From the NCBI RefSeq assembly GCF_003625485.1, contig NZ_RAIR01000003.1:248001-312000 (forward strand): DNA of 64,000 bases, given 5' to 3'. Shown here in pieces: positions 1-64,000 of this stretch. Every line of letters begins with the position of its first letter. Positions within the stretch are counted from its first letter, which is position 1. The notes beneath the pieces were generated by a model. The model was not told the origin of the DNA, searched no databases, and was given only the letters and a program-made list of their open reading frames with translations. Position numbers and translations under genes: made by a program. Source of the DNA: Butyrivibrio sp. CB08 (GTDB taxonomy: Bacteria; Bacillota; Clostridia; Lachnospirales; Lachnospiraceae).

Positions 1-1
1 T

Positions 2-499
2 GAGATCATCAGGGGAGCGGAGATCAGTAAGGGCCTTCTGTTCCACTATTTTGAGAGCAAGATAGGTCTTTATAATTTTTTGTACGATTATGCCACCAAG
101 TTCGTTACCCTTGAACTCACTACCCACGTGGAACCCAGTGAGGACGGCTTTTTTGAGTTATATAAGCAGATCTTAAATTCCAAGATAGACTCCATGTATC
201 GTTATCCCTACATTTTCCAGTTCCTTGACAAGGCAGATGAGGAGACAGACGAGGAGGCCCTTAGGGAGATAGAAGAGAGGCGCGATAAGTATCACAGGCT
301 TATGGATGCTCTTAAGGAGAGAGCAGACATCACAGTCTTTTCTGCAGGAACTGACTATGAGAAGGTGTGGAATCTTTTGGATTTCACTACTCAGGGTCTT
401 ATGCTAAAGGCTGTAAGAAGTGACAATTTCAGGGCAGATTTCCTTTTGGAAGAGGCTACTGAATATGTGGATATGGTAAGCAATATGACTTTAAAATAA
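2..499 (+). CDS. TetR-family regulator, 5' truncated by window edge
   Basis: The reading frame is open from base 2, so the gene begins before the window; 165 residues are visible. The first residues contain the recognition-helix signature ISKGLLFHYFESK that ends the TetR DNA-binding domain (HTH, then the Tyr-Phe helix 4 start). The rest is an all-helical, charged ligand-binding/dimerisation domain with no motif that reveals the inducer. An internal TTG at 80 would give a protein without HTH and is not the true start. The pfkB-like gene follows after 17 bp on the same strand, so the regulator and kinase may share a transcript. Family assignment is secure from the helix signature; target genes are unknown. 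Confidence 0.85.
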   Translation, partial: EIIRGAEISKGLLFHYFESKIGLYNFLYDYATKFVTLELTTHVEPSEDGFFELYKQILNSKIDSMYRYPYIFQFLDKADEETDEEALREIEERRDKYHRLMDALKERADITVFSAGTDYEKVWNLLDFTTQGLMLKAVRSDNFRADFLLEEATEYVDMVSNMTLK

Positions 500-516
500 A
501 GCAAAAGGAGGACCTT

Positions 517-1461
517 ATGAGTAAGTTCCTAGTAGCAGGTGTAACACAGATTGAAACTATCGTAAGAGTTGATAAGATTCCTGTAAGCTATGCTCCTCTT
601 ACCAGTGCCAATGACTCCATCTTTACAGCCATGGGCGGAGATGCTTACAACGAGTCCCTTGCGCTTAAGTGGCTTGGAGACGATGTGTGCTTCATGTCCA
701 TTGTGGGCAGGAATCAGGATCTTGGAATGATCAATCCCCCGGACCGCAAGATCACTCTTTCAACTGAATACATAATACCTCAGATGAATGAAACTCCTAC
801 TGAGGTTGTCCTTTATGACAAAGACAGAAAGCAGCAGATCTTTGAGGATATCAAGGACCTTCGTGACAATGTTTATGACATGTCCATGGTTCCTCCTATT
901 GTTCAGGACAGCGATATGCTGGTTCTTGCAAATGCGAATTTCTGCCGTCCTTTTGCAAAGGCAGCAGCTGAGTATGGCAAGCCAATAGCAGTAAATATCA
1001 GAAACTATAAGCCTGAAAAAGAAAAATATAACACCGACTTCCTTGAGCCAGCCAAGGTTCTTTATTTCTCAGATGATACTCTGGCAGAAGATCCATACGA
1101 CTTCATCAAGAGAATGTCAGATACCTACGGAACTGAGATCATCATTCTTGGACAGGGAAGTGAAGGTCTTATCCTCTTTGATAAGACTCAGGACCTTCGT
1201 GTTCACTACAAGACAGTTAAGACCAATGAGGTTGTTAATACAATCGGTGCTGGTAATGCGCTCTTTGCCTGCTTCCTCCACTACTATATGGAGACAGGAG
1301 ACAGCGTAAATGCCATCAAGAATGCCCTGCTGTTTGCTTCCTACAAGATCGGATACATGGGAACATCAAACGGATTCATGACAACTGAACAGCTGGAGCA
1401 GTGGAGAAACCTTATCTGGGGAATCAAAAAGAGTGCTTTTGAAGAACATTCCCAGGGATAA
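517..1461 (+). CDS. PfkB/ribokinase-family carbohydrate kinase with GAGN instead of GAGD
   Basis: A 314-residue protein of the PfkB fold, which phosphorylates sugars or nucleosides with ATP. It starts with an ATG behind AGGAGG. The N-terminal half has the Gly-rich substrate-side motif (MGGDAYNESLALKWLG, near residue 47). The C-terminal signature of the family, DTxGAGDxF, reads NTIGAGNALFACF (about residues 241-253). The Asp that is the catalytic base in ribokinase, fructokinase and adenosine kinase is therefore Asn (codon aat at 1255-1257), and the leading Asp is also Asn. Known PfkB enzymes depend on this Asp, so the protein may be inactive, regulatory, or use another base. It lies between the TetR gene and malQ. 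Substrate cannot be named. Confidence 0.8.
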   Translation: MSKFLVAGVTQIETIVRVDKIPVSYAPLTSANDSIFTAMGGDAYNESLALKWLGDDVCFMSIVGRNQDLGMINPPDRKITLSTEYIIPQMNETPTEVVLYDKDRKQQIFEDIKDLRDNVYDMSMVPPIVQDSDMLVLANANFCRPFAKAAAEYGKPIAVNIRNYKPEKEKYNTDFLEPAKVLYFSDDTLAEDPYDFIKRMSDTYGTEIIILGQGSEGLILFDKTQDLRVHYKTVKTNEVVNTIGAGNALFACFLHYYMETGDSVNAIKNALLFASYKIGYMGTSNGFMTTEQLEQWRNLIWGIKKSAFEEHSQG

Positions 1462-1467
1462 TTTTTC

Positions 1468-1497
1468 TTGAAAAATACTACGAAAATGTGGTAAAGT
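1468..1497 (+). promoter_or_regulatory. SigA promoter of malQ with extended -10
   Basis: TTGAAA (1468-1473), 18-bp spacer, TAAAGT (1492-1497) preceded by TG at 1489-1490, which makes an extended -10. Transcription would start near 1504, immediately before the LacI-type operator, so a bound repressor would block initiation or early elongation. Confidence 0.6.
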
Positions 1498-1500
1498 AGA

Positions 1501-1546
1501 ACTACGGAAACGTTACCGGTAACGGCTAAAATTTCCGTAGTTTTTT
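1501..1546 (+). terminator. Hairpin plus T-tract enclosing an operator
   Basis: The arms ACTACGGAAA (1501-1510) and TTTCCGTAGT (1532-1541) are perfectly complementary and run into six T residues (1541-1546). This is a rho-independent terminator shape. It fits either the end of the pfkB transcript or an attenuator in the malQ leader. Its loop contains the 14-bp LacI-type palindrome. Confidence 0.55.
1511..1524. promoter_or_regulatory. LacI-family operator upstream of malQ
   Basis: CGTTACCGGTAACG is a perfect 14-bp palindrome with a central CG, the typical form of LacI/GalR-family (MalR-like) operators. It sits 14 bp downstream of the malQ -10 box. The LacI-family gene directly after malQ (3131-4162) is the obvious candidate repressor. 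Binding is inferred. Confidence 0.7.
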
Positions 1547-1566
1547 CTTGAAAAGGAGCGATGAAT

Positions 1567-3087
1567 ATGGCAAATACAGAGAAAAAATCTACCAGGAAAT
1601 GTGGAGTTTTACTTCCTATCTTTTCACTTTCATCTGAGTATGGAATAGGTACTTTTTCAAAGGAGGCCTATGACTTTGTGGACTTTTTGGAAAAATCCGG
1701 ACAGAGCTACTGGCAGCTGCTCCCATTGGGACCAACCAGCTACGGTGATTCCCCATATCAGTCATTTTCAACCTTTGCAGGCAATCCATATTTCATCGAT
1801 ATCAAGACTCTTATAGATGAGGGGCTTCTTACCAGGAAGGACGCTGATAAATATGACTTTGGCGGAAGCGAGGAGTACATCGACTACGAGAAGATGTACC
1901 GCTCAAGATTCCTTCTTCTTAAGACTGCTTACGACAACTTCAATAAAAAGGCTAAGTCCTTTGCAGATATGGCCAGGAAGTTCGAGACTTTTAAAAAGAG
2001 CCGCGACAACTTCTGGCTTGCAGACTATTCTCTTTTCATGGCTCTTAAGAATGAGAGCGGTGGAAGAAGCTGGAATACCTGGGAAGAGGGTGTAAGGCTT
2101 CGTAAACCTGCAGCCATCAAGGCAGCAAAAGAGAAATTCAAAGAGGAAATTGATTTTTACAGTTTCCTTCAGTTTTTGTTTGCACAGCAGTGGAGTAAGC
2201 TCAAGGCCTATGCTAACAAGAAGGGCATAGATATCATCGGTGATATTCCTATCTACGTAGCCTTTGACAGCGCAGATACATGGGCTAATCCTGAGCTGTT
2301 CCAGCTTGATAAGAACAACGATCCTATAGATGTTGCCGGATGCCCACCAGATGCCTTCAGTGCAACAGGTCAGCTCTGGGGCAATCCTCTCTACAAGTGG
2401 GATTACCATGAGAAGACTGGCTATAAGTGGTGGATGCAGCGTATCAAGCACTGCTACAAGATCTACGACGTTGTCAGGATCGACCACTTCAGAGGCTTTG
2501 ATGAGTACTATGCAATTCCTTATGGCAATCCAACAGCTGAGAAGGGCAAGTGGAAGAAGGGCCCTGGCTACAAGCTCTTTGATACCATGAAGAAGGAACT
2601 TGGGGAAAAGAGAGTCATCGCTGAGGACCTTGGATTCCTTACAGAGTCTGTTATTAAGCTTGTTAAAAAGACTGGTTATCCAGGAATGAAGATACTGCAG
2701 TTCGCCTTTGATTCAAGGGAGGAGAGTGACTACCTTCCACATAATTACACCAAGAACTGCATCGTTTATACAGGAACTCACGACAACGACACCACCAGAA
2801 ACTGGTTTGATACCCTTCCTAAGGCAGATAAGAAGTACTGCAAGGAATACCTTGGTATCAAGAAGGCTTCTGATGCAGTATGGGCAGTGATCAGATCAGC
2901 ATTTGCAAGCGTGTCAGATACTGTTATAATTCCTATGCAGGATTACCTTGAGCTTCCAGGATATGCAAGGATCAACACTCCTTCAACCCTTGGCGGCAAC
3001 TGGGTATGGCGTATGAAGAAGGACGCTCTCACAGATGAACTTGCGGTTAAGATGAAGGACTTTGCAAGGATCTACAGGCGTCTGTAA
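1567..3087 (+). CDS. malQ: 4-alpha-glucanotransferase (amylomaltase, GH77)
   Basis: About 506 residues, the usual size for a bacterial amylomaltase. MalQ disproportionates malto-oligosaccharides by transferring alpha-1,4-glucan chains in the cytoplasm, part of starch/maltose use and glycogen turnover. Visible family motifs include GDSPYQSFS near the N terminus, the nucleophile motif RIDHFRGFD (Asp), the acid/base motif IAEDLGFLT (Glu) and GTHDNDT (transition-state His/Asp). ATG codons at 1561 and 1567 are in frame. The ribosome-binding GGAG (1555-1558) lies only 2 bp from the first but 8 bp from the second, so 1567 is chosen. Expression is probably controlled by the palindrome at 1511-1524 and the downstream LacI-type regulator. 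Confidence 0.95.
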   Translation: MANTEKKSTRKCGVLLPIFSLSSEYGIGTFSKEAYDFVDFLEKSGQSYWQLLPLGPTSYGDSPYQSFSTFAGNPYFIDIKTLIDEGLLTRKDADKYDFGGSEEYIDYEKMYRSRFLLLKTAYDNFNKKAKSFADMARKFETFKKSRDNFWLADYSLFMALKNESGGRSWNTWEEGVRLRKPAAIKAAKEKFKEEIDFYSFLQFLFAQQWSKLKAYANKKGIDIIGDIPIYVAFDSADTWANPELFQLDKNNDPIDVAGCPPDAFSATGQLWGNPLYKWDYHEKTGYKWWMQRIKHCYKIYDVVRIDHFRGFDEYYAIPYGNPTAEKGKWKKGPGYKLFDTMKKELGEKRVIAEDLGFLTESVIKLVKKTGYPGMKILQFAFDSREESDYLPHNYTKNCIVYTGTHDNDTTRNWFDTLPKADKKYCKEYLGIKKASDAVWAVIRSAFASVSDTVIIPMQDYLELPGYARINTPSTLGGNWVWRMKKDALTDELAVKMKDFARIYRRL

Positions 3088-3130
3088 GCTCTTTTGACAG
3101 AACAAATATTATGTATATTGGCAGGAAGAA

Positions 3131-4162
3131 ATGGCAGAGATTACTATAGTTGAAATAGCCAAGAGATGCGGTGTTGGCGTCAGCACAGTTTCAAGGGCTA
3201 TTAATAACCACTCGGATATCAATCCCGAGACCAAAAAGAGAATAATGGCTGTTATCAAGGAGACTGGCTATATTCCCAATAACAGCGCAAGGAACTTAAA
3301 GAGAACAGATGCCAAGTGCATTGCTGTGCTGGTTAAGGGTATTACAAACCCCTTCTTTGCTCCCATGATCGAGGTAGTTGAGCAGGAAGTGGACAAGAGG
3401 GGCTATGCCCTGGTGCTTCGTCACGTAGAGGCCTACGAGAACGAGGTGGATGTTGCTCTTGAGCTTGAGAAGGAAAAGAGACTTCGCGGTATCATCTTTA
3501 TGGGTGGTAGTGCCAAGCATCCTGCGGACAAGATGAAGCAGATCGGAGTGCCTGTTGTATTTGCAACTATCGGCTCTGACATCTCTGATGACCTTAATAA
3601 AAACGCTTATTCCACAGTGTCTGTGGACGATGAAAATGAGAGCTTTAAGATGGTTGAGCATCTCATTAAGATGGGCCACAGGAAGATAGCTATCATGACT
3701 GAGGGAAGTGATACTCCATCAGTCGTTCAGCTTCGTTTAAAGGGATATATCAAGGCTCTTAAGGCCAATGATATCAAGGTGGACGAGAAGCTTATCAGAT
3801 ACGTTGATAAGAGGATCTACACCATGGCAAACGGCTATGATACAGCCAAGGCACTTATTGATTCCGGTGAGAAGTTCACAGCTCTTTACTGTATTTCTGA
3901 CGTACTGGCTATCGGTGCACTTCGCGCCTTTGCAGATGCAGGCATTAGGGTTCCAGAGGATGTGAGCGTTGCTGGATATGACGGACAGGAGCTTTCACAG
4001 TTCTGTATTCCAAGACTTACAACAATCAGACAGCCTCTTGTTGATATTTCGAAAGAAACCATAAGGCTTATCTTCGATATTATTGACAAAGAGAGTGGTC
4101 ATAGGCATATAATATTTCCTGGTGAACTAATTGAAGGAGAATCTACCAGGAAGATAAAATGA
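3131..4162 (+). CDS. LacI/GalR-family transcriptional repressor
   Basis: A 343-residue regulator. The N-terminal HTH and hinge are complete: TIVEIAKRCGVGVSTVSRAI, then residues ending in GYIPNNSARNLKR. A periplasmic-binding-protein-like sugar domain follows, with CIAVLVKGITNPFF and the C-terminal DVSVAGYDGQELS region. It follows malQ by 43 bp and a LacI-type palindrome lies before malQ, so it most likely represses malQ and responds to a maltose- or glucose-related effector. Its stop codon overlaps the next start (ATGA, 4159-4162), so it is translationally coupled to a small HicB-like gene and then mscS. The effector is unknown. Confidence 0.93.
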   Translation: MAEITIVEIAKRCGVGVSTVSRAINNHSDINPETKKRIMAVIKETGYIPNNSARNLKRTDAKCIAVLVKGITNPFFAPMIEVVEQEVDKRGYALVLRHVEAYENEVDVALELEKEKRLRGIIFMGGSAKHPADKMKQIGVPVVFATIGSDISDDLNKNAYSTVSVDDENESFKMVEHLIKMGHRKIAIMTEGSDTPSVVQLRLKGYIKALKANDIKVDEKLIRYVDKRIYTMANGYDTAKALIDSGEKFTALYCISDVLAIGALRAFADAGIRVPEDVSVAGYDGQELSQFCIPRLTTIRQPLVDISKETIRLIFDIIDKESGHRHIIFPGELIEGESTRKIK

Positions 4163-4389
4163 GCGAAAAGATTTTTGAATACGAAGGCTATACAGGGACA
4201 GTTAATTACGACAAGAAAGCTGACTACTACACAGGTGAAGTGACTATCGACGGTAGGATCTACACCTATGAAGGAGATTCTCTTGAGGAACTTAGGGAGG
4301 ACTTTGAGGACATCATCGATTCCGTCATCGCTTTTGATGAGATGGGAGATGAGGACGACGAGGACTTTGAAGGGGAAGAGGATCTATGA
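4159..4389 (+). CDS. Orphan HicB-like small acidic protein
   Basis: 76 residues. The N-terminal part, FEYEGYTGTVNYDKKADYY to about residue 45, matches the pattern of the HicB antitoxin fold (Y.GYxGxv.yd...yG.v...). The sequence then gives an SLEELREDFEDIID helix and ends in a very acidic tail rich in Asp and Glu. There is no C-terminal DNA-binding domain and no hicA-like toxin gene next to it, so a toxin-antitoxin role is not supported. It overlaps the lacI-type gene by 4 bp and the mscS gene by 4 bp (4386-4389), so it belongs to that operon. Family call by pattern; function unknown. Confidence 0.6.
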   Translation: MSEKIFEYEGYTGTVNYDKKADYYTGEVTIDGRIYTYEGDSLEELREDFEDIIDSVIAFDEMGDEDDEDFEGEEDL

Positions 4390-5168
4390 AAGACGCACTG
4401 GACATTTTTCTTAAGTATGTGCTGCCCTTTATAGCGGCATATCTTATCAATATAGTGATGAACAAGTTCCTGAGTAAGGAGTTACTCAGGGGCAAGATTC
4501 ATCTTATTTTTTTGAAAGGAATTATCCTGGCAGTTATCTGGGCTGCCGCAGCTCTCACTGCTCTTAGCGGAATTCCTGCCTTTGAAAAAACATGGGAGAC
4601 AGCGATCGCATCATCTGGAATCGCTGCTGTGGTTCTGGGTCTTGCTGCCCAGTCAACCCTTGCAAATGTGTTTGCAGGAATAGCTCTTTCTGCCAGCCAT
4701 TCAAGGCCCTTTGATATTGGGGACAGGATCAAGATCGACAGCTATGACCCTGGTTTTGTTGAGAACATAACCCTTCGTCACACTGTGATCAAGACCTACC
4801 AGAACGAGATCATCTATATTCCCAACTCTGTAGTTGGGTCTTCAACGATAGTCAATTATACTCAGGAAGATTCTTTTTCCTATCCAATTAGAGTATCAGT
4901 AGCCTATGGAACAGATATGGACAAGGCGATGAATGTTATGAGCAGTGCCATCTATACTCATCCCAAGCACTACGGCGCAAGACCTGTTGTTCTTTGCAAG
5001 AGCTGCGATGACAGCGGAGTTACACTTCAGGCTCTGGTTGAGACCAAGGACTTTAAGGACAATCCAAGAGCATGCTCTGAGTGCCTTGTGGAGATCATGA
5101 AGAGATTTAAGGAAGAAGGCATTGAGATTCCATACAACAAGCTGGTACTATTAAAAGGCGAAGAGTAA
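4386..5168 (+). CDS. MscS-family mechanosensitive ion channel
   Basis: 260 residues. Two or three N-terminal membrane spans (about residues 10-25, 38-60 and 72-95) lead into the pore-helix-like segment GIAAVVLGLAAQSTLANVFA, the hallmark of MscS TM3. A soluble beta domain follows (FDIGDRIKIDSYDPGFVENI ... YIPNSVVGSSTIVNYTQ) and an alpha/beta C-terminal domain. Such channels open under membrane tension to release solutes during osmotic downshift. It overlaps the preceding small gene by 4 bp. Length and motif order match small MscS (YnaI/YkuT-like) proteins. Confidence 0.93.
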   Translation: MKDALDIFLKYVLPFIAAYLINIVMNKFLSKELLRGKIHLIFLKGIILAVIWAAAALTALSGIPAFEKTWETAIASSGIAAVVLGLAAQSTLANVFAGIALSASHSRPFDIGDRIKIDSYDPGFVENITLRHTVIKTYQNEIIYIPNSVVGSSTIVNYTQEDSFSYPIRVSVAYGTDMDKAMNVMSSAIYTHPKHYGARPVVLCKSCDDSGVTLQALVETKDFKDNPRACSECLVEIMKRFKEEGIEIPYNKLVLLKGEE

Positions 5169-5189
5169 AAATATATTTGGGGGATTATT

Positions 5190-5801
5190 ATGGGTAAGCT
5201 TTATTTCAGGTATGGAGCGATGGGGAGCTCCAAGACAGCCAATGCACTTATGGTTAGGTACAACTACCTTGAGAAGGGCCAGAACTGCATTCTTTTAAAG
5301 CCAAAGACCGAGGACAGAGATGGCAAGATGGTGGTAAGATCCAGAATGGGTCTTGAGGCTGAGTGCATCTTTGTTGAGGACTTTCTGGATGAGGTAGTTA
5401 ACGAGTGGTTCACCAAAAAGAGCACAGCATGGAAAAAGCTGGACTGCGTGCTGGTGGACGAGGCACAGTTCCTTACTGAGGAGCAGGTAGATCTTTTGGC
5501 AGAAGTAGTTGATAAGTACGACCTTCCTGTTATCTGCTACGGCCTTAGGACTGATTTTACAAGCCACTTATTCACAGGCTCCAAGCGTCTTATGGAGATC
5601 GCCAACTACATTGAAGAGGTTCCGACTGTCTGCTGGTGCGGACGAAGAGCTCACTTCAACGCAAGGGTATCTAATGGCAAGATCGTAAGAGACGGCGAGC
5701 AGATCATGATGGGCGGCAACGAGTCTTACGTATCTGTATGTCGCAGGCACTTCCTTTCCGGAGAAGTTGATGGAAAGAGAGAAAGAGACATTCAGGAATA
5801 A
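5190..5801 (+). CDS. tdk: Thymidine kinase, type II
   Basis: 203 residues. The protein phosphorylates thymidine to dTMP with ATP in the pyrimidine salvage pathway. Visible are a P-loop (GAMGSSKTA, residues 9-17), the Walker-B-like DEAQF motif (about residues 90-94) and the zinc-binding lasso with four ligands in CWCGRRAHFNARV and VCRRHF. The lasso binds the thymidine base. GGGGG lies 7 bp before the ATG. The gene ends in a strong hairpin shared with the convergent phosphatase gene. Confidence 0.95.
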   Translation: MGKLYFRYGAMGSSKTANALMVRYNYLEKGQNCILLKPKTEDRDGKMVVRSRMGLEAECIFVEDFLDEVVNEWFTKKSTAWKKLDCVLVDEAQFLTEEQVDLLAEVVDKYDLPVICYGLRTDFTSHLFTGSKRLMEIANYIEEVPTVCWCGRRAHFNARVSNGKIVRDGEQIMMGGNESYVSVCRRHFLSGEVDGKRERDIQE

Positions 5802-5813
5802 AGAGCAAAATAA

Positions 5814-5851
5814 AAGGCGGACCGGATTTTGATTCCGGACCGCCTTATTTT
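5814..5851. terminator. Bidirectional terminator between tdk and the phosphatase gene
   Basis: AAGGCGG-A-CCGGA pairs with TCCGG-A-CCGCCTT (5834-5846) through a 12-bp stem with one A-A mismatch. A tracts on the left and T tracts on the right allow it to serve both convergent genes. Confidence 0.85.
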
Positions 5852-5859
5852 TATGTGTA

Positions 5860-7527
5860 TCAGTTGTACTTAAAGCACAGCATTGTGATGTCGTCGAACT
5901 GAGGAGCTTCTCCAACGAAGAAGTCGATGGACTCTTTGACGTTCTTGCAGATTTCTTCCGGGTGGGCATCCGGCTTTTCGTTGAGGGCTGCCAGGAGTCT
6001 GTCGTTGCCAAAGAGGATGTTGTGGGCATCTGTGGCCTCTGTAACACCGTCGGTGTAGCAGAAAAGTGTATCGCCGTGATGGAGCTCAAATTCGTGCTCT
6101 TTAAACTTGATGCCTTCCATGGTAGCAACAGCAACGGAGTGCTTGTAGATAGAAAGCTCGAACTCACCGTTTGCTCTTCTGATGGCCGGGTGCTCGTGAC
6201 CTGCGTTTGCAGCAAGGCCCTTACCGGTCTTAACATCAAGGATTGCAAACCATACTGTTACAAAGAGCTCAGCGTCGTTACCTTCGCACAGCTGATCGTT
6301 GGCGTATGCAAGAACTTCTGCCGGGGTTCCGCCCATCATAGCGCGGTTCTTGATGAGAGTCTTTGCAATGACCATGAACAGGGCAGCAGGAACACCCTTT
6401 CCTGAAACGTCAGCTACAACAAGACCAAGGTGGTCTTCGTCAATGATAAAGAAATCGTAGAAGTCGCCTCCAACTTCCTTAGCCGGGTCCATGGATGCGT
6501 AGAGTTCGTACTCTTTTTTATCTGTAAATGTAGGGAAGATCCTTGGGAGCATATCCATCTGGATCTGAGTTGCTACGTTAAGCTCTGCGCCGATTCTCTC
6601 TTTTTCCGCAGTGACTTCTGTCAAATTGGCGATGTAGTCCTTGATGTCTCCCTCCATTTTCTTCATGGCGTCGGAGAGATTCTCAATCTCGTCACCGGTG
6701 GTGATCTGAAGTTCTGAGAAGGCGTTTCCATTGTCTTCCTGGATGTAGCTTGTTGCTGCGTCTGAAAGCTTGTTGATAGGATTAACAACGGCTTTTGTGA
6801 TGGCCAGGATGTAGATTATTGTAAGGATAAGAGCTATTGCCAGGGTAATGATAACCAGCATAATGGTGAATCCCTGGCTCTCTGCCTTGATGACGTTCAT
6901 GGAGATGTCAGCGCATCCAAAAGCTGCTACCTGACCGTTGCTGTCATATATTGGATATCCTGCAGAAACCAGCCATCCATACTCCGGGGTGTTTGTGATA
7001 TAAGCAGGAAAGCCTATGGTAGGGTCATCAATGACTCCATAGTTGACTTCATAGAGGGGATCAAAGTCGCCAGGATCATTAGCTACAGCAGATCCGTCTG
7101 CAACATAGAGAGTTATCTTGTCCTTTGGATAAGCATAGAGGATATAGACTGATTCTACGTCGTTGGCTCCGGCCAGCTTTTGCATCTTAAGGACTTCTTC
7201 CTGATATTCAGGTGTCTCTTTTAAATGCTGGAAGTTTGCAATGTACTTTTCATGGGCTGGAGTTCCCATGCCATCACTTCCGACCTTTTCATCCTGAGCC
7301 TCGTAGATCTCAACAATCTGATCCCTAAGGTCCCTTACGTGGTCTCCGTCGAGGGTAACAGCTACAGTATGTGCCATATCTGTAACCTTGTTCTCATACT
7401 CAGAGTCGATTATTGCAGTGGTGACCCTTGAAGTGACAGTTACCAATATTGCACCAAGGAGGACCACCATAAGGATGATTCCTATAACACTTTTTAGTCC
7501 CAGGGACATCTTTCTTGTTTTTCTCAT
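5860..7527 (-). CDS. Membrane sensor with HAMP and RsbU/SpoIIE-type PP2C phosphatase domain
   Basis: 555 residues. TM1 lies at about 11-33, an extracytoplasmic sensing region of about 185 residues follows (Cache-like, with YGWLVSAGYPIYDSNGQVAAFG), then TM2 at about 219-244, HAMP at 245-300, a coiled segment, and a PPM/SpoIIE phosphatase domain at 340-555. Metal-binding Asp motifs are visible: VGGDFYDFF (Asp355), VVADVSGKGVPAA (Asp373) and FDDITM near the C terminus. These enzymes dephosphorylate STAS-domain anti-anti-sigma proteins in partner switching. It is the last gene of a four-gene minus-strand operon and overlaps the MATE-ATPase gene by ATGA, which suggests it opposes the kinase-like domain there. 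No STAS gene is in this operon. Confidence 0.9.
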   Translation of the reverse strand: MRKTRKMSLGLKSVIGIILMVVLLGAILVTVTSRVTTAIIDSEYENKVTDMAHTVAVTLDGDHVRDLRDQIVEIYEAQDEKVGSDGMGTPAHEKYIANFQHLKETPEYQEEVLKMQKLAGANDVESVYILYAYPKDKITLYVADGSAVANDPGDFDPLYEVNYGVIDDPTIGFPAYITNTPEYGWLVSAGYPIYDSNGQVAAFGCADISMNVIKAESQGFTIMLVIITLAIALILTIIYILAITKAVVNPINKLSDAATSYIQEDNGNAFSELQITTGDEIENLSDAMKKMEGDIKDYIANLTEVTAEKERIGAELNVATQIQMDMLPRIFPTFTDKKEYELYASMDPAKEVGGDFYDFFIIDEDHLGLVVADVSGKGVPAALFMVIAKTLIKNRAMMGGTPAEVLAYANDQLCEGNDAELFVTVWFAILDVKTGKGLAANAGHEHPAIRRANGEFELSIYKHSVAVATMEGIKFKEHEFELHHGDTLFCYTDGVTEATDAHNILFGNDRLLAALNEKPDAHPEEICKNVKESIDFFVGEAPQFDDITMLCFKYN

Positions 7528-9281
7528 ATTTTCACCACCATTGTATTAAATCCTTGATATCTTCTATAGTAAAAAGATTTTGCTTTTTTCTTTATTACTT
7601 CCATTCCAAGGGCGTTGAAGTCGCTGTCTGAATCTGCGTCCATATCGCCGACATTTTTACCGCTCATATCAAAAGGATTGAAGGTTACTGCATTATCTCT
7701 TATGTGCATTGAGAAACCTTTTTCTCCGTGGTTTACAAGGGTCAGCTGGATACGTCCGTTATTACCGTTCATCTTGGCAAATCCGTTGTTGATGATTGCC
7801 GAACAGACTTCTTCGATGGTCATCTGAACGTAGTACATCTGCTTGGGATTGGCTTCCCATTTCTCAAGGAATGCCTCAACCTCAGGAAGCACGGCTGCTA
7901 TGTCATCGGATTTACCCTGAAGGGTAGTGGTATAGACCTTGTCGGAATCTATGCGCTTTGTCTTTTGCATAAAGAACTTCACATAGAAGCTTGCGATGAT
8001 AAAGCTTACGACCTCTGTAATAGCGTAGGTGTACCAGAATGCATACTTGCCAAAGTGGATCATCAGAAGCATTACAGGTACCAGAACGAAAAATCCTCGA
8101 AGGGTAGCTATCACAAAGGCTGGAAGAGGAATCTCTCTTGCGGTGAAAGCGTTTGACATAAGGATGTTAAAGCCTGCAAACAGTATGCAGAGACCAAAGG
8201 CCCGCAGGGCGTGGACTCCATATGATACAGCGTAGGAATCCTTTATTCCAAACAGCCCCAGTATCTGCTCTGCGAAGACTATGATAAAGCTCATAAGCAC
8301 CACAGAGGTGATTATTCCGACATTTCTTGTAAGTACCTGGGCGTCATCGCTTTCCTTGTAATTGCACTCAGCCTCGTAGGTACTAAGGATTGGCTGTGAT
8401 GCCTGGCTTATCGCACCGAATACGTAGCCCATGAGATAGGACAGAGACTGAACAATCTCAAATATAGCTACGCCGACCTCTCCAGCCAGCTTAAACAGTG
8501 CATTGTTTCCAATCCAGATGAATACAAAGGTATATATGTAAGTGATACAGGATGAAAATCCTGTCTTGTAGCATTTGAAAACGTCGCCAAATCTGGGATG
8601 AGCAGGGAAGAGTTTAAGATGTGACTGCCTTCCGTAGATGAAGTACAGCTCAACTCCACTGGTGATCATAAGACCGATGAGTGTCGCCATGGCGGCGCCC
8701 ATAACTCCCAGTCCGCAGAACAGAACAAGAATGATGTTCAGAGAGAAGTCGCAGGTGTTACCAACCTGGGAGGATATTGAAGATTCCTTGTAGAGGTCAT
8801 CATTTCTCATGTAGTAGCCAACAGTGTAGCCAAAGAAGAAAAATGGTGCTGCTGCGAAAAGGAACCTTAGGTAAATGATGGTAGCTGTGAACAGCTTGGC
8901 GTTATTTGGGTCTGCGCCAAGGATCCTTGCGAAGAATTCCACGAAGATGTTTCCAAGTATCGCAATGGCTACGCCCATTATCAGGATGGTGACAATAACA
9001 CCCTGGAAGTCGCTTATGGCTTCCTGTTCCTTACCTTTTGCCATTTTCTTGGAGTATCTTACAGCTCCTCCAAGTCCAAAGGAGTGGGCGATCACGTTGT
9101 AGATCATGAACACCGGGATGGCAAAGGCAATGGCTGCAAGTCCAATGGCTCCCATCCTGTTTCCTACAACAAGGGCATCTGCCATGTCCGCCACTGACAG
9201 CACCAGGGCTGACGAGATGGCTGGAATGTACTGCCTCATAAACATTTGCTTTGTAAATGATGATATCCTGCGTCTTATCAT
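7524..9281 (-). CDS. MATE-family transporter fused to an RsbW-like HATPase domain
   Basis: 585 residues from the chosen ATG at 9281. Residues 1-440 form about 12 hydrophobic spans in two halves of a MATE exporter (first half with VADMADALVVGNRMGAIGLA, second half from FKCYKTGFSS). Residues about 450-585 are soluble and resemble the GHKL ATPase of anti-sigma kinases: an N-box-like IEEVCSAIINNGF, an ATP-lid Asp motif IRDNAVTFNPF, and the closing GMEVIKKKAKSF...YYRRY pattern. An upstream in-frame start at 9317 would overlap the DUF2156 gene by 40 bp. The ATG at 9281 has an AGGAAGG site and makes a typical ATGA overlap. It is coupled on both sides to DUF2156 and the PP2C phosphatase gene. Transport substrate unknown. 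Confidence 0.87.
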   Translation of the reverse strand: MIRRRISSFTKQMFMRQYIPAISSALVLSVADMADALVVGNRMGAIGLAAIAFAIPVFMIYNVIAHSFGLGGAVRYSKKMAKGKEQEAISDFQGVIVTILIMGVAIAILGNIFVEFFARILGADPNNAKLFTATIIYLRFLFAAAPFFFFGYTVGYYMRNDDLYKESSISSQVGNTCDFSLNIILVLFCGLGVMGAAMATLIGLMITSGVELYFIYGRQSHLKLFPAHPRFGDVFKCYKTGFSSCITYIYTFVFIWIGNNALFKLAGEVGVAIFEIVQSLSYLMGYVFGAISQASQPILSTYEAECNYKESDDAQVLTRNVGIITSVVLMSFIIVFAEQILGLFGIKDSYAVSYGVHALRAFGLCILFAGFNILMSNAFTAREIPLPAFVIATLRGFFVLVPVMLLMIHFGKYAFWYTYAITEVVSFIIASFYVKFFMQKTKRIDSDKVYTTTLQGKSDDIAAVLPEVEAFLEKWEANPKQMYYVQMTIEEVCSAIINNGFAKMNGNNGRIQLTLVNHGEKGFSMHIRDNAVTFNPFDMSGKNVGDMDADSDSDFNALGMEVIKKKAKSFYYRRYQGFNTMVVKI

Positions 9282-10150
9282 AGCTGCCTTCCTGTGTACA
9301 TATCTATCATTGAGCACGGATGCATGTACTGCTTGGCTGTTCTAAGTCCCTGGATCCCCAGGTCCTCTTCCCAGTTGAAGAATGTAACTTCCTCTGGCTG
9401 CATCCGCGAGAACTCCTGTCTCATGTAGTACTGAAGTCCGTGGAGATAGTTGTCGGTTTTCTGCATGCAGCAGTCCACGGTGTTATCTGATAACCTGTAT
9501 CCCAAAACCGCAGCGCTTGGAGCGCCGTCCATATACAGAACAATTCCCGAGATATCAAGCTCATCGAACTCATCAAGGATCAGCTCTGTGGCTGCCTTGT
9601 CCATAACATCTATGTAGTTCTCTTTACTTTTGCTCCAGGCATCGAAGATGGTCCTCACATCACCAAGAAGCGCCTTTGAAAAGAGCTTTGTCTCCATGTC
9701 ATGTTCTCTGCAAAGCTGTCTGACATAATCTCTTTTTCTGGAAAAACCACCACCTGGAAGGTTCTCTATGGTATTTCGGTCGTAGATGTACTCGCTGTCA
9801 TCAGGAGCAGGGTCTGTGACAAACTTCCCCGGGAAATACTGCTGCAGGAAAAAGGTATCTTCCTTGGTGACATACCTTAGGATAAGGTTTCCTTCTTTAA
9901 GTACGTCCTCTATAAAGCGCCTTTTTTCCTCATCCTCCCCAACAGGGAAGAACCAGGTGTTTTCGCCTTCATCATCGATATGGGCTGCGTACATGTTGCC
10001 AACTAAGTAGACGGACAGAGACATGTCTTTTGCCCAGATATACAGAGTCTTGTATGCATGAGCGCTGTCGCCCTTACCATAGGAGTCGTAGATACGGCTG
10101 ATCTCGCTCTCCAGGGACGGTTCAATTGTCTGAGTTGTTATGTTGGGCAT
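9278..10150 (-). CDS. DUF2156 (GNAT-fold, MprF/LPG-synthase-like) protein
   Basis: 290 residues. The sequence matches the DUF2156 pattern: an N-terminal half with WFFPVGE, the central YIYDRNTIENLPGGGFSRKR segment that in the family precedes the acyl-acceptor site, and the C-terminal NWEEDLGIQGLRTAKQYMHP block. The family is related to the aminoacyl-transferase domain of lysyl-phosphatidylglycerol synthase (MprF) but lacks its membrane domain here. Substrates of stand-alone members are mostly unknown. It starts 3 bp after the formyltransferase stop and overlaps the MATE-fusion gene by 4 bp, so it is part of a fully coupled operon. A tailoring acyl/aminoacyl transfer is inferred. Confidence 0.85.
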   Translation of the reverse strand: MPNITTQTIEPSLESEISRIYDSYGKGDSAHAYKTLYIWAKDMSLSVYLVGNMYAAHIDDEGENTWFFPVGEDEEKRRFIEDVLKEGNLILRYVTKEDTFFLQQYFPGKFVTDPAPDDSEYIYDRNTIENLPGGGFSRKRDYVRQLCREHDMETKLFSKALLGDVRTIFDAWSKSKENYIDVMDKAATELILDEFDELDISGIVLYMDGAPSAAVLGYRLSDNTVDCCMQKTDNYLHGLQYYMRQEFSRMQPEEVTFFNWEEDLGIQGLRTAKQYMHPCSMIDMYTGRQL

Positions 10151-10153
10151 AAT

Positions 10154-10966
10154 CTATATACATCTAGCCTTAGGGCTTGATATATAGCCTCCTTCTATGG
10201 AAAAGAAATTCTGGATGCCGGCAGCATCTTCCGGCTCTCCCTTGTGGGCAGTGGCTCCTATTAGCTCGTATTCCTGCCCGGTTTTGGTATCTATGTAGTA
10301 GCATTCATAGCTGTAAAAAGCGCGAAGGATAAGGTCTGCCTTTTCAAAGGAATCTGTGTCCCTTACGGTGTAGTCCTCTTTTTCTGGCATCTCCCAGTAC
10401 TCTGCGATGGAGTTGTCCTGAGGTGTGGCGTTGTCCCAGAGGTTGTCAAAGTCTGAAACCAGCTGGCGGACCATGGCTGGGATAAGGGTGTTCTGGCGTT
10501 CTGTAAGGGTTATAAGGTTGTCCGTGTCGGGGTAGACAGGAATCTTTTCCCGAAGGATAATGTCCCCTTCATCCAGGCCCTTAGTCATGCGGTGCATGGT
10601 GATCCCGCTCTCTGTAAGTCCCTTTATTATGGTAAGTGGCATTGGCCATGCGCCTCTTCCAAGGGGAAGATAGGCCGGGTGGGTGTTTACGATGCGAAGC
10701 TCCTCTATAACAGGGATCACGTGGTAATACCCTCCAACAAGCACAAAATCACAGCCCATAGCAACAAGGTCGTACAGATCGTCCTGTGTTATGCGCTCCA
10801 TCTGAATCGGGATATTGTGCTCTTTGGCAAAAGAGACTGTCTTTGTGTTGAACTCAGTAATATTATCGGTTTTACATGTAAAAACCTTTATTATCTCGCA
10901 TCCTGTGTCATAAAGACTTGTGAGCACGGGATACAGGATATCAATACCTACGCAGGCTGCCTTCAT
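10154..10966 (-). CDS. Formyltransferase-family protein (Fmt/PurN/ArnA-N-like)
   Basis: About 270 residues. It carries the formyltransferase core: NTHPAYLPLGRGAWPMPLTI with Asn and His of the catalytic triad, then GITMHRMTKGLDEGDIILRE with the catalytic Asp region. Such enzymes move a formyl group from 10-formyl-tetrahydrofolate to an amine. A true fmt, with its C-terminal tRNA-binding domain and neighbouring def, is not suggested. Length and context (DUF2156, MATE exporter) fit modification of an amino sugar, amino acid or nucleotide-linked sugar. The ATG at 10966 is chosen; a TTG at 10975 in the same frame is possible and neither ribosome site is strong. It is the first gene of the four-gene operon. 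Confidence 0.8.
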   Translation of the reverse strand: MKAACVGIDILYPVLTSLYDTGCEIIKVFTCKTDNITEFNTKTVSFAKEHNIPIQMERITQDDLYDLVAMGCDFVLVGGYYHVIPVIEELRIVNTHPAYLPLGRGAWPMPLTIIKGLTESGITMHRMTKGLDEGDIILREKIPVYPDTDNLITLTERQNTLIPAMVRQLVSDFDNLWDNATPQDNSIAEYWEMPEKEDYTVRDTDSFEKADLILRAFYSYECYYIDTKTGQEYELIGATAHKGEPEDAAGIQNFFSIEGGYISSPKARCI

Positions 10967-11053
10967 ATTATTCAATCCATTCTCGCGGCGGCGTAATTTA
11001 CTTACTCATATTCCGTCTATTCTATTCTCTCATACATTTGGTAATTATGTGGA

Positions 11054-11081
11054 TAAAATTTATATTAAAAAATGTCGATAT
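11054..11081 (+). promoter_or_regulatory. Candidate SigD (sigma-28) promoter
   Basis: TAAA (11054-11057), 16-bp spacer, GTCGATAT (11074-11081). This fits the Bacillus SigD consensus TAAA-N14-16-GCCGATAT with one change. It lies 68 bp before the calcium-binding-repeat gene. Sigma-28 sites are normally found at flagellar and autolysin genes. Confidence 0.45.
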
Positions 11082-11149
11082 ATTTTATACAGCTATGGAA
11101 AGCATGGAACTTCAAGGATGAGTAATCTCTTTCATCAAAAGGAGGAACC

Positions 11150-12202
11150 ATGAAAATTGCACAAAGTACCGTAAACCTGGCTTCGGGTCACCACTACCAG
11201 GAGGAACTAAACGTGACCATGAGAAGCCAAACCGTGACAAGGAGTGCTTTCCTTGAAAGCCTTCAGACTCAGGAAAAGAAGATGGATCAGCTGGAGCTTA
11301 CTGATGTAAGCACAGACGGTGAGCCCATCGGAAGTGACAGCTACATGTCCCTTAAACCATCAAAGTCTGAGTATCTGACGCCTCAGTCCAGCACGCTGGA
11401 GGATCAGATAATGGAACTAAGGAACATGCTGCTTGAGAGGATCTTAAGCCTTCTTCAGATCTTTGGCGGAGATTCCCAGAGCAGAGGCTATTCAAAGACC
11501 TTGTCAAACACCGCAAACATGCTGACTGACAACATGTTTGTAAAAAAGACCACTATTGAAGTCACACATGTGGAGAGCGAGGAGACCACCTTTAATGGCA
11601 CTGGAACAGCTCTTACAGAGGATGGCAGAGTTATCGACTTTGGAGTCAGCTTCTCCATGTCAAGGCGCCTTTGCCAGTACGCCGGAATCGATGTGACAAG
11701 TGCTGTAAGCCTTATCGATCCGCTGGTGATAAACGTAGGTAGTGGGGTAACAAGTATCAGTGACCAGAGTTTCTTTTTCGATCTGGATGCTGATGGGACG
11801 GAAGAAAAGATCTCAAATCTGGGAGAGGGCTCGGGATTCCTTGCACTGGATCTAAACAGTGATGGGAAGATAAACGATGGCTCGGAGCTTTTTGGAACAA
11901 AGTCGGGGGACGGCTTTAAGGACTTGTCGATCTATGATGAGGATCAAAACGGATGGATCGATGAGAATGACAAGGTCTATGATCAGCTTAAGATCTGGAT
12001 CAGAAATGAAGATGGGACTGACACCCTTCTTGGACTTAAGGAAGCGGACGTTGGAGCGATCCACCTTGGCAGGGCAGAAACAGAGTTTTCCAATTTTGGA
12101 AGTGATTTTGCCATGAACGCCATGATAAGATCGTCAGGCGTATTCCTAAGAGAGAGCGGAGGCGTTGGGACCGTGCAGCAGGTAGATCTGGCTGCGCTAT
12201 AA
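11150..12202 (+). CDS. Protein with EF-hand/haemolysin-type Ca-binding repeats
   Basis: 350 residues, no signal peptide and no membrane span. Residues 1-200 are unassigned (Gln/Ser/Thr-rich, amphipathic helix near 84-106). The C-terminal part holds Asp-rich loops that look like calcium ligands: FFDLDADGTEEK (about 209-220), LDLNSDGKINDGSELFG (about 233-249) and DEDQNGWIDENDK (about 263-275). This order is seen in a broad family of bacterial Ca-binding proteins, many of them secreted without a classical signal. AGGAGG lies 5 bp before the ATG. The possible SigD promoter upstream suggests a link to motility or the cell surface. Function is not known. Confidence 0.75.
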   Translation: MKIAQSTVNLASGHHYQEELNVTMRSQTVTRSAFLESLQTQEKKMDQLELTDVSTDGEPIGSDSYMSLKPSKSEYLTPQSSTLEDQIMELRNMLLERILSLLQIFGGDSQSRGYSKTLSNTANMLTDNMFVKKTTIEVTHVESEETTFNGTGTALTEDGRVIDFGVSFSMSRRLCQYAGIDVTSAVSLIDPLVINVGSGVTSISDQSFFFDLDADGTEEKISNLGEGSGFLALDLNSDGKINDGSELFGTKSGDGFKDLSIYDEDQNGWIDENDKVYDQLKIWIRNEDGTDTLLGLKEADVGAIHLGRAETEFSNFGSDFAMNAMIRSSGVFLRESGGVGTVQQVDLAAL

Positions 12203-12215
12203 GACTTGTAATGGA

Positions 12216-12764
12216 TCAGATGTTGTTCAGTGAGATGATCATCTCGGCTGTTTCAACCATGTTGGTTCCTGAGTCCATGGCGCACCTTTGAAGATATTTA
12301 TGGGCCTCAGGCTCTGACATGTGATGTCTCTCCATTAAAAGAGCTTTTGCTTTATCAATAGTCTTTTTATCAGCGTCGCTTCTGTTGAGGCGGCGCTGTT
12401 TTGCTTTCTTGCGAAGGTTCTGGACACCCTCAAGCATCAGGTTAAGAGTTGAGTACAACTCGTCGGTCTTAAGAGGAGCCTGAAGGAACATGAAGTTATC
12501 AGCATCGGTTTCTGTTGGAACGTGGGATGCTGAAGCAATAAGGAGCATTTTAAAGTAAGGTGGAAGGTCTGTAAGGAGCTCTGAATAGAGCATGTCGTTT
12601 AAGCGGTAGCCACAGATAATGACACCGCTTCCAAGGTCCTCCATGGCGGAAAGAGCCTGCATGCCTGATGAAACAGTTGACACGCTGTCGAATCCGCCAC
12701 GGGAGAGTATGCTTTTGAAATTTTGCAGATCTTTTGGTTTTGCAAAAGCAATGATAATGTTCAC
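12216..12764 (-). CDS. ANTAR-domain antiterminator with degenerate receiver
   Basis: 182 residues. The C-terminal 55 residues are an ANTAR RNA-binding domain (TIDKAKALLMERHHMSEPEA ... AEMIISL). The N-terminal half is a receiver fold, but the acidic pair near residue 8 is absent and the phospho-acceptor Asp at the end of strand 3 reads VIICGYRLND (Cys), so it is a pseudo-receiver that probably senses by binding rather than phosphorylation. It follows glnA on the same strand with a 40-bp gap. In solvent-forming clostridia an ANTAR gene (nitR/glnR) sits in the same place and acts on the glnA leader. A leader terminator is present here too (14188-14235), so nitrogen control of glnA by antitermination is the natural inference. 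Confidence 0.88.
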   Translation of the reverse strand: MNIIIAFAKPKDLQNFKSILSRGGFDSVSTVSSGMQALSAMEDLGSGVIICGYRLNDMLYSELLTDLPPYFKMLLIASASHVPTETDADNFMFLQAPLKTDELYSTLNLMLEGVQNLRKKAKQRRLNRSDADKKTIDKAKALLMERHHMSEPEAHKYLQRCAMDSGTNMVETAEMIISLNNI

Positions 12765-12804
12765 GTAAAAATGCTCCAGGATAGTAAGAATTGTTCTTAA
12801 TTCT

Positions 12805-14136
12805 TTAGAAGAGGTTTAAGTATCTCTTTATCTCCCACTGGGTTACGCAGGAACGGAAGTCCTGCCACTCAGCTCTTTTTGCATCCAGGAACTTGTTGTA
12901 GATGGATTCGCCAATGGTTTCTTTGATAAATGGATCTTTTTCGTAAGCAGAAATTGCTTCTCCAAGAGTTCTTGGAAGAGTCTCGAAGGTGCTGCTTCTA
13001 AGCTCATCTTCGGAGGCATGTCCAAGGTTTTCAATGAGCTCTGTGGGAGGAGTAAGTTTCTTTTCCACACCCTCGATACCTGCAGCCAGGATAAGTGCGA
13101 TGGCAAGGTATGGATTGCAGGTTGCGTCAGGGTTTCTGATCTCGATCTTTGTGCCCTGTCCGCGAAGTGAAGGAACGCGGATAAGTGCGCTTCTGTTTGC
13201 AGAAGCTGAGGACCAGGTGATGTTTACTGGAGCGTCGTAACCTGGAACAAGTCTCTTGTAGGAGTTTACGATTGGGTTGGTGATAAGGGTCATGCCCTTA
13301 ACGTGGCTGAGTACGCCTGCGATAAAGTACTGTGCTGTGTCTGAAAGACCGCCGTTTTCTGAAGCGAAGAGGTTCTGTCCCTTTTCGTCTTCTGCGATTA
13401 TATTGATGTGCATGCCAGAGCCGCTGATGCCCTCGGTTGGCTTTGGAAGGAAGGTTGCATAAAGGCCGTGCTTTTTGGCGATGGTCTTGACTGCCATTCT
13501 GAAGGTCATGATCATGTCTGCGATGCGCTCTGCGTTCTCGGGTCTGAAGTCGATCTCGTGCTGTGCTGGAGCGATCTCATGGTGAGAAGAAGAGATATCA
13601 AAGCCCATCTCCTCCAGATTTAAGATGATGTCACGGCGAACGTTCTCGCCCTGATCTGCGGGAGCCACGTCAAAGTAACCACCGTTCTCCTTGGTCCTGG
13701 TGGTTGGCTGTCCGTCGTCGTCATAGTCGAATAAGAAGAACTCTGCCTCAGGGTTGATCTTGAAGTTAAGGCCAAGGCTCTTTGCCTTTTCAACTACTCT
13801 TTTAAGGACGTTTCTTGGATCTCCTGCAAATGGCTTTTTATCTGCAGTGTAGACGTCGCAGAACATTCTTGCTACCTTGCCTGACTGTGGGCGCCATGGA
13901 TAGATCTCGAAGCTGTCGAGATCCGGGTAAAGATACATGTCGCTCTCGCCGCTCCTTACAAAGCCCTCTACTGATACGCCGTCGAACATGCACTCATTGT
14001 TCAGGGCGCTCTCAAGCTGGCTTGCAGCGATGGCGATATTTTTGGGAACGCCGAAGATGTCGCAGAACTGGAGCCTTATAAAGGCTATGTCCTCCTCTTC
14101 AACGATTCTGAAAATGTCTTCCTTAGTGTATTTCAT
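12805..14136 (-). CDS. glnA: Glutamine synthetase type I
   Basis: 443 residues, the size of the short GSI-alpha type without the adenylylation-loop insert. It makes glutamine from glutamate, ammonia and ATP. Visible motifs are PEAEFFLFD (metal-binding Glu), SHHEIAPAQHEIDF, the His-rich SGMHINI and NRSALIRVPSLRGQ with the C-terminal IEIRNPDATCNPYLA. The frame continues upstream to 14250, but the ATG at 14136 with GGAGGAAGG in front starts the conserved KYTKEDIFRIVEEEDI and is chosen. Transcription is controlled by a leader attenuator and probably by the ANTAR protein encoded just downstream. Confidence 0.96.
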   Translation of the reverse strand: MKYTKEDIFRIVEEEDIAFIRLQFCDIFGVPKNIAIAASQLESALNNECMFDGVSVEGFVRSGESDMYLYPDLDSFEIYPWRPQSGKVARMFCDVYTADKKPFAGDPRNVLKRVVEKAKSLGLNFKINPEAEFFLFDYDDDGQPTTRTKENGGYFDVAPADQGENVRRDIILNLEEMGFDISSSHHEIAPAQHEIDFRPENAERIADMIMTFRMAVKTIAKKHGLYATFLPKPTEGISGSGMHINIIAEDEKGQNLFASENGGLSDTAQYFIAGVLSHVKGMTLITNPIVNSYKRLVPGYDAPVNITWSSASANRSALIRVPSLRGQGTKIEIRNPDATCNPYLAIALILAAGIEGVEKKLTPPTELIENLGHASEDELRSSTFETLPRTLGEAISAYEKDPFIKETIGESIYNKFLDAKRAEWQDFRSCVTQWEIKRYLNLF

Positions 14137-14187
14137 GGTAACCTTCCTCCTCGCACAGAAAATACATTTGGATTTAATATGAATTAT

Positions 14188-14235
14188 AAAAAGGCACCAG
14201 AAACGGCGGACAGAATATGTCCGAGTTCTGGCGCC
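14188..14235 (-). terminator. Attenuator-type terminator in the glnA leader
   Basis: Read on the minus strand: a 10-bp outer stem (14235-14226 with 14202-14193, one G-U pair) encloses an inner hairpin CGGACA/TGTCCG (14223-14207) and is followed by five T residues (14192-14188). It lies about 50 nt before the glnA ATG and within the predicted transcript, so it would stop transcription unless antiterminated. No classical pair of ANTAR hexaloop hairpins was recognised. Confidence 0.7.
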
Positions 14236-14250
14236 CTTGCCTTCTAGCAT

Positions 14251-14279
14251 ATTTTAAAGGAAAAAAGATTTACAGGCAA
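14251..14279 (-). promoter_or_regulatory. glnA promoter
   Basis: Minus strand TTGCCT (14279-14274), 17-bp spacer, TAAAAT (14256-14251). It predicts a leader of about 108 nt that contains the whole attenuator. Its -35 box touches the hisC -35 box on the other strand. Confidence 0.55.
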
Positions 14280-14296
14280 CAAATATTTAGTATAAT
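14269..14296 (+). promoter_or_regulatory. hisC promoter
   Basis: TTTACA (14269-14274), 16-bp spacer, TATAAT (14291-14296). It overlaps the divergent glnA promoter, so the two may compete or be co-regulated. Confidence 0.65.
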
Positions 14297-14365
14297 TGAA
14301 ATGATTTTTCGAAGCGGAAACCGTGCATGACAGCCGATTATGACAGGCTGCAAAAGGGAGAGAGC

Positions 14366-15415
14366 ATGAGCTGGGAAGAAAACGTAAGAAAGGTTGTTCC
14401 ATACGTACCTGGAGAACAGCCCAAGATCAAGAACATTATAAAGCTTAACACCAACGAGAATCCTTATTCTCCATCACCTTTTGTTTACAAGGCTTATGAA
14501 GAGGTGGACCTTGACGATTACAGGAAATATCCTGATCCAACCTGCTCTGTGCTGGTGGATTCCATCGCAGATTTTTACGGTGTTAAGAAGGAAAACGTGT
14601 TTGTCGGAGTCGGCTCTGACGACGTTCTTGCCATGGCTTTTCTCACATTCTTTAATTCAGATAAGCCAATTCTTTTCCCTGATATAACATATTCGTTCTA
14701 TGACGTGTGGGCTGACCTCTACAGGATCCCATACAAGCAGATCCCTCTTAAGGACGATTTCACAATTGATCCTGAGGATTATAAGGGCGAAAACGGCGGA
14801 GTTGTTATAGCAAACCCCAATGCTCCAACCGGAGTTAAGCTTCCTCTTGAAGCTATAGAGGAGATCATCAAGAGTAACAGGGACGTTGTGGTTATTGTAG
14901 ATGAAGCCTATGTTGACTTTGGCGCAGAGAGTGCACTTCCACTTATCGACAAATACGACAATCTTCTGGTTGTAAGGACATATTCCAAGTCAAGATCTCT
15001 TGCGGGACTTCGTATTGGATACGCCTTTGGATGTGAGAAGCTGATCAAGTACCTTCTGGACGCCAAGTTCTCTTTTAACTCCTACACAATGAACATGCCT
15101 TCTCTTACTCTCGGGGCAGCAGCCATGAGGGATAGAGAGTATTTTGAAAAGACCACAGCCAAGGTCGTTGAGACCAGAGAGAGATTTAAAGTCGAGCTTC
15201 GCGCCCTTGGATTTGAGTTTGCAGATTCAGCCACAAACTTCGTATTTGCAAGACATCCAGAGAGGTCTGGAAAAGAGATATTTGAATATTTGAGATCCAA
15301 TGGTATAATAGTGCGTCGCTTCGATAAGCCAAGGATCAGTGAATACCTTAGAATCTCCATCGGAACAGACGAGGAGATGGACAAGCTTATCAGCGCGCTG
15401 AAGGAAATAGTTTGA
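14366..15415 (+). CDS. hisC: Histidinol-phosphate aminotransferase-like PLP enzyme
   Basis: 349 residues, fold-type I aminotransferase. The family motifs are present: KLNTNENPYSPSP near the N terminus, YRKYPDP, NPNAPTG, DEAYVDF and the PLP lysine in TYSKSRSLAGLRIGY. HisC converts histidinol phosphate and 2-oxoglutarate to imidazole-acetol phosphate in histidine synthesis; some homologues act on aromatic amino acids. An in-frame ATG at 14327 exists, but GGGAGAG lies 5 bp before the ATG at 14366, so the shorter form is chosen. No other his genes are adjacent. A small membrane protein and a methyltransferase follow closely on the same strand. Confidence 0.87.
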   Translation: MSWEENVRKVVPYVPGEQPKIKNIIKLNTNENPYSPSPFVYKAYEEVDLDDYRKYPDPTCSVLVDSIADFYGVKKENVFVGVGSDDVLAMAFLTFFNSDKPILFPDITYSFYDVWADLYRIPYKQIPLKDDFTIDPEDYKGENGGVVIANPNAPTGVKLPLEAIEEIIKSNRDVVVIVDEAYVDFGAESALPLIDKYDNLLVVRTYSKSRSLAGLRIGYAFGCEKLIKYLLDAKFSFNSYTMNMPSLTLGAAAMRDREYFEKTTAKVVETRERFKVELRALGFEFADSATNFVFARHPERSGKEIFEYLRSNGIIVRRFDKPRISEYLRISIGTDEEMDKLISALKEIV

Positions 15416-15436
15416 TTATAGTTAGGAGATATTTAA

Positions 15437-15910
15437 ATGCTTAAGCAGTATATCATCGTATTTTTAATTTCAATGGTTCCACTTATTGAGCTTCGAGGCG
15501 CAGTTCCTTACGCTATTGCTAATGGACTTCCTGTGCTTCCAAGTTACATCATCGCAATTATCGGAAACATGATCCCTGTACCTATCATCTTTTTCTTCGC
15601 AAGAAAGGTTCTTGAGTGGGGAAAAGATAAGCCGGTTATCGGAGGTTTCTTCACCTTCTGTCTTGAGAAGGGACACAAGGGCGGAGAGAAGCTTAAAGAG
15701 AAGGCCGGTAAGGGACTTTACTGGGCACTGTTCCTCTTTGTAGGTATTCCGCTTCCTGGAACAGGTGCATGGACAGGAACTCTAGCTGCATCTATTCTTG
15801 ATATGGATTTCAAAAAGAGTGTAACAGCTACAGTTTGCGGAGTTATTCTTGCTGGAATTATAATGGGATCAGGAACTAAGATCATAATGCTGATAAGCAG
15901 CCTGTTCTGA
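15437..15910 (+). CDS. COG2426 small membrane protein (putative small multidrug export family)
   Basis: 157 residues with four or five hydrophobic spans. It begins MLKQYIIVFLISMVPLIELR and contains the family's conserved MVPLIELRGAVPYAI, NMIPVPIIFFFAR and GIPLPGTGAWTGTLAA patterns. The Pfam family is called Sm_multidrug_ex, but export activity has little experimental support. A GAGAT-type ribosome site is seen before the ATG. It lies 21 bp after hisC and 29 bp before the methyltransferase gene. Confidence 0.82.
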   Translation: MLKQYIIVFLISMVPLIELRGAVPYAIANGLPVLPSYIIAIIGNMIPVPIIFFFARKVLEWGKDKPVIGGFFTFCLEKGHKGGEKLKEKAGKGLYWALFLFVGIPLPGTGAWTGTLAASILDMDFKKSVTATVCGVILAGIIMGSGTKIIMLISSLF

Positions 15911-15939
15911 TCAGGCAGCTCCTTTGAAAGGTAAGGAAT

Positions 15940-16776
15940 ATGGAAGCTTATACAGATTTTGCAAAAGTATATGATACCTTCATGGATGAAACCCCATACG
16001 ATGTATGGGGTAATTTTGTTTCTTCACTTATTGAGAAGTACGGAGTTTCTAAGCCGGTAAAGGGCGGGGCGAAGGCGTCTGATGAGTATAATACCCAGGA
16101 GGACAGCGAGGATGCTCTTTCTGAAGAGAGAAACCTTGTAGTAGAGCTTGGGTGCGGAACAGGCTCTTTTACCCAGGTTATGCATGGCCTTGGCTATGAC
16201 ATTATGGGAATCGACATGTCCCCTGAGATGCTGAACCTTGCAAGACAAAAGAGCGCTGAGGCGGGGCTTGACATCATGTACCTTGAACAGGACATGAGAG
16301 AGCTGGACCTTTACTGCACGGCTGGAACCATAGTCAGTGTTTGCGACAGCGTAAACTACGTTCTTGAGGACGATGAGCTTATAGAGACCTTTAAGCTGGT
16401 GAACAATTTCCTGTTCCCCGGCGGAGTTTTTATATTTGATTTCAACACACTGCACAAATACAGGGATATAATAGGAGATACAACGATAGCTGAAAACCGC
16501 GAGGACTGCAGCTTTATCTGGGACAATTACTACGACGATGAGACTCACATCAACGAGTACGACCTGACTATCTTTGCACTTTGCAATCAGGAAAAAGAGC
16601 TTTTTGCAAGATCCGTGGAGACTCACTACCAGAGGGGCTATACCCTTGATGAGATGAAGGGCTTTGTCGAGGCAGCAGGACTTAAATTCATAACGGCTAT
16701 TGACGCTGACACCCATGAAGAACCGGGTGAAGACAGCGAGAGAATATATATTGTGGCTAGGGAACAGGGAAAATAA
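15940..16776 (+). CDS. Class I SAM-dependent methyltransferase
   Basis: 278 residues. After the N-terminal FAKVYDTFMDETPYDVW motif there is a hydrophilic insert of about 25 residues. Motif I, VVELGCGTGSFTQ (near residue 68), then gives the SAM site, followed by GIDMSPEMLNLAR (motif post-I), LEQDMRELDL and the FPGGVFIFDFNT strand. The C-terminal part matches the YdaC/YxaB-type group of small-molecule or uncharacterised methyltransferases. Substrate not recognisable. It is convergent with dapL, separated by the hairpin array. Confidence 0.88.
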   Translation: MEAYTDFAKVYDTFMDETPYDVWGNFVSSLIEKYGVSKPVKGGAKASDEYNTQEDSEDALSEERNLVVELGCGTGSFTQVMHGLGYDIMGIDMSPEMLNLARQKSAEAGLDIMYLEQDMRELDLYCTAGTIVSVCDSVNYVLEDDELIETFKLVNNFLFPGGVFIFDFNTLHKYRDIIGDTTIAENREDCSFIWDNYYDDETHINEYDLTIFALCNQEKELFARSVETHYQRGYTLDEMKGFVEAAGLKFITAIDADTHEEPGEDSERIYIVAREQGK

Positions 16777-16844
16777 AAACTTCATATCCCCTTGACTGAT
16801 TTTGTCAGAATGTTTTTTGGTGGTCAGGCGGGCTATGAAGTCAA

Positions 16845-17104
16845 AATATACCTTCACAGATCAAAAAGTGTTCTGAAGGTATACTTTTTAGTGATTCTAA
16901 TCTTGATTTCTTCGTGAGTATACCTTCAGAGGGGGAAAAACCTTGCTGAAGGTATACTTTTTTCATGTCTGTGGGTGGACCTTCTCAAAAAGTATACCTT
17001 CAGAGCATAGAAATGTTCTCTGAAGGTATACTGCAAAAAAATTCTCGTTGGAATTTCTCTAAATGTATACCTTCACACGGCAAAAACTACCGCTGAAGGT
17101 ATCC
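16845..17104. repeat. Array of four GTATACCTTCA hairpins, about 73-bp period
   Basis: The 354-bp gap between the methyltransferase gene and dapL holds four inverted repeats with the same arms. Unit 1: 16847-16856/16874-16883. Unit 2: AGTATACCTTCAG 16917-16929 and its exact complement 16946-16958. Unit 3: 15-bp perfect arms 16991-17005/17018-17032. Unit 4: 17065-17075/17094-17102 (right arm decayed). The centres lie about 72-74 bp apart. Loops differ but are A-rich, and units 3 and 4 add their own inner pairs (GAG/CTC, CGG/CCG). Units 1 and 2 run into T tracts. The genes are convergent, so a terminator role is possible. Regular spacing and conserved arms suggest a REP-like repeated element. 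Confidence 0.85.
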
Positions 17105-17130
17105 CTTAATTGTTTCCTGTTATCTTGAAA

Positions 17131-18357
17131 TTACAAAGCCTTGATCCTCTCGAGAGCTTCTACGCTGTTCTCATAGCTGCCGAAGGCTGTCAGGCGGAAG
17201 TAGTGCTCGCCGCTTGGGCCAAAGCCTGAACCTGGGGTTCCTACTACGTTGGCATTCTCAAGAAGGTGATCGAAGAACTCCCAGCTGGTCATATCGCCAG
17301 GGGTGCGGAGCCAAACGTAAGGTGAATTTACACCGCCAAAGGCTTCGTAGCCAGCGCCCTTAAGACCATTAAGGATGAATGTCGCATTCTTCATGTACTT
17401 GGCAACCATCTCTTTGATCTGCGTTTTACCAGCATCTGAGTAGCAGGCTTCTCCGGCTCTCTGAACGATGTATGGAGCGCCGTTGTACTTGGTTCCATGT
17501 CTTCTTGCCCAGAGGCTGTGAAGTTCAACTTCCTTGCCATCAACAGTAACCTTGAGGTCGTGAGGAATGATGGTTGCTCCAAGACGAAGACCTGTAAAGC
17601 CGGCGTTCTTGGAGAAGGAGCGAAGCTCTATTGCGCATGTTCTTGCGCCTTCGCACTCAAAGATCGAATGAGGAATGTTGTCCTCAGAAATATATGCCTC
17701 GTAAGCTGCATCGAAGATGATCACTGCACCAACCTTGTTAGCGTAGTCAACCCATACCTGAAGCTGATCCTTGGTAACTGCAGCGCCTGTTGGGTTGTTA
17801 GGGAAACACAGATAGATAAGATCTGGTGTCTCCTTTGGAAGTTCAGGAGCAAAGCCATTCTCGGCTGTACATGGCATGTAGATCACGTTGCTCCAGATAC
17901 CTGTTGCCTGGTCGTAGTCGCCGCATCTTCCTGCCATTACGTTGGAATCTACATATACAGGATAAACGGGATCGCATACAGCGATCTTGGAGTTCTTGTC
18001 GAAGATCTCCTGGATGTTGGCTGAGTCACTCTTGGCGCCATCTGAGATGAAGATCTCATCGTCTGCAATGTTGCAGCCTCTTGCTCTGAAGTCGTTTTCA
18101 GCAACTGCCTTCCTGAGGAACTCATATCCAAGGTCTGGTGCATATCCTCTGAAGGTTGAAGGATCTGCCTGCTCATCAACAGCCTTGTGAAGTGCATCGA
18201 TAACAGCCGGGCACAGAGGCTGAGTAACGTCTCCGATTCCAAGTCTGATTATCTTTTTATCAGGATTTGCCGCCTGATATGCGTTCACTTTCTTGGCGAT
18301 GGTGCTAAAGAGATAGCTTCCGGGAAGTTTCAGATAGTCGTCATTTGGTCTGTACAT
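17131..18357 (-). CDS. dapL: LL-diaminopimelate aminotransferase
   Basis: 408 residues, matching the DapL family length. It converts tetrahydrodipicolinate straight to LL-diaminopimelate with glutamate as amino donor, bypassing the succinyl/acetyl branches of lysine and peptidoglycan synthesis. The start YLKLPGSYLFSTIAKKV, the RLGIGDVTQPLCPAVI segment and the PLP lysine region LRSFSKNAGFTGLRLG are typical. It is divergent from dapF, which encodes the next enzyme, so the pair makes a two-step route from tetrahydrodipicolinate to meso-DAP. The ATG at 18357 has AAGGAG in front. Confidence 0.96.
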   Translation of the reverse strand: MYRPNDDYLKLPGSYLFSTIAKKVNAYQAANPDKKIIRLGIGDVTQPLCPAVIDALHKAVDEQADPSTFRGYAPDLGYEFLRKAVAENDFRARGCNIADDEIFISDGAKSDSANIQEIFDKNSKIAVCDPVYPVYVDSNVMAGRCGDYDQATGIWSNVIYMPCTAENGFAPELPKETPDLIYLCFPNNPTGAAVTKDQLQVWVDYANKVGAVIIFDAAYEAYISEDNIPHSIFECEGARTCAIELRSFSKNAGFTGLRLGATIIPHDLKVTVDGKEVELHSLWARRHGTKYNGAPYIVQRAGEACYSDAGKTQIKEMVAKYMKNATFILNGLKGAGYEAFGGVNSPYVWLRTPGDMTSWEFFDHLLENANVVGTPGSGFGPSGEHYFRLTAFGSYENSVEALERIKAL

Positions 18358-18441
18358 ATAGGATTCTCCTTGCTTGTAGCGTATGCTAACGAAATATTTG
18401 AGGTTATTTTATACCAACTTTGTATAATTGTATACATCTTT

Positions 18442-18469
18442 TTGCAATTAAAATGTGATATTATATAAT
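18442..18469 (+). promoter_or_regulatory. dapF promoter
   Basis: TTGCAA (18442-18447), 16-bp spacer, TATAAT (18464-18469), 30 bp before the dapF ATG. Confidence 0.65.
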
Positions 18470-18498
18470 TGCGAAAAACTAAAGGGAGAGGTGCCAAT

Positions 18499-19398
18499 AT
18501 GAAAATAAACTTCACCAAGATGCACGGCTGTGGCAATGATTACGTTTATATAGATGGCGGAAAAGAGATAATCCCTCAGGAAAAGAAATCTGAGCTTTCA
18601 AGGCTTGTCTCCGACAGACACTTTGGAATCGGATCCGATGGACTTATCTTCATAAATCCTGTAGATGACGAGAGCATCGACTTTGAGATGGAGATGTACA
18701 ACGCTGACGGATCAAGGTCTGAGATGTGCGGAAATGGCATCAGATGTGTTGCCAAGTACGTCTATGACCATCGCCTTACTAACAAGAAACAGCTTACAAT
18801 CGTAAGCGCTGGTAAAAAGAAATTCATCAATCTCTCAGTTGGTGATGACGATACAGTAGATACTGTTAAAGTTGACATGGGTGCTCCTATCCTCAAGGCT
18901 GCGGAGGTTCCTGTTTCTGTTTCAGGAAGCTCAGCTAAGATCCCACAGGGAATTCCTGAGGATGCTGTTGTCGACTATCCAATAACAGCTGCTGGAAGAG
19001 AGTGGCATATGACCTGCGTATCCATGGGTAATCCCCACGCAGTAGTTTTCCTTGCGGATGACATGGACCTTGAAACCTTTGATATAGAGCACATCGGACC
19101 ACAGTTTGAAAACCATGAGTGTTTCCCAAACAGGACAAACACCGAGTTTGTTAAGGTTGACGACAGGGGCAACGTTCACATGAGAGTATGGGAGCGTGGA
19201 ACAGGTGAGACCCTGGCCTGTGGAACCGGATGCTGTGCAACTACAGTGGCATGTGTACTTAACGGTCACACTGATGCAACAGTCAACGTTCATGTTCTTG
19301 GCGGCATTGTAACCTGCACATGGGTCGGTGATCCTGAATCCTCAGTGATCATGGAAGGCCCTGCAACCACTGTGTTTGAAGGAACAATAGAGATTTGA
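18499..19398 (+). CDS. dapF: Diaminopimelate epimerase
   Basis: 299 residues. It interconverts LL- and meso-diaminopimelate without cofactor, using two cysteines. Both are visible: EMCGNGIRC (about residue 77) and LACGTGCCATTV (about residue 236). FTKMHGCGNDYVYIDG begins the protein. A TTG at 18469 in frame is only the end of the -10 box; the ATG at 18499 has GGGAGAGG in front and is chosen. The gene starts an apparent operon with a membrane protein, a DUF6765 protein and a DUF308-like protein whose roles are unrelated on the face of it. Confidence 0.96.
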   Translation: MKINFTKMHGCGNDYVYIDGGKEIIPQEKKSELSRLVSDRHFGIGSDGLIFINPVDDESIDFEMEMYNADGSRSEMCGNGIRCVAKYVYDHRLTNKKQLTIVSAGKKKFINLSVGDDDTVDTVKVDMGAPILKAAEVPVSVSGSSAKIPQGIPEDAVVDYPITAAGREWHMTCVSMGNPHAVVFLADDMDLETFDIEHIGPQFENHECFPNRTNTEFVKVDDRGNVHMRVWERGTGETLACGTGCCATTVACVLNGHTDATVNVHVLGGIVTCTWVGDPESSVIMEGPATTVFEGTIEI

Positions 19399-19400
19399 TT

Positions 19401-19898
19401 ATGGACGATCAGAAGAGGCAGCTCATAAAAAAATATGAGAGCAACATAATCCTTAGTGGCAGAAGTATGCTCTTTTTCGGCCTCTGGGACGCTTTCAAAT
19501 TTCTTGCTACTTATCTCTATGGAGAGGGCGGCGAATTAAACGAAGATCTTAATGTTCTGATCCAGGCGGAGCTTCTTCCTGACTATGCAGAATGGATCAT
19601 TGTTGGTATCGTCTGTCTTCTTCTTTTTAGTTTCAATTTCTACATCGGCGCCAAAGCTATTGCCTATGGCAAGGGCAGAGGCAAGCGCCGGGTGTGGTTT
19701 CTTATTGTGGCCGGTATTTTGGGACTGGCTACACTTGTTGGAATCCCCTACTATTTTTCTGATATAAAGATCACCGATCTGGATTCGGTTATAGCCACGG
19801 CTCTTATGGATGTGGCCTTTGTTTATATGGTCTTTGACATGATCTACAGTGCAGGAAGACTTGCAGCAATAAACAAAAAGAGACAAATGGAGGCCTGA
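19401..19898 (+). CDS. Four-span membrane protein, unknown
   Basis: About 165 residues with four hydrophobic segments (roughly residues 22-42, 65-90, 98-118 and 132-152) and a short basic C-terminal tail. No known family was recognised. The ATG at 19401 lies 2 bp after the dapF stop; a TTG at 19395 overlapping dapF is the alternative. No clear ribosome site, so translation is probably coupled to dapF. A GTG-started DUF6765 gene follows after 3 bp. Confidence 0.7.
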   Translation: MDDQKRQLIKKYESNIILSGRSMLFFGLWDAFKFLATYLYGEGGELNEDLNVLIQAELLPDYAEWIIVGIVCLLLFSFNFYIGAKAIAYGKGRGKRRVWFLIVAGILGLATLVGIPYYFSDIKITDLDSVIATALMDVAFVYMVFDMIYSAGRLAAINKKRQMEA

Positions 19899-19901
19899 GG
19901 C

Positions 19902-21020
19902 GTGCAGGAAGATTTTCACTATTATGCCACATATTGTGCAGCCATCTTAGCGGGCTACTCCCATGAAGAGAGCATGGAAATATGCTACAGTGCTCAGTTT
20001 GTGGATATGTGCTCCAAGACATACCTGGCCTCTATCAAGGCGCCTCTTAGCGCTGCAACTACTCAGCTTCAGCTGGAGATGATGGATGCAAGGACGGATA
20101 TCATCGGCCTTCAGGAGATCACCAGAATCTGGGCTTCCTTTCATTTCCTTCCAAAGGATCTCTATGCCAAAAAGAAATGGCGCCCTAAGGTCTACATGAA
20201 CAAGTACAGGCTGATCTGCGGCCCCAACTCAGACCTTATGGTGAAAATGGTGGAACTTGCCAAGGGTAAGCCACTTCAGAACGTGGGCATCGCAATGCAC
20301 GTTCTTGCTGACACCTGGGCTCATGCCTACTATGCCGGAACGCCGTCTCTTGTAATTAATGGCACAACAGCTGAGTTTTATGAGATAGTGCAGGATGGAG
20401 ACGGGGAAAAAGAGATCCCGATCCACTTCAGACACAGCGCATCAACACCGGATGACCTTGATAAACACATCTTTACCAACAGCCTTTATCAGGGAAATGA
20501 AAAATCCATCATGAACCTGGGACACGGAAGAGCAGGACATCTGCCCGATTACTCTTTTGCCAAATACAGATTCTACCCTGCATGGGGCGACTACGGTGAC
20601 ATTGTTAAGGACAACCCTTCCGATTACTACAAGGCCTTTTGCCAGATGGTATACGCCATGAAGTATATAAGGGAAAAAGAGCTGTTCTTTGAAAAAGACA
20701 CCTACCACGTTCCGGAAGTTGCACCCTACAGGAAACGTATCGATCAGATCCTTAGAAAGAGGCAGATAATTGCCTGCGATGACTGGAAGGCCTTTGGAGA
20801 GGAACTGTCGGGGCAGACAATAGAAGACTTTGATATAGACAGGTTTAAGAGTGAGTACATAGAGGTAGCTGAGGAACACAAAAAAGATACGTTCCTTGGT
20901 AAGTTTATAGATGGCGCGATTGCCCATAAAGCCATGGTTTCCAATGAGATCAGTTCATCAGGAAGCTTCCTGGCGGGCTTTGTTCAGGTGAAAATACATG
21001 ACAAAATTTCAAAGAGCTAA
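19902..21020 (+). CDS. DUF6765-family protein, metal-dependent hydrolase-like
   Basis: 372 residues, GTG start. The N terminus DFHYYATYCAAILAGYSHEE, the central HVLADTWAHAYYAG and the NLGHGRAGHLPD segment match the DUF6765 pattern as I know it. The several His/Asp pairs look like a zinc site of the phospholipase C/P1-nuclease type, but no activity is established. It is cytoplasmic by sequence (no signal peptide). Coupled by 3 bp to the preceding membrane-protein gene; its 3' end overlaps the next gene by 23 bp. Confidence 0.7.
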   Translation: MQEDFHYYATYCAAILAGYSHEESMEICYSAQFVDMCSKTYLASIKAPLSAATTQLQLEMMDARTDIIGLQEITRIWASFHFLPKDLYAKKKWRPKVYMNKYRLICGPNSDLMVKMVELAKGKPLQNVGIAMHVLADTWAHAYYAGTPSLVINGTTAEFYEIVQDGDGEKEIPIHFRHSASTPDDLDKHIFTNSLYQGNEKSIMNLGHGRAGHLPDYSFAKYRFYPAWGDYGDIVKDNPSDYYKAFCQMVYAMKYIREKELFFEKDTYHVPEVAPYRKRIDQILRKRQIIACDDWKAFGEELSGQTIEDFDIDRFKSEYIEVAEEHKKDTFLGKFIDGAIAHKAMVSNEISSSGSFLAGFVQVKIHDKISKS

Positions 21021-21534
21021 AAACTTCATAAAAGGACTTCTCATGCTGGCGGCGGGAGGACTTGTGCTCTTTATCCCGGGAGACAGCTACCTGCTGCTTC
21101 TGACTTTTTTGGCCCTGGTACTGCTTTTCTCAGGTATCAATACCCTTATCTATTACTTCACCATGGCAAGGTTTATGACAGGGGGCAAGATCATGCTGTA
21201 TAAGGGTATCATTGTCCTTAATTTCAGTATTCTCACAGCGTCTCTTGTGGATGTTCCAAGGATATACGTCCTTATGTACCTCATTGCGATCCACGCATTT
21301 TCCGGTCTTGTGGAGATACTAAGGGCCCTTGAAGCCAAGAGATACGGAGGCGGAAGAAGCTGGCACTTAAAGCTTGGCCACGGACTTTTGAACCTTGGTA
21401 TGTGCATCCTTTGCTGCATCTTCATAAAACATGTGAAGACCGTCAGCATCATCTACGCAATGGGTATCATTTATTCCGCCATACTTACCATAGCTGCGGC
21501 CTTTAGGAAGTCTGACCTTGTGTACATTCAGTAG
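20998..21534 (+). CDS. DUF308/HdeD-like membrane protein
   Basis: 178 residues with about six short hydrophobic spans in pairs, the layout of DUF308 (HdeD-like) proteins. Segments AAGGLVLFIPGDSYLLLLTF and GLLNLGMCILCCIFI are typical spans. The start ATG at 20998 lies inside the last codons of the DUF6765 gene, so the two are coupled. Role unknown. A strong terminator follows. Confidence 0.65.
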   Translation: MTKFQRAKNFIKGLLMLAAGGLVLFIPGDSYLLLLTFLALVLLFSGINTLIYYFTMARFMTGGKIMLYKGIIVLNFSILTASLVDVPRIYVLMYLIAIHAFSGLVEILRALEAKRYGGGRSWHLKLGHGLLNLGMCILCCIFIKHVKTVSIIYAMGIIYSAILTIAAAFRKSDLVYIQ

Positions 21535-21570
21535 CCAATGTTTACATATTAAATGGAATATATTAAAATA

Positions 21571-21612
21571 AACCATGTATGCAATTTTTGAGCCTGCATA
21601 CATGGCTTTTTT
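21571..21612 (+). terminator. Terminator of the dapF operon
   Basis: CCATGTATGCA (21573-21583) and TGCATACATGG (21595-21605) form an 11-bp perfect stem followed by a T tract. Confidence 0.9.
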
Positions 21613-21650
21613 ATAGTCTAATTTTATTTGAGAAATAGGAGTAATTTGTT

Positions 21651-22160
21651 ATGGCATTATTAAAAAAATGGCGCGATATGGCTTACTCTGAGACAGCTAA
21701 CAAGGGCGATCTTCAGAGACTTTGGACAGAATATTTTGAGAAAGAACGCGATATCTACTCAGAGCTTTTAAAGAACCCTGACGAAGTTGTTAAGGGCACA
21801 GTTAAGGGTCTTGCTGAGAAGTACGGCGTTGATCTTATGACTATGGTTGGTTTCCTTGATGGAATCAACGACAGCTTAAAGGAGCAGAATCCTATCGAGG
21901 AAATGGAAGAGGATACTGAGGTTAGCCTTGGTTTCGACAAGGAGCTCCTTTACAAGAACATGGTAGGCGCTGGTGCAGACTGGCTCTACAACCTTCCTGA
22001 GTGGGAGGAGATCTTTGATGAGGATAAGAGAAAAGAGCTCTACAAAGAGGAGAAGACTTCTCACACCATCAGAAAAGAAGACAAGGTATATCCTAATGAT
22101 CCATGTCCTTGCGGAAGTGGCAAGAAGTACAAGAAGTGCCACGGCAAGGCTAATGCCTGA
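21651..22160 (+). CDS. SEC-C motif protein
   Basis: 169 residues. The C terminus carries the SEC-C zinc motif [18 protein letters not shown], also found at the end of SecA and in many stand-alone proteins. The rest is helical and acidic, with no enzyme motif. It precedes thrS on the same strand with a 60-bp gap. A chaperone or ribosome-binding role is possible from the SEC-C motif but not shown. Confidence 0.85.
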
Positions 22161-22220
22161 TCATTTGATATAAATATTTTTATTTGCATTTCCCGGTTGG
22201 AATTGCAAGAAAGGACAGTT

Positions 22221-24104
22221 ATGGAAAGAGAAGAATTTTTGGGATTGTACCGTCACTCAATGGCGCACATTCTCGCAAAGGCAGTAATTGAGATTTATGG
22301 CAAGGAAGTTCAGTACGCTATCGGACCTCAGATCGATGACGGATGCTACTACGATTTTGTACTCCCTAAGCCAGTAACCCAGGACGACTTCAAGATGATC
22401 GAAGACAAGATGAGAGAGATCATCAAGAGAAGAGAAGACTGGACAAGAAAAGAAGTAACCAAGGCTGAGGCACTTGAGCTCTTTAAGGATCAGAAGTTCA
22501 AGACTGAGCTTATCAATGATCTTCCTGAAGGGGAGACCATCACTATATACAATACAGGCGATGATTTCGTAGATCTGTGCAGAGGACCTCACGTTGAGAA
22601 TTCTCAGGAACTTATGAATGTTTCCTATCAGATCAAGTCTGTTTCAGGCGCTTACTGGAGAGGCGATGAAAAGAGAGATCAGCTCTCCAGAATTTATCTC
22701 TATGCATTCCCAAGTAAGGATGAGCTCAAACAGCACATCAAGCTTATCCAGGAGGCAATGGAGAGAGATCACAAGAAGATCGGACCACAGCTTGATCTGT
22801 TTATGTTCGATGAGACAGCTCCTGGTATGCCATACTGGCTCCCAAGAGGATGGAAGATGTACCAGGCACTCCTTAAGTACTCAAGAGAGATCCAGGAGAA
22901 GCACGGCTACACTGAGATCGCAGCTCCTCTTATCAACAACAAGAAGCTCTGGCTCATCAGTGGTCACTGGGCACACTATGTAAACAACATGTTCATGGTT
23001 CCTGGTCTCGAGGGACAGCTTAAGGCTGACGCTGAGATCCCTGGAGTTGTTGAGAACTACAACGACGCTTCAGAAGAGCCAAGAAACGTTAAGATCGTAG
23101 CTGGTTCTATGATCTACAATCGTGAGCTTGAGGACACAATGGCTGCTAAGCCTATGAACTGTCCTAACGCCATGATGACATACAAGAGAACCAACCACTC
23201 CTACAAGGAGCTCCCTATCAGATACAGTGAGTATGACGTTCTTCACCGTAAGGAGAAGTCAGGTCAGATGAACGGTCTGTTCAGAGTTCAGGAGTTCAGA
23301 CAGGACGATGATCATACATTCGTAATGGAATCACAGATCAAGGAAGAGATTGCAGACGTAATCGCAATCGCGGACGAGATCTATTCAACATTTGGTGTTA
23401 CATACAGAGCAGAGTTCTCAACAAGACCTGAGGACTTCATGGGTGACATCGAGGTTTGGAACAGAGCCGAGGCTGCTCTCAAGGAGATTCTTGATGAGAA
23501 GTACGGCGAGGGTGGATACGAGATCAACGAAGGCGACGGTGCATTCTATGGACCTAAGATCGACCTTCAGATCAAGGATGCTCTTGGAAGAGAGTGGCAG
23601 TGCGGAACTGTACAGCTTGACTTCCAGCTTCCTCACAACTTTGGTCTTACATACCAGGCACAGGATGGATCAATGCAGATGCCTGTTGTTATCCACAGAG
23701 CTATCTATGGTTCACTTGAGAGATTCATCGGTATCATCATCGAGAACTTCAAGGGTGTATTCCCATTCTGGCTCAGCCCATATCAGGTAGGTATCGTTCC
23801 TATCAGAGTTGAGCACAATGAGTACGCCAAGAAGGTTGAAGCTGCTCTTATGAATGCCGGTATCCGTGTTGAGGCTGACTACTCAGACAACAACATGAAA
23901 GAGAAGATCAAGAAGTTCAAGAACTATAAGGATCCATACATTCTTGTAATCGGTGACAAGGAAGCTGCTGAGAACACAGTATCTATCAACGTTCGTGGTT
24001 CTAACAAGCAGATCCAGAATGTACCGCTTGATGAGCTGGTTAAGATGTGCGAAAAGATGAACAGAGAGCACACTCTTGAACTCATCGATACATACGAGGC
24101 ATAA
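22221..24104 (+). CDS. thrS: Threonyl-tRNA synthetase lacking the N-terminal TGS domain
   Basis: 627 residues. It charges tRNA-Thr. The editing domain is intact (HSMAHILA with the HxxxH pair, and DLCRGPH with Cys/His), as are the class II core (AMNCPNAMM zinc cysteine, FRQDDDH) and the C-terminal anticodon domain ending after SPYQVGIVPIRVEH. Full-length bacterial ThrS begins with a TGS domain of about 60 residues. Here the protein starts almost directly at the editing domain, and the frame upstream is closed by a stop at 22158, so the shorter form is real rather than a wrong start. The ATG at 22221 has AAAGGA in front; a TTG at 22197 is less likely. The 60-bp upstream gap leaves no room for a T-box. 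Confidence 0.95.
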   Translation: MEREEFLGLYRHSMAHILAKAVIEIYGKEVQYAIGPQIDDGCYYDFVLPKPVTQDDFKMIEDKMREIIKRREDWTRKEVTKAEALELFKDQKFKTELINDLPEGETITIYNTGDDFVDLCRGPHVENSQELMNVSYQIKSVSGAYWRGDEKRDQLSRIYLYAFPSKDELKQHIKLIQEAMERDHKKIGPQLDLFMFDETAPGMPYWLPRGWKMYQALLKYSREIQEKHGYTEIAAPLINNKKLWLISGHWAHYVNNMFMVPGLEGQLKADAEIPGVVENYNDASEEPRNVKIVAGSMIYNRELEDTMAAKPMNCPNAMMTYKRTNHSYKELPIRYSEYDVLHRKEKSGQMNGLFRVQEFRQDDDHTFVMESQIKEEIADVIAIADEIYSTFGVTYRAEFSTRPEDFMGDIEVWNRAEAALKEILDEKYGEGGYEINEGDGAFYGPKIDLQIKDALGREWQCGTVQLDFQLPHNFGLTYQAQDGSMQMPVVIHRAIYGSLERFIGIIIENFKGVFPFWLSPYQVGIVPIRVEHNEYAKKVEAALMNAGIRVEADYSDNNMKEKIKKFKNYKDPYILVIGDKEAAENTVSINVRGSNKQIQNVPLDELVKMCEKMNREHTLELIDTYEA

Positions 24105-24114
24105 GATTATCATC

Positions 24115-24143
24115 AAAGGCACAGCCTATGCTGTGCCTTTTTT
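24115..24143 (+). terminator. thrS terminator
   Basis: AAAGGCACAGC (24115-24125) pairs with GCTGTGCCTTT (24130-24140), followed by T residues. Confidence 0.9.
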
Positions 24144-24155
24144 AAAGGAATCACT

Positions 24156-25814
24156 ATGAAACTATTGTCTGAGGTTAAGGCAAAGACCTGGATCGGAATT
24201 GCATTTTTTGTAGCAGCACTGTACTGCATCGCCAGGTCTGTGATCTTATCATTTTCAATCGACATATGGTACGACGAGCTGTTCACCATGGAGTTTGTAA
24301 CAAGACCAATTGGTGAGATGCTAAGTATTGCTGCAAGGGATGTTCATCCTCCGCTTTACTATATTATCGTGCGCATTTTTGAGGCGGCTCTTGGAGCAGC
24401 AGGACTTATCGGCGATGCTCCGGGGCAGATGGCACCAGAAGTTCTGGCTAAGCTCGTGTCTGTTTTTCCATTCTTTATTCTGATGATCTACGCTGTCACA
24501 GTGATCCGGAAGAAGTTTGGAATGCTGGCGGCTGGGATATTCTCTTTTGCCATAGTATCCATGCCTCAGCTTCCTGAGTACACCACCGAGATCAGGATGT
24601 ACAGCTATGCTATTTTATTTGTCATCGGACTTATGATCCATGGGTACCTCCTGTATGAGAGCTTTCTTGCTGGCAACGAGAGGGGATGGGATATTGGAAA
24701 TGGCTTTGCTGTGTGGTTCTACGCTTCAGCTGCAGCCTACACCCATTACTACGGAGCTCTTGCTGCTGGCATTATCTATGGAATGCTGTTTGTGATAATG
24801 CTGGTAAGTTACGTTAAGACTATGAAGTCAGACGAGAGAAAAAGCCTTAGTTTCAAGGCTTTTGGTATGCTGATCATATGCATGAACTTAACAGCCATAG
24901 CTTATATTCCATGGATTTCAGTGTTCCTGTCACAGGCATCCGCTGTTAAGGCTAATTACTGGATCCAGCCTGTAGGAATCAGGAGCCTTGGAAGTGCGGT
25001 CAAGCATCTCTTCAAGGGATACTTTGTAAATGAGACGCTGGCTGTAATTATAGCAGTGGTTCTTTTCATACTGGTTGCAGCGCTGTTTATCAAGAACTTT
25101 GTGGGACTGATAAAGAGCAGGGAATCAGAGGATCTGTTTGTTATTATGTCATTCCTGGTACTGCCTCTTCTTGTGGCAGGCGGACTTATCGCATCAGTGC
25201 TACTTAGGCCAGTGTTTGTAAACAGATATATGCTTCCGGCGTACGGGTGCTTTTGGCTTGCGATAGCTATTATGGCATCAAGAGAGATCGAGGAACTTAT
25301 CGAGGCTGTGAAAAATAAAAAGACAGCTCTTTTACCAGGGTGCTATCAGGTAGCTGGTGCGGTACTTGCAGCTCTCATCCTGCTCACTGGAATTGTGGAT
25401 TTTAAGAGTTTTATCGGAAACGAGGAGTACAGGCAGGTCAACATGGAAAAGACCTTGGAGCTCTTTGACGGCATAAGCTCTGATACCATCATCATCAGTA
25501 ACTTCAACCACGTGCAGGGACTTCTTGGATATTACCTCAACAGAAACAGTGAGGATTACAGGATCTATCTCTATCAGCAGGAGGCTGAGCCTCTTATAGA
25601 CGAGATGGTTCCGGGCCTTGAGACAATCGATGACCCCGTGGATATCGCCAATTACCTTGAAGGTGGTAAGAAAGTTCTTTTTCTCGGAAGTTTTAACAGC
25701 AGAGAGGTCCTTTTGCAGGAATGGGACGATGAGTTTGGTATAAAGAATGACAACCAGGGAAGCTACCTTATGGAGAGATACTGGTTTGATGTGTTTAAGC
25801 TAAAGAACTACTGA
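24156..25814 (+). CDS. GT-C glycosyltransferase (GT39/PMT-like) membrane protein
   Basis: 552 residues with about ten to twelve membrane spans. The first extracytoplasmic loop has DIWYDELFTMEFV and then RDVHPPLYYI, the acidic/HPP signature of GT39/ArnT-like enzymes that use polyprenyl-phosphate sugars. A C-terminal soluble part of about 110 residues follows the last span. It heads a run of genes (single-span protein, GT2, zinc-ribbon protein) in the same direction, so a role in surface glycan or protein glycosylation is likely. Donor and acceptor unknown. Confidence 0.82.
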   Translation: MKLLSEVKAKTWIGIAFFVAALYCIARSVILSFSIDIWYDELFTMEFVTRPIGEMLSIAARDVHPPLYYIIVRIFEAALGAAGLIGDAPGQMAPEVLAKLVSVFPFFILMIYAVTVIRKKFGMLAAGIFSFAIVSMPQLPEYTTEIRMYSYAILFVIGLMIHGYLLYESFLAGNERGWDIGNGFAVWFYASAAAYTHYYGALAAGIIYGMLFVIMLVSYVKTMKSDERKSLSFKAFGMLIICMNLTAIAYIPWISVFLSQASAVKANYWIQPVGIRSLGSAVKHLFKGYFVNETLAVIIAVVLFILVAALFIKNFVGLIKSRESEDLFVIMSFLVLPLLVAGGLIASVLLRPVFVNRYMLPAYGCFWLAIAIMASREIEELIEAVKNKKTALLPGCYQVAGAVLAALILLTGIVDFKSFIGNEEYRQVNMEKTLELFDGISSDTIIISNFNHVQGLLGYYLNRNSEDYRIYLYQQEAEPLIDEMVPGLETIDDPVDIANYLEGGKKVLFLGSFNSREVLLQEWDDEFGIKNDNQGSYLMERYWFDVFKLKNY

Positions 25815-25830
25815 TCTTTTGGGAGATGTT

Positions 25831-26454
25831 ATGAAGAAGTTTTTTGATATTAAGAAAATAGGCTTTGGAGCAGGGATCCTGATGGCGCTTTTCTTTTGCG
25901 TGCTTGCAGCTTTTATGAGCCTTGATGTTATTGATGCTCTTGCAAGGGACAACCTGGACAAGGCTACTTACTGCAGCTTTGTCATTCCTCCGGAATTTGT
26001 TCCCGGGGCTGAGAAGGGTCTTTTTATCAATAAGAATCACCCCATGGAGTCTTCGTCCATCAAGTACGACTTCTATGACAACGGTCTTGATGTGGCCCTT
26101 ACAAACAGGCAGAAGGCTCAGCTTGAAGAGGCGGGCACAACTCTTGGCGTCACTGATGAGACCATGTCTCTGACAAAAGAGATCTACCAGAATACCATGT
26201 CAGCTGCCTACAACAAAGAGTATGGGCAGAATGTGAATTTTGCTGTTAGCTCTTTTGACAAGATCACTGTTGACGGATATCCGGGATACAAGATCATTGC
26301 CACATTTAAGGCGGCAGATGAGGAGACCGTGCACCAGAGAGTCTACATGATCCTTAGCAGATACAGGACCTTTACCATCTCCATGCAGAGGGCTGAGGAC
26401 GATGACTGCGAGAGTTTCTTTGATGAGTGCGCATCTTCCATACATGTGCATTAA
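25831..26454 (+). CDS. Single-span membrane-anchored protein, unknown
   Basis: 207 residues from the ATG at 25831, with GGGAG in front (a TTG at 25819 is less likely). One hydrophobic segment lies at about residues 13-33, after a basic N terminus, leaving an extracytoplasmic domain. The C-terminal 70 residues (VDGYPGYKIIATF, then YMILSRYRTFTISM) resemble the strand-rich end of PsbP/DcrB-fold lipoproteins, but this is only a pattern impression. It lies 16 bp behind the GT-C gene. Confidence 0.6.
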   Translation: MKKFFDIKKIGFGAGILMALFFCVLAAFMSLDVIDALARDNLDKATYCSFVIPPEFVPGAEKGLFINKNHPMESSSIKYDFYDNGLDVALTNRQKAQLEEAGTTLGVTDETMSLTKEIYQNTMSAAYNKEYGQNVNFAVSSFDKITVDGYPGYKIIATFKAADEETVHQRVYMILSRYRTFTISMQRAEDDDCESFFDECASSIHVH

Positions 26455-26525
26455 GTGCAGATAGTGTGATATGATATTGTATATAACTATACAAATTTAC
26501 GACTACTACATGTGATGGATACAGA

Positions 26526-28055
26526 ATGTTTGAGAAGCTGACAGAACTGATTTCAAGTGGCGAGTATAAAGAGGCTTTGTTTGAGTTTCAGGAGGAGTTT
26601 TTTCACATCGATGAGAGAACTCCCTCGGAAGCTGCAAGGCTGTGCGTTCTGACAGCAACTTTGTGGGAGCAGCTTGAGGACAGCGTGGCTGAGTTCGACA
26701 CTATAGCCCAGGGTCTTGTCTATGACCCGAAAAACTATGAGCTCTTTTACATGCTGGGATTTCTCTATATGAATCTCAATGCTGATCAGGCTTATCTGTG
26801 CTTTAAGATGGCTCTTATGTACTGCGATGATGATGGCGACAGGCAGGTGATACAGGATTCCATAGAGTCGCTAAAGGCTACCCGGGCTATGAGGGTTCGT
26901 GGCACCAGCGTCATGATCCTGTCTTACAACGATCTGGACATCATGAAAGAGTGCATAAAGTCTGTGGAAGAGAGCCTTCCAAAGGATAGCTTTGAGATAG
27001 TGGTTGTGGACAACGCTTCGACTCAGGAGGGAGTAGTTGAGTACCTGAGGGCGAAAAAAGAAGAGGCGGACTATCCCTTTAAGCTCATTATTAATAGCGA
27101 TAATCTGGGATTTTCAGCGGGCTGCAATATTGGGGCAGCAGCCTGTGATCCGGATAACGATATTTTCTTTTTAAACAACGATGCAGTGCTTATGCCAGGT
27201 TCTCTTTTTTACCTGAAGATGGCGCTTTATGAAAACAGAAATGTTGGTGCGGTGAGCGCCCTTTCAAACAGCGCATCTATTCAGGAGATCCCTGCAGAGA
27301 GCTTTGGCCAGAAGGATGGAGATGGCGGACTTAAGTGGCATAAGGCTCTTGGATTTGAGAAAGCCTTAGAGGTATTCAGGAATTACGCTACTACAAAGGT
27401 TGTTCCAGCAAGGAATCCATATATCAGAACTTTCAGACTTACAGGGTTTGCACTTCTGGTCTCAAGGGCTGCACTTTTGGCGGTTTCAGAAGAAGGAAAG
27501 GTCTTCGACGAGTTCTTTTCCCCGGCGTATTTCGAGGACGATGACCTGTCCATGAGGATCGCAAGGGCTGGGTTTGAACAGTATGTCTGCAAGAACAGCC
27601 TGATCTACCACAACGGTGGCGGCGGTTTCATGGGCGACAACAGCCTTATGGACAAGGGCAGGGAGAAGTTCAAGGAGAAATGGGGCTTCGATGTTTGGGC
27701 TTACTCACTTCCATGGCTTGAAGCGGCCGACAAGGCTATTGAGATAGCCAAAGAAAAGAAGGGGCACATAAGAATTGCTGATTTCACCTGCGGCTTTGGA
27801 GTCACAGGATCATATATCAAGGATCAGGTTCCAACTGCTTTTGTTGCAGGAATCTGCAGGACCAGCTTTGAGGCCGGCATTGCAAGGAATCTGGTGGATG
27901 ATGTAGCGCACGGGGAGATGAATACCATAAGGCTCCCATGGGAGGGGCACTCCTTTGATGTGGTGCTGGCAGATACCAGCGTAGTCAGCAGAGGGCGTAT
28001 AGCAGAATGTCTTAATGAGGGTGGTATTTCTATTACTCAGGAGGATTTTGAATGA
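26526..28055 (+). CDS. GT2 glycosyltransferase with N-terminal TPR-like region
   Basis: 509 residues in three parts. Residues 1-125 are helical and TPR-like. Residues about 127-390 are a GT2 (rhamnosyltransferase-like) domain with SVMILSYNDLDIMKECIKS, IVVVDNAST, NLGFSAGCNIG and the metal-binding FFLNNDAVL, plus the acceptor-side YFEDDDLSMR. Residues 400-509 look like a decayed or variant methyltransferase fold (IRIADFTCGFGVTGSY, then HSFDVVLADTSVVSRGRIAE). The gene overlaps the next one by ATGA. Probably adds a sugar to a surface glycan. Confidence 0.85.
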   Translation: MFEKLTELISSGEYKEALFEFQEEFFHIDERTPSEAARLCVLTATLWEQLEDSVAEFDTIAQGLVYDPKNYELFYMLGFLYMNLNADQAYLCFKMALMYCDDDGDRQVIQDSIESLKATRAMRVRGTSVMILSYNDLDIMKECIKSVEESLPKDSFEIVVVDNASTQEGVVEYLRAKKEEADYPFKLIINSDNLGFSAGCNIGAAACDPDNDIFFLNNDAVLMPGSLFYLKMALYENRNVGAVSALSNSASIQEIPAESFGQKDGDGGLKWHKALGFEKALEVFRNYATTKVVPARNPYIRTFRLTGFALLVSRAALLAVSEEGKVFDEFFSPAYFEDDDLSMRIARAGFEQYVCKNSLIYHNGGGGFMGDNSLMDKGREKFKEKWGFDVWAYSLPWLEAADKAIEIAKEKKGHIRIADFTCGFGVTGSYIKDQVPTAFVAGICRTSFEAGIARNLVDDVAHGEMNTIRLPWEGHSFDVVLADTSVVSRGRIAECLNEGGISITQEDFE

Positions 28056-28789
28056 TCTGTCCAAAATGCGGAAAAAGCCTTCCGGAAAATTTGAACATGA
28101 AGATAACCTTTTGCCCTATTTGCGGCGACAGGCTCTTTGAAGCTGGGAAAAAATATCTCATAGAGATTCAGTGTGCTGGCCAGAGAACTGGTGAAGGCAC
28201 AATGAAGATGTTTGTGGATGACAGACAGCTCTACGAACTGACTCCCGGCGAGAATATATGTATTTTGCTGGACGCAGGTTTTCATACCATGAAGTTCAGA
28301 CATAAGATAAGAGATAAGGTTATTGATGTTCTGATTAATTCCAGTTATGTGGTTAAGGCTTATTTCAATTCATTATCAGGTCTTATTGAGACCAATATCA
28401 TGAAAGTAGACGATTCTGAGGAGGGAGCCAACTTAGATGCCTTAGGCAGTAAACAGCTTGCTGTTCCTGTAATGGAAACGGAAGATGGCACAAGAGCTTT
28501 TGATGTGATACTTGGTGAGGATGATCCTGATTACGAGATCAAGGTAACAACTGGTCTTCGTGAGGGGACCTTAAGGCTTTATTCCGAGAGATGTGAGTTT
28601 AGTATCGAGGGCGTCTTTAAAAAAGAGATCATAAACTATAAGGAAGTTGTAGAAGTTAAGAAGAAAATGGGCTCTATTGACATAGTTTGTGATGGAAATG
28701 TTCATAAAGTTTATAGTATTCCGAAAGATACCTACAATGAGGTGTTGGCATATTTGACCAATAGAATCAGAGAGGTTAAGGGCCGATAG
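28052..28789 (+). CDS. Zinc-ribbon protein with PH-like domain, unknown
   Basis: 245 residues. The N terminus is a zinc ribbon (CPKCGKSLP ... FCPICGDRLF, two CxxC knuckles). A beta-rich middle follows and a C-terminal segment (YSERCEFSIEGVFKKEIINY) shaped like bacterial PH or GRAM domains. No enzyme motif. It is translationally coupled (4-bp overlap) to the GT2 gene and may be an accessory factor. Confidence 0.65.
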   Translation: MICPKCGKSLPENLNMKITFCPICGDRLFEAGKKYLIEIQCAGQRTGEGTMKMFVDDRQLYELTPGENICILLDAGFHTMKFRHKIRDKVIDVLINSSYVVKAYFNSLSGLIETNIMKVDDSEEGANLDALGSKQLAVPVMETEDGTRAFDVILGEDDPDYEIKVTTGLREGTLRLYSERCEFSIEGVFKKEIINYKEVVEVKKKMGSIDIVCDGNVHKVYSIPKDTYNEVLAYLTNRIREVKGR

Positions 28790-29170
28790 GCGGGGCAGTA
28801 ACAGAGCATACTAAATAACATTTATTAACAAATGATAAACTGAGAACAAACAGTGCTTTTGTACTGTTTGTTTTTTCGTTTATATTAGAAAAATTCCTCC
28901 AGCCCAGTATCCATGGGCACTGGAGAAATAAACGGTAAAAAGTCTTTTATTATAACAACGAATTGCGAAAAAAGTGTGAACACTTTAGCAAATTCTTGTT
29001 ATTCAGTAGATTTTCGTTAAAATGCCAAAAAATCGTAGTCAAACTCTCTAATTTTTTATTCGAAAATTCCCCTAAAAAGTGAATGACGAAAAATCGTCTA
29101 TGTGTTATTCTTATTTGTGCAAAAAGAAAGAGATTTCGCAAGAAAAATATTAGTAATAGGAGGTGGCATC
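28790..29170. other. 381-bp AT-rich intergenic region with several inverted repeats
   Basis: No gene is visible. It holds a terminator at 28845-28876 (AACAAACAGT/ACTGTTTGTT plus T tract), a hairpin CTCCAG/CTGGAG at 28897-28925, the palindrome AAAGTGT-GA-ACACTTT at 28971-28986, and GACGA-aaaa-TCGTC at 29085-29098. The motif CGAAAA occurs several times on both strands. The last two repeats lie upstream of the XRE regulator gene and could be its operators. Confidence 0.6.
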
Positions 29171-29506
29171 ATGACAAAGGCAGAAATTTTAAAAAGAGAA
29201 ATTCTTTCACAGTATAAAAGTGTTAGACAGTTTGCAATAGATATGTCTATTCCATACAGTACACTTGTAACAGCATTAGATAGGGGAATTGAAGGTATGG
29301 CTTACGGAACAGTTATCAAGATGTGCGATCGTCTCAACCTTAACCCAGTAGATTTTTCAACACTTGAGCAGGGTACAGACCTTGGTAAGAAGATCGTTGA
29401 GAACAGAGTTATGCAGCAGTACGTTAAGCTCAACAAGGCTGGAAGAAAGAAGATCCTTGATATGATGGGTGATTTCTCACAGCTTGACAAGTACCAGGCA
29501 GACTGA
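29171..29506 (+). CDS. Small XRE/Cro-type HTH regulator
   Basis: 111 residues. The HTH covers about residues 15-60 (VRQFAIDMSIPYSTLVTALD, then GTVIKMCDRLNLNP). A short C-terminal helix (LNKAGRKKILDMMGDFSQL) may mediate dimer contacts. The frame is open upstream to 29102, but the ATG at 29171 behind AGGAGGTG is clearly the start. The target is unknown; it precedes glf, separated by a terminator, and may regulate itself through the upstream palindromes. Confidence 0.85.
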   Translation: MTKAEILKREILSQYKSVRQFAIDMSIPYSTLVTALDRGIEGMAYGTVIKMCDRLNLNPVDFSTLEQGTDLGKKIVENRVMQQYVKLNKAGRKKILDMMGDFSQLDKYQAD

Positions 29507-29539
29507 TAAATAGTCTTGTAAGGTAAAAGGATGATAAAG

Positions 29540-29577
29540 CTCCGCTGATTTGATATAATAATCAGCGGAGTTTTTTT
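29540..29577 (+). terminator. Terminator after the XRE gene
   Basis: CTCCGCTGAT (29540-29549) and ATCAGCGGAG (29561-29570) form a perfect stem, followed by seven T residues. Confidence 0.92.
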
Positions 29578-29592
29578 CTTGGAGGAAAAGGG

Positions 29593-30753
29593 ATGAAATA
29601 CGATTATCTTATAGTGGGCGCTGGTCTGTTTGGTGCAGTGTTTGCCCGTGAGATGAATAAAAAGGGAAAGAGCGTCCTTGTGATCGACAAGAGAGATCAC
29701 ATCGCTGGTAATATATATACAGAAGAAGAGATGGGTATCAACGTCCACAAGTACGGAGCCCACATCTTCCATACCACTGATAAAGAGGTCTGGAACTACG
29801 TCAATGAATTTGCAGAGTTCAACAACTATATCAACAGCCCTGTAGCTGTTTATAAGGATGAGCTCTACAATCTTCCTTTTAATATGAATACCTTCAGCAA
29901 GATGTGGGGTATCAAAACACCTGATGAGGCAAAAGAGATAATCAAAGCCCAGGCTGATAAAGAGATCGAGAGGATGAAGGCTGAAAAGGGAACCGATGAG
30001 TTCACAGCCGACAACCTTGAGGAGCAGGCTCTTAGCCTTGCTGGTAGAGACATCTATGAGAAGCTTGTAAAGGGATATACAGAGAAGCAGTGGGGAAGAG
30101 ACTGCAAGGAACTTCCTGCTTTTATCATCAAGCGTCTCCCTATGAGATTTATCTATGACAACAACTATTTCAACGACAGATATCAGGGAATTCCAATAGG
30201 AGGTTACACTCAGCTTGTTGAGAAGCTCCTTAAGGGGATTGAGGTCAGGACAGGTACTGACTACTATGATTTCATTAAGCTTGAAGGTTCAGTTCCTGCA
30301 AGACCATATACTTCACAAGAGGGTGATACCTTCGACAAGATACTGTTCACAGGAATGATAGATGAGTTCTTTGGCTACAAGCTTGGAACACTGGAGTACA
30401 GATCTCTTAAGTTTGAGACCGAGAGCCTTCCGGATGTTGATAACTACCAGGGCAATGCGGTTGTGAACTACACCGAGAGAGATATCCCTTACACCAGGAT
30501 CATCGAGCACAAGCACTTCGAGTATGGAACTGGCAAGGGAACCATTATAACAAGAGAGTATCCAGCCACCTGGAAGCATGGTGATGAGCCATATTATCCA
30601 ATGAATGATGACAAGAACAATGCTCTTTATGAGAAGTATAAAGAGCTTGCTGCAGAATATCCTGATATCCTTTTTGGTGGAAGACTTGGACAGTACAAGT
30701 ACTACAACATGGATCAGATCGTAAGAGCGGCTCTGGATATGAGCAGAGCATGA
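29593..30753 (+). CDS. glf: UDP-galactopyranose mutase
   Basis: 386 residues. This FAD enzyme makes UDP-galactofuranose, a donor for galactofuran-containing surface polysaccharide. Visible are the N-terminal Rossmann FAD motif LIVGAGLFGAVFAREM, the family signature NVHKYGAHIFHT, YTEKQWGRD and the late GRLGQYKYYNMDQ segment. GGAGG lies before the ATG. No separate promoter was recognised in the short gap after the preceding terminator. Confidence 0.96.
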   Translation: MKYDYLIVGAGLFGAVFAREMNKKGKSVLVIDKRDHIAGNIYTEEEMGINVHKYGAHIFHTTDKEVWNYVNEFAEFNNYINSPVAVYKDELYNLPFNMNTFSKMWGIKTPDEAKEIIKAQADKEIERMKAEKGTDEFTADNLEEQALSLAGRDIYEKLVKGYTEKQWGRDCKELPAFIIKRLPMRFIYDNNYFNDRYQGIPIGGYTQLVEKLLKGIEVRTGTDYYDFIKLEGSVPARPYTSQEGDTFDKILFTGMIDEFFGYKLGTLEYRSLKFETESLPDVDNYQGNAVVNYTERDIPYTRIIEHKHFEYGTGKGTIITREYPATWKHGDEPYYPMNDDKNNALYEKYKELAAEYPDILFGGRLGQYKYYNMDQIVRAALDMSRA

Positions 30754-30775
30754 TCGATTTTATAAGAGGACATGG

Positions 30776-30810
30776 AAAAGGCCCCGCGCATATGATGCGT
30801 GGGGCCTTTT
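30776..30810 (+). terminator. glf terminator
   Basis: AAAAGGCCCCGCGCA (30776-30790) pairs with TGCGTGGGGCCTTTT (30796-30810) with one G-U pair. A and T tracts on both sides make it active in both directions. Confidence 0.92.
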
Positions 30811-30883
30811 GCTGCCTATCCCTGGCAGCTCTATTATTTCAAGTCACCTCTTCTGCAGCAGAGGGACTGAAGGCGAAGATGTA

Positions 30884-32185
30884 TCAGCAATAATTGTTGA
30901 ACATCATGCCTGAATATTCGCTGGTGATGTATGGAGATGTGTAATCGCGGCTGTCAGGATTCTTGTAGTTAACAACTGGCCGGTCTACATACTTCATAGG
31001 ATCAACCGAAATGTCTTTTGTCTTGGCAATGAGACTGTCGGCGAAGTTATTGACAGGGGCAAGGGACTCTACTGAGCTGGTGCCTGATACTGCCTGCTTA
31101 AGAAGTTCCTCATCTATTGAAAGAGTACCGCTGCCTTCAATGGAAATGCCGATATCCTGTGCGTTTGCCAGATGCTGCTGGGCAATTCCTATGATCTCGC
31201 TGCGAAGCTTGTTGCTCTTGAACTTGTCATCAGTTTTACCTGATGCGTCCTGAACAAAGCTGTTGTAGTTATCGATAAGAGCCGTAACATGCGAAATCAG
31301 GGCATCGTTGTCTTTCTTGACGCCCACATGTATAGGTTCTGAACCCTTGGTTGTCTCTTTGAGGTTGATATCGAACTTGCCACCAACTGTAAAGTGGTTG
31401 GATATGGCTGCCTTCTCCTCGCCGTTAAGTGTAAAGTGGGCATTGGATGCCGGCTCGAATACCTTGTCTATTCCAAGGTACGCAACTGATCCGGTTGCAA
31501 GGCCGCTGCTGGATTCGAATATCTCAAACTGGCTTATCTCACCCTGCTTAAGTCCTGTGTGAGTGGATGCGATCTCAAGTGCTGTTCGCTCGCCGTCCTC
31601 AACTATCCTTGCGGACAATCCTACATTTGCTTTATTAATAAGCTTTTCAAGCTTCTGCTGAACGTCTATGTTCTTATCGTTGTTGTAGATACTGAACTGG
31701 AACTCGAATTCCTGACCATCTATCCTTACATCAAAGGCGTAGTTGTCAGCTGGAAGTCCCGTGGCTTCCTTAGGAAGGAACCTGCCCTTGTTGACCTGAC
31801 TGCTGGCCAGCTGAGAAACTTCAATATCAAATCCGATGTTTCCAATATCCTGCTCAGGAGTCTTGCCAATGTAGGAAGCGTTAACCTTATCCTCATCACT
31901 GGTAAAGGCTGATGAGTGATTGAGAGAGGACTTGTCCTCATGATCGCTTAAGCGCCTGATACTACCCTGGAGCTGACGTGCTTTTTCTTTTATATCTATA
32001 GCATCGTTTCTGGAACTGTCGTCATCTGTTAAAAGATAAAGAGGGGATTTCTTGTTTATTTTTGCAATTGACTTATACACATCCCTAAGCTCATCCTTAC
32101 GATGGGCGTCGGCCTGTGTAACATCTTTGGATACATAATCCTGTATGAAATGGTTATAAGCACCATTTAGAGATATGCCTGCCAT
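30884..32185 (-). CDS. FliD-like (flagellar hook-associated protein 2-like) protein
   Basis: 433 residues. The central and C-terminal regions match FliD domains: DIEVSQLASSQVNKGRFL, a strand-rich middle with FELTI-like repeats, and the C-terminal KSNKLRSEIIGIAQQHLANA ... IGISIEGSGTLSIDEELLKQ segment of FliD_C. The usual N-terminal SGLD start and long C-terminal coiled coil are not seen, and no other flagellar gene is in the window, so it may be a divergent cap or surface protein. The ATG at 32185 has AAAGGAGGGG in front and is chosen over an in-frame start at 32206. It has its own promoter and a leader of about 100 nt. Confidence 0.75.
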   Translation of the reverse strand: MAGISLNGAYNHFIQDYVSKDVTQADAHRKDELRDVYKSIAKINKKSPLYLLTDDDSSRNDAIDIKEKARQLQGSIRRLSDHEDKSSLNHSSAFTSDEDKVNASYIGKTPEQDIGNIGFDIEVSQLASSQVNKGRFLPKEATGLPADNYAFDVRIDGQEFEFQFSIYNNDKNIDVQQKLEKLINKANVGLSARIVEDGERTALEIASTHTGLKQGEISQFEIFESSSGLATGSVAYLGIDKVFEPASNAHFTLNGEEKAAISNHFTVGGKFDINLKETTKGSEPIHVGVKKDNDALISHVTALIDNYNSFVQDASGKTDDKFKSNKLRSEIIGIAQQHLANAQDIGISIEGSGTLSIDEELLKQAVSGTSSVESLAPVNNFADSLIAKTKDISVDPMKYVDRPVVNYKNPDSRDYTSPYITSEYSGMMFNNYC

Positions 32186-32289
32186 AATGCCCCTCCTTTC
32201 TTCCATGATGTACGTACGAGTCCTTACTCTCTACCAATCCATTGGTATCAATCGCACGAGGGCATAACTAGCCACATTTAGTTACTTAC

Positions 32290-32317
32290 ATTTTACTAAT
32301 TAAAGGTCAAATGTCAA
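32290..32317 (-). promoter_or_regulatory. SigA promoter of the FliD-like gene
   Basis: Minus strand TTGACA (32317-32312), 16-bp spacer, TAAAAT (32295-32290). It predicts a 5' leader near 100 nt that contains the hairpin ACCAAT-GG-ATTGGT (32246-32233). Confidence 0.65.
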
Positions 32318-32371
32318 CTACTTATTGTCATAATTAAGAAGATTTTATAGATAATTAAGAATTGATTGTTA

Positions 32372-32400
32372 TTGACCATGCGTTTATATTATTATGTTAT
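32372..32400 (+). promoter_or_regulatory. Candidate promoter of the GT-C/GT2 pair
   Basis: TTGACC (32372-32377), 17-bp spacer, TGTTAT (32395-32400), about 30 bp before the membrane glycosyltransferase ATG. The -10 box is weak. Confidence 0.4.
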
Positions 32401-32431
32401 GGAATAGTTTAAAAGGATTGGAAGATCATTG

Positions 32432-34300
32432 ATGTTTTTTGTTGTGGTTTTGGCTGTTTTACTGTTATCTGCTATGACAACAGTAAGATATAAAAAGAAT
32501 ATACTGGATGCTGTGACGGTCTGGACGGCGGCGCTCATCATGCTTTTATATGTTCTGGCCTTTTTCAGGGCCATGAAGCTTGTCTTTGTTTTAGCTATCA
32601 TCGGTATTTTATATGCACCAATACGAGCATATCTGGATAACAGATCAGATGTGAAACAGTTTAAACAGGAAATCTCAGGTTATTTTAAGGCGCTCTGTTC
32701 GCCGTATCTTATACTGTTTGTTCTGACAGTAATTGGAGTGTGCGTTGCTACAGCTGACATGGCATTTACATGGTGGGATGATATCAACTTCTGGTCATCA
32801 GATGCCAAGCAGTTTTACTTTATGAATGGATTTCCTGGAAGATACGGAAATGTCTCTCCGGAATTTGGTGATTATCCACCCGTTACTTCTATATTTAAAT
32901 GGCTGTTCCTTCAGATCAGTGGAAAAGAGTATTCGGAGAGCCTTCAGTTTGCTGGATATTTCTGCCTCAATGGAGTATTTCTTTTACCCCTCCTTGCAAG
33001 GATAAAGGATTATATTGAAAACGCCGGGTTTAAGAAGACAGTTTCATATGGCCTTTATCTTGTAAGTTTTCTGGCTGTAATGCTTTTTCCCGGAGTGTTC
33101 AACGGGATCATCTACTATGGGACTCCTGCAGATGTGACAATGGCTATTGTATATGGAGCGCTTCTTCTGGCTATTTACGATCAGCAGGGTCACGGAAATC
33201 TGTTTTACTTTGGAAGGATAGGCTTATATGCCAGCATTCTTCTTCTGACCAAGTCAATTGGTTTTGAGTGGGCTCTTTTTGCCTTTGCTTTCTATATATT
33301 AATAGGTAAAAGAAATAAAGCCGTGTTTGGAAGTGCGCTGGGAGCGGCGCTGTCCTTTGGAAGCTGGATGGGATTCTGCCTTGTAAACAGGAGAGTTGCC
33401 AAGCTTACAGGGGCTGGAGTCAAGATGGCGACATCCGGAAACTATGTTGCTCCGGATGATACTGCCGACAAGTTAAAGTTCTTTTTCCAGGGCTTTGCCT
33501 TTGAACCCATGCACTCGGATCATAACCTTAATATTGACTTGTCCACGGCGGCAGCTTTGGTTCTGATCTTTGTTATGATCGTTGTTCTCTATAATATGAA
33601 GCTTCTTGGAAAACAGGAGACAAAGAGGATAGCTCTTTTCACCCTGTGCACTGGGCTGTTGGCCTATGGAATAGTGTTCCTGGCTCACATCTCCATCTTC
33701 CAAGGAGAGGTTCAGTACATGAACTCCTTTGCTATGGGAATATCCATTGCCAGATATTGCGCACCATTTACCCTGGGAATGACATACCTGCTACTGGGGA
33801 TGATGTTTAACAGGCTAAGAGCAAGGAATCTTGGCTTGCCTTCAAGAATTTTGGTTTATGCGGTTTTGCTGATCATCTTTTTGACAGCGGATTACACGGG
33901 AGTCTATAAATATCTGACGGGCTATCATAATAGTCTTGCTGAAGACAGAGCCTATGTGGAAGACATGGTTGGAGATGAAGGCAGGAAGATAGCAGGAGCT
34001 GTTGCTGACAGCGGGTATTATGGCAAGCGTGTTCTGGTGTTCAGGGATGGACACGATTACTACTGGGTTCACAACACCTACATTAACAAGGAGGCTTCTC
34101 CTGTACCGCTGGTATATGACAGCTATCTTGCTGAGGAAGACACTGCTGATTCGATCATGAGCAAGATCAGGGCAAGTCACGCAGAATATGTTTATGTTGA
34201 GGATGAAACTGGGGAGTCTGAGGATCTCTTTTCCCAGATAATAAAAAATGGAGAATATGAGCCAGGAAGAGTGTACAACCTGGCACAAGATGTTTATTGA
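32432..34300 (+). CDS. Large GT-C-like membrane protein
   Basis: 622 residues with about twelve spans. The loop after the third or fourth span contains TWWDDINFWSSDAKQFYFMN and later FGDYPPVTSIFKWLF, the acidic and PP pattern of GT-C glycosyltransferases. A soluble C-terminal domain of about 120 residues follows the last span. Its stop overlaps the start of a GT2/GtrA gene (TGATG), a common pairing in which the GT2 makes a polyprenyl-phosphate sugar that the GT-C protein uses. The ATG at 32432 is chosen over the TTG at 32429. Confidence 0.75.
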   Translation: MFFVVVLAVLLLSAMTTVRYKKNILDAVTVWTAALIMLLYVLAFFRAMKLVFVLAIIGILYAPIRAYLDNRSDVKQFKQEISGYFKALCSPYLILFVLTVIGVCVATADMAFTWWDDINFWSSDAKQFYFMNGFPGRYGNVSPEFGDYPPVTSIFKWLFLQISGKEYSESLQFAGYFCLNGVFLLPLLARIKDYIENAGFKKTVSYGLYLVSFLAVMLFPGVFNGIIYYGTPADVTMAIVYGALLLAIYDQQGHGNLFYFGRIGLYASILLLTKSIGFEWALFAFAFYILIGKRNKAVFGSALGAALSFGSWMGFCLVNRRVAKLTGAGVKMATSGNYVAPDDTADKLKFFFQGFAFEPMHSDHNLNIDLSTAAALVLIFVMIVVLYNMKLLGKQETKRIALFTLCTGLLAYGIVFLAHISIFQGEVQYMNSFAMGISIARYCAPFTLGMTYLLLGMMFNRLRARNLGLPSRILVYAVLLIIFLTADYTGVYKYLTGYHNSLAEDRAYVEDMVGDEGRKIAGAVADSGYYGKRVLVFRDGHDYYWVHNTYINKEASPVPLVYDSYLAEEDTADSIMSKIRASHAEYVYVEDETGESEDLFSQIIKNGEYEPGRVYNLAQDVY

Positions 34301-35352
34301 TGGAAAAGATCGTACCTGTAATTATTCCGGCTTACGAACCGGATGAGAAGTTAATTAAATTATTGGATGAGCTGGCGTCTGAGAAATTTTCACCGGTAAT
34401 TGTTGTAAACGATGGATCTGACAAGGAGAAATACGGACATATTTACGACAAGGCCAGGGAAATGGGAGTGGTTGTTCTTGAGCATGCGGTGAACATGGGC
34501 AAGGGCAGGGCTCTTAAGAGTGCTTTCAATTATTGCCTGACACAGTACGAGGGACTGGTTGGAGTTGTCACTGCAGATTCCGATGGTCAGCACGCTGTAG
34601 AAGATATTAGAAAATGCATGGATGCTCTTATCGAAGATCCCAGTGCGCTGGTCCTTGGAGTCAGAGACTTTAACCAGGAGGGAATTCCTGCCAGGTCAGT
34701 ATTTGGAAACAAGACCACCAGTAAGGTCATGAAGTTTCTTGTTGGGATGTCGATAAGTGATACCCAGACAGGACTAAGGGGAATATCTGCGGAATTTATG
34801 AAGTTTCTTTTGACTGAGAAGGGTGAGAGGTTTGAGTTTGAGACCAACATGCTTCTGGACACCAAAGAACTTGGCATTAAGATAAAAGAGATTCCTATAA
34901 GAACTATTTATTTAGAAGAAAACCGATCAAGTCACTTTAACCCTATCAAGGATTCTATAAGGATCTATGCGGTATTCTTTAAGTTTTTGGTGTCATCCCT
35001 GTCTTCTGCTGTGGTGGACATCGTTTTGTTTAGTGTTTTTTGCGCGATGTTTAAGAACGTACCAGTTGCCATTGGTTACATCATGCTCTCCACGATCATG
35101 GCCAGAGTTATTTCTGCTATCTATAACTTCCTTATTAACTATAAGGTGGTATTTAAGGGGAAAGGGAGCGGGCTCAGAGCTGCGGTCAGATACCTGGCGC
35201 TTGCAGTGTGCATCATGCTCCTTAGTGGATTTCTGGTAAGCTTCTTCCACGGAATGATCCCGAGGCTTCCTGAAGCTGTTGTAAAAATTCCAGTGGACTG
35301 TGTGCTGTTTCTTTTGAGCTTTTTTGTTCAGAGAGAAGTGGTATACAAATGA
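34300..35352 (+). CDS. Polyprenyl-phosphate GT2 glycosyltransferase fused to GtrA
   Basis: 350 residues. Residues 1-215 are a DPM-like GT2 domain (VPVIIPAYEPDEKLIKLL, VVNDGSD, TADSDGQH for the metal, and DTQTGLRGISAEF). Residues 220-350 are a GtrA-like domain with four spans (FFKFLVSSLSSAVVDIVLF, FLINYKVVFKG). Such fusions transfer a sugar to undecaprenyl phosphate and help flip it. The gene is coupled to the GT-C protein upstream, which fits a lipid-linked-sugar glycosylation pair. The ATG at 34300 overlaps the previous stop. Confidence 0.9.
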   Translation: MEKIVPVIIPAYEPDEKLIKLLDELASEKFSPVIVVNDGSDKEKYGHIYDKAREMGVVVLEHAVNMGKGRALKSAFNYCLTQYEGLVGVVTADSDGQHAVEDIRKCMDALIEDPSALVLGVRDFNQEGIPARSVFGNKTTSKVMKFLVGMSISDTQTGLRGISAEFMKFLLTEKGERFEFETNMLLDTKELGIKIKEIPIRTIYLEENRSSHFNPIKDSIRIYAVFFKFLVSSLSSAVVDIVLFSVFCAMFKNVPVAIGYIMLSTIMARVISAIYNFLINYKVVFKGKGSGLRAAVRYLALAVCIMLLSGFLVSFFHGMIPRLPEAVVKIPVDCVLFLLSFFVQREVVYK

Positions 35353-35390
35353 GTCGTTTAAAAACTGCATATTATTAACGAAAAAATGTG

Positions 35391-35419
35391 TTGACGCGGA
35401 TAAAAGTCTATGTTATATT
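35391..35419 (+). promoter_or_regulatory. rpmG-secE-nusG promoter
   Basis: TTGACG (35391-35396), 17-bp spacer, TATATT (35414-35419). The leader holds a run of T residues near 35445 before the ribosome site GCGGAGGTG. Confidence 0.8.
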
Positions 35420-35495
35420 TGACAAGCGACAAGAGATTTATGTCTTTTTTTTATGCGCAAAAATGGACAATTTATAAACGCGCGGAGGTGAAATA

Positions 35496-35645
35496 ATGCG
35501 TACAAGAATCACATTAGCATGCACAGATTGCAAGAATCGTAACTACGACACAACTAAGGATAAGAAGACACATCCAGATCGTGTTGAGATGAAGAAGTAC
35601 TGCCCATTCTGCAAGAAGCATACATTACATAAGGAAACAAAGTAA
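35496..35645 (+). CDS. rpmG: Ribosomal protein bL33
   Basis: 49 residues, starting [17 protein letters not shown] and containing [17 protein letters not shown]. Both CxxC pairs are present, so this is the zinc-binding (C+) form of L33. It is the first gene of the secE-nusG transcript, as in many Firmicutes. GGAGGTG precedes the ATG. Confidence 0.97.
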
Positions 35646-35675
35646 TTCGTCCTTATTATTCGAGGTAAATAATAC

Positions 35676-35864
35676 ATGGAAAAGATCAAGAGTTTCTTCA
35701 CAGGTGTAAAAGCAGAGTTTGGAAAGATCATATGGCCTACAAAGGATGACGTTACCAAGCAGACAACAGCAGTTGTTGTGGTATCTGTTATTTGTTGCGC
35801 TCTGATCGCTGTATTAGACTATGCATTTGGATATGGAATGAATTTCATTACATCCATTTTCTAA
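35676..35864 (+). CDS. secE: SecE preprotein translocase subunit
   Basis: 62 residues, one membrane span near the C terminus (about residues 32-55) and the conserved amphipathic region FFTGVKAEFGKIIWPTKDDV. SecE clamps SecY in the translocon. The single-span form is normal in Firmicutes. It sits between rpmG and nusG. Confidence 0.96.
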   Translation: MEKIKSFFTGVKAEFGKIIWPTKDDVTKQTTAVVVVSVICCALIAVLDYAFGYGMNFITSIF

Positions 35865-35879
35865 TTTAAAGGAGATAAT

Positions 35880-36530
35880 ATGTCAGAAGAAATGGAAAAG
35901 AATCTTGAGCAGGACGCTCAAAGTTCCGCCGAGACAGTATCTGATGAGGTATTATCAGATGCAGAGAATCTAGGCACTGATGCAGCAGCTGAAGATACTA
36001 CCACTGAGAATGAGAATGCTCACTGGTATGTTGTTCATACATATTCCGGATACGAGAACAAGGTTAAGGCTAACCTTGAGAAGACCATTGAGAACAGACA
36101 CCTTCAGGACAAGATCCTTGAGGTAAGAGTTCCACTTCAGGATGTTGTAGAAGTTAAAAATGGCGCAAGGAAGAATGTTCAGAGAAAGATGTTCCCTGGA
36201 TACGTTCTTGTAAATATGGATATGAATGACGAGACCTGGTATGTTGTCCGCAATACTAGAGGCGTTACTGGTTTCGTAGGACCTGGATCCAAGCCAGTTC
36301 CACTTACAGATGCAGAGATCAAGCCACTTGGCATCAAGACAGATACAGTATCTGTTAACTTTGGTGTTGGTGATGAGATTGCAGTTATCGCTGGTGTTTG
36401 GAAGGATACTGCAGGCGTTGTACAGAGAATGGATTTCGGAAAACAGACTGCTACTATCAATGTAGACCTGTTTGGAAGAGAGACTCCTGTAGAGATCAGC
36501 TTCGCAGAGGTTCGCAAGATAGATTCTTAA
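35880..36530 (+). CDS. nusG: Transcription factor NusG with acidic N-terminal extension
   Basis: 216 residues. The NGN domain starts at about residue 46 (HWYVVHTYSGYENKVKANLE) and the KOW domain is at the C terminus (GDEIAVIAGVWKDTAGVVQR). The first 45 residues are an added acidic, Glu/Asp/Ala-rich and probably disordered segment that E. coli and Bacillus NusG lack. NusG binds RNA polymerase and couples to the ribosome through S10. It is followed by rplK after a structured leader. Confidence 0.95.
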   Translation: MSEEMEKNLEQDAQSSAETVSDEVLSDAENLGTDAAAEDTTTENENAHWYVVHTYSGYENKVKANLEKTIENRHLQDKILEVRVPLQDVVEVKNGARKNVQRKMFPGYVLVNMDMNDETWYVVRNTRGVTGFVGPGSKPVPLTDAEIKPLGIKTDTVSVNFGVGDEIAVIAGVWKDTAGVVQRMDFGKQTATINVDLFGRETPVEISFAEVRKIDS

Positions 36531-36585
36531 TTAATTTATGGTATTTGAGTGCTTCGGCATTTAAATATATAGTAACATCCACTGA

Positions 36586-36618
36586 GTGGGAGTGCTGCAA
36601 TGCAGCATGTCCGACCAC
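36586..36618 (+). promoter_or_regulatory. Candidate L1-binding leader hairpin before rplK
   Basis: GTGG (36586-36589) pairs with CCAC (36615-36618). An asymmetric internal loop (GAG opposite TGTCCGA) separates it from a TGCTG/CAGCA hairpin. This layout is like the L1-binding element that mimics 23S helix 77 and controls rplK-rplA by feedback. It lies 21 bp before the rplK ATG, next to the ribosome site. Confidence 0.45.
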
Positions 36619-36639
36619 ATATTTTCAGGAGGTGCCAGA

Positions 36640-37065
36640 ATGGCAAAGAAAGTCGAAGGATACATTAAGTTACAGATCCAGGCTGGTAAAGCAACACCAG
36701 CACCACCAGTTGGACCAGCACTTGGTCAGCATGGTGTAAACATCGTTGAATTCACAAAGCAGTTCAACGCACAGACAGCAGATAAGGGTGACGTTATCAT
36801 CCCTGTTGTTATCACAGTTTATGCAGACAGAAGTTTCACATTCATCACAAAGACTCCACCAGCTGCAGTTCTTCTTAAGAAGGCAGCTAAGATCCAGAAG
36901 GGTTCAGGAGTTCCTAACAAGACAAAGGTTGCAACTGTTTCTAAGGAAGACGTTAGAAAGATTGCAGAGACCAAGATGCCTGACCTCAACGCTGTTGACA
37001 TCGAGGGTGCTATGAGCATGATCGCTGGAACAGCACGTAGTATGGGAATCGTAGTAGAAGACTGA
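36640..37065 (+). CDS. rplK: Ribosomal protein uL11
   Basis: 141 residues, standard length. It starts [18 protein letters not shown] and has [14 protein letters not shown], the Pro-rich N-terminal domain that contacts RelA, thiostrepton and the GTPase factors. The frame is open upstream to 36586, but the ATG at 36640 behind AGGAGG is the start. rplA follows after 13 bp. Confidence 0.97.
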
Positions 37066-37078
37066 TGGAGGATGAGAG

Positions 37079-37768
37079 ATGAAACACGGAAAGAAATATG
37101 TAGAAGCTGCTAAGCTTATCGATAAGACTCAGCAGTACGAAGCCGCAGAAGCTATTTCTCTTGTTAAGAAGTCAGCTACTGCAAAGTTTGATGAGACAGT
37201 AGAAGCTCACATCAGAACAGGATGTGATTCCCGTCATGCTGATCAGCAGATCAGAGGCGCTGTAGTTCTTCCTAACGGAACAGGTAAGGAAGTAAAGGTT
37301 CTCGTTTTCGCTAAGGGAACAAAGCTTGACGAGGCTCAGGCAGCAGGCGCAGATCATGTTGGTGGCGAGGAGCTTATTCCTAAGATCCAGAATGATGGAT
37401 GGCTTGATTTCGACGTTGTAGTTGCAACACCTGATATGATGGGCGTTGTAGGACGTCTTGGTAAGGTACTTGGACCTAAGGGTCTTATGCCAAACCCTAA
37501 GGCTGGTACAGTTACAATGGATGTAGCTAAGGCTATCGCTGATATCAAGGCTGGTAAGATCGAGTACAGACTTGACAAGGCTAACATCATCCACGTTCCA
37601 GTTGGAAAGGCATCTTTCACAGAGGAGCAGCTTGAGCAGAACTTCAACGCTCTTATGGATGCTATCACAAAGGCTAGACCTTCATCTGTTAAGGGTCAGT
37701 ACTTAAAGAGCATTACTCTTGCAACAACTATGGGCCCTGGTGTCAAGGTTGTTTCAAACAAGTACTAA
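37079..37768 (+). CDS. rplA: Ribosomal protein uL1
   Basis: 229 residues. The L1 signature is visible ([20 protein letters not shown]) and the C terminus has [15 protein letters not shown]1 binds the L1 stalk of 23S rRNA and often represses its own mRNA, here probably through the hairpin before rplK. A terminator with a TTCG tetraloop follows. Confidence 0.97.
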
Positions 37769-37798
37769 TTTCTTTAGCATTAAGCTTGTGAACTTAAG

Positions 37799-37826
37799 GC
37801 GGATCACTTCGGTGGTCCGCTTTTTT
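37799..37826 (+). terminator. rplKA terminator with UUCG tetraloop
   Basis: GCGGATCAC (37799-37807) pairs with GTGGTCCGC (37812-37820) around a TTCG loop and is followed by six T residues. C(UUCG)G loops are unusually stable. Confidence 0.93.
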
Positions 37827-37858
37827 GTATCTGTAAAGTGGCAAGGTACAATATCTTG

Positions 37859-37867
37859 TGCTATACT
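37859..37867 (+). promoter_or_regulatory. Extended -10 promoter of the capA-like gene
   Basis: TGCTATACT (37859-37867), an extended -10 box. Its end lies only 6 bp before the ATG at 37874, so the transcript would begin at or next to the start codon. No good -35 box and no ribosome site are visible. An alternative promoter, TTGTAT-N16-TACAAT, may lie just upstream (about 37825-37852). Confidence 0.4.
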
Positions 37868-37873
37868 TGTCCC

Positions 37874-39154
37874 ATGAGAAGAAAAGGTTACTACGATCAG
37901 GATCACTGGACTGATAAGATCAATATAAAGAAACTATTACAGAAGCCACAGACAGTGGCTTTTCTGTTGACTTTTGCTATTGTGCTGGCGATAGGTGTCC
38001 CAGCTCTTTTTATTGTTAAGAGTTATAAGCAGACTGGCAATATGCAGAGGTCTCCTTTTGCCAGCAAGTGGGAGGCGATCCCTGAAGCAGCTATGGCTAC
38101 CAACGCCGCAGTTACCAGTGAAGAGGCAGCCCACAAAGCAGCAGTCATATTTGAAGGCGATGAGGATTACACCCACGTTATTGGAGCTGGGGATGAGGAT
38201 ACAGTTACCATAGGTTTTGCGGGAGACGTTCTGTTTGATACAGGCTACGCTGTGGGAGATGCTTTTAAGAGAGCTGGAAACACGGCAGAAGGTGTGGTTG
38301 GCCAGAGCCTTCTTGAGAAGATGCGAGGAGTTGACATCATGATGGTCAACAACGAGTTCGCGTATTCCACAGGAGGAACGCCAACAGAGGGCAAGACCTA
38401 TACCTTCAGAGCAGACCCTGCATCAGCATCGATCCTTAATACCATGGGAGTCGATATCGTCGGACTAGCAAACAATCACGCTTATGACTATGGACAGCAG
38501 GCTTTTTTAGACACCATGGCTGCCCTTGATAATGCGGGAGTTGCATACGCAGGAGCAGGAGCTACCATTGAGCAGGCTTCTCACCCTGTCTACTATATAA
38601 CAGACAATGGTATGAAGATCGCTATTATCTGCGCAACCCAGATCGAGAGACTTGATAACCCTGATACCAAGGGAGCTACTGAAACATCTCCAGGAGTATT
38701 CAGATGTCTAAACGACTCTCTTCTATTAGAGAAGGTTCGCGAGGCCAGGGAGAAGAACGCTTATGTTGTGGTATTCATTCACTGGGGAACCGAGAGTACT
38801 ACCGAGATAGATTACCTTCAGAGGGATCAGGCAAAAGAGATAGCGGATGCCGGAGCTAACCTGATAATAGGTTCACACCCACATGTCCTTCAAAAGATTG
38901 ATTATGTTGACGGAGTACCAGTAGTTTACAGCCTTGGCAACTATATCTTTAATTCCAAGACCCTGGATACAGGAATGGTCATCACCACTCTTCACAAGGA
39001 CGGAACAGTAAACCTTCAGTTTGTCCCTGCGATCCAGAGTGGATGCACAGTAAGAGAAGCTACTGGTGAGGAGTACAGCAGAGTCCTCAATGAAATGGCT
39101 GCCATGTCACCTGGAATAAATCTGGATGGCAACGGATATATAAGCCCAAGATAA
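37874..39154 (+). CDS. CapA-family (poly-gamma-glutamate synthesis) metallophosphatase-like protein
   Basis: 426 residues. A basic N terminus and one span at about residues 28-49 anchor an external CapA domain. Metallophosphoesterase-type motifs run in order: GFAGDVLFD, MMVNNEFAYS, GLANNHAYDYG, FIHWGTE, IIGSHPHVLQ and YSLGNYIF. The family is linked to poly-gamma-glutamate capsule synthesis, but many single copies lack capBC neighbours, as here. It sits between rplA and rplJ and has its own promoter, thus splitting the usual rplKAJL order. In-frame start options are ATG 37874 and GTG 37838; neither has a ribosome site. Confidence 0.88.
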   Translation: MRRKGYYDQDHWTDKINIKKLLQKPQTVAFLLTFAIVLAIGVPALFIVKSYKQTGNMQRSPFASKWEAIPEAAMATNAAVTSEEAAHKAAVIFEGDEDYTHVIGAGDEDTVTIGFAGDVLFDTGYAVGDAFKRAGNTAEGVVGQSLLEKMRGVDIMMVNNEFAYSTGGTPTEGKTYTFRADPASASILNTMGVDIVGLANNHAYDYGQQAFLDTMAALDNAGVAYAGAGATIEQASHPVYYITDNGMKIAIICATQIERLDNPDTKGATETSPGVFRCLNDSLLLEKVREAREKNAYVVVFIHWGTESTTEIDYLQRDQAKEIADAGANLIIGSHPHVLQKIDYVDGVPVVYSLGNYIFNSKTLDTGMVITTLHKDGTVNLQFVPAIQSGCTVREATGEEYSRVLNEMAAMSPGINLDGNGYISPR

Positions 39155-39173
39155 GTTTTATATAGAAAAACGC

Positions 39174-39202
39174 TTGACAATAAAAACACTATATGTTATT
39201 TT
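39174..39202 (+). promoter_or_regulatory. rplJL promoter
   Basis: TTGACA (39174-39179), 17-bp spacer, TATTTT (39197-39202). Transcription begins just before the L10 leader. Confidence 0.8.
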
Positions 39203-39208
39203 ATTCAA

Positions 39209-39316
39209 GGTCGTCAAAAAGACGCCATGCCGAAGACAGCAGGTGTTCCATATGAAATGTATGTGGAACGTAAAGTGTAAGCGCCTGCCGAGGAAAAGTT
39301 TAGATTAGACTTTTAT
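39209..39316 (+). promoter_or_regulatory. Ribosomal protein L10 leader
   Basis: The segment contains GCCGAAGACAGCAGGTG (about 39227-39244) and, after a variable hairpin TTCCATATG...TATGTGGAA, AAGCGCCTGCCGAGG. These are the conserved parts of the L10 leader, where the L10(L12)4 complex binds its own mRNA. It is followed by an attenuator. Confidence 0.88.
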
Positions 39317-39347
39317 GCCTCTCGATGTCTTCGAGGGGTATTTTTTT
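39317..39347 (+). terminator. Attenuator of the L10 leader
   Basis: CCTCTCGA and TCGAGGGG (39318-39338) form a stem followed by T residues (39341-39347), about 30 bp before rplJ. Binding of L10 to the upstream leader is expected to favour this terminator. Confidence 0.85.
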
Positions 39348-39378
39348 CGGCGGTTAAATTCTATAAGGAGGTAAAAAG

Positions 39379-40005
39379 ATGGCAAAGGTTGAACTTAAGA
39401 AACCTGTAGTAGAAGAGATCTCAGCTAAGATCAAAGATGCTCAGGCACTCGTACTTGTAGATCACCGCGGACTTACTGTTGCCCAGGACACAGAGCTTCG
39501 TAAGAAGCTTCGTGAAGAAGGCGTAACATACAAGGTGTACAAGAACACAATGATGAACTTCGCATTCCAGGGAACTGACTTCGAGCAGCTCAAGGACCTT
39601 TTAAACGGACCTTCAGCAATGGCTGTATCAGAGACAGATCCTGCAGCACCAGCTCGTGTACTTTATGAGTTTGCTAAGAAGGCAAAGGCTCTTGAGATTA
39701 AGGGTGGTGTAATCGAAGGTAAGTTCTACGATGCAGCAGCTATGGCTGAGATCGCAACTATCCCTTCAAAGGAAGTTCTTCTTTCAAGATTGCTTGGTTC
39801 TATGCAGTCACCTATCGCAAACTTCGCTCGCGTTATCAATCAGATCGCAGAGAAAGGTGGCGAGGCTGCACCTGCAGAGGCAGCAGCTCCTGCAGAAGAG
39901 GCAGCACCTGCACCAGCTGAAGAGGCAGCACCTGCTGAGACAGCTGAGGCACCTGCAGCAGAGGCTCCAGCAGCTGAAGCAGCAGAAGCACCTGCAGCAG
40001 AGTAA
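39379..40005 (+). CDS. rplJ: Ribosomal protein uL10 with Ala/Glu/Pro-rich C-terminal tail
   Basis: 208 residues against about 165-175 for typical L10. The normal body starts MAKVELKKPVVEEISAKI and ends near residue 160 (SPIANFARVINQIAEKGG). About 48 extra residues follow, almost only Ala, Glu and Pro in short repeats (AAPAEE type), probably disordered. L10 anchors the L7/L12 stalk. The extension lies next to the L7/L12-binding helix, so it may affect the stalk. It is co-transcribed with rplL. Confidence 0.95.
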   Translation: MAKVELKKPVVEEISAKIKDAQALVLVDHRGLTVAQDTELRKKLREEGVTYKVYKNTMMNFAFQGTDFEQLKDLLNGPSAMAVSETDPAAPARVLYEFAKKAKALEIKGGVIEGKFYDAAAMAEIATIPSKEVLLSRLLGSMQSPIANFARVINQIAEKGGEAAPAEAAAPAEEAAPAPAEEAAPAETAEAPAAEAPAAEAAEAPAAE

Positions 40006-40070
40006 TTTACTCTTTGCAGTAAACTAACATTTATTTATTGAAAATTACAAATTATATGGAGGAAAATATA

Positions 40071-40448
40071 ATGGCAAAGTTAACAACAGCAGAATTTATC
40101 GATGCTATCAAAGAGCTTACAGTACTCGAGCTTAACGATCTTGTAAAGGCTTGCGAGGAAGAGTTTGGCGTATCTGCAGCAGCAGGCGTTGTAGTAGCAG
40201 CAGCTGGCGCTGGCGCAGCAGCAGGCGGAGAGGAGAAGTCTGAGTTCAACGTAGAGCTTACAGAGGTTGGTCCTAACAAGGTTAAGGTTATCAAGGTTGT
40301 TCGTGAGCTTACAGGTCTTGGACTTAAGGAAGCAAAGGATCTCGTTGATGGTGCTCCTAAGATGGTTAAGGAGAACGCAGCTAAGGCTGAGGCTGATGAT
40401 ATCAAGGCTAAGCTTGAGGCTGAGGGTGCAAAGGTTACACTCAAATAA
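40071..40448 (+). CDS. rplL: Ribosomal protein bL12 (L7/L12)
   Basis: 125 residues. The N-terminal dimer domain, the Ala/Gly-rich hinge ([15 protein letters not shown]) and the C-terminal factor-binding domain ([20 protein letters not shown]) are all visible. The ATG at 40071 behind GGAGG is chosen over upstream in-frame starts from 40038. Confidence 0.97.
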
Positions 40449-40467
40449 GTTCAACTTGCATTTTCAA

Positions 40468-40499
40468 GGGTCAGACACGCAAGTGTCTGGCTCTTTTTA
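40468..40499 (+). terminator. rplJL terminator with GCAA tetraloop
   Basis: GGTCAGACAC (40469-40478) pairs with GTGTCTGGCT (40483-40492) with wobble pairs around a GCAA loop, followed by T residues. Confidence 0.88.
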
Positions 40500-40515
40500 T
40501 TATTTAAAAAAGTTC

Positions 40516-40544
40516 TTGACATCCATTTTTGCTAGACGTATAAT
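40516..40544 (+). promoter_or_regulatory. rpoBC promoter, perfect consensus
   Basis: TTGACA (40516-40521), 17-bp spacer, TATAAT (40539-40544): an exact SigA consensus. The leader before rpoB is about 100 nt. Confidence 0.9.
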
Positions 40545-40648
40545 GGACAATGCACTATTGTGGTGCAGTGGGTCTTTTTGCGCATTTTTTTAATGTGCTT
40601 TCTTTTGGACCTCTCTAATCCACTAAAAAATTTGAAGAACGGGGTGAA

Positions 40649-43600
40649 ATGTCAATGGAAAAAAACAGATTACATCCTACCGGCTCTGGTAAGAATCTTC
40701 GTATGAGTTTCCAGCGCCAGAAGGAAGTCCTGGAGATGCCTAACCTGATTGAAGTTCAGAAGAACTCATATCAGTGGTTTCTTGACGAAGGCTTGAAGGA
40801 AGTCTTCGACGATATCTCTCCAATTGAGGACTATAGTGGCAAGCTTAGTCTTGAATTTGTTGATTTCAAGCTTTGTGAGGATGAGATCGACAAGAACAAG
40901 AACACTATTGAGAAGTGTAAAGAGAGAGATGCTACTTTTGCAGCTCCATTGAAGGTTAAAGTTCGTCTCCACAACAAGGAGAAGGATGAGATCACAGAGC
41001 ACGAGATCTTTATGGGTGATCTTCCTCTTATGACAGCTACCGGAACTTTCGTAATCAATGGCGCAGAGCGTGTAATCGTCAGCCAGCTCGTACGTTCCCC
41101 CGGTATCTATTACGATATAACATATGATAAGATCGGTAAGCAGCTCATGGCCTGCACTGTTATCCCTAACAGAGGTGCTTGGCTTGAGTATGAGACTGAT
41201 CCTAATGACGTATTCTACGCTAGAGTAGACAGAACAAGGAAAGTCCCTGTTACTGTTCTTATTAGAGCGCTCGGAATTGGAACTAACGAGGAGATCCTTG
41301 AGCTCTTTGGCGATGAGCCTAAGATTCAGGGAAGCTTTTCTAAGGATTCATCTACTGATTATCAGTCAGGTCTTCTTGAGCTCTATAGGAAGATCCGTCC
41401 TGGTGAGCCTCTTTCTGTTGAGAGTGCAGAGAGCCTTATCACAGCTATGTTCTTCGATCCAAGAAGATATGACCTTGCTAAGGTTGGTAGATATAAATTT
41501 AATAAGAAGCTTCACTTCAAGAACCGTATCAGCGGACATGTTCTTGCTGAGGACGTTGTTGATGAGACAACTGGCGAGATGATCGCAGCTGCAGGCACTA
41601 AGGTTGACAGAGAGCTTGCAACAGAGATCCAGGACAGCGCTATTCCTTATGTAATCCTTCAGGAAGAGGAGCGTAACGTCAAGGTTCTTTCTAATATGAT
41701 GGTAGACATCACACACTTCATTGAGTGTGATCCTGCTGAGCTTGGAATTAATGAGAATGTATACTACCCAGTTCTTAAAGAGATCTTAGAGGAGTACACA
41801 GTTAAGAACGATCCTGAGGGTCTTGCTGAGACACTTAAGAAGAGAGTTCATGAACTTATTCCTAAGCATATTACTAAGGAAGATATCATTGCTTCTATCA
41901 ACTACAATATCCATCTTGAGTATGGTATTGGTAACGATGATGATATCGATCACCTTGGTAACAGACGTATCCGTTGCGTAGGTGAGCTTTTACAGAACCA
42001 GTACCGCATCGGTCTTTCAAGACTTGAGAGAGTAGTTCGTGAGAGAATGACAACTCACGACACAGAGGAAGTTTCTCCTCAGACTCTTATCAATATTAAG
42101 CCTGTACAGGCAGCAGTTAAGGAGTTCTTCGGTTCATCACAGCTTTCACAGTTCATGGATCAAAATAACCCTCTTGGCGAGCTTACACACAAGAGACGTC
42201 TTTCAGCACTTGGTCCTGGCGGTCTTTCAAGAGACAGAGCCGGATTCGAGGTTCGAGACGTTCACTATACACACTATGGACGTATGTGTCCTATCGAGAC
42301 ACCTGAAGGTCCTAACATCGGTCTTATCAACTCCCTTGCAAGCTATGCAAGAGTTAATGATTACGGCTTTGTTGAGGCACCTTACCGTAAGGTAGACAGA
42401 ACTGATCCTGAGAACCCTAGGGTTACTGATGAGGTTGAGTACCTTACAGCTGATGAAGAAGATAACTATCATGTAGCTCAGGCTAATACACCTCTTGATG
42501 AAGAGGGACACTTCAAGAAGAAGAACGCTTCTGGAAGATACAAGGATGAGACATCTGAGTATCCTAAGACAATGTTTGAGTACATGGACGTATCTCCTCG
42601 TATGGTATTCTCAGTTGCTACAGCACTTATTCCATTCCTTGAGAACGACGATGCTAACCGTGCGCTGATGGGATCAAACATGCAGCGTCAGGCGGTACCT
42701 CTTTTAACAACAGAGGCTCCTGCAGTTGGAACAGGTATGGAGAAGAAGGCAGCTGTTGACTCTGGTGTCTGCGTAGTTGCCAGAAAAGCTGGTACTATTG
42801 ATTTCGTAGACTCCAAGCTGATCCAGATGACATACGATGATGGTGAGAAGGAAGAGTATCACCTTATCAAGTTCCAGAGATCAAACCAGAGTAACTGCTA
42901 CAACCAGAGACCAATCGTATTTAAGGGCGACCATGTTGAGGCTGGACAGGTTATTGCAGACGGTCCTTCAACTTCACAGGGTGAACTTGGTCTTGGTAAG
43001 AACCCTCTCATCGGATTCATGACATGGGAAGGTTACAACTACGAGGACGCTGTTCTCCTTTCAGAGAGACTTGTTCGTGACGATGTATTTACATCTGTAC
43101 ATATTGAAGAGTACGAGGCAGAGGCTAGAGAGACCAAGCTCGGACCAGAAGAGATCACACGTGATGTTCCTGGTGTTGGTGATGATGCTCTTAAGGACCT
43201 TGACGATCGCGGAATCATCCGCATCGGTGCTGAGGTTCGTGCCGGTGATATCCTTGTAGGTAAGGTTACACCTAAGGGTGAGACTGAGCTTACAGCTGAG
43301 GAGAGACTCCTTCGTGCGATCTTTGGTGAGAAGGCCAGAGAGGTTAGAGATACATCTCTTAAGGTTCCTCACGGTGAGTACGGTATCGTTGTTGATGCCA
43401 AGGTATTCACAAGAGAAAATGGCGATGAGCTTTCACCTGGTGTTAATCAGGCAGTTCGCATCTATATCGCTCAGAAGCGTAAGATTTCTGTAGGTGATAA
43501 GATGGCTGGTCGTCATGGTAACAAGGGTGTCGTTTCAAGAGTACTTCCTATAGAAGATATGCCATATCTTCCAAACGGCAGACCTCTTGATATCGTGCTT

Positions 43601-44515
43601 AACCCATTGGGCGTTCCTTCACGTATGAACATTGGTCAGGTCCTTGAGATCCACCTTTCACTTGCTGCTAAGGCTCTTGGATTTAACATCGCAACACCTA
43701 TCTTCGACGGTGCTAACGAGATTGATATCCAGGATACTCTTGAGCTTGCCAATGACTATGTAAATAGTACCTGGGAAGAGTTCGAGGCTAAGTATAAAGA
43801 CCTCGTTCATCCTGAGATCATGACATACCTCTATGAGAATAGAGACCACAGAGAGCTTTGGAAGGGAGTTCCTATTAAGTCAGATGGTAAGGTTCAGCTC
43901 CGTGACGGTAGAACAGGTCAGAAGTTTGACTCACCTACAACAATCGGACACATGCATTACCTCAAGCTCCACCACCTGGTTGACGATAAGATCCACGCTC
44001 GTTCAACTGGTCCTTACTCACTCGTAACTCAGCAGCCACTCGGTGGTAAAGCTCAGTTCGGTGGACAGCGTTTTGGTGAGATGGAGGTTTGGGCACTGGA
44101 AGCTTACGGTGCAGCCTATACACTTCAGGAAATCCTTACAGTTAAGTCCGACGATGTAATCGGACGTGTTAAGACTTACGAAGCCATCATCAAGGGCGAC
44201 AATATTCCAGATCCTGGTGTTCCAGAATCATTCAAGGTTCTTCTTAAGGAGCTCCAGTCACTTGGTCTTGATATCAAGGTACTTCGTGAGGACAACACTG
44301 AAGTAGAAATTATGGAAAGCGTTGATTATACAGATTCTGATTACCGCTACGAGATCGAAGGCGATACATCAGGACGCGATTACAGATCAGAGTCATTTGA
44401 GGCTAACGGATATACTCAGCAGAGCTTTAATGATGAAGGTCAGCTTGAGAACGTAGAGTCTGAAGATGATTTTGCCGATGATTTTGATTCAGAAGGATCA
44501 TTCGACGAAGAGTAA
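40649..44515 (+). CDS. rpoB: RNA polymerase beta subunit
   Basis: 1288 residues. The rifampicin region is wild type ([20 protein letters not shown], then RLSALGPGG). Other landmarks are [13 protein letters not shown] and the C-terminal [20 protein letters not shown]. After the conserved end near [12 protein letters not shown] there is a tail of about 60 residues rich in Asp, Glu and Ser. ATG codons at 40649 and 40655 are both in frame behind GGGGTGA; either may be used. It has its own consensus promoter and is followed by rpoC after 44 bp. Confidence 0.98.
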
Positions 44516-44559
44516 TTGCAACTGTTAATTAGCGACTAAACATAGAAAAGAGGTTACGA

Positions 44560-47500
44560 ATGTCTGATTCAACAATGAATAAAGCAATAAATGAAGCTTC
44601 AAGTGGCAGATCCACACAGCAGCAGACTTATCAGCCAATGACATTTGATTCAATCAAGATCGGACTTGCATCTCCTGAAAAGATCAGAAGCTGGGCTCAC
44701 AAGGTAGATGAGGATAACAGAGGCGAGGTTACTAAGCCTGAGACAATCAACTACAGAACTTTAAAGCCTGAGAAAGACGGTCTTTTCTGCGAAAGGATCT
44801 TTGGACCTACAAAGGACTGGGAGTGCCACTGCGGTAAATATAAGAAGATTAGATATAAGGGAGTTGTCTGCGACAGATGTGGCGTTGAGATCACAAAGTC
44901 TAGCGTACGTCGTGAGAGAATGGGTTACATCGAACTTGCAGCTCCTGTTTCACACATTTGGTATTTCAAAGGTATACCTAGCAGAATGGGTCTTATCCTT
45001 GACCTTTCTCCTCGTGTACTTGAGAAAGTTCTCTATTTTGCATCTTACATAGTACTTGATCCAGGTGAGACAACACTTGAGTACAAGCAGGTTCTCTCTG
45101 AGAAAGAGTATCAGGATGCAAGAGAAGAGTTTGGCGGCAAGTTCCGTGCAGGAATGGGCGCCGAGTCCATCAAGGAACTTCTCCAGGCAATTGACCTCGA
45201 GAAGGAGTATGCAGAACTCAAAGAGGGTCTTGATACTTCCAGCGGACAGAAGAGAGCAAGAATCATTAAGAGACTTGAGGTTGTTGAAGCCTTCAGAGAG
45301 TCTGGCAATGATCCAGCATGGATGATCATGGATTGCATCCCTGTAATTCCACCAGATCTTCGTCCTATGGTACAGCTTGACGGTGGACGTTTTGCTACAT
45401 CAGATCTTAACGATCTTTACAGAAGAATTATCAACAGAAACAACAGACTTAAGAGACTTCTTGATCTCGGTGCACCAGATATCATCGTTCGCAACGAGAA
45501 GAGAATGCTTCAGGAAGCTGTTGATGCCCTTATTGATAACGGCAGAAGAGGAAGACCTGTAACAGGACCTGGTAACAGAGCCCTCAAGTCACTTTCTGAC
45601 ATGCTTAAAGGTAAGTCAGGACGTTTCAGACAGAACCTTCTTGGTAAGCGTGTTGACTACTCAGGACGTTCCGTTATCGTCGTAGGACCAGAACTTAAGA
45701 TTTATCAGTGTGGACTTCCTAAGGAAATGGCTATCGAGCTGTTCAAGCCTTTCGTTATGAAGGAGCTTGTATCCAGAGGAATTTCACAGAACATCAAGAA
45801 TGCCAAGAAGCTTGTTGAGCGTCTCGATGAGCAGGTTTGGGATGTACTTGAAGATGTAATCAAAGAGCATCCAGTTATGCTTAACCGTGCTCCCACACTT
45901 CACAGACTTGGTATTCAGGCATTTGAGCCAATCCTTGTAGAAGGTAAAGCTATTAAGCTTCATCCTCTTGCATGTACACCTTTCAACGCCGACTTCGACG
46001 GTGACCAGATGGCTGTTCACCTTCCACTGTCAGTTGAGGCTCAGGCTGAGTGCAGATTCCTTATGCTCTCACCTAACAACCTTCTTAAGCCTTCAGACGG
46101 AGGCCCTGTAAACGTTCCTACACAGGATATGGTACTTGGTATCTACTACCTTACACAGGAGAGACCTGGTGCTATGGGAGAAGGCAAGTGCTTCAAGAGC
46201 GTTGACGAGGCAATTCTTGCTTACGAGAATGGATACATCACTCTCCAGACAAGGATCAAGATCAAGATGGAGAAGATGAACGCAGAGGGCGAGCTCATTT
46301 CAGGACTTGTAGAGTCTACCCTTGGAAGATTCCTCTTCAACGAGATCATTCCTCAGGATCTTGGATATGTTGACAGATCAGTTCCTGAGAACTTCCTTAC
46401 ACTTGAAGTTGACTTCATGGTCGGTAAGAAGCAGCTCAAGCAGATCGTTACAAAGATGATCAACACACACGGTACTTTCGCTACTGCAGAAGTACTTGAT
46501 GATATTAAGGCTACAGGTTACCACTACTCAACTCGTGCAGCCATGACAGTTTCAATCGCTGACATGACAGTGCCTGCTACCAAGCAGCAGCTCCTTGATG
46601 AGGCACAGGCTACAGTTGATGCTATCGCTGCTAACTATCGCCGTGGTCTTATTACAGATGAAGAGCGTTACAGCGAAGTTGTTAACACTTGGATGGATAC
46701 AGATAAGAAGCTCACAGAAGAGCTGCTCGCTGGTCTTGATAAGTACAACAACATTTACATGATGGCTGACTCAGGTGCCCGTGGATCTAACCAGCAGATC
46801 AAACAGCTGGCTGGTATGCGTGGTCTGATGGCTGATACAACAGGACGTACAATCGAACTTCCTATCAAGTCAAACTTCCGTGAAGGTCTTGACGTTCTGG
46901 AGTACTTCATGTCAGCCCATGGTGCTCGTAAGGGACTTTCCGATACAGCGCTCCGTACAGCGGACTCTGGTTACCTTACACGTCGAATGGTTGACGTATC
47001 ACAGGAACTTATCATCCGTGAAGTAGATTGCTGCGTGGGCAAGGAAGTAATTCCTGGAATGACTGTAAAGGCATTCACAGATGGAAAAGAAACTATCGAG
47101 CCACTTTCAGATAGAATCACAGGCAGATATGCTTGCGAGACTATCAAGGATAAAGATGGAAATGTGATCGTTAAGAAGAATCACATGATCACTCCATCAA
47201 GAGCAGCTAAGATTCTTTCAGTTGGTGTAAACAGCAAGGGTGGTCCTGTTGAGGCAGTTAAGATCAGAACAATCCTTACATGCCGTTCACACAACGGAAT
47301 CTGCGCTAAGTGCTACGGTGCTAACATGGCAACAGGTGAGGCTGTTCAGGTAGGTGAGGCAGTAGGTATCATCGCAGCTCAGTCTATCGGTGAGCCTGGT
47401 ACACAGCTTACCATGAGAACATTCCACACTGGTGGTGTTGCCGGTGGAGATATCACACAGGGTCTTCCTCGTGTAGAGGAGCTTTTCGAGGCTAGAAAGC

Positions 47501-48300
47501 CTAAGGGACTTGCAATCATTTCCGAGCTTGAAGGCCATGTAGAGATCAGAGACACCAAGAAGAAGCGTGAAGTTGTAGTAACTAACGAGGAGACAGGCGA
47601 GTCTAAGGCTTACCTCATCCCATACGGCTCACGTATCAAGGTTCTTGATGATACTAACATCGAGGCTGGTGATGAACTTACAGAAGGTTCTGTAAATCCT
47701 CACGATCTTCTCAAGATTAAGGGAATCCGTGCAGTACAGGATTATCTCCTTAGAGAAGTTCAGAGAGTATATCGTCTCCAGGGTGTTGATATCTGTGATA
47801 AGCACATCGAGGTTATCGTACGTCAGATGCTTAAGAAGGTAAGAATTGATGAAAGTGGTGACACTGATTTCCTTCCAGGCACACTTGTAGATGTACTTGA
47901 TTTCGAAGATAGCAATGAGGCTCTTATCTCAGAGGGCAAGAAGCCTGCAGAAGGCAAGCAGGTAATCCTTGGTATCACTAAGGCTGCTCTTGCTACAAAC
48001 TCATTCCTTTCAGCTGCTTCATTCCAGGAGACCACTAAGGTTCTTACTGATGCAGCGATCAAGGGTAAGGTTGATCCACTTATCGGTCTTAAAGAGAACG
48101 TTATCATTGGTAAGCTGATCCCTGCTGGAACAGGTATGAAGAGATACAGAAGCACAGCCCTTAACACAGACGCAAACTTCAAGGATCCTGAGAAGCTCAT
48201 TCTCAAGAAGAGAAGAAGAGACTTCGAAGATGAGATGGCAGTTATTAAGGATGACATCGACATCGAGGATGATTCAGACGAGGTTGAGACTGAGGACTGA
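44560..48300 (+). CDS. rpoC: RNA polymerase beta' subunit
   Basis: 1246 residues. The Zn-ribbon [20 protein letters not shown], the catalytic [12 protein letters not shown] with the three Mg-binding Asp, and the second zinc site ([13 protein letters not shown]) are visible. The first 24 residues are a Ser/Gln-rich extension before the usual start ([18 protein letters not shown]), and the C terminus ends in an acidic stretch. It forms the active site with RpoB. Confidence 0.98.
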
Positions 48301-48322
48301 TAAGTTGTCATAAAAATTTTAG

Positions 48323-48351
48323 TTGACAACAAAACTACAAATATTTATAAT
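48323..48351 (+). promoter_or_regulatory. str operon (rpsL) promoter, perfect consensus
   Basis: TTGACA (48323-48328), 17-bp spacer, TATAAT (48346-48351). The -35 box is also one arm of a GTTGTCA/TGACAAC inverted repeat (48304-48330). Confidence 0.88.
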
Positions 48352-48368
48352 TCATAATTGCGTGTATT

Positions 48369-48397
48369 GACAAAGGGGTAAACTATGCCCCTTTGTC
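48369..48397 (+). promoter_or_regulatory. Strong hairpin in the rpsL leader
   Basis: GACAAAGGGG (48369-48378) and CCCCTTTGTC (48388-48397) form a perfect 10-bp stem with a 9-nt loop, between the promoter and the ribosome site. It lacks a T tract, so it is not a simple terminator. It may protect the mRNA end or bind a ribosomal protein. Confidence 0.6.
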
Positions 48398-48429
48398 TTA
48401 TGCATATATCAAAATAGGAGGTAAAAAGA

Positions 48430-48849
48430 ATGCCAACATTTAACCAGTTAGTTAGAAAGGGTCGTCAGACATCTGTTAAGAAGTCTACTGCACCTGCTCT
48501 TCAGAAGGGCTTCAACTCTCTTCACAAGAAGGCAACAGCAACAGCTTCTCCTCAGAAGCGTGGCGTGTGCACAGCTGTTAAGACAGCTACCCCTAAGAAG
48601 CCTAACTCTGCTCTGAGAAAAATCGCCAGAGTACGTCTTTCTAACGGTATCGAGGTAACAAGCTACATTCCTGGTGAGGGACACAACCTTCAGGAGCACA
48701 GCGTTGTTCTCATCCGTGGTGGAAGAGTTAAGGATCTTCCTGGTACAAGGTATCACATCATCAGAGGTACCCTTGATACAGCAGGAGTTGCCGACAGAAA
48801 ACAGGCTCGTTCTAAGTATGGCGCTAAGAGACCTAAGGCTGCCAAGTAA
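48430..48849 (+). CDS. rpsL: Ribosomal protein uS12
   Basis: 139 residues. The streptomycin-relevant loops are wild type: [16 protein letters not shown] (Lys at the position equal to 43) and [14 protein letters not shown] (Lys at the position equal to 88). It is the first gene of the str operon and starts behind AGGAGGT. Confidence 0.98.
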
Positions 48850-48969
48850 TTTTTGTATCTATTAACAGATCTAATTAGATAGTGTTGGGATTCTTTTTCT
48901 ATATTCTTTTAGTAATATAAGCAGTAAGACCCGCACGAACACTTAATTAGTGAGTACCTATGAATTTAG

Positions 48970-49464
<495 letters not shown>

Positions 49465-49513
49465 TCTGTTTGTGACTAGACGTTGGTTTAATTATTTATA
49501 GGAGGAAATACCT

Positions 49514-51628
49514 TTGGCTGATAGACAATACCCATTGGAGAGAACCAGGAACATCGGTATCATGGCTCACATTGATGCTGGTAAGACTACTCTTACAGAG
49601 CGTATTCTTTACTATACCGGTGTAAACTATAAGATTGGTGAGACCTACGAAGGTACTGCTACCATGGACTGGATGGAGCAGGAGCAGGAGAGAGGTATCA
49701 CAATCACATCTGCAGCTACAACTTGCCACTGGACACTTCAGGAAAACGGCAAGACTAAGCCAGGCGCTTTAGAGCACCGTATCAACATCATTGATACTCC
49801 TGGCCACGTTGACTTCACTGTTGAGGTTGAGCGTTCACTTCGCGTACTTGACGGTGCAGTTGGTGTATTTAGTGCTAAGGAAGGCGTTGAGCCTCAGTCT
49901 GAGAACGTTTGGCGTCAGGCTGACGGATTTAACGTTCCTCGTATGGCATTCATCAACAAGATGGATATCATCGGCGCTAACTACTACGGCGCTGTAGAGC
50001 AGATCCGTAATAGACTTAAGAAAAATGCTATTATGATTGAGATCCCTATCGGAGCTGAGGATCAGTTCCAGGGCGTTATCGATCTTTTCGAGATGCAGGC
50101 TTACATCTACAATGATGATAAGGGTGAGGATGTTACAATTGGTGAGATCCCTGCAGACCTCAAGGACGACGCTGAGCTTTACCATGGCGAGCTCGTTGAG
50201 AAGATCTGTGACCTCGATGAGGATCTTATGATGAAGTATCTTGAGGGCGAGGAGCCTTCTGTTGCTGAGCTTAAGGCAGCACTTCGTAAGGCAACTTGCG
50301 AGTGTAAGGCATTCCCTGTTTGCTGTGGTTCTGCACACAAGAACAGAGGTATCCAGAAGCTCATCGATGCTGTTATCGAGTTTATGCCTTCACCAGTAGA
50401 CATCCCTGCTTGTAAGGGAACTGATATGGACGGCAACGAAATTGAAGTTGAGTCTACAGATGATGGCCCATTTGCTGCTCTTGCATTCAAGATTGTCAGC
50501 GATCCATTCGTAGGAAAGCTTGCATTCTTCCGTGTATACAGAGGAACAGCTAATTCAGGTTCTTATGTACTTAACAGTACTAAGGACAACAAGGAGCGTC
50601 TTGGACGTATCCTTCAGATGCACGCTAACAAGCGTTCAGACCTTGATAAGGTTTATTCAGGTGATATCGCAGCAGCTGTTGGTCTTAAGAACACAGTTAC
50701 TGGAGATACACTTTGTGACGAGAAGAACCCTGTTATCCTTGAGTCAATGGAGTTCCCAGATCCTGTTATCGAGCTTGCTATCGAGCCTAAGACTAAGGCT
50801 GGTCAGCAGAAGCTTGACGAAGCTCTTATGAAGCTTGCTGAAGAGGATCCTACATTCAGAGCTCATACAAACCCAGAGACAGGTCAGACTATCATCGCTG
50901 GTATGGGTGAGCTTCACCTTGATATCATCGTTGACAGACTTCTTCGTGAGTATAAGGTTGAGGCTAACGTTGGTGCTCCTCAGGTTGCTTACAGAGAGGC
51001 ACTTACAAAGGCTGTAGACATTGAGTCTAAGTACGCTAAGCAGTCCGGTGGACGTGGTCAGTATGGTCACTGTAAAGTTCGTTTCGAGCCTATGGATGCT
51101 AACGGAGACAACCTTTACCAGTTCGATAGCGAAGTTGTTGGTGGTGCTATTCCTAAGGAATTCATCCAGCCAATCAGCGAAGGTATCGAAGAGGCTATGA
51201 AGGCTGGTACACTTGGTGGATATCCTGTTGTTGGTGTACATGCTACAGTATACGACGGATCATACCACGAAGTAGACTCATCTGAGATGGCATTCCACAT
51301 CGCTGGTTCTATGGCGTTCAAGGATGCTATGCAGAAGGGATCACCTGTACTTCTTGAGCCTATCATGAAGGTTGAAGTTACAATGCCTGAGGAGTACATG
51401 GGAGACGTTATTGGTGACATTAACTCTCGCCGTGGACAGGTTGAAGGTATGGATGACCTTGGCGGTGGCAAGATCGTTAGAGCACATGTGCCTCTTGCTG
51501 AGATGTTCGGATATGCTACAGACCTTCGTTCAAGAACTCAGGGACGTGGTAACTACTCAATGTTCTTCGAGAAGTATATGCCAGTTCCAAAGAATGTTCA
51601 GGACAAAGTCCTTTCAAACAAGGGCTGA
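49514..51628 (+). CDS. fusA: Elongation factor G, TTG start
   Basis: 704 residues. GTPase motifs are visible: AHIDAGKTT (G1), DTPGHVDF (G3) and NKMD (G4). Domains II-V follow in order. GGAGG at 49501-49505 is 8 bp before the TTG, and [15 protein letters not shown] is the normal N terminus, so TTG is the start codon. It catalyses translocation and lies in the str operon. Confidence 0.97.
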
Positions 51629-51652
51629 TTGAGCATTTAATTTAAGAAAGAC

Positions 51653-51702
51653 GCGTAAAATCTAAGTTTACGCTTGATTTAACGCTAATCTTTTAATATA
51701 AT
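51653..51702 (+). promoter_or_regulatory. Hairpin and separate promoter before tuf
   Basis: GCGTAAA (51653-51659) and TTTACGC (51667-51673) form a hairpin after fusA. Directly behind it, TTGATT (51674-51679), 17-bp spacer and TATAAT (51697-51702) form a good SigA promoter, so tuf can be transcribed on its own. Confidence 0.75.
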
Positions 51703-51768
51703 CGATATAGTCGGTTAAATTATGTATGAAAATGTTTATTAACATTTCACTAAGGAGGATATTTAGAA

Positions 51769-52959
51769 ATGGCAAAAGCTAAGTTTGACAGAAGCAAACC
51801 ACACGTTAACATTGGTACAATCGGACACGTTGACCATGGTAAGACAACTCTTACAGCAGCTATCACAACTGTTCTTGCAGACAGAGGTTTCAGCCCTGCT
51901 GTTGCATTCGATCAGATCGATAAGGCTCCAGAAGAGAAAGAGCGTGGAATCACAATCAACTCTGCTCACATCGAGTACGAGACAGAGAAGAGACACTATG
52001 CTCACGTAGACTGCCCAGGTCACGCTGACTACGTTAAGAACATGATCACAGGTGCAGCTCAGATGGATGGTTCTATCCTCGTTGTTGCTGCTACTGACGG
52101 TGTTATGGCACAGACTAAGGAGCACGTTCTTCTTGCTCGTCAGGTAGGTGTTCCTTACATCATCGTATTCATGAACAAGTGCGATATGGTTGACGATCCT
52201 GAGCTTCTTGATCTCGTAGAGATGGAGATCAGAGACCTTCTTACAGAGTATGAGTTCCCTGGAGATGACACACCTATCATCCGTGGTTCAGCTCTTAAGG
52301 CTCTTGAGGATCCTAAGTGCGAGTGGGGCGACAAGGTTATGGAGCTCATGAACACAGTTGATGAGTACATCCCTGAGCCTACACGTGAGACAGATAAGCC
52401 TTTCCTTATGCCTGTTGAGGACGTATTCACAATCACAGGACGTGGAACAGTTGCTACAGGTAGAGTAGAGAGAGGTCACCTTAACCTCAACGACGAAATC
52501 GAAATCGTTGGTATTAAGGAAGAGACATCTAAGTCTGTATGTACTGGTATCGAGATGTTCAGAAAGACTATGGACTACTGCGAGGCTGGTGACAACGTAG
52601 GACTTCTTCTCCGTGGTGTTGACCGTGATGGTATCCAGAGAGGTCAGGTTGTAACAAAGCCTGGCACAGTAACATGCCACACAAAGTTCACTGCTGAGGT
52701 TTACGTTCTTACTAAGGACGAGGGTGGCCGTCATACACCTTTCTTCACAAACTACAGACCTCAGTTCTACTTCAGAACAACTGACGTTACAGGTGTCTGC
52801 AACCTTCCAGATGGTGTTGAGATGTGCATGCCTGGTGACCACGTAACAATGTCAATCGAGCTTATTCACCCAATCGCTATGGAGCAGGGTCTTAAGTTCG
52901 CTATCCGTGAGGGTGGACGTACAGTTGGATCAGGTAAGGTTGCTACAATCGTTGAGTAA
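51769..52959 (+). CDS. tuf: Elongation factor Tu
   Basis: 396 residues. GHVDHGKTT (G1), DCPGHADY (G3) and NKCDMV (G4) are present. EF-Tu brings aminoacyl-tRNA to the ribosome. The gene is intact, but its last 48 bp with the stop codon serve as the attachment site for mobile DNA: the same sequence recurs at 56384-56436. Confidence 0.98.
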
Positions 52960-52964
52960 TCTTA
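52912..52964 (+). repeat. Attachment site copy 1: 3' end of tuf
   Basis: 53 bp identical to 56384-56436, covering the last 16 codons of tuf from the Gly-Gly-Arg codons through the stop and 5 bp beyond. Weaker similarity continues through the terminator to about 53022. The crossover of the integrase probably falls in this block. Confidence 0.85.
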
Positions 52965-52982
52965 ACAAACCTAGATTTTATG

Positions 52983-53016
52983 CAGCTTCCAGAGCTTCTC
53001 TGGAAGCTGTTTTTTT
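52983..53016 (+). terminator. tuf terminator
   Basis: CAGCTTCCAGAG (52983-52994) and CTCTGGAAGCTG (52998-53009) form a 12-bp perfect stem plus seven T residues. A related terminator with compensating base changes lies behind the second att copy. Confidence 0.93.
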
Positions 53017-53043
53017 GTATACAATCTTGCTAAAAATATCTTC

Positions 53044-53065
53044 TGGCTCTAATTTGGCTCTAAAA
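53044..53065. repeat. Tandem 11-bp arm-site-like repeat, left end of element A
   Basis: TGGCTCTAATT followed by TGGCTCTAAAA, two direct repeats of 11 bp. The same pair occurs just before and just after the second att copy. Position and form fit integrase arm-binding sites, as in Tn916-type elements. Confidence 0.6.
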
Positions 53066-53194
53066 ATTTTGAGTTTTTTCTAAAAGGCAGTATTTATGCG
53101 CCTTTGTAAGGTGGAGTCATGGTGCCGATTCTAGCTATGTTTTGTCGATAATAATTATATATACAACATGTTTTTGTTATGTGTTAAAATAAAT

Positions 53195-53219
53195 AACAAT
53201 GGTTGTCAGAATCATTGTT
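53195..53219. promoter_or_regulatory. Inverted repeat before the toxin-antitoxin-like pair
   Basis: AACAATG (53195-53201) and CATTGTT (53213-53219) are complementary, with an 11-bp spacer, 33 bp before the small antitoxin-like gene. A TGTTAAAAT extended -10 box lies just upstream (53182-53190). Candidate autoregulatory operator. Confidence 0.4.
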
Positions 53220-53252
53220 TATTCTTCATGAGTATCCAGAAAGGAGGATTCT

Positions 53253-53426
53253 ATGGCTAATATTAGATCTGTTGAAGATTATAAGGAGTTTCTTAAAGAG
53301 AACAGAGAATTATTACACAAAAACGCTGTAAGAATCGAAGATCTTCCTCCGGATGATGATTGGATCCTCGATGATGAATGGGATGAAATATACGAGCAAG
53401 AGGTTTTAAAGCGTGGGAAAGTATAA
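53253..53426 (+). CDS. Small acidic antitoxin-like protein
   Basis: 57 residues: MANIRSVEDYKEFLKENREL, then an acidic stretch (EDLPPDDDWILDDEWDEIYE) and a basic end. AAGGAGG precedes the ATG. It overlaps the PemK-like gene by 14 bp (53413-53426), the usual layout of a type II antitoxin before its toxin. No DNA-binding motif is obvious. The acidic C-terminal half could wrap the toxin. Assignment rests on context. Confidence 0.6.
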   Translation: MANIRSVEDYKEFLKENRELLHKNAVRIEDLPPDDDWILDDEWDEIYEQEVLKRGKV

Positions 53427-54123
53427 TGTTGGTGAAGTCTGGTGGATTCATTTTCCATTTGGGGATAAGGATTATGAAAAGCGTAGGCCAGCTATCGTAG
53501 TAGATGATGATACTATTGCAATTTTGGCTGTTTACGTGACCAGCAAAGATAAGGATAACCCATTCAGTATAGATATTGAAGACTGGCAGAGTATAGGGCT
53601 AACTAAGCCATCATGGGCTAGAATAGACAAGATAGTAAGTATCACTGAGTGGTTCATGGATAGAAAGATAGGTAATCTTTCAGAACGAGATGCAGCCAAG
53701 ATATTGCAATTGGTTGCAGAGATACAGACCAAGAGCTTCCATGAGTTTTCATTATTGGCAGTTCAGAATTCACAAGGACAGTTTCTACAGATTTATGATG
53801 AAAGATGGGAGTGCTGGCTGTTTCCATACACAAGAACTGCTGAAGATAATAAGTCGAATGTAGACCATTTTGCTAGTGAGTTACTTCATAAGGATATAGA
53901 TACCACCTATGTTACAACTGCTAAACATTGCAAATATTCTGTGAGTGATAAGGTTTACAAGATTTATAATCATAAGCTTTATAAAGTTCAGATTGACGAT
54001 ATCCCTGATAGCTTACCTGATGATAAGTATAAGTGGATGTCTATCGAAGACTTAGAGTTAGATGAGGCAATTATGGAAAAGAATGATGATATAATTGCCT
54101 TTGTTAAAACAAAATGCAAATAA
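53413..54123 (+). CDS. PemK/MazF-like toxin domain fused to a NUDIX-like domain
   Basis: 236 residues, GTG start. Residues 1-110 have the PemK/MazF pattern: YNVGEVWWIHFPFGD, RRPAIVVDDD, VYVTSKDKDNP, then KPSWARIDKIVSI and KIGNLSERD. MazF-type toxins cut mRNA. Residues 112-236 form a second domain with QGQFLQIYDERWECWLFPY and KYKWMSIEDLELDEAIME, which recalls SMODS-associated NUDIX-like domains of anti-phage systems. No classical NUDIX box (GX5EX7REUXEEXGU) is recognised. A PemK protein is normally about 110-120 residues, so the fusion is unusual. It follows an antitoxin-like gene in element A at tuf. Confidence 0.65.
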   Translation: MGKYNVGEVWWIHFPFGDKDYEKRRPAIVVDDDTIAILAVYVTSKDKDNPFSIDIEDWQSIGLTKPSWARIDKIVSITEWFMDRKIGNLSERDAAKILQLVAEIQTKSFHEFSLLAVQNSQGQFLQIYDERWECWLFPYTRTAEDNKSNVDHFASELLHKDIDTTYVTTAKHCKYSVSDKVYKIYNHKLYKVQIDDIPDSLPDDKYKWMSIEDLELDEAIMEKNDDIIAFVKTKCK

Positions 54124-54197
54124 TTCTGTAGGATTTGAGGAGAGTTTGAAATTTTTTCTGTAAATAGGAATCTTCTATGATAATTTAGATTTACACG

Positions 54198-54224
54198 GGA
54201 GCAATCAGAGTGATTGCTCCTTTT
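54198..54224 (+). terminator. Terminator after the PemK-like gene
   Basis: GGAGCAATCA (54198-54207) and TGATTGCTCC (54211-54220) form a 10-bp perfect stem followed by TTTT. Confidence 0.88.
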
Positions 54225-54346
54225 ATTGACTATACAATCCGCATATCTATAAGTCAAAAACTAATTGGGTTTTGTAAGAACATGGTGTAAGATTTTGATT
54301 GTAATTTTATCTTTCAGAATAACAATCGAAAGAGGAGACAAACTAA

Positions 54347-54856
54347 ATGGCTGAAATAACAGTAAAAGAGGCAAATCCATCGGATGCTCAAAAGATACTT
54401 GATTATATGAAAATAATCGGTGGAGAGACAGATAACCTTACTTATGGGGCAGAAGGAAGAAATATTTCTGTTGAGAAAGAAGCAAGTATTCTGAAAACTA
54501 TGCATGATGATAATAAAAGCGTATTTTATTGTGCGTGGGATGGATCAGAGTTAGTAGGAACGGCTAATCTGAGTGGGATGCCACGAAGAATGGCGCATAG
54601 GGCTGAAATAGGGATTTCTGTCCTTAAGGCATATTGGAACAGAGGGATAGGCACTAAGTTGCTTCGGCATCTTATAGATTATTCCAAGGAACATGAAATT
54701 GAAATAATAAACTTGGAAGTTCGAAGTGATAATGCAGCGGCGATTCATCTTTATAAAAAATATGGATTTGATAAGACTGGAACAATACCGGCTTTTTTCA
54801 AAATTGGAAATGAATATATTGATTTTGATCTTATGAGTTTGGATATGAGGAAATAA
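54347..54856 (+). CDS. GNAT-family N-acetyltransferase
   Basis: 169 residues. The acetyl-CoA site is visible as EIGISVLKAYWNRGIGTKLL (motif A) and the C-terminal NAAAIHLYKKYGF (motif B), a RimI/YhhY-like arrangement. The substrate is not known; acetylation of a protein, amine or antibiotic is possible. GAGGAG precedes the ATG. It is cargo of element A, with its own terminator. Confidence 0.88.
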   Translation: MAEITVKEANPSDAQKILDYMKIIGGETDNLTYGAEGRNISVEKEASILKTMHDDNKSVFYCAWDGSELVGTANLSGMPRRMAHRAEIGISVLKAYWNRGIGTKLLRHLIDYSKEHEIEIINLEVRSDNAAAIHLYKKYGFDKTGTIPAFFKIGNEYIDFDLMSLDMRK

Positions 54857-54943
54857 ATATATGACACTGAATGTGTAGATATTATTAAATGTAATAATAA
54901 CTCGCGATATAAATGAGTTAGGTACATAATTGTATCCTTAAAT

Positions 54944-54980
54944 AGCCTCTATCCCATTTTTTATGAGATAGAGGCTTTGT
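54944..54980. terminator. Terminator between the GNAT gene and the transposase remnant
   Basis: AGCCTCTATC (54944-54953) and GATAGAGGCT (54967-54976) form a 10-bp perfect stem followed by TTTG; it can act for both strands. Confidence 0.8.
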
Positions 54981-55197
54981 TGTTAGTCTGTAAGTCTACC
55001 TGAATACATGATGGAAAGTTCTCCTCGAACCTTTCCCCAGTTCTGATGGGCATTGTCCATTTCTTGGTTATTTCAAAGGTCGACAGATAAAGAGCCTTCA
55101 TCAATGCCTGAGCGCTTGGAAATACGCTCCTCTGCTTATTTAATCTCGGAAGCATGAATTCAGGCTCTCAATAGCATTTGTCGTGCTATGACGATAT
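54961..55197 (-). pseudogene. IS256-family transposase, C-terminal remnant with frameshift
   Basis: Read on the minus strand, one frame gives HSTTNAIESLNSCFR (about 55190-55150), the conserved IS256/MULE TTNAIESLN motif. A frameshift then leads to NKQRSVFPSAQALMKALYL and FEITKKWTMP, the normal C-terminal block. The upstream catalytic two-thirds is missing and the frame meets a stop at about 55199. This is a dead fragment with no visible terminal repeats. Confidence 0.8.
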
Positions 55198-55211
55198 CGT
55201 TATAGCACGAC
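55180..55211. repeat. 32-bp near-perfect palindrome
   Basis: Two 16-bp arms, GTCGTGCTATGACGAT and ATCGTTATAGCACGAC, differ from exact complementarity at one G-U position and have no loop. It lies directly behind the stop codon of the XRE-membrane gene and overlaps the transposase remnant. No T tract follows, so it may be a terminator relic, an IS target, or a recombination site. Confidence 0.7.
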
Positions 55212-55934
55212 TCATGATATACGTTCCCTTAAAACTAAAATCAACATGGAGATTATAAGACTATAGAAAAATCCCATGAATGGCAATGCAAGATTCGGAC
55301 CAAAATATCCGAAATTACTGTAGTCAGATATCCAATTGATTAAATGAACCATAGTAACAAAAGCCCCGGATCCCAGTGCTGCCCTGATTGCAAATGTAGC
55401 TGATTTTATTGCTTCCTGTACGCTGTTATCATCTTGTTCTCTACCGATATTTAACCTTAGAAGCTTTATAAAACCTTCAAGCCGCCTTGTAAGAACAAGC
55501 ATGATCAACGGCAAAATGATAACAACAGCCAACGCCACAGCATTCATGTATGAATGTGATGACATGAACTCTGGGAATACTCGTTTAATAATCCAAATGC
55601 AGCATAGAAACAGAAAAACACAGATCAATGCGCGTATAACAGAAAATTTCTTATGGTTAGCACTTTGTTCATCTATCAACATCCCTATGTTCTCCTCCGC
55701 TTTTTCATGATATTTGTCAGAAGAAAACCTTTCTCCTGACAACAATTCATTTATGGTTATATCCAACAGGCTACAGAGTTCTTTCAAGAGCTGATTATCA
55801 GGAAGAGATCTTCCGCATTCCCATTTTGAGACAGCTTTATCTGTGATATGTAACATATCAGCCAGCTGCTTTTGGGTTAAATCTTTTTCTTTTCGAAGTG
55901 TTGCGATAAATTGTCCTATTTTTTTCTGATCCAT
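55212..55934 (-). CDS. XRE-type HTH protein with membrane-embedded C-terminal part
   Basis: 240 residues. The N-terminal HTH is a standard Cro/CI type (IGQFIATLRKEKDLTQKQLA, KAVSKWECGRSLP). The C-terminal half has about four hydrophobic spans (near residues 105-122, 135-155, 190-212 and 218-238). Membrane-anchored XRE proteins are common in Firmicutes. The ATG at 55934 behind GGAGGGGGAGC is chosen over the TTG at 55955. It is the rightmost gene of element A; target unknown. Confidence 0.82.
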   Translation of the reverse strand: MDQKKIGQFIATLRKEKDLTQKQLADMLHITDKAVSKWECGRSLPDNQLLKELCSLLDITINELLSGERFSSDKYHEKAEENIGMLIDEQSANHKKFSVIRALICVFLFLCCIWIIKRVFPEFMSSHSYMNAVALAVVIILPLIMLVLTRRLEGFIKLLRLNIGREQDDNSVQEAIKSATFAIRAALGSGAFVTMVHLINWISDYSNFGYFGPNLALPFMGFFYSLIISMLILVLRERIS

Positions 55935-56256
55935 GCTCCCCCTCCGTGTATACAAGTTGGTCTGGCTGCTGTAGCAGTCAACTTTATTATCACTGTCAAA
56001 AGAAGAATGGTCAACCTACTGTTAGTATACCGGCGGTAGAGTTACAAAAACCTCCATAAATCCAATAGGTTCTCTCTAAATACTACTGAATTTATGAAGG
56101 CTTCACTAGACGCGTTTATATTACCGCTTACTCTTTTTGTTTGCCATTATAAAAAGGCCTCCTTATGATAATTGATTTTATCATAGAAGACCTTTATAAC
56201 TGTGGTGTTATCTAATTTGCAGAGATTTTTTCAAACTCTCGATTTGAGACTGACGT

Positions 56257-56278
56257 TGGCTCTAAAATGGCTCTAAAA
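56257..56278. repeat. Tandem 11-bp arm-site-like repeat, right end of element A
   Basis: TGGCTCTAAAA twice in direct repeat, 106 bp before the second att copy. Same unit as at 53044 and 56516. Confidence 0.6.
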
Positions 56279-56383
56279 ATATTTAAATCCATAGTTTTTT
56301 TGACAAATATAGCGATTGATGCGAGAAACAAACACCATAAATCAAGACTTTTAAAATGGATTTAAGGACACGTAACCAGAGAA

Positions 56384-56436
56384 GGTGGACGTACAGTTGG
56401 ATCAGGTAAGGTTGCTACAATCGTTGAGTAATCTTA
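56384..56436 (+). repeat. Attachment site copy 2: duplicated 3' end of tuf
   Basis: Exact 53-bp copy of 52912-52964, offset 3,472 bp, with no tuf sequence upstream. The following terminator (CGGCTTTCGGA/TCCGGAAGCCG plus seven T, about 56455-56488) is the tuf terminator with paired base changes, so the structure is conserved. It is the junction of two tandemly inserted elements. Confidence 0.88.
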
Positions 56437-56515
56437 GCTAACCTCGATTATATGCGGCTTTCGGAGTTTCTCCGGAAGCCGTTTTTTTGTATACAAAAAG
56501 CATGAATTTTGCCAT

Positions 56516-56537
56516 TGGCTCTATTTTGGCTCTAAAA
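56516..56537. repeat. Tandem 11-bp arm-site-like repeat, left end of element B
   Basis: TGGCTCTATTT followed by TGGCTCTAAAA, 80 bp after the second att copy, in the same place relative to it as the 53044 pair is to the first. Confidence 0.6.
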
Positions 56538-56571
56538 AAGACACTCCTTTCGGAGTGCCATTAGCTTGAAC

Positions 56572-56601
56572 CGAGTGCTCAGTTTTGAGCACTCGATTTT
56601 T
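56572..56601 (+). terminator. Terminator at the left end of element B
   Basis: CGAGTGCTCA (56572-56581) and TGAGCACTCG (56586-56595), a 10-bp perfect stem plus T tract. Its orientation stops reading from tuf into element B. A second hairpin, CTCCTCAA/TTGAGGAG (56612-56629), covers the stop of the XRE gene. Confidence 0.85.
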
Positions 56602-56615
56602 CTTGTTTCGTCTCC

Positions 56616-57629
56616 TCAATTTTGAGGAGCAGACTTTTTTGGTTCAACTTTTTTCTTTTTGTTTTTTTTCTGCTCTTTTAAATATTCTTCATATTGTTGC
56701 CGTGTTTCTACAGCACAAGCCTCCCTTATCTCTTTTGGATAATTAGGATGGTCCTCTTTATACTTTTCTATAGCATCAATTTTTTTCTGTACATAGGCCC
56801 ATTTTTCATCTTCGGAACCATCATGGGGATATTCGCCCACATCGATGGCATGTAAGTCAATCCATGCGTCCTCATAGTGATGAATATGATTATTTTTTTC
56901 TGCTTCTGGAATATCTAATTGTTCCATAAGATCATAATAATCTCCACCAGCTTCGAACACTTTTTGATAGGCTGCATCGAATTCTTCACGTGTTTTAGGT
57001 GCATCCATGTACTGTTTCCAGGAATGTCCTGTAAGCATTAATTCAAATTGATCTTTGATGGCCAATTCCTTAAGACGATTTGAGTATTCTTCTCGTGTCT
57101 CGCTTTTAGATCTCCAGTATTTTTTATTGAGTGCTTCTTTTGCACGTTCGATATATTCAAAAGACATGAGAAGAGATGTTACATTACTGTTTAGTTGTGA
57201 ATATAGTGGATCAAGAGTTATCTGGATATCTTCAACAGGAATTTCTTCACCATTGCTTTTGATTTTTATGTACTTAGAGAGCGAAGGATTGATAGAAAAC
57301 CATGTATCATACGGGCTTTTTTGTTCACCAACACCGTCTTTAAATGTACCTTCTATTCTTAATGTTCCATTATCCAATAGAAGAAGCAATTGCTGGTAGA
57401 AATCGCCTTCAAAGGAATAATCAGTATACTGTCTAGGCAGACCCTCAAATATCATTTTTGGAAGCCTTAGAGCTTCACTCATCTTCTCAATCACATCATT
57501 TCCGGGAACCATTTTATTTGTCTCATATTTTCTTATAGAAACCGGATGTATTCCGGTGATCTTGGCAAACTCATTGGATGTTATTCCAAAGATTTCCCTT
57601 ATTTTTTTAATTCTGTCAGCTATTGTCAT
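56616..57629 (-). CDS. XRE-family repressor-like protein of element B
   Basis: 337 residues. The N-terminal HTH (residues 1-60: DRIKKIREIFGITSNEFAKI, HPVSIRKYETNKMVPG) is followed by a long, charged, unrecognised region and a Lys-rich tail. The gene is divergent from xis-int across a control region with three TGTAG-N8-CTACA operators, the place of a phage-type repressor. It probably represses the xis/int promoter and itself. The large C-terminal part may sense a signal for excision. Confidence 0.82.
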   Translation of the reverse strand: MTIADRIKKIREIFGITSNEFAKITGIHPVSIRKYETNKMVPGNDVIEKMSEALRLPKMIFEGLPRQYTDYSFEGDFYQQLLLLLDNGTLRIEGTFKDGVGEQKSPYDTWFSINPSLSKYIKIKSNGEEIPVEDIQITLDPLYSQLNSNVTSLLMSFEYIERAKEALNKKYWRSKSETREEYSNRLKELAIKDQFELMLTGHSWKQYMDAPKTREEFDAAYQKVFEAGGDYYDLMEQLDIPEAEKNNHIHHYEDAWIDLHAIDVGEYPHDGSEDEKWAYVQKKIDAIEKYKEDHPNYPKEIREACAVETRQQYEEYLKEQKKNKKKKVEPKKSAPQN

Positions 57630-57694
57630 AAAGTCTGTATCCTCCCATGAATACTGAACTTGAAATAAATTTGATAAACAAATTATAACACTAA

Positions 57695-57712
57695 TGTAGC
57701 TGACAAACTACA
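57695..57712. promoter_or_regulatory. Operator O3 near the repressor promoter
   Basis: TGTAGCTGACAAACTACA, an imperfect TGTAG-N8-CTACA repeat. It overlaps the -35 region of the minus-strand repressor promoter, whose extended -10 TGTTATAAT lies at about 57690-57682. Confidence 0.6.
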
Positions 57713-57729
57713 AAAATTTAAAATACCTA

Positions 57730-57758
57730 TTGACTGTAGCGAGTGCGCTACATATAAT
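57730..57758 (+). promoter_or_regulatory. xis-int promoter with operator O1 in its spacer
   Basis: TTGACT (57730-57735), 17-bp spacer, TATAAT (57753-57758). The operator TGTAGCGAGTGCGCTACA (57735-57752) fills the spacer exactly, so a bound repressor would exclude RNA polymerase. Confidence 0.82.
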
Positions 57759-57772
57759 AACAATATAAAGAA

Positions 57773-57790
57773 TGTAGCGAGTGAGCTACA
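57773..57790. promoter_or_regulatory. Operator O2 downstream of the xis promoter
   Basis: TGTAGCGAGTGAGCTACA, one base different from O1 and 38 bp downstream of it, which puts both on nearly the same face of the helix. It lies 35 bp before the xis start. Confidence 0.75.
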
Positions 57791-57824
57791 AACCAACAAT
57801 ATATCATAAAGGAGGGCAAACACT

Positions 57825-58010
57825 ATGAGAGAAGGCAAGATTTATCTAACAGCAAAGGAGGTAGCAGAGATACTTGGAGTGTCTGTAGGACATTCTTACA
57901 AACTTGTTCAGAAGATGAATAAGGAGCTTGCATCAAAAGGGTATCTTGTGATTGCAGGAAAGATTCCTGTCAGGTACTTCGAAGAAAGATATTACGGATT
58001 CACTGCTTAA
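57825..58010 (+). CDS. xis: Excisionase-like small HTH protein
   Basis: 61 residues with a winged-helix/MerR-like HTH (IYLTAKEVAEILGVSVGHSY). It lies 10 bp before the integrase gene, in the order xis-int of Tn916-like elements. It would bend DNA and steer the integrase toward excision. AAGGAGGG precedes the ATG. Symbol by position and fold. Confidence 0.8.
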   Translation: MREGKIYLTAKEVAEILGVSVGHSYKLVQKMNKELASKGYLVIAGKIPVRYFEERYYGFTA

Positions 58011-58020
58011 GGGGGACAAC

Positions 58021-59112
58021 ATGCCGGTATATAAGGAGAACGATTCTAATACCTGGCGAAGTCAGTTTTACTATACTGATTGGACCGGGAAAAAGCACAA
58101 AAAGAACAAGAGAGGTTTCAAGACAAAGAGAGAAGCACAGCAGTATGAAGCGGAATTCGTAAAACAGGCCAGAGCTGATATGGATATGATGCTTTCATCT
58201 TTTGTAGAAGTATATCTCAAAGACAAGGAAGTAGAGCTTAAGCAGAGGACTCTTAGGAATAAGAGATACATGTTTGAAACTCACGTAATTCCTTACCTGG
58301 GTAACAAGAAGATGAATGAGATCACGGCCTCAGATATTTTAGCGTGGCAGAAAGCAGTTAAGGATAGTAAAGACTATTCAGACGCATATCTGAGGATGCT
58401 TCAGAATCAGGTCACGGCTCTTTTCATTCATGCACAGAGGATATATTACCTCAAGGATAATCCTTGTAAGCGAGTTAAGAAGATGGGGCGTTCGGATAAC
58501 AGAAGTCTTAATTTCTGGACCTTAGAAGAGTACAGGAAGTTTATCGATACTTTTGATAAGGGAAGCATGCATTATCTGATGTTTGAACTTCTTTTCTGGA
58601 CTGGCATGCGTGAAGGTGAGCTGCTTGCACTTACGAAAAATGATATCGATGTAGGGCAGATGACTCTTCGAATCAACAAGACCTATTTCAGATTGCATGG
58701 TGAGGATGTTATTACTACTCCCAAAACTGATTCATCCATCAGGACCATTGATCTTCCGAAGTTCTTGGTTGATGAGGTTCAAGATTATTGGAGCAAACTG
58801 TATAAGCATCCGTCTGATGCAAGGCTGTTTCCTGTAGTTGCAGAAGCTTTGCAGCATATAATGGCAAGGCATATCAAAAAGGCTGAGGTAAAGAAAATCA
58901 GAGTTCACGATCTCAGGCATTCACATTGTGCCTATCTGATCAATCAGGGCATACAGCCGCTTATCATCAAGGAGAGACTTGGACATAAGGATATAAAGGT
59001 TACGCTCAATACTTATGGTCACCTTTATCCAAGTGAGCAGAAGAGAGTGGCAAATCTTTTGAATGATTTAAATAGAAATGCCCCGGCCAAGGACCAGGGC
59101 ACAATCGAGTAG
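58021..59112 (+). CDS. int: Tyrosine recombinase (Tn916-type integrase)
   Basis: 363 residues. An N-terminal arm-binding domain (WRSQFYYTDWTGKKHKKNKR, AP2-like), a SAM-like core-binding domain and a catalytic domain are seen. Catalytic residues: Arg in GMREGELLAL, HDLRHSH for His-x-x-Arg-His, LGHKDIKVTLNTYGHL for His and the Tyr nucleophile. The frame opens upstream at 57952, but the ATG at 58021 behind GGGGG is chosen. It is likely to recognise the tuf 3' end and the TGGCTCTAAAA arm repeats. Confidence 0.94.
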   Translation: MPVYKENDSNTWRSQFYYTDWTGKKHKKNKRGFKTKREAQQYEAEFVKQARADMDMMLSSFVEVYLKDKEVELKQRTLRNKRYMFETHVIPYLGNKKMNEITASDILAWQKAVKDSKDYSDAYLRMLQNQVTALFIHAQRIYYLKDNPCKRVKKMGRSDNRSLNFWTLEEYRKFIDTFDKGSMHYLMFELLFWTGMREGELLALTKNDIDVGQMTLRINKTYFRLHGEDVITTPKTDSSIRTIDLPKFLVDEVQDYWSKLYKHPSDARLFPVVAEALQHIMARHIKKAEVKKIRVHDLRHSHCAYLINQGIQPLIIKERLGHKDIKVTLNTYGHLYPSEQKRVANLLNDLNRNAPAKDQGTIE

Positions 59113-59206
59113 AAAAGCCGGAGCTTATCTATACTCAATCTCGCAAATTTAGTATAGCAAAGCTCCCTGCTTTTTAACAGAGTTTTTGTTAAAGGGGGAA
59201 TGATAC

Positions 59207-60289
59207 TTGGAACTTGCATTATCTACTGGTAATACGATAGTAGATCAGATTTCAGAAATGAATTTTACCGGAAATATTATTCCGGCAGAATGGTTTAAGA
59301 CACTTAGAGGTCCTAACGGAAAGCCAATGCTTCTGGCGATAGATATCCTCAGTGACATTCTGTATTGGTACCGCCCTACTGAGATCAGGGACGAGAGGAC
59401 CGGAGTCTTAGTGGGGTATAAAAAGAAGTTTAAGAAGGACTTCCTTCAAAGGAGTTACAGGCAGATTGAGGACCAGTTTGGTGTATCAAAGAAGCAGGCA
59501 AGGTTGGCTCTAGACTTTCTATGTAGAAAGGGTGTAATTAAAAAGCATTTGGTTGATGAAACAACCAAAGACGGAATGAAATTACACAACAATATGTATC
59601 TAGAGCTTGTACCGGAAAAATTAAAGGAGATCACATATATCCATAGATCTTCTGAGGGTGTGTCTTTGAAGGAACCACCGTGTGTCTTTGATGATAATAC
59701 GGTGGTTTCGGTTAGGACAGAGGGTAATTACCTTCAGGTGACTACAAGTACAGAAAATACTACAGAGATTACTACTAAAGAGTTCAACAATCCTATCAAT
59801 CTAAAGACAGATGGTAGTTTCTATGTTCATGGACCTTCCGAATGTAGAGGAAAGCCTGTAAAGCAGATTGATGAGATAGATGAGATAGCTGCCTATAGAG
59901 AAGTTATCAAGGAGAACATCGACTATGAGAATCTCATGGCTAGTCAAAGCAGTGAAGCTGAGAAACAGCGCATTGATGAAATCTATGAGATCATCTGTGA
60001 TGTTGTTTGCTCCAAAAAGGGCACTATCAGAGTCGGTGGAGAAGATAAACCGCTTGAGGTTGTGAAGTCTGTCTTTTTGAAACTGACTAGTGAGCATATC
60101 GAGTATGTCACCGAGTGTCTTGATAAAACTTACACTGATATCGGCAATATCAGATCATATCTTATCACTGCTTTGTATAGGTCCATACAGACAGTAGAGA
60201 ATTTCACCATCCAAAAGGTTAATCATGACATGCATGAATATGCTACAAGAAATCGTGAGTTAGGAGGAGTAAATGGGGAAGATGATTGA
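59207..60289 (+). CDS. Replication initiator A-like protein (RepA_N/DUF6017 type)
   Basis: 360 residues, TTG start 8 bp behind GGGGG. Residues about 20-130 form a winged helix of the RepA_N type (NIIPAEWFKTLRGPNGKPML, QIEDQFGVSKKQARLALDFL). The C-terminal part (IYEIICDVVCSKKGTIRVGG, then VKSVFLKLTSEHIEYVTECL) fits DUF6017 of plasmid and element proteins. It suggests that the excised element can replicate for a time. The gene overlaps mobC by 17 bp. Confidence 0.8.
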   Translation: MELALSTGNTIVDQISEMNFTGNIIPAEWFKTLRGPNGKPMLLAIDILSDILYWYRPTEIRDERTGVLVGYKKKFKKDFLQRSYRQIEDQFGVSKKQARLALDFLCRKGVIKKHLVDETTKDGMKLHNNMYLELVPEKLKEITYIHRSSEGVSLKEPPCVFDDNTVVSVRTEGNYLQVTTSTENTTEITTKEFNNPINLKTDGSFYVHGPSECRGKPVKQIDEIDEIAAYREVIKENIDYENLMASQSSEAEKQRIDEIYEIICDVVCSKKGTIRVGGEDKPLEVVKSVFLKLTSEHIEYVTECLDKTYTDIGNIRSYLITALYRSIQTVENFTIQKVNHDMHEYATRNRELGGVNGEDD

Positions 60290-60617
60290 TGAGAGGGACT
60301 GCATATTGCAGTTCCGGGTTTCACAAAAGGAAAAGGAACTGATACAGAAGAAAATGGATAATGCCGGAGTCAGAAATAGGAGCGCGTTTCTTAGAAAGCT
60401 GATTATGCAAGGATACATCATCTGTCTCGATCTATCTGATACAAAAGAGATAGTCAGACTCATGAGAATCAGCAGCAATAATCTCAATCAATATGCTAAA
60501 AAAGCAAACGAGACAGGCAGTATTTACATTAAGGACATTAATGATCTTAAGGACCAGCAGGCACAGATATGGAGTTCTATTAAGGAACTTCTCAAGAGAC
60601 TATCTAAGATAGCGTAG
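60273..60617 (+). CDS. mobC: MobC-like relaxosome protein
   Basis: 114 residues. A ribbon-helix-helix start (CILQFRVSQKEKELIQKKMD) and the MobC block (NRSAFLRKLIMQGYIICLDL, then SSNNLNQYAKKANETGSIY). MobC melts oriT DNA and helps the relaxase. The next gene is the relaxase, 9 bp downstream. Confidence 0.88.
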   Translation: MGKMIDERDCILQFRVSQKEKELIQKKMDNAGVRNRSAFLRKLIMQGYIICLDLSDTKEIVRLMRISSNNLNQYAKKANETGSIYIKDINDLKDQQAQIWSSIKELLKRLSKIA

Positions 60618-60626
60618 GGGGTAATT

Positions 60627-62027
60627 ATGGCAGCAACAAGACTTATTGCAATTCATGGCGGTAAAGGTGGGGGAAAAGGAGGCGGAGGAGCCAAAGGCAA
60701 CATTGATTATATTGAGGATGATGAGAAGACGGAAGAAGGCAAATGGATAACAGCTTATGAATGTGATCCAGTGACTGCTGCTGAGGAGTTTGATCTATCA
60801 ATGAGAGAATACATTCAGAAGATTGGTGATAAAGCCTCTGATAACGTTATGGCTTATCAGATTCGACAATCCTTTAAGCCTGGAGAGATAACACCTGAGG
60901 AAGCTAATCGTATTGGTTATGAAACGGCCATGAGGTTTACAAAAGGGGAGCATGCTTTTGTTGTAGCAACGCATACTAATACGGCTCACATTCATAATCA
61001 TATTATTTACAATGCGGTTAACCTTGATTGTGACAGGAAGTTCAGAGACTTTCACAGATCAGGCATTGCGCTGGGACGTCTATCCAATCTTATCTGTCTT
61101 GAAAATGGTTACTCAGTGATTGCAGATGAGCCGTATCACAGTGATAAGGTATATAACAATTTCCATAAAGATCGAACAGTTCGTGATGGTGTTAGAGAAG
61201 CAATTGATAGAGCTCTGGCTAATAAACCAAAGACTTTTGAAGGCTTTCTACAGGAGATGCAATCACAAGGATATGCGATCAAGCGCGGAAAGAATATTGC
61301 AGTCAAGGGAAAAGGGCAGGAACGTTTTGTGAGACTTAAATCTCTTGGCAAAGGCTATACTGAGGAAGACATCAGGAAAAAGATTGATGGAGTTGCAAAA
61401 GAGGCTGAACAGAAAAAAGAATCAGCGCCAACTATTCACGATAATAATTTAGAGAAGGTTCTAAATATACAGGATATCATAGCTAAAGGGAAAGGACCTG
61501 GCTATGAACGCTGGGCTAAGACGTTTAACGCCAAAAAAATATGTAAGGCTCTTTTGTTCATTGAGGAAAAAGGAATCCGTTCCTATGATGAATTAGTAGA
61601 TAGAACGAAGGCTACCTCAGAAAGATTTGGAGAGCTTTTGAAAGATATCAAATCTTATGAAGCACGACTAAGTGAAATCTCTTCTCTTCGAAAACACATA
61701 ATCAACTATTCCAAGACTAAAGCTGTTTATGATCAGTATCGTCAGTCAGGTTTTGATAGAAAGTTCTTTGAAGAGCATAGGGCAGATATTATGCTTTATA
61801 AAAAAACAAAAGATGCTTTCAAAGAGTATCCGAATAAACTTCCATCAGTCAAATCTCTCAATGAGGAGTATAAAAAGGTACTTGAAAAGAAGAATGCAGC
61901 CTACGCAGAATACAAACAGGTTAAGGCAGACATGCAGCAATTCCAGATTGCTAAATATGATATTGATAGTGCTCTTGGCATCAGAGAGACGCCGGCACCG
62001 TCCCATTCCCACCAGCGCTCCCGTTAA
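60627..62027 (+). CDS. mobA: MobA-type relaxase (MOBP)
   Basis: 466 residues. The relaxase metal motif is visible as ATHTNTAHIHNHIIYN (the HxDxHxH type, motif III) near residue 118. The probable catalytic tyrosine region is NIDYIED near residue 27. A Gly/Lys-rich stretch (GGKGGGKGGGGAKG) sits before it. The C-terminal half is helical and charged. It nicks oriT and pilots the strand; no conjugation (T4SS) genes are in the window, so transfer would need a helper. Confidence 0.92.
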   Translation: MAATRLIAIHGGKGGGKGGGGAKGNIDYIEDDEKTEEGKWITAYECDPVTAAEEFDLSMREYIQKIGDKASDNVMAYQIRQSFKPGEITPEEANRIGYETAMRFTKGEHAFVVATHTNTAHIHNHIIYNAVNLDCDRKFRDFHRSGIALGRLSNLICLENGYSVIADEPYHSDKVYNNFHKDRTVRDGVREAIDRALANKPKTFEGFLQEMQSQGYAIKRGKNIAVKGKGQERFVRLKSLGKGYTEEDIRKKIDGVAKEAEQKKESAPTIHDNNLEKVLNIQDIIAKGKGPGYERWAKTFNAKKICKALLFIEEKGIRSYDELVDRTKATSERFGELLKDIKSYEARLSEISSLRKHIINYSKTKAVYDQYRQSGFDRKFFEEHRADIMLYKKTKDAFKEYPNKLPSVKSLNEEYKKVLEKKNAAYAEYKQVKADMQQFQIAKYDIDSALGIRETPAPSHSHQRSR

Positions 62028-62041
62028 TTTATTATAAGAGG

Positions 62042-62117
62042 CAAGTGGGGCATATGTAATACATATGCGACTTGTTGGGGGATTCCCCAAGCCCCTAGAA
62101 TCAGATTTTCAATCTGA
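62042..62117. other. Three consecutive hairpins behind mobA, candidate oriT
   Basis: Hairpin 1: GCATATGT-AAT-ACATATGC (62050-62068) with flanking CAAGT/ACTTG (62042-62046, 62070-62074). Hairpin 2: TTGGGG-GATT-CCCCAA (62075-62090). Hairpin 3: TCAGATT-TTC-AATCTGA (62101-62117). Closely spaced inverted repeats next to mob genes are typical of oriT regions; a nic site was not identified. A terminator role for part of it is possible. The rest of the 62028-62341 gap is AT-rich with nothing else seen. Confidence 0.4.
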
Positions 62118-62341
62118 CTGTTGCATCTACGATGAAGATAATTATCAATCCGAGAAAAAATGAAAAGCATAGCAGAATAAGATTTGAGTGTGGCTGACAG
62201 ATGCTGCACTCTTTTCTATTTTGGTGAAATAATAAATTGGCACTATGTAAAAAATGAATGAATAGCTTGTGAGGTAATATTGATGATTTTTAACATGCTG
62301 ATATAATTAGAAGTCGGGGAATACTATCTTGGAGGAGAGGT

Positions 62342-63679
62342 ATGAAAAGAAGAAAAGCTCTTGTGGGAATTCTATCAAGCATGCTCGTTTTGTCTGCATG
62401 CTCTTTTTCCAATACAAATGAATATGATACGGAAGTGGTTTCAGACAATGAAGTATCTATTGAAAGCACTAGCGAAGAAAGAAATGATGAAAGCACAGCT
62501 GAAATAACTCAGAATGAGGATGAAATTGTAGAAATAGATACAACAAAAATAATAGAAGATCAGTCTTTTGACATTCAATTAAATGAATGGGGAGATGTGA
62601 GATTTGTATCTTGCCAACCTGATAAAGATACAAATCCACATGCTGACGCAACATTTTATCTTATGGAGCAGAATCAGGTGATTTATAAAATGCCTTCTGT
62701 TTATGAAAACGACATCAGAGATAACCTCTTCGAGGGGATATCTTTTGTGGCTTTTAAAGATATTAATGAAGATGAAAAAAATGAAGTGATCATTGGTCTG
62801 TTATACATAACCGGTGCGGGTCCCCAGGGAGTGATTCCGCGTACAGAGGTTAGAATATTCGAGGATAAAGGCGATTCGTTTGAATATTCAAAGGATATTA
62901 GTGAATATATTACTGACTCTATGCCTGAAGATGGCACAATCCATGATGTTTATGACAAGATAAAATGGCGTAAGCTGTATTCTTTAGATATGGCATCTTT
63001 ATATAATGAAATCAAGAAAGTAGATAATGCCAAAAACTATGAAGGCGAGTGGAACGCGACAAATTGTCATTCTTCACTGGCTGGATTTTTTAATATAAAA
63101 AATCAGACCGAGGATGGCTTCTCTTTTGACGGATGTTTCTCCTATTATTCTCATACAGGAGATATTGAGGGGAATGCATACTGGATTAGCCCTACAATGG
63201 CCATTTGTAGTCAGGATGATATAGAAGATTCCATGAGTGATGGGTATATGGTTTTTCTATTTGAGGATGAACTTATGTATGTAAGAGCTGATTATAACTT
63301 TGGGTTGATGGGAATGAATGTTTCGCCAAATAATGCATATACCAGCGGTGAACCGGTATATACTAATGCAGATATGTTAGGTCGTACGTATACGGAAGAA
63401 GAGCTTTCTCAGATTAGGCAATTGCTAGGAGATGATTTGTATGATGAACCGTTTCTGTTTGGGACTACTAACGGCGGGGTGACTTCATTTAGGGAAATAT
63501 TGAAGGATGGTACATACTGTAAGTATGTAGAATGCTATATTCCTACCATGGCTGAGAGCTACAAAGCAATCATTACTGAAGACGGAAGGATATACATTAA
63601 GATTTTTACTTATGGCGATGAATCCATATATACAAATGATTCGGATTGGCATGTAGATGATTTGCCCGAAGTTTTTTGA
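62342..63679 (+). CDS. Lipoprotein, unknown, cargo of element B
   Basis: 445 residues. A basic start (MKRRKALVG) and a lipobox LVLSACS with Cys at about residue 20 mark a lipoprotein. A Ser/Glu/Asp/Thr-rich linker (about 22-70) follows, then an extracellular domain with YLMEQNQVIYKMPSV and INEDEKNEVIIGLLY (a VCBS/FG-GAP-like patch). No enzyme motif is recognised. GGAGGAG precedes the ATG. Confidence 0.75.
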   Translation: MKRRKALVGILSSMLVLSACSFSNTNEYDTEVVSDNEVSIESTSEERNDESTAEITQNEDEIVEIDTTKIIEDQSFDIQLNEWGDVRFVSCQPDKDTNPHADATFYLMEQNQVIYKMPSVYENDIRDNLFEGISFVAFKDINEDEKNEVIIGLLYITGAGPQGVIPRTEVRIFEDKGDSFEYSKDISEYITDSMPEDGTIHDVYDKIKWRKLYSLDMASLYNEIKKVDNAKNYEGEWNATNCHSSLAGFFNIKNQTEDGFSFDGCFSYYSHTGDIEGNAYWISPTMAICSQDDIEDSMSDGYMVFLFEDELMYVRADYNFGLMGMNVSPNNAYTSGEPVYTNADMLGRTYTEEELSQIRQLLGDDLYDEPFLFGTTNGGVTSFREILKDGTYCKYVECYIPTMAESYKAIITEDGRIYIKIFTYGDESIYTNDSDWHVDDLPEVF

Positions 63680-63995
63680 TTCTAGTTATGCATATTGGAT
63701 GCTGACCGCGCGATTTTCGGAATATAAACTATTGGTGCGAGCATTGTATGCTTTAATTGCTTCGATAGTCATAAACTTTGTACTGCCTTTTTATACAAGA
63801 AGGTACTTACTCTATCAAAGATTTGATTATTATGTGTCCTTACGTGGTTTTTTTAGTATTCTTCGAAACGGCCAAAAAACATATTTAATATGTTTCCTGA
63901 TTATGTTTTTGGTGTTTTGGGCAGGCGAAGAGGTCGCGTATGGATGTAAGAAAGAACGAGCAGCATTAAAAGAGTCTAATGAGCAGATTCAATAG
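63657..63995 (+). CDS. Small two-span membrane protein, unknown
   Basis: 112 residues from the ATG at 63657, which overlaps the lipoprotein gene by 23 bp. An ATG at 63699 is an alternative, as no ribosome site is clear at either. Hydrophobic segments lie at about 27-45 and 76-92, and the tail is charged. No family recognised. It may belong to the element or mark its right side; the window ends 5 bp later. Confidence 0.5.
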   Translation: MICPKFFDSSYAYWMLTARFSEYKLLVRALYALIASIVINFVLPFYTRRYLLYQRFDYYVSLRGFFSILRNGQKTYLICFLIMFLVFWAGEEVAYGCKKERAALKESNEQIQ

Positions 63996-64000
63996 AATTT

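Follow-up and report, generated by a model that had tools for sequence, protein, structure and literature searches.

An operon of Butyrivibrio sp. CB08 that joins two putative tailoring enzymes to a MATE exporter with an RsbW-like C-terminal domain and a SpoIIE/RsbU-type phosphatase is a conserved unit, the Butyrivibrio form of a module that is common in Clostridia. The operon lies in a stretch of 64,000 nucleotides (the window; contig NZ_RAIR01000003.1, positions 248,001–312,000). There is, in our estimate, about an even chance that a partner-switching circuit controls the exporter, and not a sigma factor, in this Clostridia module, including the operon of the window.

Organization of the operon

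The four genes are packed as the preliminary description of the window had read them, on the minus strand between positions 5860 and 10966 (Table 1): 3 bases separate the TAG of the formyltransferase gene from the DUF2156 gene, and ATGA overlaps occur at both the DUF2156/MATE and the MATE/SpoIIE junctions. An alternative formyltransferase start, TTG, is possible 9 bases upstream of the ATG. The hairpin that follows the last stop was missed by a simple terminator scan, probably because of an internal mismatch. The promoter scan was uninformative (7 sites found, 8.3 expected), and Rfam placed no RNA leader at the operon; the sole gathering-level match across the window, an L10 leader, is at 39212–39355. 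The window's MATE gene has no ORF labelled STAS or RsbW closer than 6 kb. A role in anti-phage defence was rejected, as none of seven proteins submitted to PADLOC, four of them encoded in the window and three in relatives, had a match at E 0.01.

Table 1. Features of the operon and its downstream end (window coordinates).
Feature	Coordinates	Strand	Remarks
Formyltransferase	10154..10966	-	ATG start, TAG stop; Formyl_trans_N; Asn-His-Asp set present
DUF2156 / LPG_synthase_C protein	9278..10150	-	Predicted double GNAT fold like the MprF synthase domain
MATE exporter with C-terminal GHKL domain	7524..9281	-	585 aa from ATG at 9281; closest folds PfMATE, DinF-BH
GHKL (RsbW-like) tail of the MATE protein	7527..7946	-	Ala495 (codon 7797-7799) at the RsbW N-box Asn position; Glu491 kept
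SpoIIE/RsbU-type PP2C phosphatase	5860..7527	-	Probably membrane-bound; Asp355, Asp373, Asp493, Asp546 present
Intrinsic-terminator-like hairpin	5807..5851	-	After the last stop; T-rich tail; -22.7 kcal/mol, z -6.0

Conservation of the gene set in Clostridia

Loci with a MATE-GHKL fusion (n = 89) were collapsed into 71 groups at 85% identity; neighbors were counted in the 55 groups with at least 2.5 kb of flank on each side, and the other 16, with flanks too short, were excluded. A single search with the C-terminal motif [FM][YFQ]Y[RQ][RNQ][YF]xG[FY]N, of which the best 80 of 138 relatives were kept, supplied 80 of the 89 loci. The motif is thus conserved in part because it was selected for, and proteins resembling that of the window are overrepresented; the search motif does not include the N-box and G1 positions of the GHKL domain. 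Genes were labelled with purpose-built HMMs (E 1e-5; RsbW, 1e-8), and only same-strand genes whose midpoints fell inside 6 kb were counted as neighbors. Since the RsbW HMM absorbed MATE tails in later rounds, the anchor MATE protein was left out of the RsbW counts.

A SpoIIE-type phosphatase is found near the fusion in 54 of the 55 groups, and 52 groups have at least one of three tailoring genes, namely DUF2156 (41 groups), formyltransferase (36) and GNAT acyltransferase (11); RsbW is a neighbor in 38 groups and STAS in 31, and 29 clusters contain STAS, RsbW and SpoIIE together. The preliminary description had made its idea of a coherent system depend on homologous operons keeping the four genes together, and the idea survives this comparison: formyltransferase, DUF2156 and SpoIIE all accompany the MATE fusion in 25/55 groups, within the nearly constant association with SpoIIE and at least one tailoring enzyme. 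Two loci recovered by profile search, outside these counts (L178 and L179), also have formyltransferase and SpoIIE genes. The composition is variable at its edges; three groups carry none of the tailoring genes (L120, L132, L151; L132 is without SpoIIE as well) and five have DUF2156 as their lone tailoring gene, and thus the chemistry is not fixed.

None of 21 ordinary MATE loci used as controls, with flanks of 1.5 kb or less, carries any gene of the cluster; the fairer comparison is for SpoIIE no farther than 1.2 kb from the MATE gene, which occurs in 53/55 fusion groups and 0/21 controls. Formyltransferase and DUF2156 are fused in a single ORF in three groups (L053, L054, L110), and loci that share neighbors have MATE identities as low as about 30%. 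These three observations rule out that unrelated genes came together by chance in Butyrivibrio, an explanation whose probability we put close to nil.

The MATE exporter and its RsbW-like tail

The MATE protein matches the Pfam families MatE (4.6e-22) and HATPase_c_2 (1.3e-6; 28.8 bits, cut-off 27.4). Sequence profile and predicted fold both point to a MATE exporter: the model is closest to PfMATE (4mlb; Z 40.5, 433 residues, rmsd 2.8) and DinF-BH (4lz6; Z 39.8, 429 residues, rmsd 2.9), and the lipid flippases WzxE (Z 31–33) and MurJ (Z 20–28) are also among its fold matches. Asp35 of the exporter is invariant in a 53-sequence alignment.

For the tail, hhalign against the cluster RsbW proteins gave 98.1% (E 1e-13), the best PDB sequence match is SpoIIAB (E 0.0044), and the model has the element order expected for a GHKL fold (b-a-a-b-b-lid-a-b-b). 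No GHKL structure was among the matches listed for fold searches with the whole MATE model, lists that were filled by the MATE domain, and it is therefore profile comparison and secondary structure that support the fold of the tail. At that level the GHKL fold at the MATE C terminus, the second point on which the preliminary description had relied, is borne out, and so is the "kinase-like" character of the tail as far as homology is concerned.

An active kinase is another matter, and here the earlier wording is doubtful, since the tail looks like a pseudokinase that has lost catalytic residues under retained constraint. The N-box Asn is present in 0/89 tails and in 62/62 neighboring RsbW domains; the Gly of DxG (G1) has the same distribution (0/89 vs. 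62/62), and the GG pair that precedes the kept G2 Gly is G in 1 and 3 of the 89 tails. All 89 retain Glu491, the G1 Arg-Asp pair and one G2 Gly, with Tyr at the G1 Asp column in the L179 tail, which is outside this set; we take the residue roles to be those known from Glu46 and Asn50 of SpoIIAB. Relative to L098, the tail is as constrained as the MATE body (71 vs. 68% identity; dN 0.21 vs. 0.23). Other MATE-HATPase fusions keep the N-box Asn in 18 of 24 cases, so its loss marks the window-type branch and not all such fusions.

The residues kept in every tail could allow some nucleotide binding to survive, and the tail could then be a sensor of energy status whose binding of ATP or ADP tunes the exporter without an intermediary, the phosphatase having another target and being linked through co-expression only. 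In 15/55 groups, including every one of the five from the Butyrivibrio clade that were counted, both STAS and RsbW are missing from the 6-kb neighborhood; this is compatible with such a sensor and weighs against partner-switch control. It is an unlikely explanation, however, given the universal loss of the Asn and G1 glycine and the near-complete loss of the GG pair, and a sensor of this kind needs neither SpoIIE (54/55) nor STAS (31/55) near the fusion.

Phosphatase, STAS, RsbW, and sigma factors

The window phosphatase matches SpoIIE (Pfam, 1.8e-46) and has the four aspartates that we take to be metal ligands, as expected of a PP2C phosphatase of Rsb/SpoIIA type. All four are present in 83 of 96 SpoIIE-labelled ORFs near fusions. 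The other 13 comprise five ORFs truncated at contig ends and eight degenerate copies; seven of the latter adjoin an intact copy, and the eighth (L140) is close to a contig end. The protein had been described as a membrane sensor phosphatase. The phosphatase domain is confirmed, and the putative membrane sensor part is suggested by hydrophobic stretches, weak sensor-kinase matches and a sub-threshold dCache_1 match (15.8 bits, cut-off 45). The match to the SiaA model is likewise below its cut-off (86 bits, cut-off 700).

The statement that no STAS or sigma gene is near is correct for the locus, where STAS is absent within 6 kb and no match to the sigma B/F/G profile falls on the contig. For STAS it does not extend to the system, since STAS is a neighbor in 31/55 clusters and two other contigs of the same genome (C24 and C19) encode STAS proteins 71–76% identical to the cluster STAS; C24 also encodes an RsbW 63% identical to the cluster RsbW. 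Canonical RsbW in 38/55 clusters and elsewhere in the genome could supply the kinase activity that the tail appears to have lost. The second Ser of the cluster STAS motif SSAGLR, which by analogy we presume to be the phosphosite, is present in 51/52 sequences and replaced by Thr in one. Joint loss of STAS and RsbW on the MATE tree is only suggestive (10 independent pairs; about 5 in the same direction, 0 opposite, median p 0.06). The RsbW that is the candidate for action in trans is present in 34/41 genus genomes, and a strong match to the MATE tail in one of at least 17; this RsbW must therefore have another job too.

The homology of the tail to SpoIIAB and RsbW would also be explained by a standard partner switch controlling transcription, in which the MATE protein merely serves as a membrane anchor for an anti-sigma domain of RsbW type. 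This is highly improbable: the window's genome has no sigma B/F/G over the TIGR02980 cut-off (12 profile matches, best 130.8 vs. 234.35 bits, none located on C20, the contig of the window), the model shows a complete MATE fold, whose Asp35 is invariant, tailoring enzymes travel with the fusion, and the tail is without the kinase residues.

Tailoring enzymes

The window formyltransferase matches Formyl_trans_N (Pfam, 2.2e-16) with no Pfam match to Formyl_trans_C, scores 65.5 against the fmt model (cut-off 201.5), and by its domain content is probably not a methionyl-tRNA formyltransferase, which would have both domains; the other formyltransferase of the genome (329 aa) has both. Cluster formyltransferases keep Asn and His in 54/54 sequences and Asp in 53/54, with one gap, and we assume the usual residue roles for this set. 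Formyltransferase and GNAT never occur together (0/89 loci), and on the MATE tree the state (formyltransferase, GNAT or neither) changes at least nine times; depending on the locus, the GNAT gene precedes DUF2156, separates MATE from SpoIIE or follows SpoIIE.

The DUF2156 protein (290 aa) has LPG_synthase_C (formerly DUF2156; Pfam, 4.5e-22) as its sole domain over cut-off. Its model matches MprF synthase domains (Z 17–19) and the aminoacyl-tRNA-dependent peptide synthases Sba18/Sbb17 (Z 16, 11–14% identity), and by this fold match it may use aminoacyl-tRNA; its nearest solved relative, 2hqy, is itself without known function, which counts against this main reading.

The resemblance to MprF, together with the flippases WzxE and MurJ among the exporter's fold matches, raises the alternative of a split MprF-like lipid system, in which DUF2156 aminoacylates a membrane lipid, whose amine is then capped by the formyltransferase or GNAT; the MATE protein would move this lipid to the outer side, at a rate tuned by the partner switch. 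We regard this as improbable, because PfMATE and DinF-BH (Z 40) fit the exporter better than MurJ or WzxE, and a capped amine would no longer carry the charge that the known role of MprF depends on. Soluble double-GNAT enzymes are also reported to make free antibiotics (PMC12945691), a further point against a lipid system.

Proposed mechanism

The fullest clusters contain six parts: a putative amine-capping enzyme (formyltransferase or, instead, GNAT acyltransferase), DUF2156, the MATE protein with its RsbW-derived tail, STAS, a true RsbW kinase (a separate protein or joined to the phosphatase) and the SpoIIE phosphatase. If partner switching does control the exporter, STAS would be phosphorylated by RsbW, and the SpoIIE phosphatase would remove the phosphate upon an outside signal; unphosphorylated STAS would then dock to the catalytically dead RsbW-like tail, whereupon the exporter may open (or close). 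DUF2156, judged by its fold, may transfer an amino acid from aminoacyl-tRNA to an acceptor molecule; the amine gained in this way would be capped by the formyl- or acetyltransferase and the product exported through the MATE part, as in the earlier suggestion that a modified product is exported under phospho-control. Clusters of the clade to which the window belongs lack STAS and RsbW, which would there act in trans.

Partner switching is known mainly for sigma-factor control, with a few other outputs. If the mechanism holds, the module would be a clear case of a partner switch rewired to transport via a dead copy of its own kinase, with a bacterial GHKL pseudokinase retained for binding; that formyltransferase and GNAT acyltransferase replace each other points to a product with a capped amine, for which the module would provide a dedicated exporter. 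Somewhat more tentatively, and with a little less than an even chance in our view, the module represents a new class of signal output in Clostridia: partner switching on a membrane exporter via a conserved pseudokinase docking domain, in which a signal from outside would control when an aminoacyl metabolite, built by tRNA-dependent chemistry and capped with a formyl or acetyl group, is released.

Comparison with known systems

Among the matches listed in a search of titles and abstract openings of open-licence PMC papers, neither a MATE-GHKL fusion nor its link with SpoIIE, formyltransferase or DUF2156 is described. Other MATE-HATPase_c_2 fusions of Clostridia have the same two-domain layout, and 6 of 22 fetched stretches contain SpoIIE-labelled genes; they differ in mostly keeping the N-box Asn (18/24) and in having DUF2156 at 0/22 loci, with a formyltransferase-labelled gene at 2/22, one of which is a two-domain Fmt. 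The window genome's own other fusion of this kind has an additional HD-CE domain.

MprF (aminoacyl-phosphatidylglycerol synthase/flippase) shares the transferase fold and an adjoining membrane exporter, whereas the synthase-like protein of the window is not fused to a membrane flippase domain; to our knowledge, MprF has a different membrane domain and neither a formyltransferase nor a partner switch. Another parallel is with aminoacyl-tRNA-dependent GNAT-fold enzymes of antibiotic pathways such as Orf11 (PMC12945691) and Sba18/Sbb17, soluble double-GNAT proteins that attach amino acids to small molecules; the DUF2156 protein is 11–14% identical to Sba18/Sbb17.

MlaB–MlaF, in which, as far as we know, there is no kinase/phosphatase pair and no RsbW-like domain, resembles the proposed module in pairing STAS with a transporter, there an ABC transporter. 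The STAS protein MlaB is reported to act on that transporter (PMC7367683). In SiaABCD of Pseudomonas aeruginosa, the phosphatase SiaA and the kinase SiaB set the phosphorylation of SiaC, which switches an enzyme directly, not a sigma factor, the output being a diguanylate cyclase (PMC8457831); in the Clostridia module the output would instead be a transporter carrying a kinase-derived domain. The RsbU-RsbV-RsbW and SpoIIE-SpoIIAA-SpoIIAB systems of B. subtilis share with the module a PP2C phosphatase, an SSAGLR-type STAS protein and a GHKL kinase, all present in 29/55 clusters; the module differs from them in that the genome of the window has no sigma B/F/G match reaching the cut-off, in the second, degenerate RsbW-like domain carried on a MATE exporter, and in the tailoring enzymes encoded in the same operon.

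Operon Structure

The genes run from position 10966 to 5860 in the order formyltransferase (FMT), DUF2156, MATE exporter with a C-terminal RsbW-like GHKL domain (the tail) and SpoIIE-type phosphatase, and their earlier description as a tightly packed four-gene operon is borne out by one 3-base gap and two ATGA overlaps. Every domain of the four proteins is supported by Pfam, HATPase_c_2 on the tail narrowly so (28.8 bits; cut-off 27.4). Hairpin analysis places a hairpin with a T-rich tail 3′ of the last stop codon, which is absent from the output of a separate terminator scan. The genome is 3.54 Mb; among the best 80 of 138 relatives, the closest named ones by MATE-fusion protein are Butyrivibrio bins (top identity 69%, full length). 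The adjoining divergent gene encodes a 350-aa protein with no Pfam family above cut-off and a weak dockerin match (12.6 bits; cut-off 22.9), and the L10 leader elsewhere in the window is ordinary.

Coordinates of the operon and of other features discussed in the text
Sequence	Positions	Strand	Feature
Window	5860-10966	minus	Four-gene operon
Window	11150-12202		Gene divergent from the operon
Window	39212-39355		Ribosomal protein L10 leader (Rfam RF00557)
L058 (window's genome, small contig C11)	4063-6156		Divergent STAS and SpoIIE-type phosphatase genes
L059 (window's genome, contig C19)	14436-17090	minus	Second MATE-HATPase fusion, extra HD-CE domain (PF24391)
L114	2673-7057		Two 728-aa ABC transporters adjoining the cluster
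L164	9763-11793		SpoIIE-like protein without some active-site aspartates (pseudophosphatase)

Conservation of the Gene Set

Among 299 genomes of the family, eight full-length fusions of this branch (the window's included) and one truncated by a contig end were found, and the fusion is adjoined in 9/9 loci by SpoIIE together with FMT, DUF2156 or both. One scan across named genomes yielded 80 loci, the best 80 of 138, with taxon labels that are mostly Lachnospiraceae, Oscillospiraceae, Christensenellaceae and other Clostridia and in few cases Synergistaceae or Erysipelotrichia bins; the fusions labelled Synergistaceae (L116, L119) may reflect wrong binning or may reflect transfer. At 85% MATE identity, 89 loci, including these 80, formed 71 groups, and neighbors, labelled with HMMs built during this analysis, were counted in the 55 groups with at least 2.5 kb of flank on each side.

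The co-occurrence on which the preliminary description had rested its idea of a system recurs: SpoIIE is near the MATE fusion in 54/55 groups (no more than 1.2 kb from the MATE gene in 53), DUF2156 in 41 and FMT in 36. FMT and DUF2156 are found together in 25 groups, and a single ORF fuses them in three (L053, L054, L110); FMT stands without DUF2156 or GNAT in 11, GNAT occurs in 11, each time with DUF2156, DUF2156 stands without FMT or GNAT in five, and three have none of these enzymes. Ordinary MATE genes (n = 21, flanks up to 1.5 kb) have none of the cluster genes. Identity between fusion members falls to about 30%, so recent common descent does not explain the conserved set. At L114, one of the adjoining ABC transporters has a peptidase C39 domain, as bacteriocin exporters do; ORF pairs at L150 and L151 resemble this pair by size.

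STAS and RsbW Partners

The remainder of the partner switch, invisible from the window alone, is present as STAS and RsbW genes in the clusters of relatives. The preliminary description's remark that no STAS gene is near holds for the window's locus; in the wider set STAS is clustered in 31/55 groups. These ORFs, of about 98–103 residues, are STAS proteins by Pfam (2.1e-16 at L050) and by a match above cut-off to the anti-sigma factor antagonist superfamily, and they carry an SSAGLR motif whose second Ser is retained in 51/52. A canonical RsbW-type domain occurs in 38/55 groups, joined to the phosphatase in 20 and otherwise free; STAS, RsbW and SpoIIE are all present in 29/55. Besides the pseudophosphatase of L164, others that have lost active-site aspartates are encoded by the first SpoIIE gene of L155, L163, L168, L171 and L174, and L133 and L140 each have a single such copy; in L164 and those five loci no FMT was detected and DUF2156 follows RsbW.

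Neither STAS nor RsbW is near the fusion in 15/55 groups, which are five Butyrivibrio-clade groups (the window's included) and ten scattered ones; on the branch just outside this clade in the MATE tree (L106), STAS lies upstream of FMT. The window's genome encodes a STAS-RsbW pair on contig C24 and another STAS on C19, with 71–76% (STAS) and 63% (RsbW) identity to the cluster proteins. RsbW of the C24 type is present in 34/41 genomes of the genus and is therefore not dedicated to this operon. Sigma B, F and G are absent from the window's genome at curated cut-offs. The STAS-phosphatase locus on C11 has no RsbW match within the 20 kb examined.

The Tail as a Putative Pseudokinase

The kinase-like character assigned to the tail stands as homology, since it aligns to cluster RsbW (hhalign 98.1%, E 1e-13) and to SpoIIAB, but not as kinase residues. 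The N-box Asn, present in 62/62 RsbW, is replaced in all 89 tails (A 67, V 9, S 6, T 4, L 3); the DxG glycine (62/62 RsbW) is A in 88 and N in one; and the G2-region GG pair (62/62 RsbW) retains G in only 1/89 and 3/89. By its residues, then, the tail looks like a pseudokinase. The Gly following the GG pair, the N-box Glu and the G1-region Arg-Asp are retained in 89/89. As a rival to STAS docking, the tail may sense nucleotide.

Sequence comparison indicates that the tail is not decaying, because it is as conserved as the MATE body between the window's protein and L098 (identity 71 and 68%; dN 0.21 and 0.23, with dS near or at saturation) and, of the 28 columns that do not vary across 53 aligned sequences, holds 12, 4 of them falling within the motif used for the search. 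Other MATE-HATPase fusions keep the N-box Asn in 18/24 cases; losing it is therefore a mark of this branch. The second fusion of the window's genome (L059) lies between a gene for a peptide deformylase and one for a two-domain formyltransferase; frames of 884–889 aa in two other genomes (L183, L190) are similar to it in length and share its MATE-tail layout.

Tailoring Enzymes and Exporter Body

FMT retains its Asn and His in 54/54 sequences and its Asp in 53/54 (one gap); by profile against the PDB, methionyl-tRNA formyltransferases are nearest, followed by purine and sugar formyltransferases. The C-terminal domain present in the genome's 329-aa formyltransferase is missing from the window's FMT. 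GNAT is of the Acetyltransf_9 family in both copies tested (n = 2). FMT and GNAT share none of the 89 loci, and the cap-enzyme state changes at least nine times on the MATE tree; this mutual exclusion and switching suggest that the two caps are alternatives for one type of amine.

The predicted DUF2156 model (pLDDT 92) best matches 2hqy (Z 32), whose function is not assigned, followed by MprF synthase domains (Z 17–19), the aminoacyl-tRNA-dependent peptide synthases Sba18/Sbb17 (Z 16; streptothrisamine bound in 2/3 entries) and FemX/FemA (Z 13–15). Antibiotic pathways employ GNAT-fold aminoacyl-tRNA-dependent transferases, according to the available part of a review (PMC12945691). Given the MprF resemblance of DUF2156, a rival reading is that the operon may form a split MprF-like lipid system. 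For the MATE body, PfMATE and DinF-BH are the better fold matches (Z 40), and the lipid flippases WzxE (Z 31–33) and MurJ (Z 20–28) score lower.

Proposed Mechanism

Partner-switch control of the exporter by STAS docking is the most likely reading. The parts list, gene fusions and kept or lost residues are results; we infer the docking, gating, donor and cargo, as well as how the unlinked genes act. The phosphatase, probably membrane-located with an outside segment (which has no Pfam family at cut-off), and RsbW would set the level of STAS phosphorylation; STAS would dock on the exporter's dead RsbW copy, altering its activity, and the cargo would be made by DUF2156 with FMT or GNAT. Exporter control of this form is plausible because non-sigma outputs are known: in SiaABCD, as described in the available part of the source, SiaC in its unphosphorylated form binds a cyclase and activates it (PMC8457831).
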